From positions 3,956,217-4,020,216 of the forward strand of contig NZ_CP042582.1 of the NCBI RefSeq assembly GCF_008728835.1: a stretch of DNA of 64,000 nucleotides, given 5' to 3'. The translations under genes and the position numbers were made by a program. This DNA comes from Hypericibacter adhaerens (lineage in GTDB: Bacteria > Pseudomonadota > Alphaproteobacteria > Dongiales > Dongiaceae). Positions within the stretch are counted from its first letter, which is position 1. Each line of letters begins with the position of its first letter. A model generated the notes under the pieces. That model was not told the origin of the DNA. It made no database searches and worked only from the letters and a program-made list of their open reading frames with translations. Of this stretch, positions 1-64,000 are shown one piece after another.

Positions 1-177
1 CATCCACATCCTGTCCGCCCAGAGCAGATGATTGAGCGTCGCATGGATGGATTTGAAGAACGCACCGCGATCCTGGCGACGCTGGCTGTCCTCGAGCCCA
101 TCGGCGGCACCAAAGAGGCTTTCGTTCTGCCAGCGGTTATAACGGGCCAGCAGCTGCGCGAAGGCCGGGTCGATCAT
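1..177 (-). CDS. DinB family protein (N-terminal part, cut by window edge)
   Basis: The minus strand is open from an ATG at 175-177 to the window edge, giving 59 residues. They begin MIDPAFAQLLARYNRW and include GAFFKSIHATLNHLLWADR. This is the usual N-terminal helix pattern of the DinB/YfiT-like four-helix family, which includes metal-binding thiol-transferase-like proteins and many of unknown role. The SIHxTLNHLLxADRxW pattern contains the first conserved His of the metal site. The rest of the gene lies outside the window, so the other ligands cannot be checked. It is transcribed away from the ABC operon that starts at 402. Confidence 0.7.
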   Translation of the reverse strand, partial: MIDPAFAQLLARYNRWQNESLFGAADGLEDSQRRQDRGAFFKSIHATLNHLLWADRMWM

Positions 178-261
178 GGTCGTCTCTGCTGTTCGGAATC
201 GGGGCCGCCGCCAGGATGGGGGCCTCGAAGCCGATGTCAATCCTGGTCGAAACCGTCGACA

Positions 262-279
262 TGACGCGAATCCGCGTCA
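262..279. promoter_or_regulatory. 18-bp perfect palindrome, candidate operator
   Basis: TGACGCG-AATC-CGCGTCA is a perfect 7-bp inverted repeat with a 4-base spacer. It lies in the 224-bp divergent gap between the DinB gene and the ABC operon. A second small dyad, GTCGA-AACCG-TCGAC, sits directly beside it at 246-260. The position fits an operator controlling one or both genes. The binding protein is unknown, and the site could also be chance in GC-rich DNA. Confidence 0.35.
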
Positions 280-401
280 CGCCGGGGCCGGCGGCTTGAC
301 GGAGGTTCCGCCCCCCGGCATGTTCCGAGGCCAATCGGCCCCGGAATGCAGCCGGATCCATGGCGGGTGGGCCTCGTTCTTCGTCCCGGGGGAGGAATTC
401 C

Positions 402-1379
402 ATGAAGCGTTCGCGTTGGGGCCTGATGGCCGGCGCGGCGGCGTTGGCCGCCATCCTGCTCGCCGCCGCTCAAGGACGGTCCGCCGACACGGTCACGATC
501 GCGGTGACGGCCATCGTCGAGCATCCGGCGCTGGACGCGGTGCGAGACGGCGTGCGGGACGAGCTCGAGGCCGAGGGCTACGCCCAGGGCAAGAACCTGA
601 CCTTCGTCTATGAAAGCGCGCAGGGCAATCCGGCCACCGCCGCGCAGATCGCCCGCAAGTTCGTGGGCGACGGCCCCGACGTGATCGTCCCGATCTCCAC
701 CCCCTCGGCCCAGGCCGTGGTCGCCGCGACCCAGGACATCCCGGTGGTCTTCACCGCCGTGACCGATCCGCTCGACGCGAAGCTCGTCACGAATCTGGAA
801 AAGCCGGGCGGCAACGTCACCGGCGTCCGGGACACGGCACCCATCGCCAAGCAGCTGGCGCTGATCCGCGAGATCCTGCCCAACGCCAAGGTCATCGGCA
901 TGCCCTACAACCCGGGCGAAGCCAACGGCGTGGCCCTGCTCAACATGGTGAAGAAGGAAGCGCCCGCGCTGGGCTTCTCGGTCGTCGAGGCGGCGGCGCC
1001 CAAATCCTCCGACGTGATGGCGGCCGCCCAGAGCCTGGTCGGCAAGGCCGATGTGATCTATGTCTCCACCGACAACCAGATCGTGAGCGCCTTCGCCTCG
1101 GTCGTGAAGGTGGGGGTGGACAACAAGCTCCCGGTCTTCGCCGGCGACACCGATTCCGTTCCGCGCGGCGCCATCGCGGCGATCGGCTTCGACTATTACG
1201 ATGTCGGCCGCCAGACCGGGAAGATCGTGGTGCGGGTGCTGAAGGGCGAGAAGCCGGGCGACATCGCCGTGCAGGACGTCGGCACGCTCCAGCTCTTCGT
1301 CAATCCGGGCGCCGCCAAGGCGATGGGCGTGACGATCCCGGATGCGGTGATGCAGCGCGCCAAGAAGGTCGTGCAGTAG
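402..1379 (+). CDS. ABC transporter substrate-binding protein (TrpX/ABC_sub_bind family)
   Basis: This 325-residue periplasmic binding protein captures a small ligand for the permease and ATPase encoded next. ATG 402 is preferred over the upstream in-frame codon at 360 because GGGGGAGGAA lies just before it and a signal peptide then begins at once (MKRSRWG, then an Ala/Leu core, cleavage near GRSADT). The mature part fits the ABC_sub_bind fold, with an early VTAIVEHPALDAVRDGV segment and VTGVRDTAPIAKQL in the middle. Members near TrpXYZ have been linked to tryptophan or other amino acids, but the ligand here cannot be read from sequence. A strong hairpin separates it from the permease gene. 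Confidence 0.85.
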   Translation: MKRSRWGLMAGAAALAAILLAAAQGRSADTVTIAVTAIVEHPALDAVRDGVRDELEAEGYAQGKNLTFVYESAQGNPATAAQIARKFVGDGPDVIVPISTPSAQAVVAATQDIPVVFTAVTDPLDAKLVTNLEKPGGNVTGVRDTAPIAKQLALIREILPNAKVIGMPYNPGEANGVALLNMVKKEAPALGFSVVEAAAPKSSDVMAAAQSLVGKADVIYVSTDNQIVSAFASVVKVGVDNKLPVFAGDTDSVPRGAIAAIGFDYYDVGRQTGKIVVRVLKGEKPGDIAVQDVGTLQLFVNPGAAKAMGVTIPDAVMQRAKKVVQ

Positions 1380-1392
1380 CGCTTGAGGCTTT

Positions 1393-1427
1393 CCGGGCCG
1401 CGCGGGCGAACGGCGCCCGCGGCCCGG
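1393..1427 (+). terminator. Intercistronic hairpin after the binding-protein gene
   Basis: A long GC-rich stem pairs CCGGGCCGCGCGGGCG (1393-1408) with CGCCCGCGGCCCGG (1414-1427), leaving a 2-base bulge and a 5-base loop, and is followed by CTTTCC. It lies between the binding-protein stop and the permease start in the same operon. It probably acts as a partial terminator or mRNA 3' stabiliser that raises binding-protein output relative to the membrane parts. Confidence 0.6.
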
Positions 1428-1459
1428 CTTTCCGATTCCAGACGAAGATCGGTTTCGCG

Positions 1460-2377
1460 ATGAGCCATGTCGCCCTCCTCGGCGCGATCGAGATCGGCCT
1501 CCTGTTCGGTCTGGTCGGGATCGGCGTGTTCCTGTCCTTCCGGGTGCTGAACTTCCCGGATCTGACGGTCGATGGCAGCTTCCCGCTGGGCGCCGCGGTG
1601 GCCGGCACGATCATCGTGGCCGGCGGCAATGCCTATCTGGCGACCGCGCTCGCCATTCTCGCCGGTGCGCTGGCGGGGCTGGTCACCGCGGCCCTCAATC
1701 TGCGGTTCCGCATCCTGCATCTGCTGGCCTCCATCCTCACCATGATCGCGCTCTATTCGATCAATCTGCGCATCATGGGAAAGCCCAACCTGGCGATCCT
1801 CAACGAGGCCACGGTGCTCACCCCGTTCCAGGGGCTGGGCCTGAGCAATCTCTATCTCCGGCCGCTCTATGCCGGCGTCGTGACGCTGATCGTGGCCTTC
1901 CTCCTGATCCGCTTCCTCGCCTCCGATATGGGCCTCGCCATGCGCGCGACCGGCGCCAATCCGCGCATGGCGCGCGCGCAGGGCATCGATACGAGCCGGA
2001 TGACCTATCTCGGCATGGCCCTCAGCAACGGGCTGGTGGCGCTGGCGGGCGCGCTCTTCGCTCAGATGAACGGTTTCGCCGATGTGGCGCTGGGCACCGG
2101 GACGATCGTGGTGGGGCTCGCCGCGGTCATCATCGGCGAAGCCATCCTCGGCATGCGCAGCATCCGGCTCTGGGTGCTGGGCTGCGTGCTCGGCTCCGTC
2201 ATCTATCGTATCGCCGTCGCGGCCGCGCTCAACAGCTCGGCCCTGGGCCTCAACGCCTCCGACCTCAATCTGGTGACGGCGGTGCTGGTGGCGGTGGCGC
2301 TGACCCTGCCGGGCGCGAAGAATCCGATCCGCGCGCTGCTGGCGAGGAAGGGCAGCGCCGGAAAGAGCCCGTCATGA
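1460..2377 (+). CDS. ABC transporter permease (TrpY-like, BPD_transp_2 type)
   Basis: This is a 305-residue polytopic inner-membrane protein. It starts MSHVALLGAIEIGLLFGLVGIGVFLSFRVL and carries the FPDLTVDGSFPLGAAV segment typical of permeases paired with ABC_sub_bind proteins. About eight hydrophobic segments follow, including a LGTGTIVVGLAAVIIGEAIL stretch near the C-terminus. It forms the channel of the transporter whose binding protein is at 402 and whose ATPase overlaps its stop by 4 bases (ATGA), which indicates translational coupling. Confidence 0.88.
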   Translation: MSHVALLGAIEIGLLFGLVGIGVFLSFRVLNFPDLTVDGSFPLGAAVAGTIIVAGGNAYLATALAILAGALAGLVTAALNLRFRILHLLASILTMIALYSINLRIMGKPNLAILNEATVLTPFQGLGLSNLYLRPLYAGVVTLIVAFLLIRFLASDMGLAMRATGANPRMARAQGIDTSRMTYLGMALSNGLVALAGALFAQMNGFADVALGTGTIVVGLAAVIIGEAILGMRSIRLWVLGCVLGSVIYRIAVAAALNSSALGLNASDLNLVTAVLVAVALTLPGAKNPIRALLARKGSAGKSPS

Positions 2378-3168
2378 TCGAGCTCAAGGATCTTGCCGTC
2401 ACCTTCAGCCGCGGCACGCCGATGGAGACGCGGGCGCTCCAGGGCGTCGACCTCTCGATCCCGGCGGGCCAGTTCGTCACCGTCATCGGCTCGAACGGCG
2501 CCGGCAAGTCGACCCTGCTGAATGCGCTGACCGGCGACGTGCAGCCGGAGCGCGGCTCGGTGACGGTCGGCGGGACCGACGTGACCGGCTGGTCCGCCCC
2601 GGCTCGCGCCGGCCTCATCGCCCGCGTGTTCCAGGACCCGATGGCCGGAAGCTGCGAAGCCCTCAGCATCGAGGAGAACATGGCGCTCGCCGCCGCGCGC
2701 GGCCGGCGGCGCGGCCTGGGTCTGGCGCTCCGTCGCGCCTCGCGCGAGCAGTTTCGCGACAAGCTGAAGCAGCTCGGTCTCGGGCTCGAGGCCCGGCTCG
2801 CCGACCGGATGGGCCTGCTGTCGGGCGGCCAGCGCCAGGCCGTCTCCCTGCTGATGGCCACGTTGCAGCCCATGAAGATCCTGCTGCTGGACGAGCATAC
2901 GGCGGCGCTCGATCCGAAGACGGCGCAGTTCGTGCTGGAGCTGACCGACGCGATCGTCGCGGCGCAGCGGCTGACCACGCTCATGGTCACCCATTCCATG
3001 CGCCAGGCGCTCGATCACGGCAGCCGCACCATCATGCTGCATGAGGGCCGCATCGCCTTCGACGTCGCCGGCAAGGCCCGCGAGGGACTGGACGTGCCCG
3101 ACCTGCTGGCGCTCTTCTCGCGCGGCCAGGGCAGCGCGCTGGCCGACGATTCGCTGCTGCTGGGCTAG
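2374..3168 (+). CDS. ABC transporter ATP-binding protein (TrpZ-like)
   Basis: This 264-residue ATPase energises import by the adjoining permease. Visible motifs in order are Walker A GSNGAGKST (about residue 42), a Q-loop in FQDPMAGSC, the signature LSGGQRQ, Walker B ILLLDEHTAALD and the switch His in MVTHSM. In the Walker B region His follows the catalytic Glu (DEHTAALD), as is common in this subfamily, where most ABC ATPases have P. It starts inside the permease stop codon. The next gene, a methyltransferase 21 bp downstream, may be co-transcribed. Confidence 0.9.
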   Translation: MIELKDLAVTFSRGTPMETRALQGVDLSIPAGQFVTVIGSNGAGKSTLLNALTGDVQPERGSVTVGGTDVTGWSAPARAGLIARVFQDPMAGSCEALSIEENMALAAARGRRRGLGLALRRASREQFRDKLKQLGLGLEARLADRMGLLSGGQRQAVSLLMATLQPMKILLLDEHTAALDPKTAQFVLELTDAIVAAQRLTTLMVTHSMRQALDHGSRTIMLHEGRIAFDVAGKAREGLDVPDLLALFSRGQGSALADDSLLLG

Positions 3169-3189
3169 ATCTTCGGGGGAGCCTCGCCG

Positions 3190-3987
3190 ATGAAACGCGA
3201 CGACTACACGGCGGCCAACCGAGAGGCCTGGAACGAGGCGGCGCCGATCCATGAGCGCCGCACCTTCGAGCGGCTGCTGGAAGGGTTCCGCCAGCCCGGC
3301 TATTCCTGCCTCGAGCCGATCGAGACCGAGACGCTGCTCGGGATCGGCGTCGCCGGCAAGGCGGTCACCCAGATCTGCTGCAACAACGGCCGCGAGCTCC
3401 TGAGCGTGAAGACCATGGGCGCGGGGCGCTGCGTCGGGTTCGACATCTCCGAGGAATTCATCGCGCAAGGCCGCCAGCTCGCGGAGGCCGGCGGGATCGA
3501 GGCCGAGTTCCTGGCGACGGATGTCTATCGCATCCCGGCCGCCTACGACGCTCAATTCGATCTGGCCCTCATCACCATCGGCGCGCTCGGCTGGATGCCG
3601 GATCTGAAGGGATTCTTCGCGATCGTGGCGCGGCTGCTCAAGCCCAAGGGGCAGCTCTTCATCCATGAGCAGCACCCGATCATGGGCATGTTCGAGCCGG
3701 GCGATCCCGAGCCGCAGCCCCAGCTGCGCCACTCCTATTTCAAGGCCGATCCCTTCCGTGACGAGACCGGCCTCGATTACTGGGGCAAGGAAACCTATAA
3801 GGCGAAGCCGACCTACTGGTTCCAGCACAAGCTCTCGGACGTGATCACGGGTTGCCTCGAGAACGGCCTCGCCCTCGAGCTCTTCACCGAGCATGAGCAG
3901 GACCTGGGCGGCATCTTCGACAATGTGACGGCGCAGCCGATCCTGCCGCCCCTCTCCTATCGGCTGATCACCCGCAAGGCGCCCTGA
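3190..3987 (+). CDS. Class I SAM-dependent methyltransferase
   Basis: A 265-residue soluble protein. The SAM-binding segment is ITQICCNNGRELLSVK, where the usual glycine-rich E/DxGxGxG loop is replaced by a CNNGRE form. This is followed by GFDISEEFIAQGRQ (acidic loop, motif II), a TDVYRIP motif and LITIGALGWMPDL (motif IV). A C-terminal part rich in aromatic residues (SYFKADPF, YWGKETYKAKPTYWF) probably holds the substrate. GGGGGAGCC lies before ATG 3190. It follows the ABC operon by 21 bp on the same strand. The substrate is unknown. Confidence 0.8.
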   Translation: MKRDDYTAANREAWNEAAPIHERRTFERLLEGFRQPGYSCLEPIETETLLGIGVAGKAVTQICCNNGRELLSVKTMGAGRCVGFDISEEFIAQGRQLAEAGGIEAEFLATDVYRIPAAYDAQFDLALITIGALGWMPDLKGFFAIVARLLKPKGQLFIHEQHPIMGMFEPGDPEPQPQLRHSYFKADPFRDETGLDYWGKETYKAKPTYWFQHKLSDVITGCLENGLALELFTEHEQDLGGIFDNVTAQPILPPLSYRLITRKAP

Positions 3988-4019
3988 GGCGGGAACGGCC
4001 GCGCAGAGCCGCGACGTCC

Positions 4020-4838
4020 CTACCAATACTGGAAGCTGCGGCCGAAGCGCTCGCATTGCCGCTCGATCGCGGCGATCTCCGAGGGATCGAGCTGCGCCCT
4101 GTGGCTACCGACGCGCGGGCTGTTCACCCCTTCCTGCCAGCCTGGAGACCAGAAGGCCCCCACAAATTGATCGCTCCTCTGGCGTTGCCAGGTTTGCGGC
4201 GCGAGATCGGCCGGCCGGCCATCAATCGCCAAGCCTGAAAACCGGCGCAACCCGTCGATCGCAGTCGGATCGCCTTGGGCGATCCGCTCGTAGAGCACGA
4301 CATGAAGCCGGCCTTGAAGCAGGGCCACGTTGCTGTAGCTGTCGGCGTAGTAGCCCAGCACCATATCCGAGAGACGTTCCATGTTGCGCCCCATCTCGAC
4401 CAGAGGCGTGGAAAGGCCGGCGGCGCGTTGACGATCTGCGACCTGAAGCATGGACGCGATGATGTCGCGGGGATCGCGCACCACCAGCACGAACCGCGCT
4501 TGCGGCAACAGCTTCGCTGCGATCGAAAAGTGATAGGCAAGCTCCGGATTCTTGAGGACGAGCTGCCTGGCTTCCGGATATCGAGCCGACACCGCAGCAA
4601 GGAATCGCTGCAGGGTCTCGCGGCCAAAGGCCTCGAACGCCGTTTCCGATTCGAAATAGTCCGACAGGAACAGCTCGAACCGCTTCTCGCCCTGCCTGTG
4701 GGCAGCCAGTAAATCGGTCAGGTACTGGCATTCCGCGATGGCGGGGTTCACGCCGGGGGCCGCACAGAGAATGCGCTGCACCAGGGTCGTCCCGCTTCTC
4801 ATGCAGCCGCCCACGAACAGCACAGCTCTCTCAGCCAT
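4020..4838 (-). CDS. Sulfotransferase family protein
   Basis: This 272-residue protein is predicted to transfer sulfate from PAPS to an unknown acceptor. The 5'-phosphosulfate loop is GGCMRSGTTLVQRIL near the N-terminus, and the 3'-phosphate motif is VVRDPRDIIASML in the middle. ATG 4838 is chosen because GGGAAGG sits 7 bases upstream and the beta-strand plus P-loop begins immediately (MAERAVLFVGGC). An in-frame upstream extension to 4982 has no ribosome site. It is a single gene, convergent with the methyltransferase and divergent from moaA. Confidence 0.85.
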   Translation of the reverse strand: MAERAVLFVGGCMRSGTTLVQRILCAAPGVNPAIAECQYLTDLLAAHRQGEKRFELFLSDYFESETAFEAFGRETLQRFLAAVSARYPEARQLVLKNPELAYHFSIAAKLLPQARFVLVVRDPRDIIASMLQVADRQRAAGLSTPLVEMGRNMERLSDMVLGYYADSYSNVALLQGRLHVVLYERIAQGDPTAIDGLRRFSGLAIDGRPADLAPQTWQRQRSDQFVGAFWSPGWQEGVNSPRVGSHRAQLDPSEIAAIERQCERFGRSFQYW

Positions 4839-5103
4839 TCGAGCCTTCCCGCGCTTTGGAAGCTTTGGATGCCGCCGAGGCCCGATCACGAGATCTTGAG
4901 GGGCCCCGCGGCGGCGGCAAACTGCCACGGAACCGATGACAAGGTCCAGGAATCCCCTGGCCCGATCAATGTTTCCCGGCACTGGCGCCGTGGCCTCGGC
5001 GCCGCCCTATTTTGCAGCCTTTCCAAGCACTAATCCCTACCTGATTCAGGGGCGAAATCCGGCTGGGAAGCGCCTATATTGGGCGATGGAGAGAGCGCTC
5101 ACG

Positions 5104-6099
5104 ATGATCGACCCGTTCGGCCGACATATCCGTTACCTGCGCGTATCGGTCACCGACCGCTGCGACTTCCGCTGCGTCTATTGCATGGCGGAGGACATGG
5201 AGTTCCTGCCCAAGCGCGAGGTGCTGACGCTGGAGGAGCTCGACCGGCTCTGCAGCGCCTTCGTGCGGCTCGGCGTCAAGAAGCTGCGGCTGACCGGCGG
5301 CGAGCCCCTGGTCCGGCGCGGCATCATGCAGCTCTTCCGTGCGCTGTCCCGCCATCTCGCGAGCGGCGCGCTCGAGGAGCTGACCGTCACCACCAACGGC
5401 AGCCAGCTCTCGCGCTACGCGGCCGAGCTGGCGGATCTCGGCGTACGCCGGGTCAATGTCTCGATCGACACGCTGGACGAGCGCAAGTTCGCGGAGATCA
5501 CGCGGCGCGGCAGCCTGCCCGTCGTGCTGCAGGGGCTCGAGGCCGCCAAGCGCGCGGGCCTGCAGGTCAAGATCAACGCGGTGGCGCTCAAGGGCGTCAA
5601 TGACGGCGAATTCGACCGGCTGATCGGCTGGTGCGGCGCCGAGGGTTTCGACCTGACCCTGATCGAGGTCATGCCGATGGGCGATATCGGCGGCGAGAAC
5701 CGGCTCGACCAGTATCTGCCGCTCTCGCTGGTGCGCGCCGACCTGGCGCAGCGCTGGACGCTCGACGACATCGACTACCGGACCGGCGGGCCGGCGCGCT
5801 ATGTCCGCGTCAAGGAGACGAGCGGGCGGCTCGGCTTCATCACGCCCTTGACCCATAATTTCTGCGAGAGCTGCAACCGGGTCCGGGTGACCTGCACCGG
5901 CATGCTCTATATGTGCCTCGGCCAGGAGGACAGCGCCGATCTCCGGGCGCCCTTGCGGGCGCAGTCGGGCGACGACGCGCTGCTGGAGGCCGCGATCCGC
6001 GAGGCGATCGCGCGCAAGCCCAAGGGGCACGATTTCATCATCGACCGCCGGCATAGCGGCCCCGCCGTGCCGCGCCATATGAGCGTCACCGGCGGCTGA
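5104..6099 (+). CDS. moaA: GTP 3',8-cyclase MoaA
   Basis: This radical-SAM enzyme makes the first intermediate of molybdenum cofactor from GTP. The N-terminal cluster motif is C20-DFR-C24-VY-C27. LTGGEPL is the SAM-binding GGE motif. The C-terminal cluster Cys are C254, C257 and C271, in the family C-x2-C-x13-C spacing. The protein ends in the MoaA-type Gly-Gly tail (SVTGG). At 331 residues from ATG 5104 the length is typical, and GGAGAG lies about 11 bases upstream. An alternative ATG is at 5086. MoaC and MoaE are not in the window. Confidence 0.95.
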
Positions 6100-6141
6100 T
6101 CGGGATCCGCCGCCGGCAACGCTCTGGTCGGCGATCTCCCG

Positions 6142-6684
6142 TTATCGGATCTCGATCTGGTGCGCGAACTGCGCGCCGTCGCTGATCGTCACCTGCTCGA
6201 ATCCGAGGAGCTTCATCAGGTCGAGGAAGGTCGACAGGTCGGCCAGGGTATATTGCTGGAAGAAGGGCGTCAGCCGCGCGATGGCGGTGAGGTTGGCCAG
6301 CAGCGCGCGCGACCGGTAGATCGTGTTGAAGCGGCCGTCCTGGAGCGCCACGATGATCAGCTTCTCGGCATTGTCGCCTTTCGCGAACACGGCGTAGCCC
6401 GGATCGTAGCGCTGCTCCAGGAGCTGCTTGGTGAGCGCCGTCACGAAGCCGATGCGGCGGCTGCGGTCGCTTTCCGGCAGGGTCTGGACGCGCGCGTTGT
6501 AGATCTCGCTGCTCTCGGGCGTCGGGTAATAGTACTCCGCATGCCGGTCGTCGGTGGTCGTCGTATCGTCGGCCCGGCCGGACAAAGACCCGAGCGAGAT
6601 GAGGGCCATAACCAGCCCGGTCAGCAGCAAGAGAGGCCTGGCGGGCCGGACCGGTGCCGCAGGTGCCATGCGAGGCGATGTCAT
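6142..6684 (-). CDS. Conserved secreted protein of unknown function
   Basis: A 180-residue protein that starts at ATG 6684 after GGGGAG. It has a signal peptide ([23 protein letters not shown], then a hydrophobic core, with cleavage near GRADD). The mature part begins with acidic and tyrosine-rich residues ([15 protein letters not shown]). A regular alpha/beta part follows ([43 protein letters not shown]). I recognise it only as an alphaproteobacterial conserved hypothetical; some database entries may carry a molybdopterin-related name, which nothing in the sequence supports. It ends convergent with moaA and is divergent from nadK. Confidence 0.75.
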
Positions 6685-6830
6685 TCGAAGCTCCCCTTCG
6701 GGGCGATCTTGCGGTTCATCCGACAGATTTCCACGCCCGAGGGCCGCACTTTGCCGCGCAGGCCCGGTGGCTGGCAAGCGCCGGTCTTGCCGGTATAGTG
6801 AGGCGCCGCCGCAACCCTCGAGGAACGGCC

Positions 6831-7631
6831 TTGTCAGACCGCGCCGCCGCCGCCCGCACCGCCGCTCAGGACCGCACCGTCGCCTTCGTCGCCGCCGACA
6901 CGACCGAAGCGCGCAGCGCCTATCAGCGCCTGACCCGCCTCTACGGGGCCAGCGATCCGGAACGGGCCGGCGTGATCGTGGCGCTGGGGGGCGACGGTTT
7001 CATGCTGGAGACGCTGCACCGCTATCTCGACCGCGAGGTGCCGATCTACGGCATGAATTGCGGCACCATCGGCTTCCTGATGAACCAGTATGGCGAGGAC
7101 GGGCTGCCCGAGCGCATCGCCAGGAGCCAGCCGGTCACGCTGCGGCCGTTGCAGATGAAGGCGCGCTCGCGCGACGGCCGGATCACCGAGGCGATCGCGA
7201 TCAACGAGGTCTCGCTGCTGCGCGAGACGCGCCAGACCGCCAAGCTCGCGATCCGCGTCGACGGCAAGGTGCGGCTGCGCGAGCTGATCTGCGACGGCGT
7301 GCTGCTTTCGACGCCGGCCGGCAGCACCGCCTACAATCTCTCGGCCCACGGGCCGATCCTGCCCTTGGGCTCGAACCTGCTGGCGCTCACGCCCATCAGC
7401 GCGTTCCGCCCGCGCCGCTGGCGCGGCGCCCTGCTGCCGGAAACGGTGGAAACAGTGTTCGACATCTGCGAGCCCGAGAAGCGCCCCGTCAGCGCCGTCG
7501 CCGATTCGACCGAGGTTCGCGACGTGATCGAGGTCAGCGTGCGGGTCGACCAGACGCACCGGCTGACCCTGCTCTTCGATCCCGAGCACAATCTCGAGGA
7601 ACGGATCCTCAGCGAGCAGTTCGTGATCTGA
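6831..7631 (+). CDS. nadK: NAD kinase
   Basis: Phosphorylates NAD to NADP. The 266-residue protein shows the GGDG motif (GGDGFMLET, Asp near residue 55), GTIGFLMN, the [10 protein letters not shown] segment with the conserved NE pair, the [17 protein letters not shown] nucleotide site and a C-terminal beta region. The start is a TTG at 6831 with AGGA 6 bases upstream. The frame is open further back to 6654, but only from TTG 6831 does the protein match the usual short alphaproteobacterial length. It is divergent from the secreted protein at 6684 and convergent with the next gene. Confidence 0.92.
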
Positions 7632-7650
7632 CGAGAGCGGAGGGGCCGGC

Positions 7651-8520
7651 CTATTCCGCCGCTTCCGCCTCGCTGGCGGTGAAATCGACGATGCGTGCGA
7701 CCAGCCGGTCGAGGTCGGCGCGCAGCCGGTCGAAGCCCGCATGGAGCGTCACGCTCATCTCGTCGAGATAAAGGCGGCGGTTGATCTCCATCTGCAGCGA
7801 ATGGCGCCCTTGCGCCGGCAGGCCATGGCGGGTCACCAGCTCGGCGCCGCGGAAGGGCGCGTTGATCGCGACGCTGTAGCCCATCGCGCGCAGTTCCTCC
7901 GCCACCAGGTCGCGGAAGGCGGGATCGCAGCTCTCGCCGTCGAGATCGCCCAGCACGAAATCCTCGCGGATCGGCGCCGGCGCGCCGTTGCGGCCGCGTC
8001 CCATCGCCTTCATCGAGTGGCAGTTGAGATGCCAGACCTGCCCGAAGCGGGCATGCGTCGCGTCGAGCATCGCCTGCAGTTGCTCATGATAGGGCCGGTG
8101 ATAGCGCTCGATCCGCGACAGGATCTCGGCCGACGGGAGAAGCCGGTCATAGACCGCGAGCCGCGGCCCGATGAGGCGGCGCACCACCCCCAGGCCTTTC
8201 TCGGCCCGCTCCGAGGGCCTGATCTCGCCCGGCCAGGGATCGGCCAGCAGCAGCGGATCGATCTCGGTCTCATGCCGGTTGGGGTCGACATAGCTGCGCG
8301 GGAAGAGCGCCGCGAGGAACCCGGCCCCCCGCCGCGCCGCCCCCTCGAACAGCCGATCCACATAGGCATCCTCGGTCCGGCGCAGCGCCTCGAACGGCGC
8401 GGCATAGCCGAAATCCTCGGGATAGACCCTCCCGCTGTGGGGGGAATCCAGCACCAGCGGTGCCGCGCCCGAGAGCGGCTCCCGGCTCGTCCAGAGATCG
8501 TCCAAGCTGCGCTCGCGCAT
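7651..8520 (-). CDS. N-formylglutamate amidohydrolase family protein
   Basis: This 289-residue enzyme belongs to the FGase family, which hydrolyses N-formylglutamate to glutamate and formate, classically the last step of one histidine degradation route. Motifs seen are LVLDSPHSGRVYP at the N-terminus, RTEDAYVDRLF, SYVDPNRHETEIDP and HLNCHSMKAMG (likely metal and substrate residues), and LQMEINRRLYLDE near the C-terminus. ATG 8520 is used; an upstream TTG at 8538 is possible. No other histidine-degradation genes are nearby, so the substrate could be another N-formyl or N-acyl amino acid. It is divergent from argE. Confidence 0.88.
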   Translation of the reverse strand: MRERSLDDLWTSREPLSGAAPLVLDSPHSGRVYPEDFGYAAPFEALRRTEDAYVDRLFEGAARRGAGFLAALFPRSYVDPNRHETEIDPLLLADPWPGEIRPSERAEKGLGVVRRLIGPRLAVYDRLLPSAEILSRIERYHRPYHEQLQAMLDATHARFGQVWHLNCHSMKAMGRGRNGAPAPIREDFVLGDLDGESCDPAFRDLVAEELRAMGYSVAINAPFRGAELVTRHGLPAQGRHSLQMEINRRLYLDEMSVTLHAGFDRLRADLDRLVARIVDFTASEAEAAE

Positions 8521-8657
8521 CGGCCGACTATAGCCCAATCCCGGAAAATGCCCGGGAAATGCGTCTTTGCCCGATCCTCGGTCGGGGGGCCATCCTTGGC
8601 TTGGGCCGCCCCCCTGCCCTATGATGGGGGTTTCCCCGGCCGTTACGGAACCGCATC

Positions 8658-9830
8658 TTGTCGCCCACTTCGCGCAGCCTGGACATGATCCGCAAGCTTG
8701 TGGCCTTCGACACCACGAGCCGCAATTCCAATCTCCAGATCATCGACTTCATCCGCGACTACCTGGCGTCCCACGGCGTCACCTCGCAGATGGTGTTCGA
8801 CGAAAGCGGCAAGAAGGCCAATCTCTACGCCACGCTGGGGCCGACCGACCGGCCCGGCATCGCGCTCTCGGGCCATACCGACGTGGTCCCGATCGACGGC
8901 CAGGAATGGAGCAGCGACCCCTGGACCGTCGCCGAGCGCGACGGCCGGCTCTATGGCCGGGGCACCAGCGACATGAAGAGCTTCCTGGCGATCACGCTCG
9001 CCATGGTGCCGGAGTTCCTGGCGCGGCCGCTGCAGCAGCCGATCCATCTGATCTTCTCCTATGACGAGGAAGTCGGCTGCGTCGGCGTGCGCCGGCTGAT
9101 CGCGCTCCTCAAGGATTTCCCGGTCAAGCCGTCGGCCGTCATCATCGGCGAGCCGACCGACATGAAGGTGATCGTCGCGCACAAGGGCAAGAAGAGCGTG
9201 CGCGCCCGGGTGCGCGGCCTCGAGGCCCACTCCTCGCTGGCACCCAAGGGCGTCAATGCGATCGAATATGCGGCCGAGATGATCGCCTTCCTCAAGCGCA
9301 TGGGCCAGCGCTGCGCCAAGGACGGGCCGTTCGACGAGGCCTATGACGTGGCCCACACGACCGTGCATACCGGCGTGATCCATGGCGGCACGGCGCTCAA
9401 CATCGTGCCCAAGGACTGTTACTTCGATTTCGAGTTCCGCTATATCGGCGGTGTCGATCCCGAGGCGATGTTCGGCGAGCTCCAGGCCTTCGTCGATCGG
9501 GAGCTGCTGCCCGCCATGCATGCCGTCTCCCCCGACACCGGCATCAGCTTCGAGGAGATCTCCGCCTTCCCCGGGCTCGACATGCCGGAGGAAGCCGATC
9601 TCGTGGTGCTCGCCAAGAAGCTCGCCGGCGCCAACATGGTGCGCAAGGTGGCCTTCGGTACCGAAGCCGGGCTGTTCCAGCAGGCCGGATGGCCGACCAT
9701 CATCTGCGGGCCCGGCAGCATCGCCCAGGCCCACAAGCCCGACGAGTGGGTCAGCCTCGACCAACTGGCCCAGTGCGAGCGCTTCATGCACCGGCTGCTG
9801 GATCGGGCCTGCGAGAAGACCGCCGCCTGA
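8658..9830 (+). CDS. argE: Acetylornithine deacetylase (ArgE, M20 family)
   Basis: This di-zinc amidohydrolase removes acetyl from N-acetylornithine or a related N-acyl amino acid. The M20 signatures are present: LSGHTDVVPIDG (first zinc His and Asp), GRGTSDMKSFLAI (bridging Asp), FSYDEEVGCVGVR (catalytic Glu pair), GEPTDMK and a C-terminal GPGSIAQAHKPDEWV with the last His ligand. At 390 residues the length is standard. The start is TTG 8658, chosen because the family N-terminus (SRSLDMIRKLVAFDTTSRNSN) begins there; ATG 8685 is a shorter alternative. Confidence 0.9.
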   Translation: MSPTSRSLDMIRKLVAFDTTSRNSNLQIIDFIRDYLASHGVTSQMVFDESGKKANLYATLGPTDRPGIALSGHTDVVPIDGQEWSSDPWTVAERDGRLYGRGTSDMKSFLAITLAMVPEFLARPLQQPIHLIFSYDEEVGCVGVRRLIALLKDFPVKPSAVIIGEPTDMKVIVAHKGKKSVRARVRGLEAHSSLAPKGVNAIEYAAEMIAFLKRMGQRCAKDGPFDEAYDVAHTTVHTGVIHGGTALNIVPKDCYFDFEFRYIGGVDPEAMFGELQAFVDRELLPAMHAVSPDTGISFEEISAFPGLDMPEEADLVVLAKKLAGANMVRKVAFGTEAGLFQQAGWPTIICGPGSIAQAHKPDEWVSLDQLAQCERFMHRLLDRACEKTAA

Positions 9831-9950
9831 GCCGCTGCCACCGGCCATCGCCCCCGGCCGGCACGCCGGCGGAGTCGCGCATACCGTGGAAATTGCGATC
9901 CCGGCCGCTTCCTGATTTCCCCCGGTCGGCAAGCGCTCTAGCATGGGGCC

Positions 9951-10841
9951 ATGCGGCCCGCTGCCGCCCTCGCTGTCTTGGCACTGGCCGGCTTCGCCGT
10001 CACGGAACCCGGACCGATCCCCGGGGCCCGCGCCGCGGACGGAGCCGCGGCGGAGACTGTCGTTCTCGCGCCCGCCGTCACCTCGCCGCCGCTGCGCCAG
10101 TCGCAGGATCTCGATCTGACGCAAACCTGGAACCACGCGCAGGTCTATCTGCGCTACGAGGACAGCGATCTCAATCTGCGCGTCATCAGCGGGGCGATGG
10201 ATCAACCCTATATCCGCCATTACCTCGCCCTCCATGCCGCCGATCCGTTGCCGGTCGTGATCCATCTCCATGGCTGCGCGCGCTCGGACGATCTCGCCGA
10301 CATCCGCAACCAGGGCAGCACGCTCGCGGAGTTCGGCTATATCGTGATCGCACCGGACAGCTTCGCCCGCCACGACCGGCCGTCCGGCTGCGACGCCAAG
10401 GCCCAGATGCGCGATTTCGACGCCCCCTTGGCGCAGATCCAGCAATGGCGGATGGAGGAACTGGCCTATGCGCTGCGCCAGGTGCTGGAAGCGCCCTGGG
10501 CCGACAAGGCGCATATCTTCGCGGGCGGTTTCGACGAGGGCGGCGACGCGGTGCTGGCCTTCGCCGATCCGGCGCTGTCCGGACGCTTCGCGATCGGAGC
10601 CCCTTGCCGCTTCGCGCCGCAGCGGGCCGACAAGATACCCACCCTCGTCATCATGTCAAAACGCGATCTCTGGTTCGACTCCAATCACGAAACGGATGCG
10701 CGGGATCGTTGCCGTCAGAAGCTGCGCGGGTCGACCAATGTCGGTCTGTTCGAGGCCGACGGCGTTCTGCATGATGCCTTGATCTACGAAGAGTCCCGCA
10801 TCTCGCTCTGGAATTTCCTGGTCCGCGCCAGCTTTCTCTGA
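9951..10841 (+). CDS. Secreted alpha/beta hydrolase-fold protein with Asp at the nucleophile position
   Basis: A 296-residue protein with a signal peptide (Ala/Leu-rich, cleavage near ARAADG). The fold is that of dienelactone-hydrolase or esterase-like proteins: [13 protein letters not shown] (oxyanion-type HGC loop), [16 protein letters not shown] and CDAKAQ follow in order. The nucleophile elbow reads [11 protein letters not shown]. The usual catalytic Ser of GxSxGG is Asp195 here (codon 10533-10535). A possible acid is in MSKRDLWFD, and the C-terminal [10 protein letters not shown] carries a likely catalytic His. Whether it is an active hydrolase is open. It stands alone between argE and a second hydrolase. 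Confidence 0.7.
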
Positions 10842-11025
10842 CGGCCCCGCGAAAGGACCGCCGGCGAGGCAACCGCCGATCCGGTTCGGCGAGCATGAAC
10901 GGGCCGTCATCTGCGCTGGCTTCACCGGGAGTTCAGGGCTCGGACATCACAAAGCCCGCATTTTTCTCCTATCGATTGTCGTCGACGGGCGACAGGATTG
11001 CGCCCTCATTCAAGGGAACCTGCCC

Positions 11026-12030
11026 ATGACGAGTATCGACGAACCGGTCGCCGAGGACGGGCCCAGCCGCCGCGACCTGCTGCGATGGACGGCCGGCGCC
11101 GCGGTTGCGGGACCTCTGACGGCCTCGCTGCCGATGGCGGCCCTGGCCGAGAATTCGATTCCGGAACCCACGCCGAAATCCCCCAAGAGCAACAGCGGGA
11201 GACAGAACATGAGCTACGTCACCACCAAGGACGGCACGCAGATCTATTACAAGGACTGGGGCAAGGGTCAGCCGGTCGTCTTCAGCCACGGCTGGCCGCT
11301 CAGCGCCGATGCGTTCGAGGACCAGATGTTCTTCCTGGCCTCGCATGGCTATCGTTGCATCGCCCATGACCGCCGCGGCCATGGCCGGTCGAGCCAGCCC
11401 TGGGAAGGCAACGACCTCAACACCTATGCCGACGATCTGGCGACGCTGGTCGATCATCTCGACCTGAAGAATGCCATCCATGTCGGCCATTCCACCGGCG
11501 GCGGCGAGGTCGCCCGCTATATCGGAAGACACGGCACGAAGCGCGTGGCCAAGGCCGTGCTGATCGGTGCCATCCCGCCGCTCATGCTCAAGACACCCGC
11601 CAATCCCGGCGGCCTGCCGATCGAGGTCTTCGACGGGCTTCGCGCCAGCGTCCAGGCCGACCGCTCCCAGTTCTGGAAGGATCTCAGCATGCCCTTCTAC
11701 GGCTATAACCGGCCGGGTGCCAAGGTGTCGGAGGGCGTGCGCGAATCCTTCTGGCTCCAGGGCATGATGGCGGGCTTCCCCGCTTCTTATTTCTGCATCA
11801 AGGCCTTCTCCGAGACCGACCTGACGGAAGATCTCAAGAAAATCGACAAGCCGACCCTCATCCTGCATGGCGACGACGACCAGATCGTCCCGATCGCCGA
11901 TTCCGCCCTGCTTTCCGCGAAGATCGTGAAGAACGCGGAACTGAAGGTCTACAAGGGCGCGCCGCATGGGATGTGCACGACCCTGAAGGACCAGGTCAAC
12001 GCGGATCTGCTCGCCTTCTGCAAAGCCTGA
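11026..12030 (+). CDS. Alpha/beta hydrolase (non-haem chloroperoxidase/arylesterase-like) with Tat signal
   Basis: A 334-residue protein. A twin-arginine leader is clear ([16 protein letters not shown]), so the folded enzyme is probably exported. The catalytic triad is visible: nucleophile in [13 protein letters not shown], acid in [10 protein letters not shown] and His in [25 protein letters not shown] and [17 protein letters not shown] are hallmarks of the cofactor-free haloperoxidase/arylesterase group. An internal ATG at 11209 ([18 protein letters not shown]) matches the usual cytoplasmic start of the family, so the leader is an N-terminal addition. It is followed 112 bp later by a dienelactone hydrolase. 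Confidence 0.87.
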
Positions 12031-12142
12031 TATCGCCGGGCTTGAAATCGCCAGGCTTGAAATCGATCGGGCGGCGGTGCCAGATTCGGCAACGCCGCCC
12101 GATCCCCATTTCTCCCGCCGACAGCGACAAAGGAGCCCCGTC

Positions 12143-12835
12143 ATGGGCCAGAAGATCGACATCGCCGCCGCCGATGGCGCCGGCAAGATGAGCGCCTATC
12201 TCGCCACCCCCTCCGGCCAGCCCAAGGCCGGCATCGTCGTCATCCAGGAGATATTCGGCATCAACCCGGGCATCCGGGCCATGGCCGACGCTTGGGCGAA
12301 ACAAGGCTACCTGGCGGCAGCGCCCGACCTGTTCTGGCGCCTGAAGCCGGGCGTGGAGCTCGACGCCGACGTGCCGGCGCAGTTCCAGCAGGGCATCGAC
12401 TACATGCAGAAGCTCGATCAGAACAAGAGCATCGACGACATCAAGGCGACCATCGCGGCGTTGCGCGCGAAGGGCTGCAAGAAGGTCGGCGCCGTCGGCT
12501 ATTGCCTGGGCGGCCGCCTCGCCTTCCTCACCGCCGCCCGCAGCGACAGCGACGCCACGGTCTCCTATTACGGCGTCGGCCTCGACGGCCTGCTCGGCGA
12601 GAAGGGCGGCGTCAAGAAGCCGCTGCTCATGCATATCGCCAAGCAGGACAAGTTCGTGCCGCCCGAGGCCCAGGCGAAGGTGCATGGGGCGCTGAACAAC
12701 AATCCGCTGGTGACGATCTACGATTACGACGCCGACCACGCCTTTGCGCGCCACAGCGGCAGCGCGCGCGTGCCCAAGCTCGCCGAACAGGCGGATGGGC
12801 GCACGGCGGCGTTCTTCGCCAAGAATCTGGCGTAA
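12143..12835 (+). CDS. Dienelactone hydrolase family protein
   Basis: A 230-residue alpha/beta hydrolase of the carboxymethylenebutenolidase family, which opens dienelactones or similar lactones. The Cys nucleophile is in VGYCLGGRLAF, the IQEIFGINPGIR segment carries the conserved Glu, and the catalytic Asp and His lie in IAKQDKFVPPEA and YDADHAFAR. ATG 12143 follows AAAGGAGCCCC, a clear ribosome site; earlier in-frame codons lack one. It could be co-transcribed with the upstream Tat hydrolase. Confidence 0.9.
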   Translation: MGQKIDIAAADGAGKMSAYLATPSGQPKAGIVVIQEIFGINPGIRAMADAWAKQGYLAAAPDLFWRLKPGVELDADVPAQFQQGIDYMQKLDQNKSIDDIKATIAALRAKGCKKVGAVGYCLGGRLAFLTAARSDSDATVSYYGVGLDGLLGEKGGVKKPLLMHIAKQDKFVPPEAQAKVHGALNNNPLVTIYDYDADHAFARHSGSARVPKLAEQADGRTAAFFAKNLA

Positions 12836-12906
12836 GCGGCGTCCGGTCGAAGCAGCGGCGCGGCGGGCCTCGCTCCGCATCCGCGGAGCTTGGCTCGTGC
12901 CGCCCT

Positions 12907-14067
12907 TCAATATTCGCTGTCGATATCGGCCGGCAGCGCCGCCTGCTCGCCGTCGGCCCCAGGCTGCTGCTTGTGCTCGAGGAGATGCCGGTTGGCCTCG
13001 CGGACAGCCGCCGCCTCATCGTCATAGAGGAACGGCAGGGTCGCGTAGCGCAGGCCGCGCGTCACGGGCAGGGCCTCGTGCAGCAGCGAGCAGGAAAACA
13101 CGACGGCACCCCCGGTGGGCGCCTTGTAGCGCCGCTGGCCGAATTCGGGGAAGCGCAGCTCGCCACCGTCATAGTCTTCGGCATTGAGGTTGATCGTGAC
13201 GGCGAAGCGGCGATGCGCGGTGCCGGCGGTCGTGTTGTCGCGATGGGCCCTGAAGAACCCCGCATCCTCGCCGCTGTAGCAGGCGACGATGTAGCGCTCG
13301 ATCCGGGTGACCTTGAACTGGAAGGCCTTCTTGATCTCGGGCGCGAGGCGGTCATGGATGCGATGCACCACCGCGTTGCGCAAGGCCGGATCCTGGATCG
13401 TCACGTCGCTGCGCCGCTTGAAGTTGGGATCGAGCTTGCCGACGGTCTTCCCGTTCTCGGTGCGCATGAAGCCGGACACGGCCGGCTGACCGTTCTCATA
13501 GACGCCGATCAGCGTCCGGCAGAGGTCCGGCTCCAACACCCGCGGCACCAGCAGGACCGGCGCCCAGAGCTCCACGCCGGCCTGCGCGTGATCGGCCGGC
13601 GAGGGCAGCGCCTTGACGGCGGCGATGAAGGCCTCCGGCCGTTCGATGCCGCCGCGCGCATAGACGCGCAGCATGGGATCGAGGATCAGCCAATGCGGAC
13701 GATAGCCGTGATCCCCGTTCTCGTTGCGCCGGCCCAGCGCGCCATAAAGCGCCGACACATGGCCATCGCCGTCGAGGAAAACCCGCGATTTGGGAAAGGC
13801 CGCCGTAACCAGCGGATCGGCCTGGTCCTCCGCCACCAGGGTCACGGCGAACCGCACGCAGAGCTCGTCATTGTCGGCCAGTCGCGCGGCCGCCATCTGC
13901 TCCAGGAAGGCGCGGCATAAAGGGACCTCGGCCTTGCCGAGAAAGACCAGCGCCACGAAACGCCCGCCCAGGCTCGCCATGGCGAAGCGCGCATTGAACG
14001 TCGTCTGCGCCTCGAACCAGGGAGCGGGTTCGCCCAGCCCGATCAGTCTGTCGCGCGGTGTCACCAT
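12907..14067 (-). CDS. Redoxin-like domain fused to 2OG-Fe(II) oxygenase (prolyl-hydroxylase type)
   Basis: A 386-residue two-domain protein. Residues 1-155 resemble a peroxiredoxin/redoxin fold (GEPAPWFEAQ, FVALVFLGKAEVPLC with Cys51, VFLDGDGHVSALYGA). Residues about 165-350 are a P4H-like dioxygenase with iron ligands H275 and D277 (FRAHRDNTT) and H330 (SLLHEALPV), and a 2-oxoglutarate-binding Arg at 340 (TRGLRYA). The YDGGELRFPEFG segment is typical. It would hydroxylate an unknown protein or small substrate. It is transcribed away from a VOC gene across a 276-bp gap that holds an 18-bp palindrome. Confidence 0.83.
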   Translation of the reverse strand: MVTPRDRLIGLGEPAPWFEAQTTFNARFAMASLGGRFVALVFLGKAEVPLCRAFLEQMAAARLADNDELCVRFAVTLVAEDQADPLVTAAFPKSRVFLDGDGHVSALYGALGRRNENGDHGYRPHWLILDPMLRVYARGGIERPEAFIAAVKALPSPADHAQAGVELWAPVLLVPRVLEPDLCRTLIGVYENGQPAVSGFMRTENGKTVGKLDPNFKRRSDVTIQDPALRNAVVHRIHDRLAPEIKKAFQFKVTRIERYIVACYSGEDAGFFRAHRDNTTAGTAHRRFAVTINLNAEDYDGGELRFPEFGQRRYKAPTGGAVVFSCSLLHEALPVTRGLRYATLPFLYDDEAAAVREANRHLLEHKQQPGADGEQAALPADIDSEY

Positions 14068-14151
14068 TGACTGTCATCTCCCTGTCGAAGCTTGGGAATA
14101 GCGTCCCCGCGCTCCCTCGGCAAGCCTTGCGTCCTGGTCTCGCAGGGTTTG

Positions 14152-14169
14152 AATTTTACCAGTAAAATT
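14152..14169. promoter_or_regulatory. 18-bp perfect palindrome in divergent promoter region
   Basis: AATTTTAC-CA-GTAAAATT is an 8-bp perfect inverted repeat with a 2-base spacer. It sits in an AT-rich patch that stands out from GC-rich surroundings. It lies between the redoxin-oxygenase gene (start 14067, minus) and the VOC gene (start 14344, plus). The size and symmetry fit an operator for a dimeric regulator, for example of the TetR or GntR type. No regulator gene is adjacent. Confidence 0.5.
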
Positions 14170-14343
14170 AGCGACTTAATCTATCGGTGGCCGGTCCGGG
14201 CACCGACATCATTAGGGCCGCAGCAACTTTAAATTTCCGTAAGAGGCGGGCATCCGCCGCCGCCGACGGGATTCGGGGACCGGCCGGCCAAGCGCTATGG
14301 TGCGCGCCCGACCCCCTTCCCTCCGAGATCAAGGAATGCAGCC

Positions 14344-14766
14344 ATGCTGAAGCTCAAGCGGATCGACAACATGGATATCGTGACCAGGGATGTGGGACGG
14401 CTGGTCGATTTCTATCATGGCATCCTGGGCCTGGATTTCTTCCTCCCCTACGCGCCCGGACAGAGCTGGGCCGCCATCGACCTCGGCAATCTCACCCTTT
14501 ATGTCCTGAAGACGGAGCTCGGCCAGCCTGCGCCGCGGCGCGCGGCCACGGGCGCGCAGAATCCGCCGGGCCTCGATTCCATCGCCTTCGAGGTCGAGGA
14601 TCTCGACGAAGCGATGGCCGCGCTCGAGGGCAAGGTCGAATGGGTCGCCGCCCAGATCGGAACCTGGCGGCATGCGAGCGGAACCCATTACCGGTTCCGC
14701 GCCTTCTACGATCCGGACGGGAACAAGCTCTTCGTCACGGAACCCCACAAGGTTCCGGTCGCGTGA
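14344..14766 (+). CDS. VOC family protein (glyoxalase/bleomycin-resistance fold)
   Basis: A 140-residue protein with two beta-alpha-beta-beta-beta halves typical of the vicinal oxygen chelate superfamily. It begins KLKRIDNMDIVTRDVGRLVDFY, followed by LGLDFFLPYAPGQSWAAIDLG, a second half starting LDSIAFEVEDLDEAMAAL, and RAFYDPDGNKLFVTE at the end, where the last Glu is a usual metal ligand. The first-strand metal position is Asp in MDIV rather than the more common His. The substrate is unknown. It is convergent with the M24 gene. Confidence 0.82.
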   Translation: MLKLKRIDNMDIVTRDVGRLVDFYHGILGLDFFLPYAPGQSWAAIDLGNLTLYVLKTELGQPAPRRAATGAQNPPGLDSIAFEVEDLDEAMAALEGKVEWVAAQIGTWRHASGTHYRFRAFYDPDGNKLFVTEPHKVPVA

Positions 14767-14793
14767 AGCCGGTGAGGCGATCCGGGGCGAAGC

Positions 14794-16044
14794 CTAGCCG
14801 ACGACGATCAGGTCGAGCGGCATCTTCGACAGCAGGCGACAGCCATCCTTGCGCCAGACGACGGTGTCGATGAGCGCCGTGTCGAACAGGCTTTCGAAGT
14901 TGGTCACCATGCCGTCCTCGAAGACGCGGTCCAGGAACTCGTCGTCGCCGAGATTGAAGTAGAAATCGCCGACCCAGTCGGGCGGCAGGCTCAATCCCAG
15001 CTCGTAGCCCAGCGCCCAGCCGCCCGTCTCGGACCAGAGGCCGACCTCGTCGTAATAGCGGCGCAGGCGGCGATTGACCTCGCGCACGGTCATGCCCGCC
15101 TTGAGCTCGGCCCTGATCACCTCATAGACGCCGGCCGCGAGGCGATAGCGCTCCATCAGGCTGTTGGGAGGATCGCCCAGCAGAAAGCCCCGCATCGCGT
15201 TGCCGTGATAGCGGTGGTAGACGCCGCAGAGATCGGCAACCAGGAGCTCCCCGGCCTCGATCACCTTGGTGCTGGCCATGCTGTGACCGATCTGCTGGGG
15301 AACGCCGTCGATCACCGGGGCCGCGTTGAAGATCGGGATGAGAGCCGGGAACTCGCCGCCCGCCTTCATCATCGCGTGGGTCACGGCGCCGAAGAGATCG
15401 AGCTCGGTAATGCCGGGCCGTAGCTCCTTCTGGATCGTCTTATGGCCGATGTCGCAGATCTCGACCGCCTTCTCGATATAGGCGATCTCCTGCGCCGACT
15501 TCGCCCGGCGCGCGCGGCGCAGCAGGGCGCTGCCATCGACCACCTCGCAGCCGGCGGCACGGAAGGCGCCCTCGAACATCGTGCTGATCGCGCGGTTCGG
15601 GATGTAGCTCCAGAATTCCATTCCGACCGTGCCCTGGAGCCATCCCTCCTTCGCCAGCTGTTCCGTGATGAAGCGGATGTTCGGCGCCGCCCGGCGATCC
15701 GGCAACCAGCGGCTGTCCTTGCAGATGGAGGTCCGCGTCATCACCGGCATCTCGGTCGGATTGTCGAAATGGATGATCCGACCCGAGCCGGCATGGATCG
15801 CCGTCCCGTAGCATTGCGGATAGCGCATGGGCGAGTTCGCCTTGTACCAGCTCGTGAAATAGCCATGGAGCCAGCAGACGGCGTCGGGCGTGGTGACCCA
15901 GAGCAGGTCGATCCCGCGCTCGCGCATCATCTCGCACACCTTCGCGATGCGGGAGCGATACTCGGCCTCGCTGAAAGGCAGCTCGATCGGTCCGATCTTG
16001 GTGGGGTCGAAGCTTCCGCCCGGTGTCAAACCGACATTCGTCAC
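14794..16044 (-). CDS. M24 family (creatinase/Xaa-Pro dipeptidase-like) protein with reduced metal site
   Basis: A 416-residue pita-bread-fold protein. GTG 16044 is the start because GGGAGG lies 6 bases upstream; the frame is open back to 16245 without a ribosome site. The N-terminal creatinase-like domain covers about residues 20-165 and the catalytic domain about 185-410. Of the five metal positions of M24 peptidases, D271 and E384 are present. The second Asp is N282 (HRYHGNAMRG), the GHG-type His is Y347 (GYELGLSL), and the last Glu is absent. This resembles metal-independent creatinase rather than a peptidase. It is divergent from, and overlapped upstream by the promoter of, the SDR gene at 16223. 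Confidence 0.8.
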   Translation of the reverse strand: MTNVGLTPGGSFDPTKIGPIELPFSEAEYRSRIAKVCEMMRERGIDLLWVTTPDAVCWLHGYFTSWYKANSPMRYPQCYGTAIHAGSGRIIHFDNPTEMPVMTRTSICKDSRWLPDRRAAPNIRFITEQLAKEGWLQGTVGMEFWSYIPNRAISTMFEGAFRAAGCEVVDGSALLRRARRAKSAQEIAYIEKAVEICDIGHKTIQKELRPGITELDLFGAVTHAMMKAGGEFPALIPIFNAAPVIDGVPQQIGHSMASTKVIEAGELLVADLCGVYHRYHGNAMRGFLLGDPPNSLMERYRLAAGVYEVIRAELKAGMTVREVNRRLRRYYDEVGLWSETGGWALGYELGLSLPPDWVGDFYFNLGDDEFLDRVFEDGMVTNFESLFDTALIDTVVWRKDGCRLLSKMPLDLIVVG

Positions 16045-16222
16045 TCGAACCTCCCGCGATGCGCATGGCCGGCCGGCGGCGCCTCGTTGAAACCGGTTCA
16101 ATCGCGCTGCCGATCCGTCGCGGCAGTATGCCAGCGGCCCGATCGTCACGGATACCCCGAGCGGGGTATGGAGAGCCGCGACGCGGCGGCGCCTTACTGT
16201 CGCAACAGCGAAATCGGGCGAC

Positions 16223-16960
16223 ATGACGTTCGAGCGTTTCGACAATCAGGTGGCGGTGGTCACCGGCGCCGCGCAAGGGCTGGGCGCGGCGATCAGCCAG
16301 CTCTTCGTCTCGCGCGGCGCCTTCGTCCATCTCCTCGACCTCGATCGCGAGCGGCTGCAGGCCACCACGGCGAAGCTGGGCCCTCAGGCCCGGGCGCATG
16401 TCGCCGATGTCACGCGCGAGGCCGATATCCTCGCCACCCGCGACGCGATCCTCGCCCAGTCCGGGCGGTGCGACATCCTCGTCAACAATGCCGGCATCTA
16501 TCCCTTCGAAGGCACGATGGAGATCACCGAGGCTTCGTGGGACCGGATGTTCGACACCAACCTCAAGAGCGTGTTCTTCACCACCCGCGCCTTCATGGGC
16601 GCCATGGCGGCGCAGAATTATGGGCGGGTCGTCTGCATCTCCTCGACGGATTCCTACATCCCGAAGCCGCTCTATCCGCATTACGCCGCCTCGAAGGCCG
16701 CGATCCGCAGCCTGGTGAAGACCTTCGCGCTGGAGCTCGCCGGCAAGGGCGTGCTGGTGAACGGCGTCAGCCCCGGCTCGATCGCCACGGAACGGGCCCG
16801 GGAACAGGGCTGGCTGCCGCGCGCGATCCAGCGCATTCCCGTCGGCAGGGCGGCCACGCCCGAGCAGATCGCCGAGGTGGTGGCGTTCCTCGCCTCGCAG
16901 CGCAACCAGTTCATGACCGGCGAGACGGTCGTGGCGAGCGGGGGCGAGATCATGGTCTGA
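16223..16960 (+). CDS. SDR family NAD(P)-dependent oxidoreductase
   Basis: A 245-residue classical short-chain dehydrogenase. The cofactor motif is VVTGAAQGLGAAI (TGxxxGxG), DLDRERL suggests NAD preference, NNAG is present, the catalytic Ser is in CISSTDSY, and the active-site pair is Y-AAS-K. PGSIATERAREQG is the substrate loop. ATG 16223 begins 178 bp from the M24 start on the opposite strand. The solute-binding protein 94 bp downstream may belong to the same unit. The substrate is unknown. Confidence 0.9.
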   Translation: MTFERFDNQVAVVTGAAQGLGAAISQLFVSRGAFVHLLDLDRERLQATTAKLGPQARAHVADVTREADILATRDAILAQSGRCDILVNNAGIYPFEGTMEITEASWDRMFDTNLKSVFFTTRAFMGAMAAQNYGRVVCISSTDSYIPKPLYPHYAASKAAIRSLVKTFALELAGKGVLVNGVSPGSIATERAREQGWLPRAIQRIPVGRAATPEQIAEVVAFLASQRNQFMTGETVVASGGEIMV

Positions 16961-17054
16961 GCGGGCGAGCGCTCGCATCCCGCTCACGACAAGAGGCCGT
17001 TCGACCCGGCGCCGTCGGGTCCCGCAAACAGACAAAACCGGCTGGGAGGGCCAG

Positions 17055-18158
17055 ATGAAGAACGATCGGAACCTGCAGGCGCTCGAGATCGCCCACGCCT
17101 ATCGCAACGGCCGGATCAGCCGGCGCCGTTTCATCGAGACCTGCGCGCTGCTCGGCATCGCGCCGGCGGCGCTGGGCTTGGCGCGCAGCGCCGCCGCCGC
17201 GGAGGAGATCGTGATCGCCAACTGGGGCGGCGATGCGGAGCACGCGGAAGGCGAAGGCTGGGGCAAGCCCTTCACCGCCGACACCGGCATCGGGGTCAAG
17301 ATCGACGGCAGCGGCCCCATGCCGGGCAATATCCGCTCCCAGGTCGACGAGAAGCATGTCATCTGGGACGTGGCCGAGATCGAGGTCTTCATGGCGATCG
17401 ATCTGGGCCGGCAGGGCCTGCTGGAGCCGATCGACTACTCGGTCGTCGACAAGACGAAGGTGCAGCCCGGCTATGCGCTGGAGTTCGGCATCTGCAACTA
17501 CACCTACAGCACCGTCGTCACCTACGACACCGCCAAGACCGGCGCCGAACCGCCCAAGACCTGGGTGGATTTCTTCAACCTCGAGAAATATCCGGGCAAG
17601 CGCGCCATCTGGAAATACGGCATCGGCGCCTGGGAGGCGGTGCTGCTGGGCGACGGGGTGGCGCCCGAGAAGCTCTATCCGCTCGATATCGACCGCGCCA
17701 TCAAGGCCGCCCGCAAGCTCGGCGACAACATCATCTATTTCGAGAGCGGCGCCGACAGCCAGCAGATGCTGCTCACGGGCGAGATCGCGATGGGGGCGCT
17801 CTGGCACACGCGCGCGAGCGTGCTCGACCGCGACACCAAGGGCAAGGTGACCTGGACCTGGAACCAGGGCGCGCTCAGCGCCTCCTCCTGGACCATCCCG
17901 AAGGGCTCGCAGCATGTCGCGGCGGCGCAGAAATTCATCGCCTCGACCCAGATTCCCGAGCGCCAGATCGAGGTGTTCAAGATCATGGGCAATGGCTGCG
18001 CCAATCCCGCGGCCTCGGCAATGCTGCCGCCCGAGCTCGCCCGCGTCGATCCGGGCCGGGCGGAGAACCTGAAGCAGCAGGTCCTGATCGACCAGCAGGC
18101 CTATGCCGGCAATTACGACGCCTGGCTGAACAAATGGCTGGACGGGATCTCGGGATAA
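17055..18158 (+). CDS. Extracellular solute-binding protein, polyamine/PotD-like, Tat leader
   Basis: A 367-residue periplasmic binding protein. It has a twin-arginine type leader (RISRRRFIETCALLG, cleavage near SAAAAEE). The mature part reads EIVIANWGGDAEHAEGEGW, then a domain with VIWDVAEIEVFMAIDLGRQGLLEPIDY, as in spermidine/putrescine-type proteins. GGGAGGGCCAG precedes the ATG. No permease or ATPase gene is adjacent, since the next gene is a convergent MFS exporter, so its membrane partners must be elsewhere. The neighbouring SDR and M24 genes may process the imported ligand, which is inference. Confidence 0.85.
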   Translation: MKNDRNLQALEIAHAYRNGRISRRRFIETCALLGIAPAALGLARSAAAAEEIVIANWGGDAEHAEGEGWGKPFTADTGIGVKIDGSGPMPGNIRSQVDEKHVIWDVAEIEVFMAIDLGRQGLLEPIDYSVVDKTKVQPGYALEFGICNYTYSTVVTYDTAKTGAEPPKTWVDFFNLEKYPGKRAIWKYGIGAWEAVLLGDGVAPEKLYPLDIDRAIKAARKLGDNIIYFESGADSQQMLLTGEIAMGALWHTRASVLDRDTKGKVTWTWNQGALSASSWTIPKGSQHVAAAQKFIASTQIPERQIEVFKIMGNGCANPAASAMLPPELARVDPGRAENLKQQVLIDQQAYAGNYDAWLNKWLDGISG

Positions 18159-18171
18159 CGCGCCCACCACC

Positions 18172-18196
18172 GGCGGCCTCGTCGCCCGAGGCCGCC
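18172..18196. terminator. Bidirectional hairpin between convergent genes
   Basis: GGCGGCCTCG-TCGCC-CGAGGCCGCC is a perfect 10-bp stem with a 5-base loop. It lies between the binding-protein gene ending at 18158 and the MFS gene ending at 18196. There is no long T run, but symmetry and position suit termination from both sides. Confidence 0.6.
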
Positions 18197-19644
18197 TAGT
18201 TGGACTTCTTCCGGCGACGGTGGCCGCTGACCTCCATGCCGTCCTCCGGCCGCAGCAGGAGGAAGCCCGGCAGCGCCAGCAGCGGGATGAGCGCCATGAG
18301 CAGGAAGGCTTCGTGGAAGCGCTCGGGCGTCAGCGGCTGGCCGCCCCAGGTGAGCAGGCCCAGGATCATCGCGCTCAGCGAGACGCCGAAGCTGACCGTG
18401 AGCTGCTGCAGCACGCCGCCGAGGCTGGTCGCGCGGCTGAGCTTGTCGGACGGCATCTCGGCATAGGAGAGCGTGTTCGAGGTCATGAACTGCGCCGAGC
18501 GCATCAGGCCGAACAACGCGATGACGATCACGGTGATCCAGTCGGCCGTGCCGGCCTCGATGAAGCCGAAGGCGGCGACGATGCCCGCGCCCAGCAACGC
18601 GCTCCAGAACAGAAGCCGATCGAAGCCCAGGGTCCGCAGCATGACCGTCGAGATGGGACGCATCAGGAGCGCGCCGAAGCTGGTGACGAAGGTCAGCACG
18701 CCGGATTTGACGGGGCTCATGCCGAAGCCGACCTGCAGCATCAAGGGCAGCAGGTAGGGCACGCCGTTCATGCCGATGCGGGCGAGACCGCCGGCCAGCG
18801 TGCCGATGCGGAACGAGCGGATGCGGAACAGGGTCAGGTCCACCGCCGGCGCATCCACCCTGCGCGCATAGCGCCAGAAGACCAGCAGGAACAGCACCGC
18901 CGCGACCAGCACGCCGGCGATGGCGGGATAGGAGATGGTGGGCCGGCCGACATTCTCGATGCCGTACTGCAGCAACGCCACGCCGATCCCGACCATCAGG
19001 AACCCCGGGAAATCGAACGCCACATGGCGATCGCCGCGAACATCCTCGACGAAGCGCAGCGCCAGCAGGATGCCGAGCAAGCCGAAGGGGATGTTGATGT
19101 AGAAGATCCAGCGCCAGGAGACGTAGGTGGTGATGACGCCGCCCAGGAGCGGGCCGATCACGGGGCCGATCAGCGCCGGCAGGCTCATATAGATCATGGC
19201 GGTGAAGAACTGGTCGCGCGGGAAGCTGCGCAGCAGGATCAGGCGGCCCACCGGCGTCATCATCGCCCCGCCCAGCCCCTGGAGCCCGCGCGTCACCACC
19301 AGCATCGCGAAGCTGTCGGCGAGGCCGCAAAGGCAGGAGCCGAGGGTGAAGACCGCCAGTGCCAGCACGAAGATCCGGCGCGCGCCGAACCGGTCCGCGA
19401 ACCAGCCGCTGACCGGAATGAAGACCGCCAGCGTCAGCACATAGGTCGTGACGGCCAGGTTCATGCGCAGCGGCGTCGTGCCCAGGCTGCGCGCCATCTC
19501 CGGGATGGCCGTGGTGATGATCGTCGAATCCAGCTGCTCCATCAGGAAGGCGATGGCGACGACCAGCGGGATGAGAAGGCGCAGCCGGGGATTGCGGACC
19601 GTGGCGAACTGCTGGTCGCCCGAGCTGGGGAGGGATTCGGGCAT
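18196..19644 (-). CDS. MFS transporter, DHA2 (EmrB/QacA-like) drug exporter
   Basis: A 482-residue polytopic protein with about 14 membrane segments. The DHA2 motif C region is seen in LIGPVIGPLLGGVITTYVSWRWIFYINIPFG. Motif A is in GWFADRFGARRIF, and the first helix carries LMEQLDSTIITTAIPEMA. It probably exports toxic compounds by proton antiport. ATG 19644 is chosen; a TTG at 19689 would add 15 residues. No membrane-fusion partner (EmrA-like) or regulator is adjacent. The C-terminus is basic (RRRKKSN). Confidence 0.87.
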   Translation of the reverse strand: MPESLPSSGDQQFATVRNPRLRLLIPLVVAIAFLMEQLDSTIITTAIPEMARSLGTTPLRMNLAVTTYVLTLAVFIPVSGWFADRFGARRIFVLALAVFTLGSCLCGLADSFAMLVVTRGLQGLGGAMMTPVGRLILLRSFPRDQFFTAMIYMSLPALIGPVIGPLLGGVITTYVSWRWIFYINIPFGLLGILLALRFVEDVRGDRHVAFDFPGFLMVGIGVALLQYGIENVGRPTISYPAIAGVLVAAVLFLLVFWRYARRVDAPAVDLTLFRIRSFRIGTLAGGLARIGMNGVPYLLPLMLQVGFGMSPVKSGVLTFVTSFGALLMRPISTVMLRTLGFDRLLFWSALLGAGIVAAFGFIEAGTADWITVIVIALFGLMRSAQFMTSNTLSYAEMPSDKLSRATSLGGVLQQLTVSFGVSLSAMILGLLTWGGQPLTPERFHEAFLLMALIPLLALPGFLLLRPEDGMEVSGHRRRKKSN

Positions 19645-19833
19645 GGGCGGGCGTGATGCGGAAATCGATGAAGGACACTCTACAGCCAATGTTTCGCGCC
19701 GTTAATTGACTCCTTTTAAGATCGGCGACGAGGCGCGCATGGCTCTTCTTCCGATTTCGAATGCGTTATGGTCGCACAGCCTCGGTTGTCGGACGACAAT
19801 GTCGATCGCGGGCGGCCCGTGGGGTGAGGGAGA

Positions 19834-19922
19834 TGGTGCCCGCTGCCGGACTCGAACCGGCACAGCCCTCGCGGGCTTAGGGATTTTAAGTCCCTTGCGT
19901 CTACCAGTTTCGCCAAGCGGGC
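19834..19922 (-). tRNA. tRNA-Leu (anticodon TAA), CCA encoded
   Basis: Read on the minus strand, the acceptor GCCCGCT (5' end at 19922) pairs with AGCGGGC, followed by discriminator A and an encoded CCA at 19836-19834. The anticodon stem-loop is AGGGA-CTTAAAA-TCCCT, giving anticodon TAA. There is a class II long variable arm (GCCCGCGAGGGC), and the T-arm is GCCGG-TTCGAGT-CCGGC. An 86-base body plus CCA fits tRNA-Leu. Confidence 0.96.
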
Positions 19923-20010
19923 CTGGGGTCCATCCTCGGGCAGACGGGCCCGAGGCTAGTCGCCCGCCCGCCCCCGGCACAAGGCGGAAGGGGAACGGAT
20001 CTCGGGGACC

Positions 20011-20445
20011 CTAGAGGGGCGAGGCGGCCTGCGCGCTCTGGCGGATCGCGGCGGCCCGGCCCGCCAGACCCCGCAGGCCTGCGGGATCGAGCGTCAGGCG
20101 CCAGGTCTCGATGCCGGCGAGGGCGCGGCGATCGAGCTCCCGCTCGAGATAGGGCTGCCAGGCCGGCGGCCCGGTCACGCCGCCCAGATCGATCCGCAGG
20201 AAGCGATAGCCATGCTTGAGATAGTCGGCGATCTGGTCGAGCGCGAAATCGATCGAGGCGCGGGCGCGGTCGACCGGCAGATCGTCGGGCGGCAGCTGGT
20301 GGAAGCCGAAGCCGGCCTGCTCGAGGATCGCGAGGGCCTGCTCCAGCGGCGCCCGCCGCCCATCGCCCTTCTCCAGCAGATGGGCGTTCACCAGGAGGTC
20401 GGGCAGGATCGCGATGCAGCGCGAGCGCGGATCATTGTTGCGCAT
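20011..20445 (-). CDS. Conserved hypothetical protein coupled to TudS-related gene
   Basis: A 144-residue soluble protein that I do not recognise. It starts MRNNDPRSRCIAILPDLLVNAHLLEKG, with VNAHL echoing the conserved SHCLxNQN start of the upstream protein. It continues QLPPDDLPVDRARASIDFALDQIADYLKHGYRFLRIDLGG, and its PPD recalls the CPE motif. It therefore looks like a shortened, Cys-poor relative of the gene before it. ATG 20445 lies inside the end of that gene (14-base overlap), so the two are probably translated together. Confidence 0.65.
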   Translation of the reverse strand: MRNNDPRSRCIAILPDLLVNAHLLEKGDGRRAPLEQALAILEQAGFGFHQLPPDDLPVDRARASIDFALDQIADYLKHGYRFLRIDLGGVTGPPAWQPYLERELDRRALAGIETWRLTLDPAGLRGLAGRAAAIRQSAQAASPL

Positions 20446-21016
20446 CGAGCCCCGCTCGGCCGGCGGCGAGGAAACCCCGGAACTCGGCCATCGCCTTCTC
20501 CATGGTGAAGCCCGGCAGCTCCATCGCCACGCCGAAGCCGCGCGGCACCGGAAGCCCGCGCTCGGCCAGCACCTGCTCCAGCTCCTCGATCCAGACGCCC
20601 TTGCCGGGCACCACTTCCCAGCTCATGTCCTCGGGCCGCCCGCCCCAGGCCGGCCCGATGCCGGTGAAGGTCACGGCGCTCGAGCCGCTGCCGTCGACCC
20701 CGACCAGCACCAGATCCTCGCAGCCCCTCGCCACCCGCGCCTCGAGCAGCTCGGCCACCGAAAAAGCGAGGTTCCGGCAATGGCGGCGGAAGCCCGGCGT
20801 GTCGTACTGCTCCTTCACCTGCCACCAGCGATTGACGCCGAGGAAGGCCATCTCCGGGCAAGGCATCTGCTGGATCGCATAGCCGAACTCCTTGAGGATG
20901 GCGACGACGGGGCTCACCACGCCCGGACAGAGCGCATATTCGTCGACCTTGGCGTTCTGGTTGGCGAGGCAGTGCGACAGCAGCGCCACGCGCGTTCGCG
21001 AACCCGTCTCCGGCAC
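20432..21016 (-). CDS. TudS-related putative desulfidase (DUF523-like, CD3072-type)
   Basis: A 194-residue protein related to TudS thiouracil desulfidases, which use a [4Fe-4S] cluster held by three Cys. Seen are VALLSHCLANQNAKVD (first Cys, about 16), IQQMPCPEMAFLGV (second Cys, about 53), and VGVDGSGSSAV, where the family usually has SPSCGV. The third ligand therefore appears as Ser. Other Cys (about 30, 80 and 99) exist. The start is GTG 21016 with GGAGG 5 bases upstream (21022-21026); other GTGs at 21022 and 21028 are possible. The downstream gene overlaps its end. Confidence 0.72.
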   Translation of the reverse strand: MPETGSRTRVALLSHCLANQNAKVDEYALCPGVVSPVVAILKEFGYAIQQMPCPEMAFLGVNRWWQVKEQYDTPGFRRHCRNLAFSVAELLEARVARGCEDLVLVGVDGSGSSAVTFTGIGPAWGGRPEDMSWEVVPGKGVWIEELEQVLAERGLPVPRGFGVAMELPGFTMEKAMAEFRGFLAAGRAGLDAQQ

Positions 21017-21251
21017 CGTCACCTCCACTCGATCCTCGCGCCACGGTCCGATTCTAGCGAAGCCCGCGGCCGGAAGGCCAATTGCGCCTGTTGGGGCTGA
21101 GGCCCCAGCCGCGTTGTGAGGCCCGAGCCCGACGGGTACCGCAGGGGAGCCTTGCACTCAGCGGGACGTTGCCCGGGCCGAACCGGGTTGGATCGAGCCC
21201 GGGATCGGGCCAAGATAGCCGTTCCTTTCCGACCGCTCGACGGCCTCCGCC

Positions 21252-22574
21252 TTGTCCCTGCTCTCCTCCCGCCACACGCGCCGCCTGAAAGTCCATTCCG
21301 CCCGCTGGCAGCGGCGCGCGCTGTTCGTGCTGGGCGGGGTCGTGGTCGGCGCGGCCGCGGTCATGCTGGCGCTGCTGGCGGACCGGGCGCAGCAGGCCTT
21401 CCATCACCTGCTGCTTCACTGGCACTACGCCTCCCTCGTCGTGACGCCGCTGGGCTTCGGGCTCTCGGTCTATCTGACCCGCCGTTTCTTCCCGAACTCG
21501 CAAGGCAGCGGCATCCCCCAGGCGATCGCGGCGCGCCAGCTCAGGGACCATGGGCTGCGTCACCGGCTGGTCTCGATCCGCATCGCCATCGGCAAGATCC
21601 TGCTGACCCTGCTGGGCCTGCTCTGCGGCGCCTCGGCCGGCCGCGAGGGGCCGACGGTCCAGGTCGGCGCCTCCATCATGTTCGCGCTGGGGCGGTTCTC
21701 GCCGCGGCGCCAGCCGGGGCTGATCCTGGCGGGCGCGGCGGCCGGCGTCGCCGCCGCCTTCAACACGCCCTTGGCCGGCATCGTGTTCGGGATCGAGGAG
21801 ATGAGCCGCGCCTTCGAGGTGCGCACCAGCGGGCTCATCATCGGCGGCGTGATCGCGGCCGGCCTCACCTCGATGGCGCTCGTCGGCGACTACACCTATT
21901 TCGGCACCACCTCGGCCACGCTCGGCACGAGTGCGGACTGGCTCGCCGTGCCCGTCTGCGGCGCCATCGGCGGCCTGGCGGGCGGGGTCTTCAGCCGGAT
22001 CCTGATCCTGGTCGCCGGCGGCCTGCCCGGGAAGGCGGGCCGCTGGATCAAGCGGTGGCCGGTGCCGTTCGCGATCCTGTGCGGCCTGGGCGTCGCCGTC
22101 TGCGGCCTCGCCGCCGGGGGCACGACCTTCGGCACGGGCTACGAGCAGATCGAATCCGTGCTGGCCAGCGGGGCGGCGCTGCCCTGGAGCTTCGGCCTGC
22201 TCAAGTTCGCCGCCACCAGCCTGACCTCGATCAGCGGCATTCCGGGCGGCATCTTCTCGCCTTCGCTCGCCATCGGCGGCGGTGTCGGGCTCAATCTGAG
22301 CGCGATCTTTCCGGGCGTTCCGGTCGGCGCCATGGTCCTGCTCGGCATGGTCGCCTATTTCGCCGGCGTGGTGCAGGCGCCGATCACGGCCTTCGTCATC
22401 GTGACCGAGATGACGGATAATCACGCGATGATGGTGCCGCTGATGGCGACGGCGCTGATCGCCTCGAGCTTGTCGCGGCTGGTCTGCCCCGAGGGCGTCT
22501 ATCACGCGCTGGCGAAGAATTTCCTGCGGCAGACACGCGGCACGGCCGAACCGCCGGCCGCGGCGGCGGGCTGA
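21252..22574 (+). CDS. ClC family chloride channel/transporter
   Basis: A 440-residue ClC-fold membrane protein that moves chloride or another halide. Signature segments are GSGIPQAIAA (selectivity region), GREGPTVQVGAS with the gating Glu at 132, AAAFNTPLAGIVFGIEEM, and SGIPGGIFSPSLAIGG. No C-terminal CBS domains are present. The start is TTG 21252, just before a basic N-terminus and the first helix. The gene is alone, 235 bp after the divergent TudS-related gene and convergent with the CinA-like gene. Confidence 0.92.
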   Translation: MSLLSSRHTRRLKVHSARWQRRALFVLGGVVVGAAAVMLALLADRAQQAFHHLLLHWHYASLVVTPLGFGLSVYLTRRFFPNSQGSGIPQAIAARQLRDHGLRHRLVSIRIAIGKILLTLLGLLCGASAGREGPTVQVGASIMFALGRFSPRRQPGLILAGAAAGVAAAFNTPLAGIVFGIEEMSRAFEVRTSGLIIGGVIAAGLTSMALVGDYTYFGTTSATLGTSADWLAVPVCGAIGGLAGGVFSRILILVAGGLPGKAGRWIKRWPVPFAILCGLGVAVCGLAAGGTTFGTGYEQIESVLASGAALPWSFGLLKFAATSLTSISGIPGGIFSPSLAIGGGVGLNLSAIFPGVPVGAMVLLGMVAYFAGVVQAPITAFVIVTEMTDNHAMMVPLMATALIASSLSRLVCPEGVYHALAKNFLRQTRGTAEPPAAAAG

Positions 22575-22589
22575 GGCCCGCCCGCGGGG

Positions 22590-23354
22590 TCAGGCGATCT
22601 CGCCTTCGTAGGGATCGGCGCCGTGGTCGCGGATCAGGGCCCGCAGCCCCTCGGCCACCCGGTCGAGCTCGGCCTCGTCGGTGCCGCGCGCCACCAGGCT
22701 GGTGCCGAACTTGCCGCGCCGGAAGAACGGATAGCTGCCGATATCGACCGTGGGGTGGCGCGACTGCAGCGCCCCCAGCGCCTCGGCGATCGCACCCTCG
22801 CCCAGATAGGTGCTGACCGTGCGCGAGGCGACCGGGCGGCCGCCCTTGAGCCCGCCTTTGAGCCCGTCGAACATGGCCCGCATGATGGCCGGCACGCCCG
22901 CCAGCACATAGACATTGCCGATCTGGAAGCCGGGCGCCGTCGAGACCGGGTTCTCGATCAGCCGGCTGCCCTTGGGCACGGTCGCCATCCGCAGCCGCGC
23001 GGGATTGAGCTGGTCGCCCGTATAGTGGCGGCGCAGCAGCGCCACCGCCTCGGGGTCCAGGACCAGCTCGACGCCGAACGCCTTGGCGACGCAGCCCGAG
23101 GTGATGTCGTCATGGGTCGGGCCGATCCCGCCGGTGGTGAAGACATAGGTATAGCGGGCGCGGGCCGCGTTCACCGCCGCGACGATCTCGTCCTCGATGT
23201 CGGGCACGACGCGCGCCTCGCGCACGGGAATGCCGATCGCCGCCAGTTCCTTCGCCAGATAGGCCAGATTCACGTCCTGGGTACGGCCCGACAGGATCTC
23301 GTTGCCGATGATGAGAACGGCCGCGGTCGCGGCGGGGTCCGGGGGTTGGGGCAT
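22590..23354 (-). CDS. CinA-like competence/damage-inducible protein A (MoaB/MogA fold)
   Basis: A 254-residue protein with the molybdopterin-binding fold: AAVLIIGNEILSGRTQDVNLAYLAKEL, VFTTGGIGPTHDDITSGCVAKAFG and VYVLAGVPAIMRAMFDGL. It corresponds to the N-terminal COG1058 half of CinA, which in other bacteria has ADP-ribose or NMN-salvage related activity. The C-terminal nicotinamide deamidase domain is absent, as in many short alphaproteobacterial forms. It starts at ATG 23354, 45 bp after the lipoprotein gene on the same strand. Confidence 0.88.
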   Translation of the reverse strand: MPQPPDPAATAAVLIIGNEILSGRTQDVNLAYLAKELAAIGIPVREARVVPDIEDEIVAAVNAARARYTYVFTTGGIGPTHDDITSGCVAKAFGVELVLDPEAVALLRRHYTGDQLNPARLRMATVPKGSRLIENPVSTAPGFQIGNVYVLAGVPAIMRAMFDGLKGGLKGGRPVASRTVSTYLGEGAIAEALGALQSRHPTVDIGSYPFFRRGKFGTSLVARGTDEAELDRVAEGLRALIRDHGADPYEGEIA

Positions 23355-23398
23355 GGCGCTCGACAGGGTGGACGGCGGCGAGGGTTCGGGAGACCCGG

Positions 23399-23872
23399 TC
23401 AGGGATAGGTGGGCAGGTTGGGATTGATCGCCGAGGGAGGGGCCGGGGTGAGTTCGGGGGCGGGCTCGGGTGCTGCCGTCGCCGGCGCGGCGGCGGCACC
23501 GCCCTGCTGCTCGACCTGGACCGGCTTCACGTTCGGGTTCTGCGCATCGTAACCGCGCGCCCGCATGCAATCGTCGACCATCCGGTCGTAGCGGTTCTTG
23601 CTGTTGTACTCGCCCAGATTCTTGTTCAGGTCGCCGATCCCCTGCGCCAGGTCGCTGTTGGTGTCCTGGTTGTTGATGTCCTGGTCGATCGCCTCGTCCC
23701 GCCGGATCACGGCGCGCGCCTGCTCCTGGCAGGATCCCAGATCGTCGGCCGGCGCGGCCACGCTGCCTTCGCCGCTGCCGCTGGTTTCGCTGCGCGCCCA
23801 ATCGGGCGTGTGGAAAGCCGAGCAGCCGGTGAGCAGCAACAGGAGCGCCAGAGCCGGAAACCGCAACCGCAT
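23399..23872 (-). CDS. Putative lipoprotein of unknown function
   Basis: A 157-residue protein with a lipoprotein signal (MRLRFPALALLLLLTGCSAF, lipobox LLTG-C), so it is likely anchored in a membrane. Two Cys follow in the mature part (GSCQEQA and DDCMRARGY), spaced like a disulfide pair, with an Asn/Asp-rich stretch (DQDINNQDTNSDLAQGIGDLNKNLGEYN) between them. The C-terminus is Pro/Ala-rich. AAGG precedes ATG 23872. It is co-directional with the CinA-like gene. I see no family name. Confidence 0.75.
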   Translation of the reverse strand: MRLRFPALALLLLLTGCSAFHTPDWARSETSGSGEGSVAAPADDLGSCQEQARAVIRRDEAIDQDINNQDTNSDLAQGIGDLNKNLGEYNSKNRYDRMVDDCMRARGYDAQNPNVKPVQVEQQGGAAAAPATAAPEPAPELTPAPPSAINPNLPTYP

Positions 23873-24256
23873 GACAGCAACCTTCGATGATGATCCAGGC
23901 CAGCCAAATCGCGCGACCCGGGCGCCAACGCCTTGAGAATCGCGGAAAACATTCAAGACTAGCAATGGCGGCAGGCCGACCGCAACGCAAGGCCGGCCAC
24001 CGCCTCGGCGATGTCGTCGGAAACCATTCAAAATATGGGGTCGAAACCCGCCGAATCCACCGGGGTGGATGAAGTTTGAGGCGGGCGCAGGCCGGGCTTG
24101 CGCGAGCCGGGGAGGCCGAACACTTGCAAATCCGGCCCCGTCGCCATTAATTGGGGCAGGAATTGCTGCTCCCCCGCGCCTCATCCCGGGCGATCCGCGT
24201 GGGGGGCCCTTCGCCGGCGACGGCCCGCCCCAGCTCCAGCTCCAGAAACGCGCTCG
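23873..24256. other. Divergent intergenic region with a 16-bp palindrome
   Basis: This 384-bp gap between the lipoprotein and map contains no convincing gene. It holds the perfect dyad ATCCACC-GG-GGTGGAT at 24055-24070, which could be an operator or a small hairpin. The first 60 bases and the part near 24150 are more AT-rich, as expected for two divergent promoters, but I cannot fix -35/-10 elements. Confidence 0.4.
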
Positions 24257-25081
24257 ATGACCCCGAACGATATTGCCCATGACTGGCGCCATGAAGAGCG
24301 TCGAATCAAGCTCCACGGGCCCGAGGATTTCGCCGGCATGCGCAAGGCCGGTCTCCTGGCGGCGGAGACGCTCGACTTCATCGCCCCGCATGTGGTGCCG
24401 GGGGTGACCACGGGCGAGCTCGACCGCCTTTGCCACGATTTCATCGTCAGCCATGGCGCGATCCCCGCGCCGCTCAACTATCGCGGCTTCCCCAAATCGA
24501 TCTGCACCTCGATCAACCACGTGGTCTGCCACGGCATCCCGGGCGACAAGAAGCTCCTCAACGGCGACATCCTCAACATCGACGTCACGACCATCCTGGA
24601 CGGCTGGCATGGCGACACCAATCGCATGTTCTATGTCGGCGATGTCGGGGTGAAGGCGCGGCGCCTCTGCGAGGTGACCTATGAGGCGATGATGCGCGGC
24701 ATCGAGGTGGTGCGGCCGGGCGCCACGCTGGGCGATATCGGCCACGCCATCCAGACCTTCGCCGAGGGGCACCGCTTCTCGGTGGTGCGCGATTTCTGTG
24801 GCCATGGCATCGGCCGCGTGTTCCATGACGCGCCGAGCGTGCTCCATTTCGGCCGCAAGGGCAGCGGGCCGATCCTGCGCGAAGGCATGTTCTTCACCAT
24901 CGAGCCCATGATCAATGCCGGCCGATTCGAGGTGAAGCTGCTCGACGACGGCTGGACCGCGGTGACGCGCGACCGCTCGCTCTCCGCCCAGTTCGAGCAC
25001 AGCATCGGCGTGACCGCCGACGGGTTCGAGATTTTCACCCTGTCGCCCAAGGGCTGGAACCAGCCTCCCTACCTGGCGTAA
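24257..25081 (+). CDS. map: Methionine aminopeptidase, type I
   Basis: Removes the initiator Met from nascent proteins. The 274-residue protein carries all five metal ligands in their usual settings: ILNIDVTTI and HGDTNRMF (two Asp), CGHGIGRVFHD (His), FTIEPMIN (Glu) and AQFEHSIGVT (Glu). HVVCHGIPGDK holds the substrate-side His. ATG 24257 gives a standard length; a longer open frame upstream has no family similarity. It has a good full-length family fit. Confidence 0.95.
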   Translation: MTPNDIAHDWRHEERRIKLHGPEDFAGMRKAGLLAAETLDFIAPHVVPGVTTGELDRLCHDFIVSHGAIPAPLNYRGFPKSICTSINHVVCHGIPGDKKLLNGDILNIDVTTILDGWHGDTNRMFYVGDVGVKARRLCEVTYEAMMRGIEVVRPGATLGDIGHAIQTFAEGHRFSVVRDFCGHGIGRVFHDAPSVLHFGRKGSGPILREGMFFTIEPMINAGRFEVKLLDDGWTAVTRDRSLSAQFEHSIGVTADGFEIFTLSPKGWNQPPYLA

Positions 25082-25185
25082 GCCGAGGAAACCCCCTTGG
25101 TCTGGCGTCTGTCGCTTGCGGCGGCCCCGCCGAGGCCCTAGGGTCTGCCCCGTCCCGGCCACCGGTCCCGAGCGATCACCAGCGC

Positions 25186-26085
25186 ATGTCCGAGCCGTCC
25201 CAGCCCGCCTCCGCTGCGCCCGTCTCCCTGGCGCCCCACCGCCTGGGCGGCACGCCGCCCTCGATCCTGACGAGCGGCCATGCCCATGCCTGGAGCGGGG
25301 CGGCCTTCGCCGCCGCCATCGCCGATTGGCAGCAGGGCCTGCGATCCTGGCAGCTCTGGGGCATGCTGGGTTGGAGTGAGCTCCGTCGCCGCTACCGCCG
25401 CTCGCTGCTGGGGCCGTTCTGGATCACCCTCAGCATGGCGATCTTCATCTTCGCCATCGGCACCGTGTTCTCCCAGCTCGCCGGCAGCACGCTGCAGGAG
25501 TTCCTGCCGTATGTGGCCACCGGCTACCTGGCCTGGATGCTCATCTCCTCCTTCATCCTCGACGGCTGCAACGTCTTCATCGCGGCACAGCCCTTCCTGC
25601 GCAGCGTGCGCCTGCCGCTGAGCAGCTTCGTGTTCGGCGCCGTCTGGCGCAATCTGGTGATCTTCCTGCACAACCTACCGGTGGTCTTGATCATCCTGGC
25701 GCTGCTCGGCGTGTGGCCCAACGGCTGGATCCTGATGCTGATCCCCGCCCTCCTGGCCAACGCGCTGGCGGGCGCGATCCTGGCGCTCGTCCTCGGCATG
25801 ATCTCCGCCCGTTTCCGCGACATCATCCCGATCGTCGGCAGCGTGACCCAGCTTCTCTTCTTCCTGACGCCCGTGCTGTTCCATCCCATGCATCTGGGCC
25901 TCGTCGGCGACCTCCTGATGTTCAATCCGGTAACGCATTTCGTGGAGATCATCCGCGCCTCGCTTCTCGGCCAGCCGCCGTCCGCTTTGAGCTGGATCGC
26001 GGTCCTGGGCATGCTCGCGGTCGGGACCATCGGCAGCTTCCTGATGTTCGTGCGTTTCCGGGCACGCATCACCTATTGGGTCTGA
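25186..26085 (+). CDS. ABC-2 type permease for polysaccharide/O-antigen export (Wzm/KpsM-like)
   Basis: A 299-residue inner-membrane protein with about six helices and a Pro/Ala-rich N-terminus of about 50 residues. The segment RRRYRRSLLGPFWITLSMAIFIFAIGTVFSQL is the hallmark start of Wzm-type permeases, and FLTPVLFHP with FNPVTHFVEIIRASLL closes the family pattern. It pairs with the ATPase gene 4 bp downstream to export a surface glycan or similar polymer. No glycosyltransferase genes are in the window. Confidence 0.88.
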   Translation: MSEPSQPASAAPVSLAPHRLGGTPPSILTSGHAHAWSGAAFAAAIADWQQGLRSWQLWGMLGWSELRRRYRRSLLGPFWITLSMAIFIFAIGTVFSQLAGSTLQEFLPYVATGYLAWMLISSFILDGCNVFIAAQPFLRSVRLPLSSFVFGAVWRNLVIFLHNLPVVLIILALLGVWPNGWILMLIPALLANALAGAILALVLGMISARFRDIIPIVGSVTQLLFFLTPVLFHPMHLGLVGDLLMFNPVTHFVEIIRASLLGQPPSALSWIAVLGMLAVGTIGSFLMFVRFRARITYWV

Positions 26086-26089
26086 GCCG

Positions 26090-26827
26090 ATGGCGCGAAT
26101 CCAGCTCGATCAGGTATCGGTCGATCTCCCCGTCTACAGCGTCGGTTCCCGGTCGCTGAAGGCGAGATTGCTGCCGGCCGGCGGGCGCATCGCCGCGGGC
26201 CGGCATCACCAGATCCTGGTCCATGCCCTGCGCGAGGTCACCTGCGACTTCCAGGCGGGCGACCGCGTCGCGCTGATCGGGCGCAACGGCGCCGGCAAGT
26301 CCACGCTGCTCTCGGTGCTGTCGGGAATCCTCGAGCCCGCCTATGGCCAGGTGCGCATCGAGGGCCAGGTCGCGGGCCTGCTCAACATCCAGCTCGGCAT
26401 GGACGACGATGCCAGCGGGCTGGAGAACATCAAGATCCGCGGCCGCCTGCTCGGGATGACGACGGCGGAAATCGAGGAACGCGCGCCGGAGATCGTCGAG
26501 TTCGCGGCCCTCGGCGATCATATCAAGCTGCCCCTGCGCACCTATTCGAGCGGCATGCGCCTGCGTCTCGCCTTCGCGATCGCCACCAGCATCGCGCCGG
26601 ACATCCTGCTGCTGGACGAGATCATCGGCGCCGGCGACCAGCATTTCAACAAACGAGCCACGGACCGGCTGCATCAGCTGATCCAGCGCAGCCAGATCAT
26701 GGTGGTCGCCTCGCACAGCACCGCGATTCTCGAAACGCTCTGCAACAAGGCGATGTGGCTCGAAGGGGGCCGAGTGCGCGGGATGGGCGACGCCAAGGAA
26801 GTCATGGCCGCCTACGAGAAATCCTGA
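26090..26827 (+). CDS. ABC ATPase for polysaccharide export (Wzt/KpsT-like)
   Basis: A 245-residue ATPase driving the permease encoded just before. It has Walker A GRNGAGKST, signature YSSGMRLRLAFAIA (the S-S-G-M-R form typical of Wzt/TagH-type exporters), Walker B ILLLDEIIGAGD and a switch His in VVASHS. An N-terminal YSVGSRSLKARL segment is typical of the group. It lacks the C-terminal glycan-binding domain found in Wzt of serotype O9a, so substrate choice must rest elsewhere. Confidence 0.9.
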   Translation: MARIQLDQVSVDLPVYSVGSRSLKARLLPAGGRIAAGRHHQILVHALREVTCDFQAGDRVALIGRNGAGKSTLLSVLSGILEPAYGQVRIEGQVAGLLNIQLGMDDDASGLENIKIRGRLLGMTTAEIEERAPEIVEFAALGDHIKLPLRTYSSGMRLRLAFAIATSIAPDILLLDEIIGAGDQHFNKRATDRLHQLIQRSQIMVVASHSTAILETLCNKAMWLEGGRVRGMGDAKEVMAAYEKS

Positions 26828-26841
26828 GCCGGCACGCCTCG

Positions 26842-27762
26842 ATGGTTCACGACACGCACCCGCGCCAGCGGCTGCAGGCGATCCTGCTGCTTCTCTGTGC
26901 CGTGGCGATCCTGCCCCTGATCGACGCGATCGCGAAGCATCTGAGCCGCGACATGTCGCTGTGGCAGATCACCTGGGCTCGCTTCACCTTCCATGTCCTG
27001 TGGCTGATGCCGCCCTTCCTGCTGCGCCATCGCGTCAGGGAGCTGCTGCCGGCCCATCCGGGCCTGCAGGTCCTGCGCGGCCTCTGCCTGACGGCGGCGA
27101 CGTTCCTGTTCTTCGCAGGCGTGGCCTATATGCCGATCGCCGATACCTTGGCCCTCAGCTTCATCTCGCCCCTGACCGTGACGCTGCTGTCGCCGTTCCT
27201 GCTGGGCGAGAAGGTGGGTGTGCGCCGCTTGAGCGCCGTGGCGGTGGGCCTGATCGGGGCGCTGGTGATCATCCGCCCCGGTCTTGGCGTGTTCCAGCCG
27301 GCAGCGCTCTTCGGGATCGGATCCGGTCTCGTCTATGCCAACTATGTGATCATCACCCGGCGCCTGGCGGGCAAGGTCCCGGCCCTGGTGACCCTGGTCT
27401 ATACGGCCCTCTTGGGCTTGATCATCACCAGCGCCATCGTGCCGTTCTTCTGGCTGCCGCCGACCCCCGAGCAATGGGGCTTCATGGTGGCGCTCGGAGC
27501 GATCGCGGCCCTCGGCCACTATCTCCTCATCCTCGCCTACGAGCGCGGCGAGGCCTCGATGCTGTCGCCTTTCAGCTATGCCGAGATGATCGGCGCCTGC
27601 ATCGTGGGCTATCTCGCCTTCGGCGATTTCCCCGACCGCTGGACCTGGGCCGGCATCGCGATCCTGGTCGCCAGCGGCGTCTATATCTCGATCCGCGAGC
27701 ACCGGGTTTCGCCGCGCCCCGTGGCGGCGGCCAAGGAGCCGGAAGAGATCACCGCCGGTTGA
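26842..27762 (+). CDS. DMT superfamily transporter (EamA family)
   Basis: A 306-residue exporter with ten predicted helices in two EamA repeats. LPLIDAIAKHLSRDMSLWQITWARF in helix 1-2 and IADTLALSFISPLTVTLLSPFLLGEKVG closing the first repeat are typical; AYERGEASMLSPFSYAEMI appears in the second. ATG 26842 starts 15 bp after the Wzt-like stop, so it may be co-transcribed with the export pair. The substrate is unknown. It ends one base before the convergent kinase gene. Confidence 0.87.
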   Translation: MVHDTHPRQRLQAILLLLCAVAILPLIDAIAKHLSRDMSLWQITWARFTFHVLWLMPPFLLRHRVRELLPAHPGLQVLRGLCLTAATFLFFAGVAYMPIADTLALSFISPLTVTLLSPFLLGEKVGVRRLSAVAVGLIGALVIIRPGLGVFQPAALFGIGSGLVYANYVIITRRLAGKVPALVTLVYTALLGLIITSAIVPFFWLPPTPEQWGFMVALGAIAALGHYLLILAYERGEASMLSPFSYAEMIGACIVGYLAFGDFPDRWTWAGIAILVASGVYISIREHRVSPRPVAAAKEPEEITAG

Positions 27763-29373
27763 TCAGCCCATCTGGCGCCGACCCGGCGCCGGATCGCCGT
27801 TCGCCGCCGGGAGCGGGCGCGACACCGCGCCGAAGGGCTGCTCGGCCGGGTAGGCGGCGGCCAGCCGATGCAGGTCCGCGACGATTCCGGCGGGGATGGG
27901 TCCGGGCTTGGCCGGTGCGACGCCGGGACCGCATTCCGGCAGCTCGATCGTCACGGTGGTGCCTTGGCCCGGAACGCTCGTGAACCCGATCTGCCCGGCC
28001 AGCATCTCGACCAGCCGCTTGGTCAGCGCCAGCCCGACGCCCACCCCTTCATAGCGCTTGGTCAGGGAGGCATCGCCCTGCCAGAAGAGGTCGAAGATCC
28101 GCGGCAGATCGTCCGGCGCGATGCCGATCCCGCTGTCGGCGATGACCAGCACCGCGTTGCCCTGCGGATCGCGTCTCAGCGTCACCGCGATCTTGCCGCC
28201 TTCGGGCGTGAACTTGATGGCATTGCCGAGGATGCCGATGACGATCTGGCGCAACGCCGTGGGATCGCTTCGGAGTCGGCCGTCGGCGGGTTCCGCCTCG
28301 ACCGTGACCTGCAGCGATTTCTGCCCGATCTCGGGCGCCAGCATCCCGACGCATTCCCGCAGGATGGCGCTGACGTCGAGGATGCGCGGCTCGATCGGCC
28401 AGCGCCCTGCCTCCAGCCGGCAGAGATCGAGGATGCTCGAGATCAGCTTGTTGAGATGCCGGCCGCTCACCAGGATATGGTCGAGATAGCCCCTGGCCTC
28501 GGAATCGAGCCCCTTGGCCTTGCCGGCCGCGAGGATCTCCGCGAAGCCGATGATGGCATTGAGGGGCGTGCGGAACTCGTGGCTCATATTGGCGAGGAAC
28601 TCGCTCTTGGCCCGGTTGGCGGCCTTGGCCTGCTCCTTCTCGATCTCGAGGCGCGCGGCGAATTCGCTCAAGCTGTCGTTCGCCTCGCGCAACCGTCCCT
28701 CGGTTTCGCGCCGCAGCTCGTTCTCGCTCTGCAACGAGCCCGCCAGATTCTGCGCCTTGAGCTTTTCACGACGCTGGGCCGTCACCAGCAGGGTGACGCC
28801 GATCGCCGTGTCCAACCAGGAACTGAGCATGAATCCCCAGGGTGCGAACCATTCGAGCGTGCGCAGGAACGGGTAGTCCCCGAAATGGATCGCGCGCAGC
28901 AGGAAGATGACGCTGAGGACGGCCAGGCCCTCGCCGCGCACGGCCCCGCGGCGGCGCCAGAACTCCCAGGCCAGGAGGGCCATCACGCCCATGCCGACCA
29001 GATAGAGCGGCAGCGTCGTCGCCAGGAAGGACATGCCGTCGAGGCGGGCGAAGACCGACCAGATCGAGACCACGCCGACCGCCGCCATCACGTCGACGGG
29101 ATGGCGGTTCTTGCCGAGGAAGGTGCGGACACCGCACCAGATGAGGCCGAAATAGAGCGCCACCAGGATGTCGGGGATCGCGTGGAAATCGATTACCCCG
29201 GAGACCAAAAGAAACTGGGAAAGCTGGCGCGCCGTATAGATGACATAGGCGAGCGTCCAGTATCCATACTCGCTCCGGCCGGTGGTGAGCCGAAGCTGAA
29301 GCATGGTCATCGTCACGACGAGCGAGATGCCGATCGTGGATGCGATCGCGGTCTGGACCGAGAAATCGAACAT
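27763..29373 (-). CDS. Membrane-bound sensor histidine kinase
   Basis: A 536-residue kinase. The first 200 residues form about seven hydrophobic helices (7TM-type sensor without a large periplasmic loop). A coiled region ([21 protein letters not shown]) follows, then the dimerisation/phosphoacceptor H-box [15 protein letters not shown] with His265, N-box [13 protein letters not shown]1 [11 protein letters not shown] and G2 [10 protein letters not shown]. There is a 60-residue Pro/Ala-rich tail. No receiver or response-regulator gene is adjacent, so it is an orphan kinase. The sensed signal is unknown. Confidence 0.9.
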
Positions 29374-29415
29374 CGTCCTGCTGTTCGCGGGTCCGCGGGC
29401 GCCCGAAGCAAAATC

Positions 29416-29447
29416 GGCCCGGCGGCGCTGATGAACGCCGCCGGGCC
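29416..29447 (-). terminator. Strong rho-independent-type terminator after chemoreceptor gene
   Basis: A perfect 12-bp stem, GGCCCGGCGGCG (29416-29427) with CGCCGCCGGGCC (29436-29447) and an 8-base loop. Read on the minus strand it is followed by GATTTTGC, a short T run. It sits 24 bases past the chemoreceptor stop. TTCTTC on the other side makes weak plus-strand action possible. Confidence 0.8.
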
Positions 29448-29471
29448 TTCTTCAATGCTCTTCCTGGCCGC

Positions 29472-31571
29472 TTACCCTTCGCGAACCCTCCGTATGAACC
29501 CGTCCACCTCGTGACGGAGCGTTTCCGACTGGCGCGACAGATCGGAAGCGGCGTTGAGCACCTGCGAGGCGGCATGGCCGGCGTCGGCCGCCGCCTGCGA
29601 GACGCCGGTGATGTTGCGCGTCACCTCGTCCGTGCCCTGCGAGGCCTGCTGGGCATTGCCCGAGATCTCCTTGGTCGCCGCCGACTGCTCCTCGACCGCG
29701 GACGCGATCGCCGAGGCGATCTCGTTGACCCGGTCGATCGTGGTCCGGATCCGCTCCATGGCGCCGACGGCATCCTTGGTCACTGTCTGCATCGAGCCGA
29801 TCTGGGCCGAGATCTCCTCGGTCGCCTTGGCGGTCTGCGTCGCCAGGTTCTTCACCTCCGAGGCCACCACGGCGAAGCCCTTGCCGGCATCGCCCGCGCG
29901 GGCCGCCTCGATCGTGGCGTTGAGGGCCAGGAGATTGGTCTGGCTCGCGATCTCGTTGATGAGCTGGACGATGCCGCCGATCTTCTCCGCCGCCTGGGCG
30001 AGGCCCTCGACGGTCTGGCCGGTCCGGCTCACCTCCTCGACCGCGCTGCGCGCCACCGTCGAGCTTTCATTCACCTGGCGGCTGATCTCGCCGATCGAGG
30101 CCGAGAGCTCCTCGGAGGCCGTCGCCACCGTGGTGACGCTGGCCGAGGCCTGCTGCGTCGCCGCCGCGACCGCGGAGCTCTGACGGGTGGTTTCCTCGGC
30201 GATCGAGGCCATGCTCTGCGAGCTCGCCTGCAGCTCGGTCGCCGCCGACGAGACCGACTGGACCACGCCCTTGACGCTGGCTTCGAAGCTGTCGGCCAGC
30301 TCGAGCATGCCCTTGCGGCGGGCTTCCGCCGTTTCGATCTCGGCCTGCTTCTGCTTCTGGCGCAGCTCCTCGATCTCGATCAGCTTCTGGCGAAAGAACT
30401 CGATCGCCCGCGCCATCACGCCCAGCTCGTCGCCGCGGCCGGTGGCCGGCACCTCCACGCCCGTGTTGCCTTCGGCGAGCTTGGAGACCACGCCGGTCAG
30501 ATTGCCGACCGGCCTCGCCACCAGAGCCCGCGTCAGGATGAAGATGACGAGCGCCAGCAGGAGCACCGCGCCGGCGGAGGCACCCACCGTGTAGTAGGTG
30601 AGCTCGGTCACCGGCGCCATGATCTTGTCCAGCGGCAGGTTGACCATCAGCGACCAGGGCTGCTTGCCCGCTTCGCTCTTGATCGGCTGGAACACGCGGA
30701 TGACATCCGTCTTGAGAGAGATCGAATAGGCCTGGACCGTATGGATGTTGCCGGCGGCGATGTCCGGAAGAGCCGCGGACAGCGCCTGGTCGGTATCGAC
30801 GATGGGCTTGCCGATGTGATCGGTCTTCGCATAGGCGGCCCACAGGCCGCCGTTCGAGATCAACGAGACGGAGCCCGTTTCATAGGGCTTTATCTTGGCC
30901 AGCTCACCGGCCATCCGGTCGAGCGCCATGTCGAGGCCGACCACGCCGACGGTCTTGCCGTCAATGACGACCGGCAGGACGAGGCTCGTCATGGTCACGG
31001 TCTGGCCCGCCGCGTCGTAGCTGTAGGGCTCGAGGATCTGCGGCTCGCCGCTCTTGAAGGCGAGCTGGTAGTAATCGCCGGCGCCCGGCTTGTCGTAGTC
31101 CTTCAGCGGCTCATAGGAGATGCTGCCGCCCGCGCGGACCACGTAGGGGACGAAGCGGCCGGTGGAATCGTTGATGCCGCCGGTATTGGCGAACGCGGAA
31201 TCCTTGCCGTCGAACGCGTCGGGTTCCCAGCCGGTCCAGGTGCCGAAGAAAGTCGGGTTGGCGTCGAGCGTCGCGCGCAACATGTCGACATAGATCTTGC
31301 GATCCGTCACGCCGTCCTTGCGCAGCTCGATGAAGCTGGCCCGCAGCGTTTCGAGGGTGTTGAAAGCGGCGGCGAAGCTCTTCTCGACATCGGAGCCGAT
31401 GCCGTCGGCCTGCTGCTTGCCGGCTTCGAGCGCCAGATCGCGCGCAATATCGCCGCTCTTGGTCGCCGTCAGCCAGGCCGAGGCCCCGAGCGCCACGATC
31501 AGCGCCAGCATCACCGGGAGGAGAAGCTTGAGGCCGATCGGGAGTTTGTTGATCGCATTCCGGACAGACAT
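29472..31571 (-). CDS. Methyl-accepting chemotaxis protein with periplasmic Cache domain
   Basis: A 699-residue receptor. It has a first helix at about residues 12-35 and a periplasmic dCACHE-type sensor at about 40-355, including [33 protein letters not shown] and [25 protein letters not shown] second helix near 365-385 is followed by HAMP ([21 protein letters not shown]) and the signalling hairpin tip [21 protein letters not shown]. It ends in RRVREG without a CheR pentapeptide. ATG 31571 follows GGGGAATTC; upstream open frame is not family-like. Cache receptors often bind amino acids or organic acids. Confidence 0.92.
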
Positions 31572-31946
31572 CGAATTCCCCGCGTCAAGGAAGTCTGGGC
31601 TGGCGCGCGAACCCGAACGGCCGCGCCTTGGACCCACTCGAGCGGGACAATGCCGGGAGGTCATAAACAATTGGTTAGATCGGCACACCCTTCGATAGCG
31701 GCGCGCCGATCGCGGCGCGCAGATCCGCCATGCGCGACCCGCAGAAGCAGAGGCGATGCCGACACGAATTCGTTCCCGGCGCCACCCAACATGCGGACGA
31801 ACAAGAGAGATCAATCCCCCGGCGGTTGGGGGATATCAGCGATCGGCGGACTCTCGCCTCTGGCTGCGGCGCCTTGCCACGGCAATCCGGCCATGGTGGT
31901 TCAGGTCGCCGAGATGGTCCGGTTTCGGCCCGACTATCGGCGACGC
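31572..31946. other. Intergenic region, no gene seen
   Basis: This 375-bp stretch between the agmatinase-family stop and the chemoreceptor start (both minus strand) has open frames only as GC-driven shadows. A small dyad TCCCCC-GGCGGT-TGGGGGA lies near 31818-31836 and could end the agmatinase transcript. The chemoreceptor promoter must lie in the part nearest 31571, but I cannot assign it. Confidence 0.4.
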
Positions 31947-32927
31947 CTACCGTCCGCCTTTCCGGCGAGCGACCGAATCCGCGACGATACAAAGGATCTC
32001 GAACATCAGGTTGGCGCCGTTGAGCGCTGTGTGCCCCTGCGGATCCAGCGGCGGCGAGACCTCGCAAACATCGCCGCCGATCAGATTGAGACCCATCAGG
32101 CCGCGCAGCACCACCTGCGCGTCGCGCATGGTGAGCCCGCCCGGCTCCGGCGCGCCGGTGCCGGGACAGAAGACCGGATCGAGACCGTCGATATCGAAGG
32201 TCACATAGGTCGGATGCTGTCCGACCACGCGATGGATCTCGCGGACGACCTCCTTGCGGCCCATCTCGTCGAAATCGTCCATGGTGATGATCCGCATGCC
32301 GGCGTCGTAGCCGTACTGGATGTCCTCGTCGCTGTAGCGCGTGCCGCGCAGGCCGATCTGGAGCGTGCGCTTGGGATCGATGATCCCCTCCTCGACCGCG
32401 CGCCGGAACGGCGTCGCATGGTTGATGCGCGAGCCCAACAGCTCGTCGAGCGTGTCGGCATGGGCGTCGAAATGGACGCATCCGACCGGCCCGTTCTTCA
32501 CGATCCCGCGCAGGATCGGCAGCGTCACCGTATGGTCGCCGCCGACGGAGACGGGTGCCGCCCCCGCCTTGGCGATGTCGGCGAAGAAGGCGGTGATCTT
32601 GTCGATGCTGCCGGCGGCATCGAGCGGATTGACCGGCGCGTCGCCGACATCGGCGACCTGGCAGAGCTCGAAGGGAGCGACGCGCGTGGTCGGATTCACC
32701 TGCCGGATCAGGCGCGACATCTCGCGGATCTGCGCGGGTCCGTGGCGCGGACCGTCGCGGTTGGTGGAGCCCAGATCGAACGGCACGCCGGCGAGCGCGA
32801 TATCGAGCCCGGCGGCGCTCGGCCGGTAAGGCGTGCGCATGAAGGTCGCGATATGGGCGAAGCGCGGGATGACCGCGGAATCGATCGGGCGCAGCGGCTC
32901 GTTCTGGCGTGGGCTGTGGTCGTTCAT
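31947..32927 (-). CDS. Agmatinase/ureohydrolase family enzyme
   Basis: A 326-residue binuclear metal hydrolase that splits a guanidino group to urea. Metal-binding motifs are all present: SVGGDHTVTLP, HFDAHADTLDEL and TFDIDGLDPVFCPGTGAPEPGG. The long N-terminus (about 40 residues before LAGVPFD) is usual for agmatinases of this subgroup. The substrate may be agmatine, guanidinobutyrate or another guanidino compound; specificity cannot be read here. It is 48 bp from the enoyl-CoA hydratase on the same strand, so possibly one transcript. Confidence 0.88.
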   Translation of the reverse strand: MNDHSPRQNEPLRPIDSAVIPRFAHIATFMRTPYRPSAAGLDIALAGVPFDLGSTNRDGPRHGPAQIREMSRLIRQVNPTTRVAPFELCQVADVGDAPVNPLDAAGSIDKITAFFADIAKAGAAPVSVGGDHTVTLPILRGIVKNGPVGCVHFDAHADTLDELLGSRINHATPFRRAVEEGIIDPKRTLQIGLRGTRYSDEDIQYGYDAGMRIITMDDFDEMGRKEVVREIHRVVGQHPTYVTFDIDGLDPVFCPGTGAPEPGGLTMRDAQVVLRGLMGLNLIGGDVCEVSPPLDPQGHTALNGANLMFEILCIVADSVARRKGGR

Positions 32928-32975
32928 GTGGAATCCTCCCTCTCGTCTTTTCTTCTTGTCGATGGAAAACCGAGC

Positions 32976-33794
32976 CTAGTCCTTTTTCGCGAATCGCGCG
33001 TCGCGCCAGGCGAGCGCCGCCTTGAGCCCGTCGCGCTGGCGGATCTCGCGGAAGGTCTTGCCTTCCGGCGTCTGCAGCGCCTCGATCTGGATATCCGCGT
33101 CGAGGCCCATGGCGAGCGCCTGCTCGAAGCCCATGATCGAGTAGGTCCGGTTGATCGCCTGCTTGGTGAGCCGCACCTTTTCCCGGTCGTTGATCGCGAT
33201 CTCGCGCGCGATGGCCAGCGCCGTCCTCACTTCTTCGCCCTCCGCCACGACGCGGTTGACGAGCCCCATGGCGAGCGCTTCCTCGGCGGAGATCTTGTCG
33301 TTGCCGGTCAAGAGCGCCTCCTTGGCGCGCTTGGGTCCGGAGAGCCAGGGCATGAGGAGCGCGATGATGCCGCTGCCGAAGCGCAGCTCCGGCTCGCCGA
33401 AGCGGGCGCCGGCCGCGGCGATGGTGATGTCGCAGGCCATGGCGAGCTCGCAGGCCCCCGCCAGCGCATAGCCCTTGACCGCCGCCACGGTCGGCAGCAG
33501 GCTGTGCCAGAAGCGCATCACGAAATCGAAATCGGCCTGCAGCACCGGCCGCACATCGCCCACCGTGTTCCAGGGACGACCGGCGCCCTCGGTCAGGTCG
33601 AAGCCGGCCGAGAAGGCCCGGCCCGCGCCGGTGACGACCAGCGCCCGCACGGCCGCGTCGCGCTCGATGCGGTCGAGCAGCGCATTGACCTCCTCGACCA
33701 TCCGCCCGTTGATCGCATTGAGCTTGTCGGGGCGGTTCAGCGTCAGCAGGCCGACGGGCCCCTGCATCTCGAACAGGATGGTGTCGTAGGACAT
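32976..33794 (-). CDS. Enoyl-CoA hydratase/isomerase family protein
   Basis: A 272-residue crotonase-fold protein. LTLNRPDKLNAINGRM, TGAGRAFSAGFDL (oxyanion hole) and VKGYALAGACELAMACDI with its catalytic Glu are present, as is GEPELRFGSG with the second Glu, so hydratase activity is plausible. ATG 33794 has GGGAGAGGCG just upstream. It is upstream of the agmatinase-family gene and divergent from a DMT exporter. The exact acyl-CoA substrate is unknown. Confidence 0.9.
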   Translation of the reverse strand: MSYDTILFEMQGPVGLLTLNRPDKLNAINGRMVEEVNALLDRIERDAAVRALVVTGAGRAFSAGFDLTEGAGRPWNTVGDVRPVLQADFDFVMRFWHSLLPTVAAVKGYALAGACELAMACDITIAAAGARFGEPELRFGSGIIALLMPWLSGPKRAKEALLTGNDKISAEEALAMGLVNRVVAEGEEVRTALAIAREIAINDREKVRLTKQAINRTYSIMGFEQALAMGLDADIQIEALQTPEGKTFREIRQRDGLKAALAWRDARFAKKD

Positions 33795-33942
33795 TCGCCT
33801 CTCCCTTCGCGATCCGGCGCCGTGGACCGCATTTTCACAATGGCCACCATTTATTGACCAGCCTGCCAGGGCTCGGCAACATGCGCCCGCGATGTCCAGG
33901 GCCTCTTCTCCGGGGTCCTTCTCTTGGCCGGTCCCGCCCGTC

Positions 33943-34851
33943 ATGCTCGCCCCCAACCTGGCGCTTCTCTTCACGGTCGTCGCCTGGGCTACGGCGATTC
34001 CTGCCTCGGCGGTGCTGCTGGAGAACTGGGATCCCTGGTTCCTGTCCGTGGCGCGCTTCGGCACCGGCTATGCGGGACTTTGGCTGCTCATGCGCTGGCG
34101 CGAGCCGGCGGCCGGCCGCGCCGCCTTGCCGGTTCCCGCCTGGCGCCTGTGGGTCCTGGGCGCCGCGGGCGCGGGGGTGTTCGGGCCGACCTACAATCTG
34201 GGCCTCGACAGCTCCAACCCGATCATGGTGGCGATCCTGAGCGCCGCTTCCCCGGCCGTGGCCGCGGTGGTAGGACGGACCTGCTTCGGCCAGCCCATCG
34301 AACGGCGCATGTTTCCGGCCATCGCACTGGCGGTGCTGGGCTGCGGAATCGCCACCTGGGACCCCGGACAGGCGGACAATCCGTTCGCGGTGCGCGGCGG
34401 CGAACCCCTGATCCTGCTCGCGATGCTCATGTGGAGCTGGTACTCGCTGGCGGCCCAGCGCTGGCTGCAAGGCTGGTCGCAGCTGCGCATCACGACCACG
34501 ACGCTCGGTCCCGGCGTGGTCATGATCGTTCTCTTCTATCTGTTGGCCGGCCTCCTGGGCGATGCCCGCCTGCTGCCGGCGCCGGTTCGCGGCGTTGGCG
34601 ATGTCGGGCTGGTCCTCTGGATCGGGATCGGCGGCATCACCTTTGCCATGATGTTCTGGAACTATGGCGTACAGCGGTTGGGGCTGGTGATCGCCTCCCT
34701 GTTCATCAATCTGATGCCGATCATCACCATCCTGGTTCTGGCGCTGATGGGCCAGGCGCCGACCTGGCTCCAGCTGGCCGGCACGGCCCTGGTCCTGCTG
34801 GGGCTGCTGCAGGCCCAGCTCCGCGCGCTCCCGGCCCGTCGGACGGCCTGA
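33943..34851 (+). CDS. DMT superfamily transporter (EamA family)
   Basis: A 302-residue ten-helix exporter with two EamA repeats. [33 protein letters not shown] opens the first and [28 protein letters not shown] closes it. [32 protein letters not shown] is the typical end of the second. ATG 33943 is chosen to begin just before helix 1; an in-frame ATG at 33892 would add 17 residues. It stands alone, divergent from the hydratase gene, with hemA 227 bp downstream. Confidence 0.85.
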
Positions 34852-34945
34852 ACCCGGCGGAGTCGGCCCGGCCCCCGCTCCCGGCAAGGCCTTGGCGGGT
34901 CGCCCCCGCCGACCCAAATGAGGAATTACAAGTCTTTGCCAGAGC

Positions 34946-34987
34946 GACAAATTGCAACTTTGACCATGAAGACAAACCTGCGACAAA
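34946..34987. promoter_or_regulatory. Three GACAAA motifs upstream of hemA
   Basis: The AT-richer patch before hemA holds GACAAA at 34946-34951, 34971-34976 and 34982-34987. The first two lie in similar settings, TTTGCCAGAGCGACAAA and TTTGACCATGAAGACAAA. These may be regulator half-sites or promoter parts for hemA. Nothing else in the 227-bp gap suggests a gene. Confidence 0.25.
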
Positions 34988-35078
34988 GGGCGCCGCAAAA
35001 CGGCCAAGAAGGCTGGGCAGAGTGCGAGGGCTGGGGTGGATCGCGGAGCGGTCCGGCAGCCGGTCGGGCGGGGATGCG

Positions 35079-36317
35079 ATGAATTACGAGAGCTTCTTCC
35101 AGGCGAAGGTCGACGATCTGAAGCGCGAAGGCCGCTATCGGGTGTTCGCCGATCTCGAGCGTTGCGCCGGCCAGTTCCCGCGCGCGCGCCGCCATCGCGC
35201 CGACGGCCGGATCCAGGATGTGACCGTCTGGTGCTCGAACGACTATCTGGGCATGGGCCAGCATCCCGCGGTCCTGACGGCGATGGCCGAGGCGATCGAG
35301 CGCTGCGGCGCGGGCGCCGGCGGCACCCGCAACATCTCCGGCACCAACCATTATCACGTCCTGCTCGAGCGCGAGCTGGCCGACCTGCATGGCAAGGGCG
35401 CGGCGCTGCTCTTCACCTCGGGCTATGTCTCGAACCAGGCGACGCTCTCCACGCTCGGCCGCGTCCTTCCCAACGCGGTGATCTTCTCCGACGCCCTCAA
35501 CCACAACTCGATGATCGAGGGGATCCGCCATTCGGGCGCCGAGAAGCATATCTTCCGCCACAACGACGTGGCCCACCTGGACGAGCTCCTGGGCCGTGCT
35601 GATCCGACCCGGCCCAAGATCGTCGCCTTCGAGAGCGTCTACAGCATGGATGGCGACATCGCCCCCATCGGCGCCATCTGCGACGTGGCCGAGCGCCACG
35701 GCGCGATGACCTATCTCGACGAGGTGCATGCGGTCGGCATGTACGGTCCCCGCGGCGGCGGCATCGCCGAGCGCGACCGGCTCATGCATCGCCTGACCGT
35801 GATCGAGGGCACGCTGGCCAAGGCCTTCGGCGTGGTCGGCGGCTATATCGCGGGCTCGGCAGCGCTGGTCGATTTCGTCCGCTCCTATGCGCCGGGCTTC
35901 ATCTTCACCAGCTCGATGGCGCCGGCGGTGGCGGCGGGCGCGCTCGCCAGCGTCCGCCATCTGAAGGGCAGCGCCGTCGAGCGCGTGCGCCTGCATGAAC
36001 GCGCACAGCGCCTGAAGCGGGTCTTCGCCGAGGCGGGCCTGCCGGTCATGAGCTCGGAAAGCCATATCGTGCCGGTCAAGGTCGGCGATGCCCATCTCTG
36101 CAAGCAGGCCAGCGACCGGCTGCTCGACCAGCACGCCATCTATGTGCAGCCGATCAACTACCCGACCGTGCCGCGCGGCGAGGAAAGGCTGCGCTTCACC
36201 GCGACGCCGTTCCACAGCGACGAGCATATCGCGGCGCTGGCCGCCGCCATGGTCGAGACCTGGCAAACGCTGGGCCTTCCCCTCGCCCCCGCCCGCCATC
36301 CCGCCGCGGCGGAGTGA
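35079..36317 (+). CDS. hemA: 5-aminolevulinate synthase
   Basis: Condenses glycine and succinyl-CoA to 5-aminolevulinate, the first haem step in the C4 pathway. The 412-residue PLP enzyme shows [13 protein letters not shown] near the N-terminus, [34 protein letters not shown], and the PLP Lys248 in [14 protein letters not shown]. The length matches alphaproteobacterial ALAS. ATG 35079 follows CGGGCGGGG; an overlapping ATG at 35074 opens only ATG-CGA-TGA. The frame is open far upstream but without family similarity. It is transcribed alone and ends before a repeat-rich gap. Confidence 0.95.
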
Positions 36318-36789
36318 CGGCAACGGGGGCGCTCTCCCGGGTCTCACTGCCCTTGTCGTCATGCCGGCGCAGGCCGGCATCCATGAGCATAGGCCGTGCA
36401 TAATCGATCGCGGTTCGTGTTCGTGGATTCCCGCTTTCGAGCGCCTGAAGAAATCGAGAGCACCACGCAAGGGCGTAGCAAACACTCAAGCCCCCTCCCC
36501 TTGCGGGAGGGGGTTGGGGGAAGGGTGCCACGGACGCAGCCGGGGGCATCCCTGCGATCAATCACCGCTCTGGAGGCAGAAGGCCCAGACAGGGCGCCAA
36601 GCGAGCGAGCCCGAGCAGATCAGGCTCCGCTTATTTGCCAGGATCTCGCACGGCATCGCCCCTCCCCCTATCCCCTCCCGCAAGGGGAGGGGGCGAGAGA
36701 GTTCTTTGGCATCGCCGATTTCTTCACACGCTCGAAGGCGGGAATGACGTAACGTCCGCAGCCTCATCTTCTCGACAGGGAGCTCCCGC
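36318..36789. repeat. Repeat-rich intergenic region with nested inverted palindromic repeats
   Basis: This 472-bp gap has no credible gene. It contains a perfect palindrome ATGCCGGC-GCAG-GCCGGCAT (36361-36380). It also contains two copies of a two-part repeat in opposite orientation. Part A (36425-36456, and inverted 36716-36748) reads like ATTCCCGCTTTCGAGCG followed by GAAGAAATCG. Part B (36491-36523, and inverted 36664-36693) is CCCCCTCCCCTTGCGGGAGG and is itself a hairpin. The A-B order and spacing are alike on both sides, so the whole forms a nested inverted repeat around a central core of about 140 bp, like a small non-autonomous or REP/BIME-like element. Confidence 0.7.
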
Positions 36790-37143
36790 ATGACCGGCGT
36801 GAAACATTTCAAGCGCAGCGAGATGAAGTTCGACACCTATGGCGGGCCACCGGGCAAGGCCAGCATCGCGCGACTGATCGGGCCCGACATCAGCAAGACC
36901 ATCGGCGCCGGGCTTGCACAGTTCGACGGCTGCTCGATCGAATGGACCGTGCTTTATGACGAGATGGTCGTGGTGCTGGAGGGCAATTTCCGCCTGCGTG
37001 TCGGCAAGGATGTCTACGACGCGAAGCCCGGCGACGTGATCTGGATCCCGGAGAACACGCCGCTGCGCTACGAAGGCGACAGGGCGACGGTCTGCTACAC
37101 CCTTTTCCCCGTCGATTGGCGTCAGCGGCACGGGATTAAATAA
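36790..37143 (+). CDS. Cupin domain protein (EutQ-like)
   Basis: A 117-residue single-domain cupin. WTVLYDEMVVVLEGNFRLRVGKDVYDAKPGDVIWIPENTPLRYEG contains the EutQ-type pattern, in which the first metal His residues of ordinary cupins are replaced by acidic residues. AGGGAG lies 10 bases before ATG 36790. It is upstream of two amidase genes, with a 241-bp gap, so linkage is possible but unproven. It may bind or isomerise an amine or ammonia-related ligand, which is inference. Confidence 0.8.
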   Translation: MTGVKHFKRSEMKFDTYGGPPGKASIARLIGPDISKTIGAGLAQFDGCSIEWTVLYDEMVVVLEGNFRLRVGKDVYDAKPGDVIWIPENTPLRYEGDRATVCYTLFPVDWRQRHGIK

Positions 37144-37384
37144 GCGGGCGCACCCGCACCCATCGCCGGTCGCAAAGCGAAGACTCAACGCACGGGATGA
37201 TTGTCGCGGCTCAACCAACCCGCCCCTCGGGAGCGGTGGTAATCGCTTACACTATCATTGAATCCAATGGCTTAGAGCGATAGTCTCGCCGCGCTCACCG
37301 ATACGGCTCGGGGGCGTGGCGAGTCGATCTGCCGGTGCTCGGGGCGAGAAACGGGCGGCCGACGGCTCGAGGGCGGGGGATTCG

Positions 37385-38797
37385 ATGGCCGATCAGGATC
37401 TGGCCTTCATCAGCGCGACCGAGGCGATCGCGAAATTTCGCGCCAAGACCCTGTCGCCGGTCGAGCTGCTGGATGCGGTGATCGCCCGCCACGATGCCGT
37501 CAATCGCAAGATCAACGCTTTCACCCACACCTCTTTCGACCGCGCGCGCGAGCAGGCGAAGAAGGCCGAAGCGCGCTACGCGACGGGCAAGCCGACCCGC
37601 GCCTTCGAAGGCGTTCCGCTCGTCATCAAGGACGAGTTCGCGATCAAGGGCCAGATCACGACCAACGGCTCGTTGCTGCTGAAGGACCATGTCGACACCG
37701 AGACCGAGTATTTCGTGGAGCGCATGCAGCGCGCGAACCCAGCCATCCTCGGCCGCAGCACCTGCCCCGAATTCTCTTCGGCCTGCGTGACGCATTCCCG
37801 GCTCTGGGGTGTCACCCGGAATCCCTGGAACCTGCGCTACAACGCCGGCGGCTCGACCGGCGGCGGCGCGGCCGCGGTCGCGGCCGGCATGACGGTCCTC
37901 TCGGACGGCAGCGACTATGCCGGCTCGATCCGCATCCCGGCCTCGGCCTGCGGCGTCTTCGGCTTCAAGCCGCCCTTCGGCCGTATCCCGACGGCGCCGC
38001 CCTGGCATCTCAATCCGTTCGCGGTGCACGGGCCGGTCACCCGCAGCGTCGCCGACGCGGCCCTGATGATGAACGTGATCGCGGGCTTCGATCCGCGCGA
38101 CCTGACCTCGGTCCGCGAGCGGCTTCGCTATCCCGCCCAATACAAGCCGATCAAGGGATGGCGGATCGCCTATTCGGCCGATCTCGGCTTCTTCCCGGTG
38201 GCGCCGGACGTCGCCAAGGCGACCCGCGACGCGCTCGAGGCCTTCCGCGAGGCCGGCGCCGAAATCGAAGAGGTCGATCTCGGCTGGACCGAGGACACGG
38301 TGCGCGGCTTCATCGCCCATGCGCGCGAGAACGAGCTCGTGCCCATCGCCAAGATGCCGCGCCAGGAACGGGCCCTCCTCTGCAGCTACAACAGCGGCCG
38401 CAAGGGCAAGTTCTATGCCGTCGGCACGAGCTACGCCCAGAGCCTGAAGATCCGGGCCGCCATGTATGAGAAGCTCGAGCCGATCCTCGAGCGTTGCCAG
38501 ATCCTGCTGTGCCCCGCGCTCGCCGTGCCCAGCGTGCCGGCCGAGCATGATCCGCTCGACGACAGCTTCACGATCAACGGCCGCAAGGTCGAGCCGCAGA
38601 TCGGCTGGTGCATGACCTTCCCCTTCAACATGCTGTGCCAGCTGCCGGTGGCGACCGTTCCCTGCGGCTTCGGCAAGTCGGGCGTGCCGGTGGGCCTGCA
38701 GATCGTCGGGCGCCCCTTCGACGATCTCGCCGTGTTCCAGGCGGCGGCGGCCTTCGAGCGGCTGCGCCCCTGGCGGCAGCATCGGCCGAAGATCTAG
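37385..38797 (+). CDS. Amidase (amidase signature family), copy 1
   Basis: A 470-residue hydrolase of amides. The Ser-cisSer-Lys triad is in VIKDEF (Lys), GSTGGGAAAVAAG (cis-Ser) and SDYAGSIRIPASACG (nucleophile Ser). The protein ends with QLPVATVPCGFGKSGVPVGLQIVG, a family C-terminal motif. GGGGGA precedes ATG 37385. The next gene is a close paralogue 13 bp downstream with the same start (MADQDLAFI) and end (RPWRxxRPK), a tandem duplication. A divergent-facing LysR gene follows. The natural substrate is unknown. Confidence 0.9.
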   Translation: MADQDLAFISATEAIAKFRAKTLSPVELLDAVIARHDAVNRKINAFTHTSFDRAREQAKKAEARYATGKPTRAFEGVPLVIKDEFAIKGQITTNGSLLLKDHVDTETEYFVERMQRANPAILGRSTCPEFSSACVTHSRLWGVTRNPWNLRYNAGGSTGGGAAAVAAGMTVLSDGSDYAGSIRIPASACGVFGFKPPFGRIPTAPPWHLNPFAVHGPVTRSVADAALMMNVIAGFDPRDLTSVRERLRYPAQYKPIKGWRIAYSADLGFFPVAPDVAKATRDALEAFREAGAEIEEVDLGWTEDTVRGFIAHARENELVPIAKMPRQERALLCSYNSGRKGKFYAVGTSYAQSLKIRAAMYEKLEPILERCQILLCPALAVPSVPAEHDPLDDSFTINGRKVEPQIGWCMTFPFNMLCQLPVATVPCGFGKSGVPVGLQIVGRPFDDLAVFQAAAAFERLRPWRQHRPKI

Positions 38798-38810
38798 GGA
38801 AATCCCGCGC

Positions 38811-40226
38811 ATGGCCGACCAGGATCTCGCTTTCATCACCGCGACCGAAGCGATCGCCGCCTTCAAGGCGCGCAAGCTTTCGCCGGTCGAGCTGCTCAAG
38901 GCCATGGAGGCGCAGTTCCACAAGGTGAACGGCAAGGTCAACGCCTTCACCTACACCTTCTTCGACCAGGCCCTGATCCAGGCGCGCAACGCCGAGAAAC
39001 GCTATGCCGCCGGGCGGCCGACCAAGCCGTTCGAAGGCGTGCCGCTCATGATCAAGGACATCCACCAGATCAAGGGCTATGTCACGACCTTCGGCTCGCT
39101 GCTCTACAAGCACAATGTCGACGAGGTCACCGAGCCTTTCGTCGAGCGCATGCTGGCGGCCAAGCCGGTCCTGATCGGACGCAGCACCAACCCCGAATTC
39201 GCGGCCTCCTGCATCACCCATTCGCGGCTCTGGGGCATCACCCGCAACCCGTGGAACACGCGCTACAACGCCGGCGGCTCGACCGGCGGCGGGGCCGCTG
39301 CGGTCGCGAGCGGCATGACCGTGCTCTCGGACGGCAGCGACTATGCGGGCTCGATCCGCGTGCCGGCCTCCTGCTGCGGCGTCTTCGGCTTCAAGCCGCC
39401 CACCGGCCGCGTGCCCCATTCCCAGCCCTGGAATCTCAACGGCTACGCGGTCTTCGGCCCGGTCACGCGCTCGGTCGCCGACGCGGCGCTGATGATGAAC
39501 GTGATCGCGGGCCAGGACCGGCGCGACATCACCTCGGTGAGGGAGAGGTTGCGCTATCCCGAGCGCTACGAACGGATCAAGGGCTGGCGCATCGCCTATT
39601 CGCCCGACCTCGGCTGCTTCGAGGTCGATCCCGAGGTGGCGAAGGCGACGCGCAAGGCACTCGACGTGTTTCGCGAGGCCGGCGCCGAGATCGAGGAGAT
39701 CGATCTGGGCTGGCCCAAGACCATCCTGCAGGCCTGGCTCGCCCATGCGCGCGAGAACGATTTCGAGCCGCCCTGGCTGCTGCCCCGGCACAAGCGGAAA
39801 CTGCTGACCGACTATATCCGCGCCTACACGCCGCGGAACGACGTCGCCAGGCGCTTCACCTATGCCGACAGCCTCAACATCCGCGTGGCGATGTGGGAGA
39901 AGCTGGCGCCGGTGCTGAAGCGCTGCCAGGTGCTGCTCTGCCCCACCCTCGCGATCCCGGCCCAGCCCGCCGCCTACAATCCCGCCGATCGCTCCCTCAA
40001 GATCAACGGCAAGAAGGTCGAATCCGAGATCGGCTGGGTCATGACCTTCCCCTTCAACATGCTGAGCCAGCTGCCGGCGGCGAGCGTGCCCTGCGGCTTC
40101 GCCAAATCGGGCGTACCGATCGGGCTGCAGATCGTGGGCCGGCCCTTCGACGACCTCACGGTGTTCCAGGCCGCCGCCGCCTTCGAGACGCTGCGGCCCT
40201 GGCGGAAATACCGGCCGAAGCTGTAG
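38811..40226 (+). CDS. Amidase (amidase signature family), copy 2
   Basis: A 471-residue paralogue of the preceding amidase, with the triad Lys in MIKDIHQIKG, cis-Ser in GSTGGGAAAVASG and Ser in SDYAGSIRVPASCCG. The two proteins align along their whole length but differ in the mid-region (PPWLLPRHKRKLLTDYIRAY here against PIAKMPRQERALLCSYNSGR), which lines the substrate pocket in this family. They may therefore have split specificities. The GGGAAATCCC spacing to copy 1 is short, so one transcript is expected. Confidence 0.9.
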   Translation: MADQDLAFITATEAIAAFKARKLSPVELLKAMEAQFHKVNGKVNAFTYTFFDQALIQARNAEKRYAAGRPTKPFEGVPLMIKDIHQIKGYVTTFGSLLYKHNVDEVTEPFVERMLAAKPVLIGRSTNPEFAASCITHSRLWGITRNPWNTRYNAGGSTGGGAAAVASGMTVLSDGSDYAGSIRVPASCCGVFGFKPPTGRVPHSQPWNLNGYAVFGPVTRSVADAALMMNVIAGQDRRDITSVRERLRYPERYERIKGWRIAYSPDLGCFEVDPEVAKATRKALDVFREAGAEIEEIDLGWPKTILQAWLAHARENDFEPPWLLPRHKRKLLTDYIRAYTPRNDVARRFTYADSLNIRVAMWEKLAPVLKRCQVLLCPTLAIPAQPAAYNPADRSLKINGKKVESEIGWVMTFPFNMLSQLPAASVPCGFAKSGVPIGLQIVGRPFDDLTVFQAAAAFETLRPWRKYRPKL

Positions 40227-40238
40227 GAAGCCCCGGCG

Positions 40239-41150
40239 CTACGGTGCTGCTCCCGCCTCCGCCAGCAGCCAGTCGCGGACCTGGGCGGTGTCGGGGGCGA
40301 GCGTGGTGCCCTTGGGCCAGACCAGGTAGAACCCCTGGCCCGAGAGGAAGCTCTCGCGGCAGGCCCGCACCAGCACGCCGCGCGCGGTCATGCCTTCGAT
40401 GATGTGGTGCCAGCCGAGCGCGATGCCTTCGCCTTCCAGCACCGCCTGCAGCACCAGCGCATAGTCGTTGAGCCGCAGCCCCTCGCCGCGGTCGCTCCAG
40501 CGCACACCCGCTTGCGCGAACCAGTCGGTCCAGTTGGGCCGCGGGCGATAAGGTTCGTCGAGATGGATCAGCTTCAGCTCCGGCAGCCGGGAAGCCGGCA
40601 CCGGCGCGCCGACCGTGGCCGCATAGGCGGCGCTGGCCACGGCATGGATCTCCTCCCGGTAGAGCAGGATGGAATCGAACTGGGGCCAGTTGCCATCGCC
40701 GCGGCGGACGCCCAATGTCATCGCCTCGCGGGCGAGATCGACATCCTTGTCGACCGTCTGCAGCCGCAGATCGATATGAGGCAGGGCGGCATGGAAGCGG
40801 GCCAACCGCGGCACCATCCAGTAGCTGGCGAAGGCCGTCGAGACCGAAAGCGTCACATGGCCCGGCTCGCGCTCGCGCCGGATCGCGTCCGCCGAGCGGC
40901 GGATATGGGCGAGCCCGATCGAGACATCGTGGAAGAAGCGCTCGCCCGCCTCGGTGAGGCTGACGGCCCGGTGCGCCCGGTGGAACAGCGTCACGCCCAG
41001 CGCCGTTTCCAGCCGCTTGATCGAATAGCTGATGGCGGCCTGGGTCAGGCGCAGCTCCTCGGCGGCACCGGAAAAGGACATATGCCGGCCAGCGGCCTCG
41101 AAGGCGAGCAAGGCCGACGGCGAAAGGATCAGGCGGCGCAGGTCTTCCAT
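40239..41150 (-). CDS. LysR family transcriptional regulator (GcvA-like)
   Basis: A 303-residue regulator. The N-terminal winged helix reads LLAFEAAGRHMSFSGAAEELRLTQAAISYSIKRLE, and the effector domain starts near residue 90 (GHVTLSVSTAFASYWMVPRL) with the GcvA-like LDEPYRPRPNWTDWF segment. It is convergent with the amidases and divergent from the MttB-like gene across a 104-bp AT-rich gap. That gap is the usual place for a LysR operator, so the MttB-like operon is a likely target. The effector is unknown. Confidence 0.9.
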   Translation of the reverse strand: MEDLRRLILSPSALLAFEAAGRHMSFSGAAEELRLTQAAISYSIKRLETALGVTLFHRAHRAVSLTEAGERFFHDVSIGLAHIRRSADAIRREREPGHVTLSVSTAFASYWMVPRLARFHAALPHIDLRLQTVDKDVDLAREAMTLGVRRGDGNWPQFDSILLYREEIHAVASAAYAATVGAPVPASRLPELKLIHLDEPYRPRPNWTDWFAQAGVRWSDRGEGLRLNDYALVLQAVLEGEGIALGWHHIIEGMTARGVLVRACRESFLSGQGFYLVWPKGTTLAPDTAQVRDWLLAEAGAAP

Positions 41151-41254
41151 AAGCGGGACTTATCCAAAACCGAAGAATTTTCCGGACCACCCTTAGGATA
41201 GATCGCTGATAAACTTATGGAAAGCAGGGACGATCAGGCAAAGGGCGAAAAGCC

Positions 41255-42811
41255 ATGACCGCAGAGCCGGCAAATGAAGCGACAGGACGGACCCGTGGCG
41301 GACGGACGGCGCGCCAGCGCCAGCGTGCCCAAGGCCAGCGGACCGTGGCGGTCATCGCCGGCATCGAGCGGCAGATCCCGACCTACGAGCTGTTGAGCGA
41401 GGAAGGGCTCGCCACCATCGAGACCGCGGCCGACCAGATCCTGAAGGAGGTCGGGGTCGAGTTCCGCGACGATCCGGAAGCGATCCGGCTCTGGCGCGAA
41501 GCGGGGGCCGACGTGAAGGGCGAGCTGGTGCGCTTCGAGCCGGGCCTGCTGCGCCGGATCCTCAAGAGCGCGCCTTCGAGCTTCGTGCAGCATGCGCGCA
41601 ACCCTGCGCGCTCCGTCACGGTCGGCGGCAACCATGTGGTCTTCGCGCCGGCCTATGGCTCGCCCTTCGTGCGCGACATCGAGGGCGGCCGGCGCTATGG
41701 CACGCTCAAGGATTTCGAGAATTTCGTGAAGCTCGCCTACTCGATTCCCTGGCTGCATCACTCGGGCGGCACGGTCTGCGAGCCGGTCGACATCCCCGTC
41801 AACAAGCGTCATCTCGACATGGTGGCGGCGCATCTGCGCTATTCCGACAAGCCCTTCATGGGCTCGGTCACGGCCGAGGAGCGGGCCGAGGATTCGATCG
41901 AGATGGCGCGCATCGTGTTCGGCCGCGAGTTCGTCGAGAAGAACTGCGTCATCCTCGGCAATATCAACGCCAACTCGCCGCTGGTGTTCGACGCCACCAT
42001 GACCAATGCGCTCCGCGCCTATGCGCGCGCCAACCAGGCGGCCGTGGTGGTGCCCTTCATCCTGGGTGGCGCCATGGGACCGGTGACGACGGCCGGGGCG
42101 ATCGCGCAATCGCTGGCCGAGACCATGGCCGGCTGCGCGCTCACGCAATTGGTGCGTCCGGGCTGCCCGGTGATCTTCGGTAATTTCCTCTCCTCCATGG
42201 CGCTTCGCTCCGGCTCGCCCACCTTCGGCACGCCGGAACCCGCCCTGGGCTCGCTCGTGGTCGGCCAGCTCGCGCGGCGGCTGAACCTGCCCTTGCGCTG
42301 CTCGGGCGCGTTCTCCTCCTCCAAGATCGCCGATGGCCAGGCCATGACCGAGAGCACGGTCTCGATGCTCTCCGCCGTCCAGTGCGGCGCCCATTTCATC
42401 CTCCATGCCGCGGGCTGGCTCGAGGGCGGCCTCACCATGGGCTACGAGAAGTTCATCCTCGACGCCGATTATTGCGCCTCGCTCCACACCTATATGGCCG
42501 GGCTCTCGCTCGACCCGAACCAGCTCGCCCTCGACGCCTTCCGCGAGGTCGGGCCGGGCAAGCATTTCTTCGGCTGCGCCCATACGCTGGCCAACTACGA
42601 GACCGCGTTCTGGGATTCCGACACGGCCGACAACAATTCCTTCGAGCAGTGGCGCGACGAGGGCGGGCGCGACGCGATGCAGCGCGCCAATGCGCGCTTC
42701 CGCCGCCTGCTCCAGGAATATCAGGCGCCGCCGCTCGATCCGGCCGTCGACGAGGCGCTCACGGCTTTCGTCACCAAGCGCAAGACCGACAAGCCGGACA
42801 TGTGGCATTGA
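41255..42811 (+). CDS. Trimethylamine methyltransferase family protein (MttB-like, non-pyrrolysine)
   Basis: A 518-residue TIM-barrel protein of the MttB superfamily. Members transfer a methyl from a quaternary amine to a corrinoid protein. Seen are LLSEEGLATIETAADQILKEVGVEF, VVFAPAYGSPFVRD, FMGSVTAEERAEDSI and FGTPEPALGSLVVGQLAR. The frame runs uninterrupted, with no amber codon for pyrrolysine, as in glycine betaine-type MtgB. No corrinoid protein or RamA gene is nearby. A basic N-terminus (RTRGGRTARQRQRAQG) precedes the domain. It is followed by a DgcA-like gene after a repeat-filled gap. Confidence 0.87.
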   Translation: MTAEPANEATGRTRGGRTARQRQRAQGQRTVAVIAGIERQIPTYELLSEEGLATIETAADQILKEVGVEFRDDPEAIRLWREAGADVKGELVRFEPGLLRRILKSAPSSFVQHARNPARSVTVGGNHVVFAPAYGSPFVRDIEGGRRYGTLKDFENFVKLAYSIPWLHHSGGTVCEPVDIPVNKRHLDMVAAHLRYSDKPFMGSVTAEERAEDSIEMARIVFGREFVEKNCVILGNINANSPLVFDATMTNALRAYARANQAAVVVPFILGGAMGPVTTAGAIAQSLAETMAGCALTQLVRPGCPVIFGNFLSSMALRSGSPTFGTPEPALGSLVVGQLARRLNLPLRCSGAFSSSKIADGQAMTESTVSMLSAVQCGAHFILHAAGWLEGGLTMGYEKFILDADYCASLHTYMAGLSLDPNQLALDAFREVGPGKHFFGCAHTLANYETAFWDSDTADNNSFEQWRDEGGRDAMQRANARFRRLLQEYQAPPLDPAVDEALTAFVTKRKTDKPDMWH

Positions 42812-42825
42812 TGCCTCGTTTGATC

Positions 42826-42909
42826 CCCGTTCGCTCTCCCGTCGTCCCCGCTCACTCTCGCGTCATCCTCGCTCACTCTCCCGTCATCCCCGCTCGCTCA
42901 TTCGTCATC
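42826..42909. repeat. Four tandem copies of a degenerate 21-bp repeat
   Basis: Four head-to-tail units of 21 bp fill 42826-42846, 42847-42867, 42868-42888 and 42889-42909. The consensus is near CCCGCTCACTCTCCCGTCAT plus C. No spacers separate them, so this is not a CRISPR. The unit ends in CGTCATC and begins CCCGC, the same junction as in the palindrome that follows. Confidence 0.85.
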
Positions 42910-42984
42910 CCCGCGAAAGCGGGGATCCATGGCAAAGCTCGGCGCTCTGGATCAGGATGGTTCCCCGCTTTCGCGGGGATGACG
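42903..42984. repeat. Pair of inverted 23-bp palindromic repeats
   Basis: The left arm 42903-42925 (CGTCATCCCCGCGAAAGCGG plus GGA) and the right arm 42962-42984 are exact reverse complements, 36 bases apart. Each arm also contains its own hairpin CCCCGC-GAAA-GCGGGG. This matches the widespread intergenic GTCATTCCCGC-type palindromes of proteobacteria. It lies between the MttB-like and DgcA-like genes and may reduce read-through or stabilise the upstream mRNA. Confidence 0.85.
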
Positions 42985-43081
42985 GAGGAGCGCTAGCGAC
43001 AAGGCATCAATCTCGGCGGTGATGTCATCCCCGCCGCCCACGGCTCCACTTTCTCCCCGGTCCCATCCAGCACGCACACCG

Positions 43082-45121
43082 ATGTCCAGCAAAGATCCCC
43101 TGCTTCAACCCTTCACGCTCAAGCATCTGGTTCTCAAGAACCGGCTGATGTCGACCGCGCACGAGCCGGCCTATTCCGAGGACGGGCTGCCGAAGGAGCG
43201 CTACCGGCTCTATCACCTGGAGAAGGCCAAGGGCGGCATCGCGCTGACCATGACCGCGGGCTCGGCCGTGGTATCGGAGGATTCGCCGGCCGCCTTCGGC
43301 AATCTCCATGCCTACAAGGACGAGATCGTGCCGCTGATGAAGCGGCTCGCCGAGGACTGCCATGGCGAGGGCTGCGCGGTCATGATCCAGCTCACCCATC
43401 TCGGCCGGCGCACCGGCTGGAACAAGGCGGACTGGCTGCCGGTGGCCGCCCCCTCGGTGGTGCGCGAGCCGGCCCACCGCGCCTTCCCCAAGGAGGCCGA
43501 GGACTGGGATATCGAGCGCTGGATCGGCCAATATGCCGACGGCGCCGAGCGCATGCAGGCGGCCGGCCTCGACGGCATCGAGATCGAATGCTACGGCCAT
43601 CTGGTCGACCAGTTCTGGACGCCCGCCGTCAACAAGCGCCACGACAATTACGGCGGTTCGCTCGAGAACCGGATGCGCTTCGGGCTTGCGGTGGTGAAGG
43701 CGATCCGCGAGCGCGTCGGCCCGGACTTCCTGCTGGGTGCCCGCATGGTGCTCGACGAGGCGAGGCCGGGCGGCCTCGGCCGCACCGAAGGCCTCGCCAT
43801 CGCCCGGCGCATGATCGCCGAGGGCGTCGACTTCATCAACGTGATCCGCGGCTTCATCGACACCGACGCGGCGCTGGCCAAGGTCATCCCGGTCATGGGC
43901 ATGAAGGCGGCGCCGCATCTCGACTTCGTCGGCGAGATGAAGCGTGAGCTGGGCGTGCCGATCCTCCACGCCGCGCGCATCGCCGACGTGGCGACGGCCC
44001 GCCATGCCGTCGCCTCGGGCAAGCTCGATCTCGTCGGCATGACACGCGCCCTCATCGCCGATCCGCATCTGGCGCGCAAGGTGGCCGAAGGCCGCGAGAT
44101 CGAGATCCGGCCTTGCGTGGGCGCCACCTACTGCCTCGACCGCATCTATGAAGGCGGCGAGGCGCTTTGCATCCACAATCCCGCGACCGGCCGCGAATCG
44201 ACCATGCCGCAGATCGTGCAAAGAACGACCGGCAAGAAACGGCGCATCGTCGTCGTCGGCGCCGGTCCGGCTGGGCTCGAGGCGGCGCGCGTCTCGGCCG
44301 AGCGCGGCCATGAGGTGATCCTGTTCGAGGCAGCGGACGAGGCCGGCGGCCAGATCCGGCTGGCGGCCCGCGCCAAGCGGCGGCGCGAGCTCCTGGGCAT
44401 CGTCGACTGGCGCATGCAGCAGCTCGAGAAGCTCGGCGTCGCGCTGCGCTTCAACAAATGGGCCGAGGCCGAGGATGTGACGGCCGAGGCGCCTGACATC
44501 GTGGTGATCGCGACCGGCGGCCTGCCGCAGGCGCCGGCGCTCGAAACCGGTACCGAACTCACCGTCTCCACCTGGGATATCCTCTCGGGCGACGCGAAAC
44601 CGGCCAAGGACGTTCTGCTGTTCGACGACAACGGCGCCCATCCCGGCATGCAGGCGGCCGAGGCCATCGCCGAGACCGGCTCTAAGCTCGAGGTCGTCAG
44701 CCCCGAGCGCTTCTTCGCGCCCGAGATCGGCGGCCTCAACCATGTGCCTTATGCCGAAATCTTCCAGCAGCATGGGGTGCGGATCACGATCCTGCGCCGG
44801 CTCCTGGCGGTGAAGCGCGCGGGCAACCGGCTGCAGGCGGTGATCGGCAGCGATTTCGGCGATTATGTCGAGACCCGCGAGGTCGACCAGGTCGTGGTCG
44901 AGCATGGCACGCTGCCCAACGCCGACCTTTACGAAGCGCTCCGGCCGGATTCGGTCAATCGCGGCGAGGTCAGCTACAAGGCCCTGATCGCGGGCCAGCC
45001 GCAGACCCTGGTCCGCAATCCCGCCGGCCGCTATCGCCTGATCCGCATCGGCGACGCCGTGTCCTCGCGCAACATCCACGCCGCCATCTATGATGCGCTG
45101 AGATTCGCGAAGGACTTCTGA
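43082..45121 (+). CDS. FMN/FAD/Fe-S oxidoreductase, DgcA/TMADH-like (dimethylglycine or N-methyl demethylase type)
   Basis: A 679-residue enzyme with an N-terminal old-yellow-enzyme barrel (LKNRLMSTAHEPAYSEDG, IQLTHLGRRTGW, RHDNYGGSLENRMRF) and a C-terminal Rossmann region (IVVVGAGPAGLEAARVSAERG, EAADEAGGQIRLA). Relatives demethylate dimethylglycine or stachydrine, or oxidise trimethylamine. The cluster region RPCVGATYCLDRIYEGGEALC shows three Cys, with Ala where the second Cys of the classic C-x2-C-x3-C motif would fall. ATG 43082 is chosen over 43019 because the barrel starts directly after it. It is probably in an operon with the MttB-like gene and the oxygenase downstream. Confidence 0.85.
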   Translation: MSSKDPLLQPFTLKHLVLKNRLMSTAHEPAYSEDGLPKERYRLYHLEKAKGGIALTMTAGSAVVSEDSPAAFGNLHAYKDEIVPLMKRLAEDCHGEGCAVMIQLTHLGRRTGWNKADWLPVAAPSVVREPAHRAFPKEAEDWDIERWIGQYADGAERMQAAGLDGIEIECYGHLVDQFWTPAVNKRHDNYGGSLENRMRFGLAVVKAIRERVGPDFLLGARMVLDEARPGGLGRTEGLAIARRMIAEGVDFINVIRGFIDTDAALAKVIPVMGMKAAPHLDFVGEMKRELGVPILHAARIADVATARHAVASGKLDLVGMTRALIADPHLARKVAEGREIEIRPCVGATYCLDRIYEGGEALCIHNPATGRESTMPQIVQRTTGKKRRIVVVGAGPAGLEAARVSAERGHEVILFEAADEAGGQIRLAARAKRRRELLGIVDWRMQQLEKLGVALRFNKWAEAEDVTAEAPDIVVIATGGLPQAPALETGTELTVSTWDILSGDAKPAKDVLLFDDNGAHPGMQAAEAIAETGSKLEVVSPERFFAPEIGGLNHVPYAEIFQQHGVRITILRRLLAVKRAGNRLQAVIGSDFGDYVETREVDQVVVEHGTLPNADLYEALRPDSVNRGEVSYKALIAGQPQTLVRNPAGRYRLIRIGDAVSSRNIHAAIYDALRFAKDF

Positions 45122-45137
45122 GAACGGGGCATCGGCG

Positions 45138-45734
45138 ATGGAGACTTGGCCCGAAGGGCAGCGGGTCCGGCGGCAGAAGAACGCCGAGCTGACCCTCACC
45201 CGCTTCGCCGACAGCGAGGATCATCGCCCGGCGCTCATGGCCGCGATCCTGAGGCTGGCCCAGGGCTCGCGCTTCGCGCGCCGCTATATCCGCGCCTTCG
45301 GCGGCACCAAGGTCGATCGCGTCGCCGAATGGGAGGTGCCGGAGGCCGATCTGGTCGAGGCGCGCGCCTGCGAGTTCTACCGGCGCGTCCATGGCGTCGC
45401 CGGGCTGAGGGTGCTGGAGAGCTGGGCCAACATCTATCGCCAGGGCGACTATTCGATGCCGCACAGCCATCCGGGAGCGGCGGTGAGCATCGTCTATTTC
45501 CTCGATCTCGGCGATCCCGATCCACGGGATCCGATTTCCGGACAGTTCGCCGTCTTCGATCCGCGCGTGCCCGCCTGCTGCCGGGACCAGCCCGACTGCC
45601 TGACCAATCCCTTCATGCCGAAGCTCGAGCCCGGGACGATGATCCTGTTCCCGGGCTGGCTGGTGCATGGCGTCAACCCCTACACCGGCGAGCGCCCGCG
45701 CATCACCCTGACCTGGAACCTGGCGCCGGCCTGA
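45138..45734 (+). CDS. Putative 2OG-Fe(II) oxygenase (2OG-FeII_Oxy_5/TIGR02466-like)
   Basis: A 198-residue protein resembling a small dioxygenase family: SWANIYRQGDYSMPHSHPGAAVSIVYFLDLG carries likely iron ligands (His109 and His111), and MILFPGWLVHGVNPYTGERPRITLTWN supplies His177 and the 2-oxoglutarate Arg. A Cys-rich insert (VPACCRDQPDC) lies between. It starts 17 bp after the DgcA-like stop, so co-transcription is likely. The substrate is unknown; N-methyl or amino compounds are a guess from context. Confidence 0.72.
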   Translation: METWPEGQRVRRQKNAELTLTRFADSEDHRPALMAAILRLAQGSRFARRYIRAFGGTKVDRVAEWEVPEADLVEARACEFYRRVHGVAGLRVLESWANIYRQGDYSMPHSHPGAAVSIVYFLDLGDPDPRDPISGQFAVFDPRVPACCRDQPDCLTNPFMPKLEPGTMILFPGWLVHGVNPYTGERPRITLTWNLAPA

Positions 45735-45747
45735 AGCCGCCCGGCGC

Positions 45748-46779
45748 CTATCCCCGCCCCGCGCCGAGCTGGATCGCGCAGTCGACCGCCTCGATCAGGC
45801 TGCGCTCGTTGGCGATGCCCTTGCCGGCGATGTCGAAGGCCGTGCCGTGATCGACCGAGGTGCGCAGGATCGGCAGGCCCAGCGTGACATTGACGCCGCT
45901 CAAGGCCTCCCACTGGCCCGTCTTCGGATCGACCGAGAAGCCCAGCAGCTTGACCGGTATGTGGCCCTGGTCGTGATACATCGCGACCACGGCGTCATAG
46001 CGCCGGCCGCGCAGCTTCACGAACACCGTATCGCCCGGCACCGGCCCCTCGATCGCGTGACCCTCGTCGCGGAACTGCGCCACGACCGGCGTCGTGACCT
46101 CGATGTCCTCGCGCCCGAACATGCCGCCCTCGCCCGCATGCGGGTTGAGCGCCGCCACCGCGATCCTGGGCTTCTCGATGCCGAGCTTCCTCAGCACATC
46201 GAGCGTCATCTCGATCACGCGGCGCAGGCGCTGCGGCGTCAGCCGCTTCACGGCCTCGGCCAGCGCCACATGGGTCGAGACATGGCTGACGCGCATGTCG
46301 CCATGGAGCAGCAGCATCGCCGAATCGCGGGCACCCGTCAGATCGGCCAGGAGCTCGGTATGGCCCGAATAATGGAAGCCCGCCAGGTTGAGCGCTTCCT
46401 TGCTGATGGGCGCCGTGGCGATGGCGTCGACGCGGCCCGCGACCGCCATCCGCACCGCCTCCTCGATCGCGCGATAGGCGAGCCTTCCCGCCTCGGCCGA
46501 GGTGGTGCCGGGCCTGATCGGCTGGGCCGCCTGCCCGGCATCCAGGAACACGGCGCGGCCTGCCCGCGGCGTCGAGCGGTCGATCGAGGGCAGGTCAAAT
46601 CCGGCCTGCCCCAGGCGCTTCGCCGTCTCGCCGAAGCAATCGCGGGCGCCGACCACGACCAGCTCCAGCTCGCCGCTGGCGAGGCGCGGCGCGAAGGCCG
46701 GCAGGGCCTTGACGATGATCTCGGGGCCGATGCCGGCGGGATCGCCCATGGTGATCGCGATGCTGGTCGGGCGCGTCAT
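45748..46779 (-). CDS. pdxA: PdxA2-type 4-phosphate dehydrogenase (4-hydroxythreonine-4-phosphate dehydrogenase family)
   Basis: A 343-residue NAD-dependent enzyme. ITMGDPAGIGPEIIVKAL, ATAPISKEALNLAGFHYSGHTELLAD, ALNPHAGEGGMFGREDI and AMYHDQGHIPVKLLGF hold the metal His residues and the phosphate site. PdxA makes a vitamin B6 precursor, but in operons with a DUF1537 kinase the PdxA2 form oxidatively decarboxylates D-threonate 4-phosphate to dihydroxyacetone phosphate. Here it overlaps such a kinase by 4 bases (ATGA), so PdxA2 is favoured. ATG 46779 is the start. It is the last gene of the operon. Confidence 0.9.
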   Translation of the reverse strand: MTRPTSIAITMGDPAGIGPEIIVKALPAFAPRLASGELELVVVGARDCFGETAKRLGQAGFDLPSIDRSTPRAGRAVFLDAGQAAQPIRPGTTSAEAGRLAYRAIEEAVRMAVAGRVDAIATAPISKEALNLAGFHYSGHTELLADLTGARDSAMLLLHGDMRVSHVSTHVALAEAVKRLTPQRLRRVIEMTLDVLRKLGIEKPRIAVAALNPHAGEGGMFGREDIEVTTPVVAQFRDEGHAIEGPVPGDTVFVKLRGRRYDAVVAMYHDQGHIPVKLLGFSVDPKTGQWEALSGVNVTLGLPILRTSVDHGTAFDIAGKGIANERSLIEAVDCAIQLGAGRG

Positions 46780-47990
46780 GCTCGTTCTCCACTCTGAAAT
46801 TGCCGGCCGCTCACGGCGGCCTTCTCCATCGCCCCCGACAGCTCGACCAGGGTCTCCGCCTGGCCGAAGGCGCCGGACTTGGACAGGACCGGCAGCCCGT
46901 CCCACCTTCCCCCCACCAGCCGCGAGGCCGGGATACCGGCACGAACCTCGCCCGCCACCATCAGCCATTCGGCGCCCAACACCTCGCAGATCGCGCGCAA
47001 GGTCTCGCCGCCGGTGACGATGAGCCCGCCCGGCCGCTCGACCGAGGGCAGGAAGGCGGCCAGCGCCTGACGGATGCGGCCCATCATCTCGACCGGCTCC
47101 GCCGCGAGGCCGAGGCGAAAGGAAACGAGTGCCGCCTCGCCGGCCTTCAGCAGAGCGCCGAGCCGGGCCGCGGGATCGGGCGAGATCGCGTCGATCTCGA
47201 GATGCTGCGCCGGGAAGAGCTCCGCGAAACGGGCCACCTGCGCGCGCGACTGCGCATGATCGGAACCGACCACGATCAGCATCGACGCCAGGCGCGGGCG
47301 GACGATCGGCGGCGGCATGCCGGCAATGGCGCGGGCGAGGCCGGCGGAACCGCACCAGAGGAGCCTACCCTCCAGCCGGCGGGCCAAAGCCTGCCCCGCC
47401 GCGGCGATCGCGGCCAGGTCGCCGTCGCTCGCCGCATCGCAGACCAGGACCCCCTCCCCGTCGATCTCGGCCGGCGACGCGACCAGCCGGGCGGCCACGC
47501 CCAGGGCGCGCAGGGCCTCGGGCAGGGACGGCCCGGCAGGTCGCCAGGCGCCGGTGCGATCGCGATAGAGCTGGATGCCGCCGCGCGTCACGCGATCCTG
47601 CGCGGGAAAGGCCGGCGCCAGCAGGCAGCTGCGATAGCCGCCCAGCGCCATGCCGGCCGCGATGTCCTGGAGCGTATGGCCGCGCAAGAGGCTGTCGATC
47701 TTCCAATAAGCGATGTCGGCCCCCGCGAAGAAGCCATCGAGCCGATGCAGGCGTGCCTGCGCCGTGGCCCAGGGCTCGTCGCGGGTGGCCATATCGAGCG
47801 CCAGGCTCGCGCGGCCCACAGCTTCGCCGAGCGAGACCGGCACGGCGCCGATCCGCCCCGTGAACTGCGCGCCGGTGTCGAGCGCGCCGGTAAGGTCGTC
47901 GGCCAGAATGCGGACCACCGGCGGCGGGGGCGCCCGGTCCTCGGACAGGAGCGGGGCGCCGTCCTCCGCCGGCGGCGTGAAGGGCGCCAT
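46776..47990 (-). CDS. Four-carbon acid sugar kinase (DUF1537 family, DtnK-like)
   Basis: A 404-residue kinase expected to phosphorylate a tetronate such as D-threonate at C4. The N-terminal domain has VRILADDLTGALDTGAQF and YWKIDSLLRGHTLQDI, and the C-terminal domain has PGGLIVTGGETLRAICEVLG, all DUF1537 hallmarks. ATG 47990 shares one base with the MBL gene stop (TGATG). It ends overlapping pdxA. The N-terminus has about 20 extra Pro/Glu-rich residues before the fold. Confidence 0.9.
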   Translation of the reverse strand: MAPFTPPAEDGAPLLSEDRAPPPPVVRILADDLTGALDTGAQFTGRIGAVPVSLGEAVGRASLALDMATRDEPWATAQARLHRLDGFFAGADIAYWKIDSLLRGHTLQDIAAGMALGGYRSCLLAPAFPAQDRVTRGGIQLYRDRTGAWRPAGPSLPEALRALGVAARLVASPAEIDGEGVLVCDAASDGDLAAIAAAGQALARRLEGRLLWCGSAGLARAIAGMPPPIVRPRLASMLIVVGSDHAQSRAQVARFAELFPAQHLEIDAISPDPAARLGALLKAGEAALVSFRLGLAAEPVEMMGRIRQALAAFLPSVERPGGLIVTGGETLRAICEVLGAEWLMVAGEVRAGIPASRLVGGRWDGLPVLSKSGAFGQAETLVELSGAMEKAAVSGRQFQSGERA

Positions 47991-48868
47991 CAATGAACCC
48001 GGCTGGTTTCCCCTTCGCCGAGGCAGAGCTCGGTGATGCGCAAGCCGTTCTTCGTGATCCGCGAGGGGAAGGCGTCCTTGAGGCCCTCCTCGTGGATCGG
48101 AATCACGCGCTTGAGCTCATGCCCGACCAGCCCCAGCATCTTATGGGTGGTGAGCAGGAGGTTGGTCTGGCTGCCGACCGCGAGGCCGACCGGGATGTAG
48201 TTGCCGTCGCTCGGGTTGCGGCCGCGGAGATTCTCGAAGCAGTAGATCAGGTCGCCCGCCAGGATCCAGGTGTCGTCGCTGTGGCTCTTCTGGTCGTTGC
48301 GCACCGACACGAACATCGAGCCCCAGGTGTGGCTGTCGAAGGCCGCGTAGAGATCGATGCCCGGCAGGACGTTCTCCTTGTCGCCGTCGACGACCGAGAG
48401 GCGGCCCTGCTTGGCCAGATCGACCGCGCGCATGATGTCGCCGGGATCGGTCGCGTTCATCAGCCATTTGAACTGATGGCCCATCGACATGGCCCAGATC
48501 CACTTCGACAGCTCCTTCTCCTGGATATGGAAGGTCGCCTTGGGGAAGTCGTCCGTGCCGCCGAGATGGTCGAAATGGGCGTGGGTGATGAAGACGTCGG
48601 AGACCTGTTCCGGCTTCACGCCGCATTCGGCCAGCACCGTGCGGGCCGGATGCCAGTTCTCGACGCCGAAATTCTTGGCCATCACCCCGCCATAGTCCTT
48701 GTTGTTGTAGCCGACATCGACCATGGCCGCCGTGTTCGGGCCCTTGATCAGGACATAGCAGTAGGGAAGCTTGCGATAACCCTCGTTGTGCGCACCGTAG
48801 ATGATGCCGCTCATGTGGTAGCTTTTGACGTAGCTGTATTCGAGAACCCAGATCGAATATTTGCCCAT
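47990..48868 (-). CDS. MBL-fold metallo-hydrolase (AttM/N-acyl homoserine lactonase-like)
   Basis: A 292-residue metallo-beta-lactamase-fold enzyme. The metal motif is THAHFDHLGG (HxHxDH), and a further His is in AAFDSHTWGSMFV. The bridging Asp is in WILAGDLIYCF, and the last His is in VIPIHEEGL. An N-terminal Tyr-rich part (YSIWVLEYSYVKSYHMSGIIYG) is seen in AttM-like lactonases. In this operon a sugar-acid lactone is a more likely substrate than a quorum signal, which is inference. It is translationally coupled to the kinase. Confidence 0.85.
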   Translation of the reverse strand: MGKYSIWVLEYSYVKSYHMSGIIYGAHNEGYRKLPYCYVLIKGPNTAAMVDVGYNNKDYGGVMAKNFGVENWHPARTVLAECGVKPEQVSDVFITHAHFDHLGGTDDFPKATFHIQEKELSKWIWAMSMGHQFKWLMNATDPGDIMRAVDLAKQGRLSVVDGDKENVLPGIDLYAAFDSHTWGSMFVSVRNDQKSHSDDTWILAGDLIYCFENLRGRNPSDGNYIPVGLAVGSQTNLLLTTHKMLGLVGHELKRVIPIHEEGLKDAFPSRITKNGLRITELCLGEGETSRVH

Positions 48869-48902
48869 GGTCTCTTCCTCTCTTGCGATCTTGGTGGCGA
48901 GC

Positions 48903-49475
48903 TCAGGACAGGCTCGGCGCGGGCGTGGCGATGGCGCAGCAGGCGCCCTGGAAGTCGATCAGCTCGAAACCGGGCAGCGCCGAGGCCGCCCATTGCAGAT
49001 GCCGATAGCCGGCCTTGAGCGGCGCCAGCGCGGTATCGATGTCGCGACGGCCCGCGGCGTAGTCGTGCATGCTCTCGGTCGCGCGCTCGAGCGCCAGCCG
49101 GATCACCTCTGCGGCTTCGGTCAGATGATGGTGATGATGGCGCGCGCGGGCGGGCGGAACCGCGCGGGCGAGCCCGTCGGCCGCCTCGGCATGCGCACGG
49201 CGCGCGGTGTCGAGCATCGCATGCTCCTGGTTGATCGAGCGCGCGCCCGATGCCGCCAGCACCAGAAGCCCGGCGATCTGGCTCGCGGCCTGCCGAAGCC
49301 CCTCGAACTGCGGGCGCGTGGCGAGCACATAGGCGACCGTCGCATCGTCGAGCGTCTGCGACAGCAGCTCCGCGCTGGCCGCACCGTGATCCTCGCAACA
49401 GGCCGCGGTCGCGGCGGTATTACCGCCATCGGACAGCGGCGAGCGTTCCGGCCGCAGGCTATGGTCGATCCGCAT
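48903..49475 (-). CDS. Hypothetical protein with His run, within sugar-acid operon
   Basis: A 190-residue, mostly helical protein of unknown family. It begins MRIDHSLRPERSPLSDGG and has a central ARARHHHHHLTEAAEV segment with five consecutive His, plus CC pairs near both ends (AACCEDHG and GACCAIAT), so metal binding is possible. ATG 49475 is preferred because GGAGG lies 8 bases upstream, inside the end of the LacI gene (stop at 49478); ATG 49481 is too close to it. It lies between the regulator and the lactonase-like gene. Confidence 0.6.
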   Translation of the reverse strand: MRIDHSLRPERSPLSDGGNTAATAACCEDHGAASAELLSQTLDDATVAYVLATRPQFEGLRQAASQIAGLLVLAASGARSINQEHAMLDTARRAHAEAADGLARAVPPARARHHHHHLTEAAEVIRLALERATESMHDYAAGRRDIDTALAPLKAGYRHLQWAASALPGFELIDFQGACCAIATPAPSLS

Positions 49476-49477
49476 GG

Positions 49478-50536
49478 TCATTTCCTCCGGTTCCGGCAGG
49501 AGCTGCGCTCGACCAGCTCGCCGGGAATGAGATGCGAGCGCGGCTTGGGCAGCTTGCCCGCCGCCGAGAGATCCAGGAGCTGGGCGGTCTTCTCCACCAT
49601 GGCGCCGATCGGCTGACGCACGGTGGTCAGGCTGTGGGAGGGCCAGCCCGCCATCTGGATGTCGTCGAACCCCACCACCGAGATGTCCTCGGGCACCCGC
49701 AGGCCGAGCTCGCCGCGGATCGCGTCCAGCCCGCCGATGGCCATGATGTCGTTGGCGAAGAAGATCGCATCGGGCAGCCGGCGCTTGCCGCGCAGCAGCC
49801 GCAGCGCCGCCTCGCGGCCCTGCTCGTGGGTATATTCGGCCACTTCCTCGCGGCCCCAGAGCTTCATGCCGAGCTCCGCCAGGAGATCGTTGACGCCGCG
49901 CTCGCGATCCATGGTCGTGCTGGTTTCGGGCTTGCCGGCCACATAGACCAGCCGCCGATGTCCCCGCTCGATCAGGTAGCGCGTCACGGTGCGGCCGCCC
50001 TCATAGTTGTCGCAGGAGACCGCATGCACGCCGGAGCCCGGCACATAGCGGTTGAACAGCAGGACCGGGATGCCGCGCGCCGCGCAGGACCGCGCCATCG
50101 CCGAAGAGATGGTGGCGGAGGTGATGACGACGGCGTCGACCTGATATTGCAGCAGCAGCGGCAGCTCGTCGTCCACTTCCTGGCCGGTCGGCACGTTGAA
50201 GAGCAAGGTCTGCAGGTTGTTCTGCTGGAGACGCTTGGAGAGCACCTCCAGCACTTCCGGGTAGAAGGGATTGGTGAGGTCGCCCATCACGATGCCGACG
50301 ATGCCCGAGCGGCGCGTGATCAGCGTTCGGGCCATGGCGTTGGGCTTGTAGCCGAGCCGCTCGGCCGCCGCCATCACCTTCTGCCGCATATCGGCCGATA
50401 TGCTGGCCTCCTTGGTGAAGGCGCGGGAGACCATCGACTGAGAGACGCCCAGTTCCTGCGCGACCTGCTTGGCCGTCACCGGTCCCGTTCTCGGCTTGCC
50501 CGAAGAAACCGATCTGCGGCCGTTCCCGCGAGTCAT
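49478..50536 (-). CDS. LacI family transcriptional regulator
   Basis: A 352-residue repressor. The helix-turn-helix is VTAKQVAQELGVSQSMVSRAF, with a hinge helix near MARTLITRRSG. The periplasmic-binding-like effector domain has GIVGIVMGDLTNPFYPEVLEVL, VSCDNYEGGRTVTRYLIERGHRRLVYVAG and VVGFDDIQMAGWPSHSLTTVRQP. It most likely controls the sugar-acid operon in which it lies. Three LacI-type operator sequences at 58178-58239 upstream of the first operon gene are natural targets. Confidence 0.92.
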   Translation of the reverse strand: MTRGNGRRSVSSGKPRTGPVTAKQVAQELGVSQSMVSRAFTKEASISADMRQKVMAAAERLGYKPNAMARTLITRRSGIVGIVMGDLTNPFYPEVLEVLSKRLQQNNLQTLLFNVPTGQEVDDELPLLLQYQVDAVVITSATISSAMARSCAARGIPVLLFNRYVPGSGVHAVSCDNYEGGRTVTRYLIERGHRRLVYVAGKPETSTTMDRERGVNDLLAELGMKLWGREEVAEYTHEQGREAALRLLRGKRRLPDAIFFANDIMAIGGLDAIRGELGLRVPEDISVVGFDDIQMAGWPSHSLTTVRQPIGAMVEKTAQLLDLSAAGKLPKPRSHLIPGELVERSSCRNRRK

Positions 50537-50557
50537 GACCCCACCGCCCCCTCTTTG

Positions 50558-51847
50558 TCATTCGGCGGCATTCTTCCCTGAATAGCGGCGCACACGCAAA
50601 TCGGCCTGGGCCTGGTGTCCGGAGAAGTTCTCGATGGCGCAGAGCCGCGAGCAATATTCGCCGATGACGACGCTGGCCTCCTCGTTGCAGCGCTGGTAAG
50701 TCACGGTCTTGATGAACTTGCCCACCCAGAGCCCACCGGTATAGCGGGCGGCGCGCTTGGTCGGCAGGGTGTGGTTGGTCCCGATCACCTTGTCGCCATA
50801 GGCAACATTGGTCTCCTTGCCCAGGAACAGGGCGCCGTAGTTGGCCATCCGGTCCAGGAAATATTGCGGGTTGCGGGTCAGGACCTGGACGTGCTCGGAG
50901 GCGATCCGGTCCGCCTCGGACACCAGCTCCTCGTCGCTGTCGCAGAGGATGACCTGGCCATAGTCGCGCCAGGCGACGCTGGCGACGTCGGCGGTGGGCA
51001 GGGTCCGAAGCTGGCGCTGCACCTCGGCCTCGATGCCGTTGGCGAGCTTGGGCGAGGTCGTCAGCAGGATCGCTGGCGAGGTCGGCCCGTGCTCGGCCTG
51101 GCCCAGCAGGTCGGTCGCGCACATCTCGGCGTCGGCCGTGTCGTCGGCGATGATCAGCGTCTCGGTCGGGCCGGCCAGCAGGTCGATGCCGACGCGCCCG
51201 AAGAGCTGCCGCTTGGCCTCGGCCACATAGGCGTTGCCGGGGCCGACCAGCATGTCGACCGGCGCGATCGAACCGGTGCCGAGCGCCATGGCGGCCACCG
51301 CCTGGACGCCGCCCATCACATAGATATCGTCGGCGCCCGCCAGCGCCATGGCGGCGACCGTGGCCGCCGGCGGCTTGCCATTGAGCGGCGGGGTGCAGGC
51401 GATGACGCGCTTCACGCCCGCCACGCGCGCGGTCAGCACGCTCATATGGGCCGAGGCCACCATCGGATAGCGGCCGCCGGGCACATAGCAGCCCACGCTG
51501 CTCACGGGAATGTTCTTCTGGCCGAGACGCACGCCCGGAATGGTCTCGATCTCGATCTCGCGCAGAGTCGAGAGCTGGGCCTCGGCGAAGCGGCGGATCT
51601 GGGCCTGGGCGAATCGGATGTCGGCAATGGTCTGCGCCGGCAGGCTGTCGATCAGGGCCTGGATCTCGGCCTTGGTGAGCCGGAATTCCTTGGGCTCCCA
51701 CTTGTCGAACTTGGCCGAGAGCTCGCGCACCGCGACGTCGCCGCGCTTGGCCACGTCTTCCAGGATCGCCTCGACCGTCTGCCGAACCTTGACGTCGGCA
51801 TCATGCTTCTCGGCGTCGCTGATGCCCGTCTTGATCTGCCGAATCAT
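50558..51847 (-). CDS. Histidinol dehydrogenase-like (HisD/HpsN-type) alcohol-to-acid dehydrogenase
   Basis: A 429-residue zinc- and NAD-dependent enzyme of the HisD family, which oxidises an alcohol in two steps to a carboxylate. [47 protein letters not shown], the QAEHGP zinc residues and SEHVQV (catalytic Glu-His) are present. The C-terminus [18 protein letters not shown] resembles sulfopropanediol dehydrogenase HpsN more than biosynthetic HisD. No other histidine genes are near. In this operon it may oxidise a polyol or aldose to an aldonic acid. Confidence 0.87.
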
Positions 51848-51909
51848 GTCTTCCTCACTTGATCTTCGATGTCGGACGGCGGCCTCTTGCCCCCGTTCCC
51901 GGTAGAAGA

Positions 51910-51941
51910 GCGCCCGGCCGGCCTCGTGACCGGCCGGGCGC
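51910..51941 (-). terminator. Perfect 12-bp hairpin between binding-protein and HisD-like genes
   Basis: GCGCCCGGCCGG (51910-51921) pairs exactly with CCGGCCGGGCGC (51930-51941) around an 8-base loop. On the minus strand it follows the binding-protein stop (51948) by 6 bases and is followed by TCTTCTACC. It should partly terminate or protect the upstream mRNA, giving more binding protein than downstream enzymes. Confidence 0.7.
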
Positions 51942-51947
51942 CCGGTA

Positions 51948-53177
51948 TCAATTCGTCGCCTGCACCGTCGGCTCGATCTTGGTCAGGTGATAGAGATTGG
52001 CCGGCGGATCGCACTTCTGGCAGTTGATGCCCGGCTCGTTGGGCGCCGCCTCGACGGTCGCCGGGAGCGGCTGGATCGTGGCGCCGGGGGTGGGCTCGCC
52101 CTTGAGGGCCGTCTCGAGCGAGAGCTCGGGCAGCAGGTTGGGCTCGAACACCTCGGTCACGAAGGAATCCGGAACCTTGCCCTCCGGGAAGGCATTGCAG
52201 CCGTTCTCGAACTTGTCGCCCGGGCAGGGATTGACCTTGTCGGCCGGGACCCAGGGCAGCGGATACTGGATGTTATGGACATCGAGCGTCCGCTTCTTGG
52301 TCAGCAGCTCCATCATCAGCTTGAAGGCATAGCCCGAGGTCGCCGGCGGCGAGCCGGAGGAGGTGCCCTGCAGGCCGCGTGCCTGCAGCTCGGGGTTGGA
52401 GATCGCCAGGCGGAAGCCGTTGGAGTTCTCGCCGGTGACCGGGATCAGCTTCTTGTTGCCGGTGGCGAGCAGCGCCTTGATGACGCCGTCCTCGCCGGCC
52501 TGGGCCCAGATGCCGTCGACGTCGGGATGGGCGGCCAAGGCCTTGGCCGTCTCCGACTGCGTGGTCTGGTCGTCCCACATGCCGTAATACTCGTCGACCA
52601 CCTTGATGCCGGGGTATTTCTTGAAGATGGCCATGGCGCCGTCATAGTGGCGCTTGTCGACCGAGTTCCCGGGCACGCCGCGGCTGAGGAAGATGTTGCC
52701 CTTGCCGCCCAGCATGTTGACCAGCGCCTGGGCAGTGTTCTCGCCGAAGCCGGCCGTGATGTAGCTCACATTGTAGGCGCAAGGCTCGGTGACGGTGCCG
52801 TCATACATGAAGAACAGCACGCCCTTCTCGCAGCCCTTGTGGATGGTGCGGTTGAGGCCCGTGGGCGACACCGGGAAGCTGATGATCCCGTCGGCGCCGT
52901 CGGCGATCATGCTCTCATAGGCCGAGATCTGCGCCGACACCTCGGTGCCCGAGATCACTTCCTTGAGCTCGACCATCTGGTCGTAGGGCGGAGTGGCGGC
53001 CAGCGCCTTCACGATGTTCGCCGCCTCGCTCTGCCAGGAATTGCCGCTATAGCTGAGGCTCAAGTAGATCTTGAACTTCTTCGTCTCCGCCTGCGCATGA
53101 TCGACCGCGCCGGCGAAGACGAAGCCGGCCGCGACCAGGCCAGCCAAGCCGCCGATAATTCTTTTCTTCCACGTCAT
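51948..53177 (-). CDS. Sugar ABC transporter substrate-binding protein (RbsB-like)
   Basis: A 409-residue periplasmic protein with a signal peptide ([21 protein letters not shown], cleavage near DHAQAET). The mature fold opens [25 protein letters not shown] and has [18 protein letters not shown] and a late [21 protein letters not shown], as in periplasmic-binding-4 proteins. The C-terminal region is longer than in ribose-binding proteins and carries two Cys pairs ([15 protein letters not shown] and INCQKCDPP), perhaps disulfides. GGAGGGAATA precedes ATG 53177. It feeds the two permeases and ATPase upstream in the operon. Confidence 0.9.
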
Positions 53178-53339
53178 GAGACTATTCCCTCCGTTGTCTC
53201 GCTGGTTTGCTCGCGTTTTCTTCCGCCGGATGCTCGTGGTCTGTCCGGCCCGGCTTGCCGGAGCGCTTCGAGGCCGGTCATTGCGCCGGCTCGAAGGGAT
53301 CGAAAGCAGTTCAAATCGGTTCATCGGGCTCATCGCGCC

Positions 53340-54389
53340 TCACCCGGCCTTGCGCGGCACGCGGCGCTCGAGCGAGGCCAGCAGCTTCTCGCGCATCAGC
53401 AGAAGGGCGACCAGGATGACGGCGCCGTAGATGACGGTGCGCCAGCCCTCGGCCATCTGCAGCGCGCCGATGATGGTGGAGATGGTGGTGAGCAGGATGG
53501 CGCCGCCGACCGTGCCCAGATAGGTGCCGCGACCGCCCAGGATCGAGGTGCCGCCGACGACGACCGCCGCGATCGAGGGCAGGAGATAGGGCTGGCCCAT
53601 GGTCAAGGTGGCGCCGCCCGCATAGCCCACCATCATGATGCCGGCGAGGCCGCTGCAAGCGCCGGCCAGCGCGTAGGTCGCGATCGTGAGGCGGCGGACG
53701 CCGATGCCGGCGATATAGGCCGCGGCATCGCTGGTGCCGATGGCATAGAGCTTGCGGCCGAAGGGCGTGCGCGACTGCAGCAGCTGGCCTGCGATCGCCG
53801 CCAGCAGCATGAAATAGATCACGATGGGGATGCCGAGCAGCCGGCCGGTATAGAGGGCCGAGAGGATCGGCGAGGCCTGGCCGCGGGGCGTGCCCTGGGT
53901 GAAGCCGAGGCAGAGGCTGTAGACGATGATGCCCACGGCGAGCGTCATGATGAAGGGCGGCACCCGCAGGAAGGTGATGCCGACGCCGTTGACGAGGCCG
54001 ATGAAGGCCGTCACCAGCAGGATCGCCGGGATGCCCCAGAGCAGCGCCGGCCCCGAGGCGCCGATCCAGCTGAAGGTCAGCACGCCGCCGAAGGTCATGA
54101 CCGAGGCCACCGACAGGTCGAGCCCGCCCAGCAGGATCACCAGCCCCTGGCCGAAGCCCGCGATCATCACGAAGGAGGAGAGCACCAGGATGGCCTGCGC
54201 CATGTTCCAGCCGCCGAAGGCGGGGCTGATGACGCGCGAGGCCAGGATCAGGACGATGCTGAGGACGAAGACCGCGATCGTGGTCCAGGTCTCGCTGCTG
54301 GGCGCGCGGAAGCGGGAGCGCTCCTCCGAGCGCGCCTCGGCCATGGCCGTCGCCGGCTCGATCGGTTTCTTGAGATTGAACACGGTCAT
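53340..54389 (-). CDS. Sugar ABC transporter permease (RbsC-like), second
   Basis: A 349-residue membrane protein of the BPD_transp_2 family, with about nine helices. GGLDLSVASVMTFGGVLT, NGVGITFLRVPPFIMTLAVG and VVVGGTSILGGRGTYLGTVGGAILLTTIS are the repeated family motifs. An unusual hydrophilic N-terminus of about 35 residues (KPIEPATAMAEARSEERSRF) precedes the first helix. It overlaps the first permease gene by 4 bases and likely forms a heterodimer with it. Confidence 0.9.
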   Translation of the reverse strand: MTVFNLKKPIEPATAMAEARSEERSRFRAPSSETWTTIAVFVLSIVLILASRVISPAFGGWNMAQAILVLSSFVMIAGFGQGLVILLGGLDLSVASVMTFGGVLTFSWIGASGPALLWGIPAILLVTAFIGLVNGVGITFLRVPPFIMTLAVGIIVYSLCLGFTQGTPRGQASPILSALYTGRLLGIPIVIYFMLLAAIAGQLLQSRTPFGRKLYAIGTSDAAAYIAGIGVRRLTIATYALAGACSGLAGIMMVGYAGGATLTMGQPYLLPSIAAVVVGGTSILGGRGTYLGTVGGAILLTTISTIIGALQMAEGWRTVIYGAVILVALLLMREKLLASLERRVPRKAG

Positions 54390-55390
54390 CGCCGTCCCAT
54401 CTGCGCGAAGCGCGCCGAGAGGGCCGCGATCAGCACGGCGACGATCATGATCACGCCCTGGAACAGCCCGGTATAGAAGGAGGACACGCCGGCGGCGAAC
54501 AGCACCTTCTGCAGCAGCATCAGGGTCGCCGCCCCCACCATCGAGCCGACCAGGCCGCCCCGGCCGCCGCGGAAGGAGGTGCCGCCGATCGCGATCGCGG
54601 CGAAGACCTGGAGCAGCAGCGGCGTGCCGGCATTAGGATTGCCGGTCGCCGTCTGGGCGCTCAGCATGTAGCCGGCAAGCCCGTAGAAGGCGCCCGCCGC
54701 GCAATAGGCGAAGAACTTGGTGCGGCGGACATCGATGCCGCCCAGCATGGCGGCGGTCTCGTCCGCGCCCACGGCGTAGATGGCGATACCGAAGCCGGTG
54801 CGCCGGATCACGAGCCAGATCGCGATGATGACGGCGGCGATCAGGCCGGTGATCGGGATGGTGTCCCAGAGCATGTCCAGGAGATCGTAGGAGACGAAAT
54901 CGGGCACCGTGCCGCCCGGCGCGTCGAGGATGACGAGCGCGATGCCGGAGGAGATGATCATGGTGCCGAGGGTCGAGGCGATCGACTGCAGGCCGACATA
55001 GGCGGTGAGCCAGCCATTGACGGCGCCGACCGCGATGCCGATCGCGACCACCAGCGCCAGGCCGTAGAGCGCGCCCCAGGGGCCGTCGCCCACCTGGGTC
55101 GCCATCACGACATTGGCGATCGACACCACGCCGGCGACCGAGAGGTCGAAGCCCCGCGTCAGCACCACGAAGGTGCCGCCCGCCGCGGCCAGCGCCAGCG
55201 GCAGCGCGTTGTTGAGCTGCTCGGTGATCTGCGAGAGCGAAGCGGCATCGGGCTGGGCGATCGCATAGGCGATGAAGAGGACCGCGTAGATCGCGGTCAC
55301 GATCAGGGTGCCGTTGCCGAGGCCCTGGCGGATCGTGCCGCCGAGCGACGAGGGCGCGGCCTTGGGCGGGGTCATGATCGTCGCGGTCAT
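54386..55390 (-). CDS. Sugar ABC transporter permease (RbsC-like), first
   Basis: A 334-residue BPD_transp_2 permease with LTRGFDLSVAGVVSIANVVMA, NGWLTAYVGLQSIASTLGTMIISSG and AIAIGGTSFRGGRGGLVGSMVGAATLMLL. It starts 10 bp after the ATPase gene and ends in an ATGA overlap with the second permease. Two unlike permeases suggest a heteromeric channel. Confidence 0.9.
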   Translation of the reverse strand: MTATIMTPPKAAPSSLGGTIRQGLGNGTLIVTAIYAVLFIAYAIAQPDAASLSQITEQLNNALPLALAAAGGTFVVLTRGFDLSVAGVVSIANVVMATQVGDGPWGALYGLALVVAIGIAVGAVNGWLTAYVGLQSIASTLGTMIISSGIALVILDAPGGTVPDFVSYDLLDMLWDTIPITGLIAAVIIAIWLVIRRTGFGIAIYAVGADETAAMLGGIDVRRTKFFAYCAAGAFYGLAGYMLSAQTATGNPNAGTPLLLQVFAAIAIGGTSFRGGRGGLVGSMVGAATLMLLQKVLFAAGVSSFYTGLFQGVIMIVAVLIAALSARFAQMGRR

Positions 55391-55399
55391 GGCGTCTCC

Positions 55400-56922
<1,523 letters not shown>

Positions 56923-56926
<4 letters not shown>

Positions 56927-57903
56927 GGTGCCGCCTTTCCACCGTCGCGCGCCGCGCGCGCTTCGTCTTCCCGCTCGGCCTCCCGCTTGTGGATGGCGAG
57001 GGCCATCAGGCGGCGGTCGCGCCATTCCCCGCGCTCGGCGAGGCGGTCGGCCGGCAGCTTCGCGCGGCGCTGCGCTTCGACCTTGGCGATCAAGGGCTCG
57101 TCCCAGACCTTGTGCTGGGCCCGCGAGGCGGCGATGCGCTGGTAGAGCGGTCCCAGCCGCCGGGCATAGTCGGCAACGCCGCCCGGCGCGTTCAGGTCGA
57201 TGGTCTCGAACGGCCCCATGAAGGCCCAGCGCATGCCGAGGCCATGGGAGACGGTCCGGTCGACATCCTCTGCGGAGGCATAGCCCTCCTCGACCAGGCG
57301 CCAGGCTTCCATCAGCAGCACGGCCTGCAGCCGGTTGAGGATGAAACCCTCGATCTCGCGGCTCATCTCGACCGGGACCTGGCCGACCGCCTCCATCAGC
57401 GCGCGGATCTCCGCGACGGTCTCGGGCGCGGTCCAGGGTGCCGGCACCAGCTCGACGACCGGAATGAGGTACGGCGGATTGACGGGATGGGCGACGAGAT
57501 AGCGCGCCTGCGAGCGCAGGCCTTCGGTGAAGGCCGAGGCCGGGATGCCCGAAGAGGAGCTGCCGACGATCGTCCCGGACCCGATGACGCGGTCGATCTC
57601 CGCGAAGACCGCCTTCTTGATGTCGAGCCGCTCGAACACATTTTCCTGGGCGTAAGCCGCGCCGTCGAGCGCCTGCGCGAGAGTCGCGGCGATGGCGATG
57701 CGCGCGAGGATGGGCTCGGGACGGTCGATCAGGCCCTGCTGCGCCAGGCTCGCCAGATCGCGCTCGATCTGCCGGCGCGCCGCTTCGGCGGCGCCGGGCG
57801 CCGCATCGAACAGGCGCACCTCGCGGCCGGCCCGGGCAAAGACGATGGCCCAGGCCCTGCCGACGAGACCGCAGCCGACAATCGCAATGTGACCGGAGAT
57901 CAC
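56923..57903 (-). CDS. 3-hydroxyacyl-CoA dehydrogenase-like (L-gulonate 3-dehydrogenase/CRYL1-type)
   Basis: A 326-residue NAD-dependent dehydrogenase. The Rossmann motif is IAIVGCGLVGRAWAIVFARAG, followed by SSSSGIPASAF, HPVNPPYLIPVVELVPAPWT with the catalytic His, and the C-terminal helical domain (SREIEGFILNRLQAVLLMEAWRLVEEG). Sequence style matches lambda-crystallin/L-gulonate dehydrogenases that act on hydroxy acids rather than CoA esters, which fits the sugar-acid operon. The start is a GTG at 57903 without a clear ribosome site; a short upstream open frame ends 6 bases before it. It is the first gene of the operon. Confidence 0.85.
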
Positions 57904-57909
57904 GAGCGG

Positions 57910-57981
57910 CTACGCGGCAAAGGCGGCGGCGGTCGGCGATGCGGCGCCGGGACGAATCCGGCGCATCGAATCCATGATCAT
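57910..57981 (-). CDS. Possible 23-residue leader/coupling ORF
   Basis: A short open frame starts at ATG 57981, about 5 bases after GGGAGAG on the minus strand. It encodes MIMDSMRRIRPGAASPTAAA plus FAA and stops with TAG at 57912-57910, 6 bases before the GTG of the dehydrogenase-like gene. It has a better ribosome site than the gene itself, so it could couple or regulate translation of the operon. There is no homology to cite; it may be chance. Confidence 0.3.
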   Translation of the reverse strand: MIMDSMRRIRPGAASPTAAAFAA

Positions 57982-58177
57982 CGTCACTCTCTCCCGGCCG
58001 GCGCGCCCGCTGGTGCGGACGCGCGAGGCGTTGTTCCGCCCCCTGTCATTGCGACCCGCGTTCTCGCGGGTTCGTGTCTTCAGCGGCATCGAGGCCGGGT
58101 TGGATGGGTCCGTCGCTCGCCTGCGTGCGAACCTCGCCGGAACATCGGCCGTGGAGACGGGCGCGATGGTAGCCGCG

Positions 58178-58239
58178 TTGCATACGTTTGCAAGAATTTT
58201 GTGCATACGATTGCAAAAGCGCTGTGCATACGCTTGCAA
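58178..58239. promoter_or_regulatory. Array of three LacI-type operators, 23-bp period
   Basis: Three 16-base sites lie at 58178-58193 (TTGCATACGTTTGCAA), 58201-58216 (GTGCATACGATTGCAA) and 58224-58239 (GTGCATACGCTTGCAA), each exactly 23 bases after the last. Each is a pseudo-palindrome with a central CG, the usual shape of LacI-family operators; the first is the most symmetric (7 of 8 half-site bases). They lie about 275 bp upstream of the sugar-acid operon, which encodes a LacI-family regulator. Confidence 0.7.
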
Positions 58240-58654
58240 GCCCTGGGGCGCATGCATTTTGCGACGCACAATCCGAAGGCAATTTTCCGGCGGAAAGCAG
58301 ATCGATCGCCGATATCGCATCGCAGCGAAGCACGATGCCATTCCAGCCGCGGCGGCGAGATCGCGTCGGAGGAATCCGTGCGCCGGGACCGAAGAGGCGG
58401 GCCCGTTGCGGCGCGAATTCCACAGCCCGGTGCCCGTGAAAGGCCGGGACAGACCCGACCCCTTCCTGTGCTCCGTCAGCCGCCGCCGGCCTCACGAGGC
58501 CCCGACCCCGGTGGCGGAAACCGCCGTGATTGCATGAGATTCATCTACCGTCGGCGCCTGCCAGCCGGGGAACGCCAACCGGCGGGCATGCCAGATCTGC
58601 CAAGGCAGAAGCGATCGAGGGCCGAGGGTCGGCAACCGCAGTCCGCCGCTCTCG

Positions 58655-58834
58655 CCGGACGGCCGGCAGCTCGCCGAGCTCGCCCAGGCAAAACGCCCGG
58701 GGCTCGAGCTGCTGCTTACCGCGCACTACGCCGAGACCACGATCCTGCATCACGGCCGGCTCGATGCCGGCGGGCATTTCCTGGCGGGGCTCTACAAGCT
58801 GGAGAAGCCGGCGAGAAAGGTTCGTGAGGCGCTG
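58655..58834 (+). pseudogene. Degraded receiver (REC) domain, C-terminal half
   Basis: In the plus frame beginning at 58637 the translation reads SPDGRQLAELAQAKRPGLEL, then LLTAHYAETTILHHGRLDAG, HFLAGLYKLEKPARKVREAL. This matches the second half of receiver domains of hybrid kinases, which usually read DGRELAxxARxxRPGLxVLFTTGYA...HxGxLDxG...KPFTxxxLARKVRExL. The conserved KPF is replaced by GLYKLEKP, the phosphorylation Asp half is missing, and no start codon or kinase part is present. It is therefore a gene remnant. The minus-strand Crp/Fnr gene begins 28 bases further on. Confidence 0.65.
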
Positions 58835-58862
58835 GCGGGCAAAGCCAGGGAAATCCCGTGCC

Positions 58863-59585
58863 CTAGCGGGCCAGATCCGCGAGGCTTCGTTCGTCGAGCA
58901 CCGTCAGCGTGTCGCGGTCGAGCGCGATGAGCTTGTCCGCAACCAACTGCCCCAGCACGCGCCCGACATGCACCGGCGTCAGGCCCAGCGCGTCGGCGAT
59001 ATGCTGGCGCCGCAGCGGGAAATGGAAGGCGCCCTCGACCGCCTGGCCCTGCAACTGCATCCGCGCGTGCAGCCCGAGGATGAGGCTGGCGATCCGCTCG
59101 CGCGCGTTCCTCCGTCCCAGATCCACCAGGCGCTCGTCGGACGCGCGGCAGAGGTTCGCATAGCAGCTTTCGAGCGATGCCGGCCCGTTGGCGACGGAGC
59201 CGAAGAACGCGGCCAGTTCGGCACGGCCGAACACGCACAGCGTGACGTCGGTCAGGGCCTGAACCGAGAAGTTGGTGCGCGCATCGAGATACAAGGGCAA
59301 GCCGATCGGGCTGCCGGGCAGCAGGAAGGAGAGGATCTGCCGGCGCCCATCCGCCAGAAGCCGGAAACGAAAGGCCCAGCCCTCGCGTAAGGTATAGACG
59401 GCATCGAGCGTCTCGCGCTCGCGATGGATGATGCGCTTGGCCTTGATCTGCCTGACATCCCGCCGGATCAATTCGATCGCGTGGGCATCGCTGGAGGCCA
59501 GCCCGCCATAGGCGGCGAAGGGACGGGCCTTGCAGTCGGTGCAGACGGGTCGGCCACCCGCACCGGGTTCAATATATCTGCCCAC
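58863..59585 (-). CDS. Crp/Fnr family transcriptional regulator
   Basis: A 240-residue regulator with a cyclic-nucleotide-fold sensor (about residues 35-150) and a C-terminal winged helix (RQHIADALGLTPVHVGRVLGQLV). The N-terminus carries C15-x2-C18 (PVCTDCKARPF), as in Fnr, and a central Cys117 (TLCVFG). The third N-terminal Cys of Fnr is not where expected (KARPFAAYG). It may bind an altered or no Fe-S cluster. The start is GTG 59585. It neighbours a globin-coupled kinase, so an oxygen or redox role is likely. Confidence 0.88.
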   Translation of the reverse strand: MGRYIEPGAGGRPVCTDCKARPFAAYGGLASSDAHAIELIRRDVRQIKAKRIIHRERETLDAVYTLREGWAFRFRLLADGRRQILSFLLPGSPIGLPLYLDARTNFSVQALTDVTLCVFGRAELAAFFGSVANGPASLESCYANLCRASDERLVDLGRRNARERIASLILGLHARMQLQGQAVEGAFHFPLRRQHIADALGLTPVHVGRVLGQLVADKLIALDRDTLTVLDERSLADLAR

Positions 59586-59989
59586 AGATAATCCCGATTG
59601 CTTCGCTATGCCGCTTCTGCGTTTGCGCCGCGATAGGCCGGCGCCCGATCGATCCTCATGCGCCCGGCGATGGCGCGGGGGAGGTTAGGAACAAACTCAT
59701 CGAAATTGCAAGGCGACAACATCCACACACCGCACAATCGATTACTCGCCCCGTTCGCGCATTTCGCGCTACATGGGTTGCATACATAGATATGCGTCGG
59801 GGGTATGTGGGGATTGTTCGATAATGCTTCAAGTATTGTCTCTGTTTTAGCGAGTCTTTTACTCGCCCGCCATCAACGTCGTTTCGCGGCTGCGACAATA
59901 GTGACCTTGACAGACGAGATCGCATCGGCAGCGCCCGCCCCGGAGCAGCGGGACCGCAGGCCGACCCTGACGCGAGCGCGAGAGGTTTC
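59586..59989. other. Divergent regulatory region between Crp/Fnr and globin-kinase genes
   Basis: A 404-bp gap without a gene, AT-richer than its surroundings between 59690 and 59870. It holds a dyad GCATA-CATAGA-TATGC (59780-59795) and a small hairpin GCGAGT-CTTTT-ACTCGC (59850-59866). These may be operator or leader structures of the kinase operon. TTGCATAC at 59778-59785 echoes the half-site of the operators at 58178, but the rest of the site differs. Confidence 0.45.
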
Positions 59990-62203
59990 ATGGCCGGTAC
60001 CGTATTCGATATCGACGGGAAGCTTGCCTTCCTCGGGCTGGACCCGGCGAGCGCCGAGGCGCTTCGGGAACTCCAGCCCGTCGTCGCCGCCCGCATCGGC
60101 GCCATCATGGCCGAGTTCTACGGACATATCGGCGGGGTCGCCGAGCTCGACGGCATGTTCGGCGACGAGGCCGCTCGCGCACGCGTGCAGACCGCCCAGG
60201 CGGCGCACTGGCTGAGCCTGTTCGGCGCGAGGTTCGACGAACGCTATGTGGCGAGGACGCAGCGGATCGGCCAGGCCCACCATCGGCACAACCTGGAGCC
60301 CGGCTGGTACATCGGCGGCTACTGCTTCATGCTCAACCGCCTGATCTCCCTGGCCGCGGAGCATTACAGCGCCGAGCCCGCGAAGCTGACCGCCGCCATC
60401 CAGGCGATCAACCGCGCCGTGTTCCTGGATATGGATCTGGCGCTGAGCGTCTATCACGAGGCGGTCATCGCCATGCGCGAGGCCGAGAAGGCCGAGCTGC
60501 GGGTCGCGAAGGTGGCCGCCGAATCGGCCAGCCGGGCCAAGTCCGAGTTTCTCGCCACCGTGAGCCACGAGGTCCGCACGCCCTTGAACGGCGTCCTCGG
60601 CATGGCGGGCCTGCTGCTCGACACGCTGCTCAACGAGGAGCAGCGCCATTTCGCCGCGACCATCCGCGATTCCGGCGAGATCCTGCTCGACCTGATCAAC
60701 GACATCCTCGATTTCTCGAAGATCGAAGCCGGGCGCCTGGAGCTCGAGGTCGCGGATTTCGAGCCCTCGCCGCTGGTCGAAAGCGTCATCGAGCTGCTGG
60801 CGCCCCGCGCCCATGCCAAGCGGATCGATCTCGTCTCCTGCGTCCACCCCGACCTGCCGCCGGTCCTGTCCGGCGACCCGGGCCGTCTGCGCCAGATCAT
60901 GCTCAACCTCGTCGGCAACGCGATCAAGTTCACCAGGAGCGGCGGCGTGGCGCTCGAGCTGCGGCTGGAGCGGGTCTCGGGCCACTCGGTCGTGATGCTC
61001 TGCCGGATCACCGACACCGGCATCGGCATCCCCCTTTCCATCCAGCAGAAGCTCTTCCAGCGCTTCTCCCAGGGCGATGCGGCCACCACGCGGCTTCATG
61101 GCGGCACAGGCCTCGGCCTCGCCATCTCGAAACAGCTGGTGACGCTGATGGGCGGCGAGATCGGCGTCGAAAGCGAGCCGGGCAAGGGGAGCTGCTTCTG
61201 GTTCAAGGTGCCGCTGGGGCGCGGCAGCTCGGTCAGCCAGCGCGCCTCGAGGCTGGCGATCGCCAAGGCGGCCCTCGCCGGCAAGAGCGTTCTCCTCGTC
61301 GACGATCACGAAATGAATCTTCGGGTCGTCGGCCTCCAGCTCCGCTCGCTCGACATGACGGTCGAGACGGCGCTGGGCGCGGGCGAAGGGCTCGCGGCCC
61401 TGCGCCGCGCGGCGGAAGCAGGGAGGCCCTTCGCCATCGCCATGGTGGATCACATGATGCCCGACATCGATGGGCCGGCCTTTGCCCGGATGGTCCAGGC
61501 CGAGCCGGCGCTCTCCGCCACCCGGCTGGTCCTCTGCTCGTCCACCGGCACGGTCGGCGGCGACACCGCCGCCCGCCAGCTCGGTTTCGATGCCACGGTG
61601 CCGAAACCCCTCCATGGCGACAAGATCGCGCTCCGGCTGGCGGGCCTGATGGGCGCCGAGCTGCCCGACCGCATCCTGGACCTGCCGGCGAGCTGGGGCG
61701 CACCGTCGGAGAGCCTGCGCATCCTGCTCGCCGACGACAACAAGGTGAACCAGAAGCTGGCCACCATTCTCCTGACCAAGGCGGGACACCGGGTCGACGT
61801 CGCCGGCAACGGCATCGAGGCGGTCCATGCCGTCTGCCAGCGCCATTACGACCTGGTGCTGATGGACATCCAGATGCCGGAGATGGACGGGCTGGAGGCG
61901 ACGCGGCGGATCCGCGCCCTGCCGGCCGAGACCAGCCGGATCCCCATCATCGCCATGACCGCCAATACGATGGCGGAAGACCGGATCCAGTGCCAGCAGG
62001 CGGGCATGAACGGCTACGTGTCCAAGCCGATCGACGTCAGCCTGCTGATGCTCGAGGTCGCGCGCTGCGCGGGCCGGGAAGCCGGTCCCGCGCCGGCCCC
62101 GCCGGCATCTTCGGCCGCGAGAGAGACAGAACCGCAAGGCGGCGCGGACGCGGAAGCGGCCGTCGTCGAGTTCCTGGGCTTGCTGAACGGCACGGCCGGA
62201 TAA
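59990..62203 (+). CDS. Globin-coupled hybrid sensor histidine kinase with two receiver domains
   Basis: A 737-residue soluble sensor. Residues about 10-165 form a haem-binding sensor globin (protoglobin type) with proximal His97 in [20 protein letters not shown]. The kinase follows: H-box [16 protein letters not shown] with His193, N-box [14 protein letters not shown]1 DTGIGIP and G2 [13 protein letters not shown]1 has LLVDDHEMN and [14 protein letters not shown]2 has [26 protein letters not shown] and SKPID. It should sense O2, CO or NO. GAGAGG precedes ATG 59990. It is 48 bp upstream of the split Aer pair. Confidence 0.92.
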
Positions 62204-62251
62204 GCCCGTGCCGGGACCGAAGAACCAACGATAAAGAGAAAGAGGAAGATC

Positions 62252-62836
62252 ATGCTGGGCCTGGCTTCCACCGATCGAACGAGCGCGCGCCGCGCACCCC
62301 CTGCCCGCAAGCTGGCGCGGGTCGTGCAACCCACCGCAACCGAACGCCATTTCGACAAGAACGAGATCATCGTCAGCAAGACCGACCTCAAGGGCCACAT
62401 GATCTATGTGAACCGGGTCTTCATGGCGATCTCCGACTACGACGAATCCGAGCTGCTCGGGCAACCGCACAGCATGATCCGGCATCCCGACATGCCTCGC
62501 TGCGTCTTCAAGCTGCTTTGGGAGCGGCTGCAATCGGGCAAGGAGATCTTCGCCTACGTCAAGAACATGACGAAGACCGGCGACTACTACTGGGTGCATG
62601 CCCACGTGACGCCGACGATCCTGAGCTCGGGCGAGATCATCGGCTACCACTCCAACCGGCGCGTGCCGGAACGCCGGATCCTCGACGAGACCATCATCCC
62701 GCTCTATCGCGCGCTCAAGGCGATCGAGGATCGCGATCCCGACCGCAAGAGCGGGCTCCAGCAATCCTGGGACAAGCTTCACGCCATCCTGAAGGAAAAG
62801 GAGATCAGCTATGACGAGTTCATCTTCGGTCTTTAA
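62252..62836 (+). CDS. Stand-alone PAS sensor resembling the N-terminal half of Aer
   Basis: A 194-residue protein with one PAS domain (about residues 35-140): [40 protein letters not shown] and [21 protein letters not shown]. These align with the FAD-binding PAS of the Aer energy taxis receptor; the RHPDMP motif and the Asn residues are kept, while the flavin-side Trp of Aer aligns with a non-Trp residue. An [14 protein letters not shown] tail resembles the Aer linker. Its stop overlaps the next gene by 26 bases, and that gene encodes the missing membrane and signalling half. AGAGGAAG precedes ATG 62252. Confidence 0.88.
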
Positions 62837-64000
62837 GGCCGCGGCGGCGCTCGCCGCCGCCGCGGCCGTTCTCGGCATCGGCTGGATGGGGGTCCGGGCC
62901 GGCCTGTCCGCGGAGGTCGCTGGCCCCGGTGCCCTGGTGGCGCTCGCGGGCATCGGCTTCCTGGGCCTCGGCGGCCGGACGATCTCGGCGGGCGGCGGCG
63001 CCGTCGCGCGCGGGCTTCAGGTCTGCAAGGCCGTGGCCGACGGCAATTTCGAGGCCCGGGTCACGGATATCCGCGAGGCCGGCGAGATGGGCGAACTGCT
63101 CTGGGCGATCAACGAGCTGATCGACCGGGCCGACGCCTATCTGCGCGAATCCGCGGCCTCGATGGATCACGTCGCCCGCAACGTCTATTACCGGCGCATC
63201 GCCGAGACCGGGATGGTCGGCAGCTTCCTGGCGAGCAGCCAGCGCATCAACAAGGCCACCGACGCGATGGCCACGAAGGTCGCGGAATCCCGCCGGGTCG
63301 CCGACAAGATCAGGGACGTCGTCGGGACGGTCTCGGCCGCGGCGACCCAGCTCGAGACGACCGCGCGCTCGATGCAGGGGGCCGCCGACAGCACCTGCAA
63401 GCGCGCCGACGCCGTGGCCGCCGGCGCCGATCAGGCGGCCGCCAGCGTCGGCACCGTCGCTTCGGCGGCCGAGGAACTGACCGGCTCGATCCAGGAGATC
63501 GGCCAGCAGGTGGCGCGCTCCAACCAGATCACGCTGACCGCCGTCCGCGAGACCGAGGAGACCAACGCGCGGGTGGAGAGCCTCGCCACGGCCGCGCAGA
63601 AGATCGGCGAGGTGGTGGTGCTCATCACCGAGATCGCGAGCCAGACCAACCTGCTGGCGCTGAACGCGACGATCGAGGCGGCGCGGGCCGGCGATGCCGG
63701 CAAGGGCTTCGCCGTCGTGGCGCAGGAGGTGAAGCAGCTCGCCAGCCAGACGGCGCACGCGACCGAGGACATCACCGCCCAGGTGGCCTCGATCCGCAGC
63801 GCCACCGACGCCGCGGTCGCCGGTGTCAACGGCATCGGCAAGACGGTGCGCGAGGTGAACGAGATCGCCTCGGCCATCGCCGCCGCGATCGAGGAGCAGA
63901 GTGCGGCCACCCGGGAGATCGCGTCCAGCGTGTCGCAGGCCTCGGCCGGCACCACCGACGTGACCCGCAACGTCCAGGAGGTCACCGCGGTCGCCAGCGA
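62811..64000 (+). CDS. Methyl-accepting chemotaxis protein, Aer-like signalling half (cut by window edge)
   Basis: The first 396 residues are visible. A short N-terminus leads to a helical hairpin (two hydrophobic stretches near residues 7-25 and 38-57) with no periplasmic domain. A HAMP-like region ([20 protein letters not shown]) follows, then the MA signalling domain with tip [27 protein letters not shown] sits 7 bases before ATG 62811, inside the PAS gene. With that gene it makes a complete Aer architecture on two polypeptides. The C-terminus lies outside the window. Confidence 0.9.

Follow-up and report, generated by a model that had tools for sequence, protein, structure and literature searches.

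A conserved two-gene variant of the TudS/CD3072 superfamily with serine at the position of the third cluster cysteine

The mechanism of TudS has at its core a three-cysteine, site-differentiated [4Fe-4S] cluster. In the accessible text of the TudS study its ligands are Cys10, Cys43 and Cys104, the sulfur of the substrate binds the free iron of the cluster, and Glu45, Ser101 and Ser103 are the proposed catalytic residues (PMC10611767). What, then, becomes of a TudS-related protein in which the third of these cysteines has given way to serine, and whose gene runs into that of a cysteine-poor partner? Such a pair, here called A and B, lies in the window (the whole stretch of 64,000 nucleotides that was analysed), taken from a host genome of 5.87 Mb in a single contig.

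Both frames were located on the minus strand, where the first-pass annotation had placed them with an overlap of 14 bases (Table 1); it had also described them as fused by this overlap, and here the wording fails, as the two genes overlap yet are separate. A GGAGG stands 5 bases upstream of the GTG of gene A. An MFS transporter gene as well as the tRNA gene lies past the end of gene B, and a chloride channel gene on the plus strand lies on the other side of gene A. In the one other genome of the genus that was searched (L002) the pair is present, with A at 1498-2082, B at 1077-1511, an overlap identical to that of the window and an A protein 87% identical. Elsewhere in the window a protein with MoCF_biosynth and FLAD1_M domains, which we take to be CinA-like, is encoded near the chloride channel (22593-23354, minus strand), and tandem amidase paralogues (PF01425) of 493 and 471 aa are found at 37316-40226 on the plus strand.

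Table 1. Features of the A-B gene pair and its surroundings, in window coordinates
Feature	Position	Strand	Remarks
Gene A, CD3072-type TudS-related protein	20432..21016	-	GTG start, 194 aa; NF045597 match
Gene B, diverged, cysteine-poor A paralogue without active-site loops	20011..20445	-	ATG start, 144 aa
Overlap of A 3' end and B 5' end	20432..20445	-	14 bases, from gene coordinates; same in L002
Cys16 codon	20969..20971	-	= TudS Cys10, ligand 1; Cys in 53/53 rows
Glu26 codon	20939..20941	-	position changing with the Ser/Met clade
Cys30 codon	20927..20929	-	extra Cys of bacterial Ser/Met members
Cys53-Pro54-Glu55 codons	20852..20860	-	= TudS Cys43, Glu45; Cys53 and Glu55 in 53/53 rows
Cys80 codon	20777..20779	-	old family Cys; no TudS ligand counterpart
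Ser110-Gly-Ser112-Ser113 codons	20678..20689	-	Ser113 at third-ligand (Cys104) position
tRNA-Leu	19834-19922	-	past end of gene B

Protein A is a TudS homologue of the CD3072 type. It matches NF045597 (CD3072 family TudS-related putative desulfidase) with 114.9 bits and an E-value of 2.5e-33, below the cut-off of 130; eight other A-type proteins fall on both sides of this mark, five above it (L079 189.0, L008 166.7, L080 162.4, L068 138.3, L006 130.7) and three below (L010 124.7, L014 108.5, L074 96.8), and L068 is a Ser-type orthologue yet exceeds it. The PF04463 (TudS) profile gave no match for A in a Pfam search up to E 1, and a sequence search of solved structures returned nothing meaningful for A or for B. 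Comparison of A with a profile of six TudS/DUF523 sequences gave an alignment (hhalign 91%, E 1.1e-6) with the cluster ligands in register, such that Cys16, Cys53, Glu55, Ser110, Ser112 and Ser113 of A correspond to Cys10, Cys43, Glu45, Ser101, Ser103 and Cys104 of TudS. The counterparts of the three catalytic residues are thus all kept (Glu55, Ser110, Ser112), and A reads SGSSA (...VDGSGSSAV...) where the family has SPSCG. The alignment with TudS and CD3072-type proteins that the first-pass annotation proposed as a check therefore bears out its claim of a serine at the third cluster-cysteine position, since Ser113 falls on Cys104.

The fold is consistent with this assignment. We used the AlphaFold model of an orthologue from Tropicimonas (L004, 62% identical to A) as a stand-in for the window protein, and in VIA-align TudS entries took places 1-4 (Z 8.5-8.7, 140-143 residues aligned, rmsd 3.7-4.0), with the next row at Z 7.3; residues 3-180 against 6z92 gave Z 8.7 and rmsd 3.7 over 141 aligned residues. 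The L004 protein is an A-B fusion, modelled at pLDDT 76 and pTM 0.61 from an input alignment that held no B homologues. Foldseek returned no match at E <=0.001 for either the fusion model or B, and TudS was absent among the best 50 rows.

The partner is a diverged copy of A. Its profile aligns with that of A over A residues 3-156 (hhalign 97.8%, E 7.6e-13), and a narrower A profile gives E 2e-11. The same comparison of B with the TudS profile found nothing, so that the match between B and A is discriminating, and the two results together exclude chance as the cause of the likeness. Archaeal A proteins that lack a B also match the B profile, mostly in their N-terminal part, which speaks for the kinship again. 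The motif pairings that had first suggested a relationship, VNAHL with SHCLxNQN and PPDDLP with PCPE, are identical to those in the profile alignment. The largest gaps of B against A coincide with the two active-site stretches of A, which follow the CPE motif and SPSxG, respectively. B thus retains the alpha/beta core, whereas its pocket and its cluster cysteines are gone. Of the earlier term 'diverged half-copy', the divergence from A stands and the 'half' is inexact, as B spans A 3-156 minus two loops; the sequence profiles and the conservation of B decide against the refuting case named at the outset, a partner of another fold that is not kept elsewhere. The structure model of B is likewise alpha/beta (pLDDT 90.3, pTM 0.84, from an input alignment that included A rows), and VIA-align placed a double-cubane protein first, with TudS unlisted, at a Z of 8.2 that is common for models without a clear match. 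Having no Pfam or NCBIfam match above cut-off, B looks like an undescribed family.

To place the pair in a wider sample, relatives of A were drawn from genome contigs (7 loci), plasmid records (13, of which six were taken: H1-H3, H5, H6 and H8) and whole genomes; L078 (H5) was not carried into later analyses. A was found in 4/385 genomes of the class draw, the window's own included, in 1/398 of the phylum draw (the window's own) and in 1/295 of the family of Rhodobacter (the Rhodobacter genome itself), compared to 11/29 genomes of one archaeal phylum and 40/200 of another, where 42 places were reported and 30 with loci were used; these counts are biased by a search profile weighted to Ser-type members. 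A is thus rare in the phylum of the window and commoner in archaea. The B profile had a single match among 289 genomes of the class, again the window's own.

The tree comprises 55 A proteins, two with an incomplete N terminus (L037 and L056) having been omitted and a frameshifted A (L011) left out of the tables. All 11 rows with Ser or Met at position 113 fall in one clade (support 100/96, starred by the tool), which holds the window protein and its congener L002, Rhodobacter L003, Tropicimonas L004, Zavarzinia L005, Neorhizobium L010 and L012, and L014 from genome G351, together with archaeal L038, L040 and L041. In the 53-row alignment the residue is Ser in 10 and Met in one (L014) of these 11 and Cys in 42/42 elsewhere, so that what had been noted for a single protein is a clade-wide substitution. 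Within the clade Cys16, Cys53, Glu55 and Ser110 are kept in 11/11 rows and Ser112 in 10/11 (Thr in L014), and the first four are invariant across the whole alignment.

The sister of the Ser/Met clade is archaeal L044, a Cys-type protein with B (99/92, also starred), and a larger clade of 18 rows, bacterial and archaeal, unites both with six further Cys-type, B-bearing rows; its support, 94/83, is just below the tool's mark. B adjoins A or is fused to it in all 18 of these rows (12 apart, 6 fused). None of the 37 rows outside the clade has B beside A, as judged by profile for 35 and by annotation for L079 and L080, with flanks of mostly ~1.4 kb; of 34 genomes that supplied outside rows, 18 gave a match to the B profile, which was A itself in 17 of them and an orphan B in the remaining one. 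Ser/Met rows therefore occur solely where B is present (11/11), and the nesting of their clade inside the B-bearing clade shows that B was gained first and the third cysteine lost later. A tree test of the link between Ser/Met and B has one independent pair to draw on, as each change maps to one or nearly one event.

The search for the same gene pair elsewhere, also proposed at the outset, found it in bacteria and archaea and in places as a single polypeptide. The Tropicimonas fusion is 286 aa long, and the archaeal fusions (L049, L050, L052, L053 and L056, with L048 cut by a contig end) belong to a separate branch; in Neorhizobium L012 the two genes overlap by four bases. The presence of separate fusion genes in a Tropicimonas and among archaea suggests that the two proteins function as a unit, and given that the pair recurs elsewhere, sometimes as one polypeptide, the sequences make an A-B heteromer likely. 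Between the window and L002 the NG86 dN/dS values are 0.088/0.495 for A and 0.252/0.581 for B, i.e. both genes are constrained, B less than A.

Two irregular loci were also encountered. An orphan B lies at 1447-1785 of L089 (archaeal genome G698), where A is seemingly reduced to its last residues and where, by eye, nucleotidyltransferase/HEPN-like frames precede B. On the plasmid pNgVX of Neorhizobium galegae VafX2 (L011, 7983-8557) a frameshift splits A into two frames; the gene is intact in L010 and L012.

For a possible substrate we turned to the neighbouring genes, of which family searches covered some per locus. Five bacterial contexts lie outside the genus of the window (L003, L004, L005, L010 and L072). 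In three of these (Rhodobacter L003, Tropicimonas L004, Neorhizobium L010) a gene close to A encodes a carbamoylase that scores above the TIGR01879 cut-off, and in Neorhizobium galegae the pair sits within a catabolic gene cluster. In L072 A is preceded by a Hydantoinase_B gene and by a gene for a protein akin to caprolactamase and acetophenone-carboxylase subunits that stays below their cut-offs. Further neighbours are nucleoside-hydrolase-like proteins (L004, L010), an aminotransferase (L003, L010) and a DUF1028 protein (L004). In Zavarzinia L005 no carbamoylase or hydantoinase was found among the three neighbours searched, the neighbours being FAD oxidoreductases and an NMT1-type binding protein. 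Among archaea, the Ser-type pair of L070 is surrounded by a Bmp-type transporter, a molybdenum hydroxylase, AllG, AllH, a cyclase and a CoA-ligase-domain protein which from its sequence we read as FdrA; the stretches fetched for L069 and L068 hold molybdenum hydroxylase subunits and an ECF transporter component barely above cut-off, respectively, and Pfam identifies Bmp, cyclase and CoxG genes close to the L074 pair, which is fused and of the Cys type. In the window itself no catabolic cluster adjoins the pair, its neighbours being the chloride channel, tRNA-Leu and MFS transporter genes; an N-formylglutamate amidohydrolase and an M20 peptidase are encoded at least 10 kb away. Taken together, the neighbours in the other genomes suggest that N-heterocycles or ureides are imported and degraded, and sulfur removal by the pair would follow by analogy, from kinship alone.

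Ergothioneine breakdown runs via a thiohydantoin and was suspected for this reason. The neighbouring amidases match the ErtE model, at 303-309 bits under its cut-off of 520, and literature listings are silent on the gene; we keep this pathway as no more than a lead.

Several further arrangements were observed. In three archaeal loci (L074, L075 and L076) the fusion gene stands between a Bmp-type transporter operon and a cyclase/CoxG/molybdenum hydroxylase operon, as checked by Pfam for L074 and read by eye for the other two. Ordinary CD3072 genes lie beside a CD3073 ECF component on plasmid p4 of Cetobacterium somerae (L079, 4429-5510) and on plasmid pCR1A of Enterococcus gilvus (L080, 4989-6031), in the latter immediately after selA, with selB and yedF lying farther upstream; the selenium genes of E. 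gilvus hint at a thio- or selenium-containing, vitamin-like substrate for ordinary CD3072. Two CD3072-like genes with SPTCG (L015 and L016, genomes G088 and G298) lie directly behind frames with a HHKLPIHGGGKNEFSNF stretch, presumably HNH-like.

There is good support for regarding the pair as a conserved variant of the TudS/CD3072 superfamily that is made up of two genes. As to what it does, the explanation we prefer, and hold with moderate confidence, is that A and B form a heteromeric Fe-S enzyme of this superfamily, whose reaction is probably the removal of sulfur, or of a similar group, from an N-heterocycle or a ureide. Protein A would retain the catalytic pocket (Cys16, Cys53, Glu55, Ser110, Ser112) and most likely still carry an Fe-S cluster, held by two cysteines together with Ser113 as an oxygen ligand, with solvent or, in bacterial members, with Cys30. 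B, itself derived from A with loss of the active site, would bind to A and have a structural role or shape the substrate site; it may also cover the altered site or supply what that site is missing. In several lineages the N-heterocycle or ureide on which the pair has probably acted would be degraded by enzymes encoded nearby.

Precedent from the RudS enzymes cuts both ways. In the available part of the RudS study RudS_TT is still active after the C47A mutation, and the authors attribute this to a cluster with two cysteines (PMC11417400), so loss of one cysteine need not kill the cluster. However, according to the same part of that study most single Cys mutants of RudS are inactive and C47A is the sole exception (PMC11417400), and a two-cysteine cluster may therefore fail.

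The alternative that survives best concerns the role of B, which might merely help an otherwise ordinary CD3072-type desulfidase to fold or to stay stable, or might regulate it, with no part in the altered site. B also accompanies members that have the third cysteine (L006, L044 and the archaeal fusions), evolves faster than A and lacks the cluster cysteines, all of which would fit such a role, and we regard it as a serious contender, if somewhat on the improbable side. It sits less well with the confinement of Ser/Met rows to B-bearing loci and with the retention of B in both bacteria and archaea. On the B side there is one candidate residue for a contribution to the site, Asp16 of B, which occurs in 11/11 Ser/Met rows and in L044 and in 0/7 other B sequences.

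A second alternative keeps the three-cysteine cluster and moves one of its ligands, with Cys30 as the new third one. This cysteine is present in 8/8 bacterial Ser/Met rows, the window's among them, and outside the B-bearing clade in 1/35 rows (L055). It sits in the loop that follows ligand Cys16, directly ahead of a helix. Residues 16-24 of the L004 model, within the Cys16-Cys30 loop, have pLDDT < 50, and on this modelling the loop may be mobile. The loop corresponds to that of Arg17 and Tyr18 in TudS, residues which contact the substrate in the docking models given in the accessible text of that study (PMC10611767). In the three archaeal Ser rows, however, position 30 is Tyr, so that Cys30 is no general substitute, though possibly of use in the window protein, and no other new cysteine occurs throughout the clade; we consider a moved ligand rather unlikely. 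The question of whether another cysteine could serve as ligand, raised with the first description of the pair, thus has a divided answer: the bacterial members carry a candidate in the extra Cys30, which the three archaeal Ser members lack.

A survey of the 11 rows found no replacement cysteine universal to the Ser/Met clade. Cys80 was ruled out as a compensating ligand, being an old family residue present in most Cys-type members (11/11 Ser/Met rows, 6/7 Cys-type rows with B, 27/35 others). Cys99, the only other cysteine enriched in the clade, should by the order of secondary-structure elements be placed on the strand leading into the SPSxG loop, at the end remote from that loop; it was ruled out as a universal substitute because it is found in 8/11 rows and missing in L010, L012 and L014. 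Position 26 changes with the clade, being Glu in 9, Asp in one and Gln in one of the 11 rows and Gly in 7/7 Cys-type rows with B and 28/35 others, which makes Glu26, by its sequence distribution, a second candidate for replacing the lost ligand.

The third alternative is that the cluster has gone altogether, leaving A to act in heterocycle breakdown as a cluster-free hydrolase, a binding protein or a mononuclear metal enzyme; B would be its second lobe. The third ligand is replaced throughout a clade, once by Met, and ring-opening hydrolases are among the neighbours in other genomes, both as this reading would have it; however, Cys16, Cys53 and Glu55 are invariant in 53/53 rows where drift would be expected without a cluster, and we judge it decidedly unlikely. 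That the window pair is a decaying pseudogene remnant is very improbable indeed, for in spite of the archaeal orphan B and the frameshift-split Neorhizobium A, A and B have complete reading frames both here and in L002, and dN/dS is < 1 for both genes.

Going beyond the preferred heteromeric Fe-S enzyme, one can sketch a fuller history, which we offer tentatively and think doubtful as a whole: a dead copy of the protein itself would have been recruited as a subunit, after which one cysteine of the [4Fe-4S] cluster was replaced by Ser or by a partner residue (e.g. Asp16 of B), giving a new reaction on rings of the thio-ureide or thiohydantoin type, as a feed into hydantoin- and allantoin-like breakdown in bacteria and archaea. 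The earlier reading of the pair as a changed desulfidase-like system is supported in part, namely in an altered ligand position, a partner that is a diverged copy and a pair found elsewhere, with cluster, complex and sulfur removal as putative features; it has lost the terms 'fused' and 'half-copy'. If the Fe-S enzyme explanation is true, a natural, clade-wide change from Cys to Ser, in a pocket left intact for the rest and in a line that retains a paralogue without catalytic residues, would show how such clusters can be re-ligated in nature, and TudS-like chemistry would be tied to the breakdown of heterocycles and ureides, with B a seemingly undescribed family that has a testable role. No title or abstract on the A-B pair or on CD3072 was found in the open-access literature, a scope outside which most subscription journals lie.

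Several known systems resemble the pair. One is the double-cubane cluster protein 7yyl, with a weak fold likeness to the L004 model of A (Z 7.3, 111 residues aligned) and one to B over 121 aligned residues, at the Z level common among models without a clear match; 7yyl is the larger protein. We presume it to be kin of the 2-hydroxyacyl-CoA dehydratase-like proteins. Enzymes of the latter kind pair homologous subunits. The CD3072 family (NF045597) is by profile the same sequence family as A, which differs in lying below the 130-bit cut-off and in the replaced third cysteine; CD3072 stands beside the CD3073 ECF component in two records (L079, L080), whereas the window pair has no CD3073 neighbour. 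RudS, the TudS-DUF1722 tRNA desulfidase, likewise joins a TudS-type domain to a second domain, which is DUF1722, in contrast to B with no Pfam match above cut-off, and the RudS enzymes in Table 1 of the RudS study, as far as that table is available, are shown with all three cysteines. TudS itself (DUF523, PF04463; PDB 6z92, 6z93, 6z94, 6z96, 6zw9) is like A in fold, as judged from the L004 orthologue, in two of the three cysteines, in the glutamate and in both serines; A has Ser in place of the third Cys and no PF04463 match, and whereas TudS is described as a monomer in the accessible text of its study (PMC10611767), A is accompanied by a paralogous partner.
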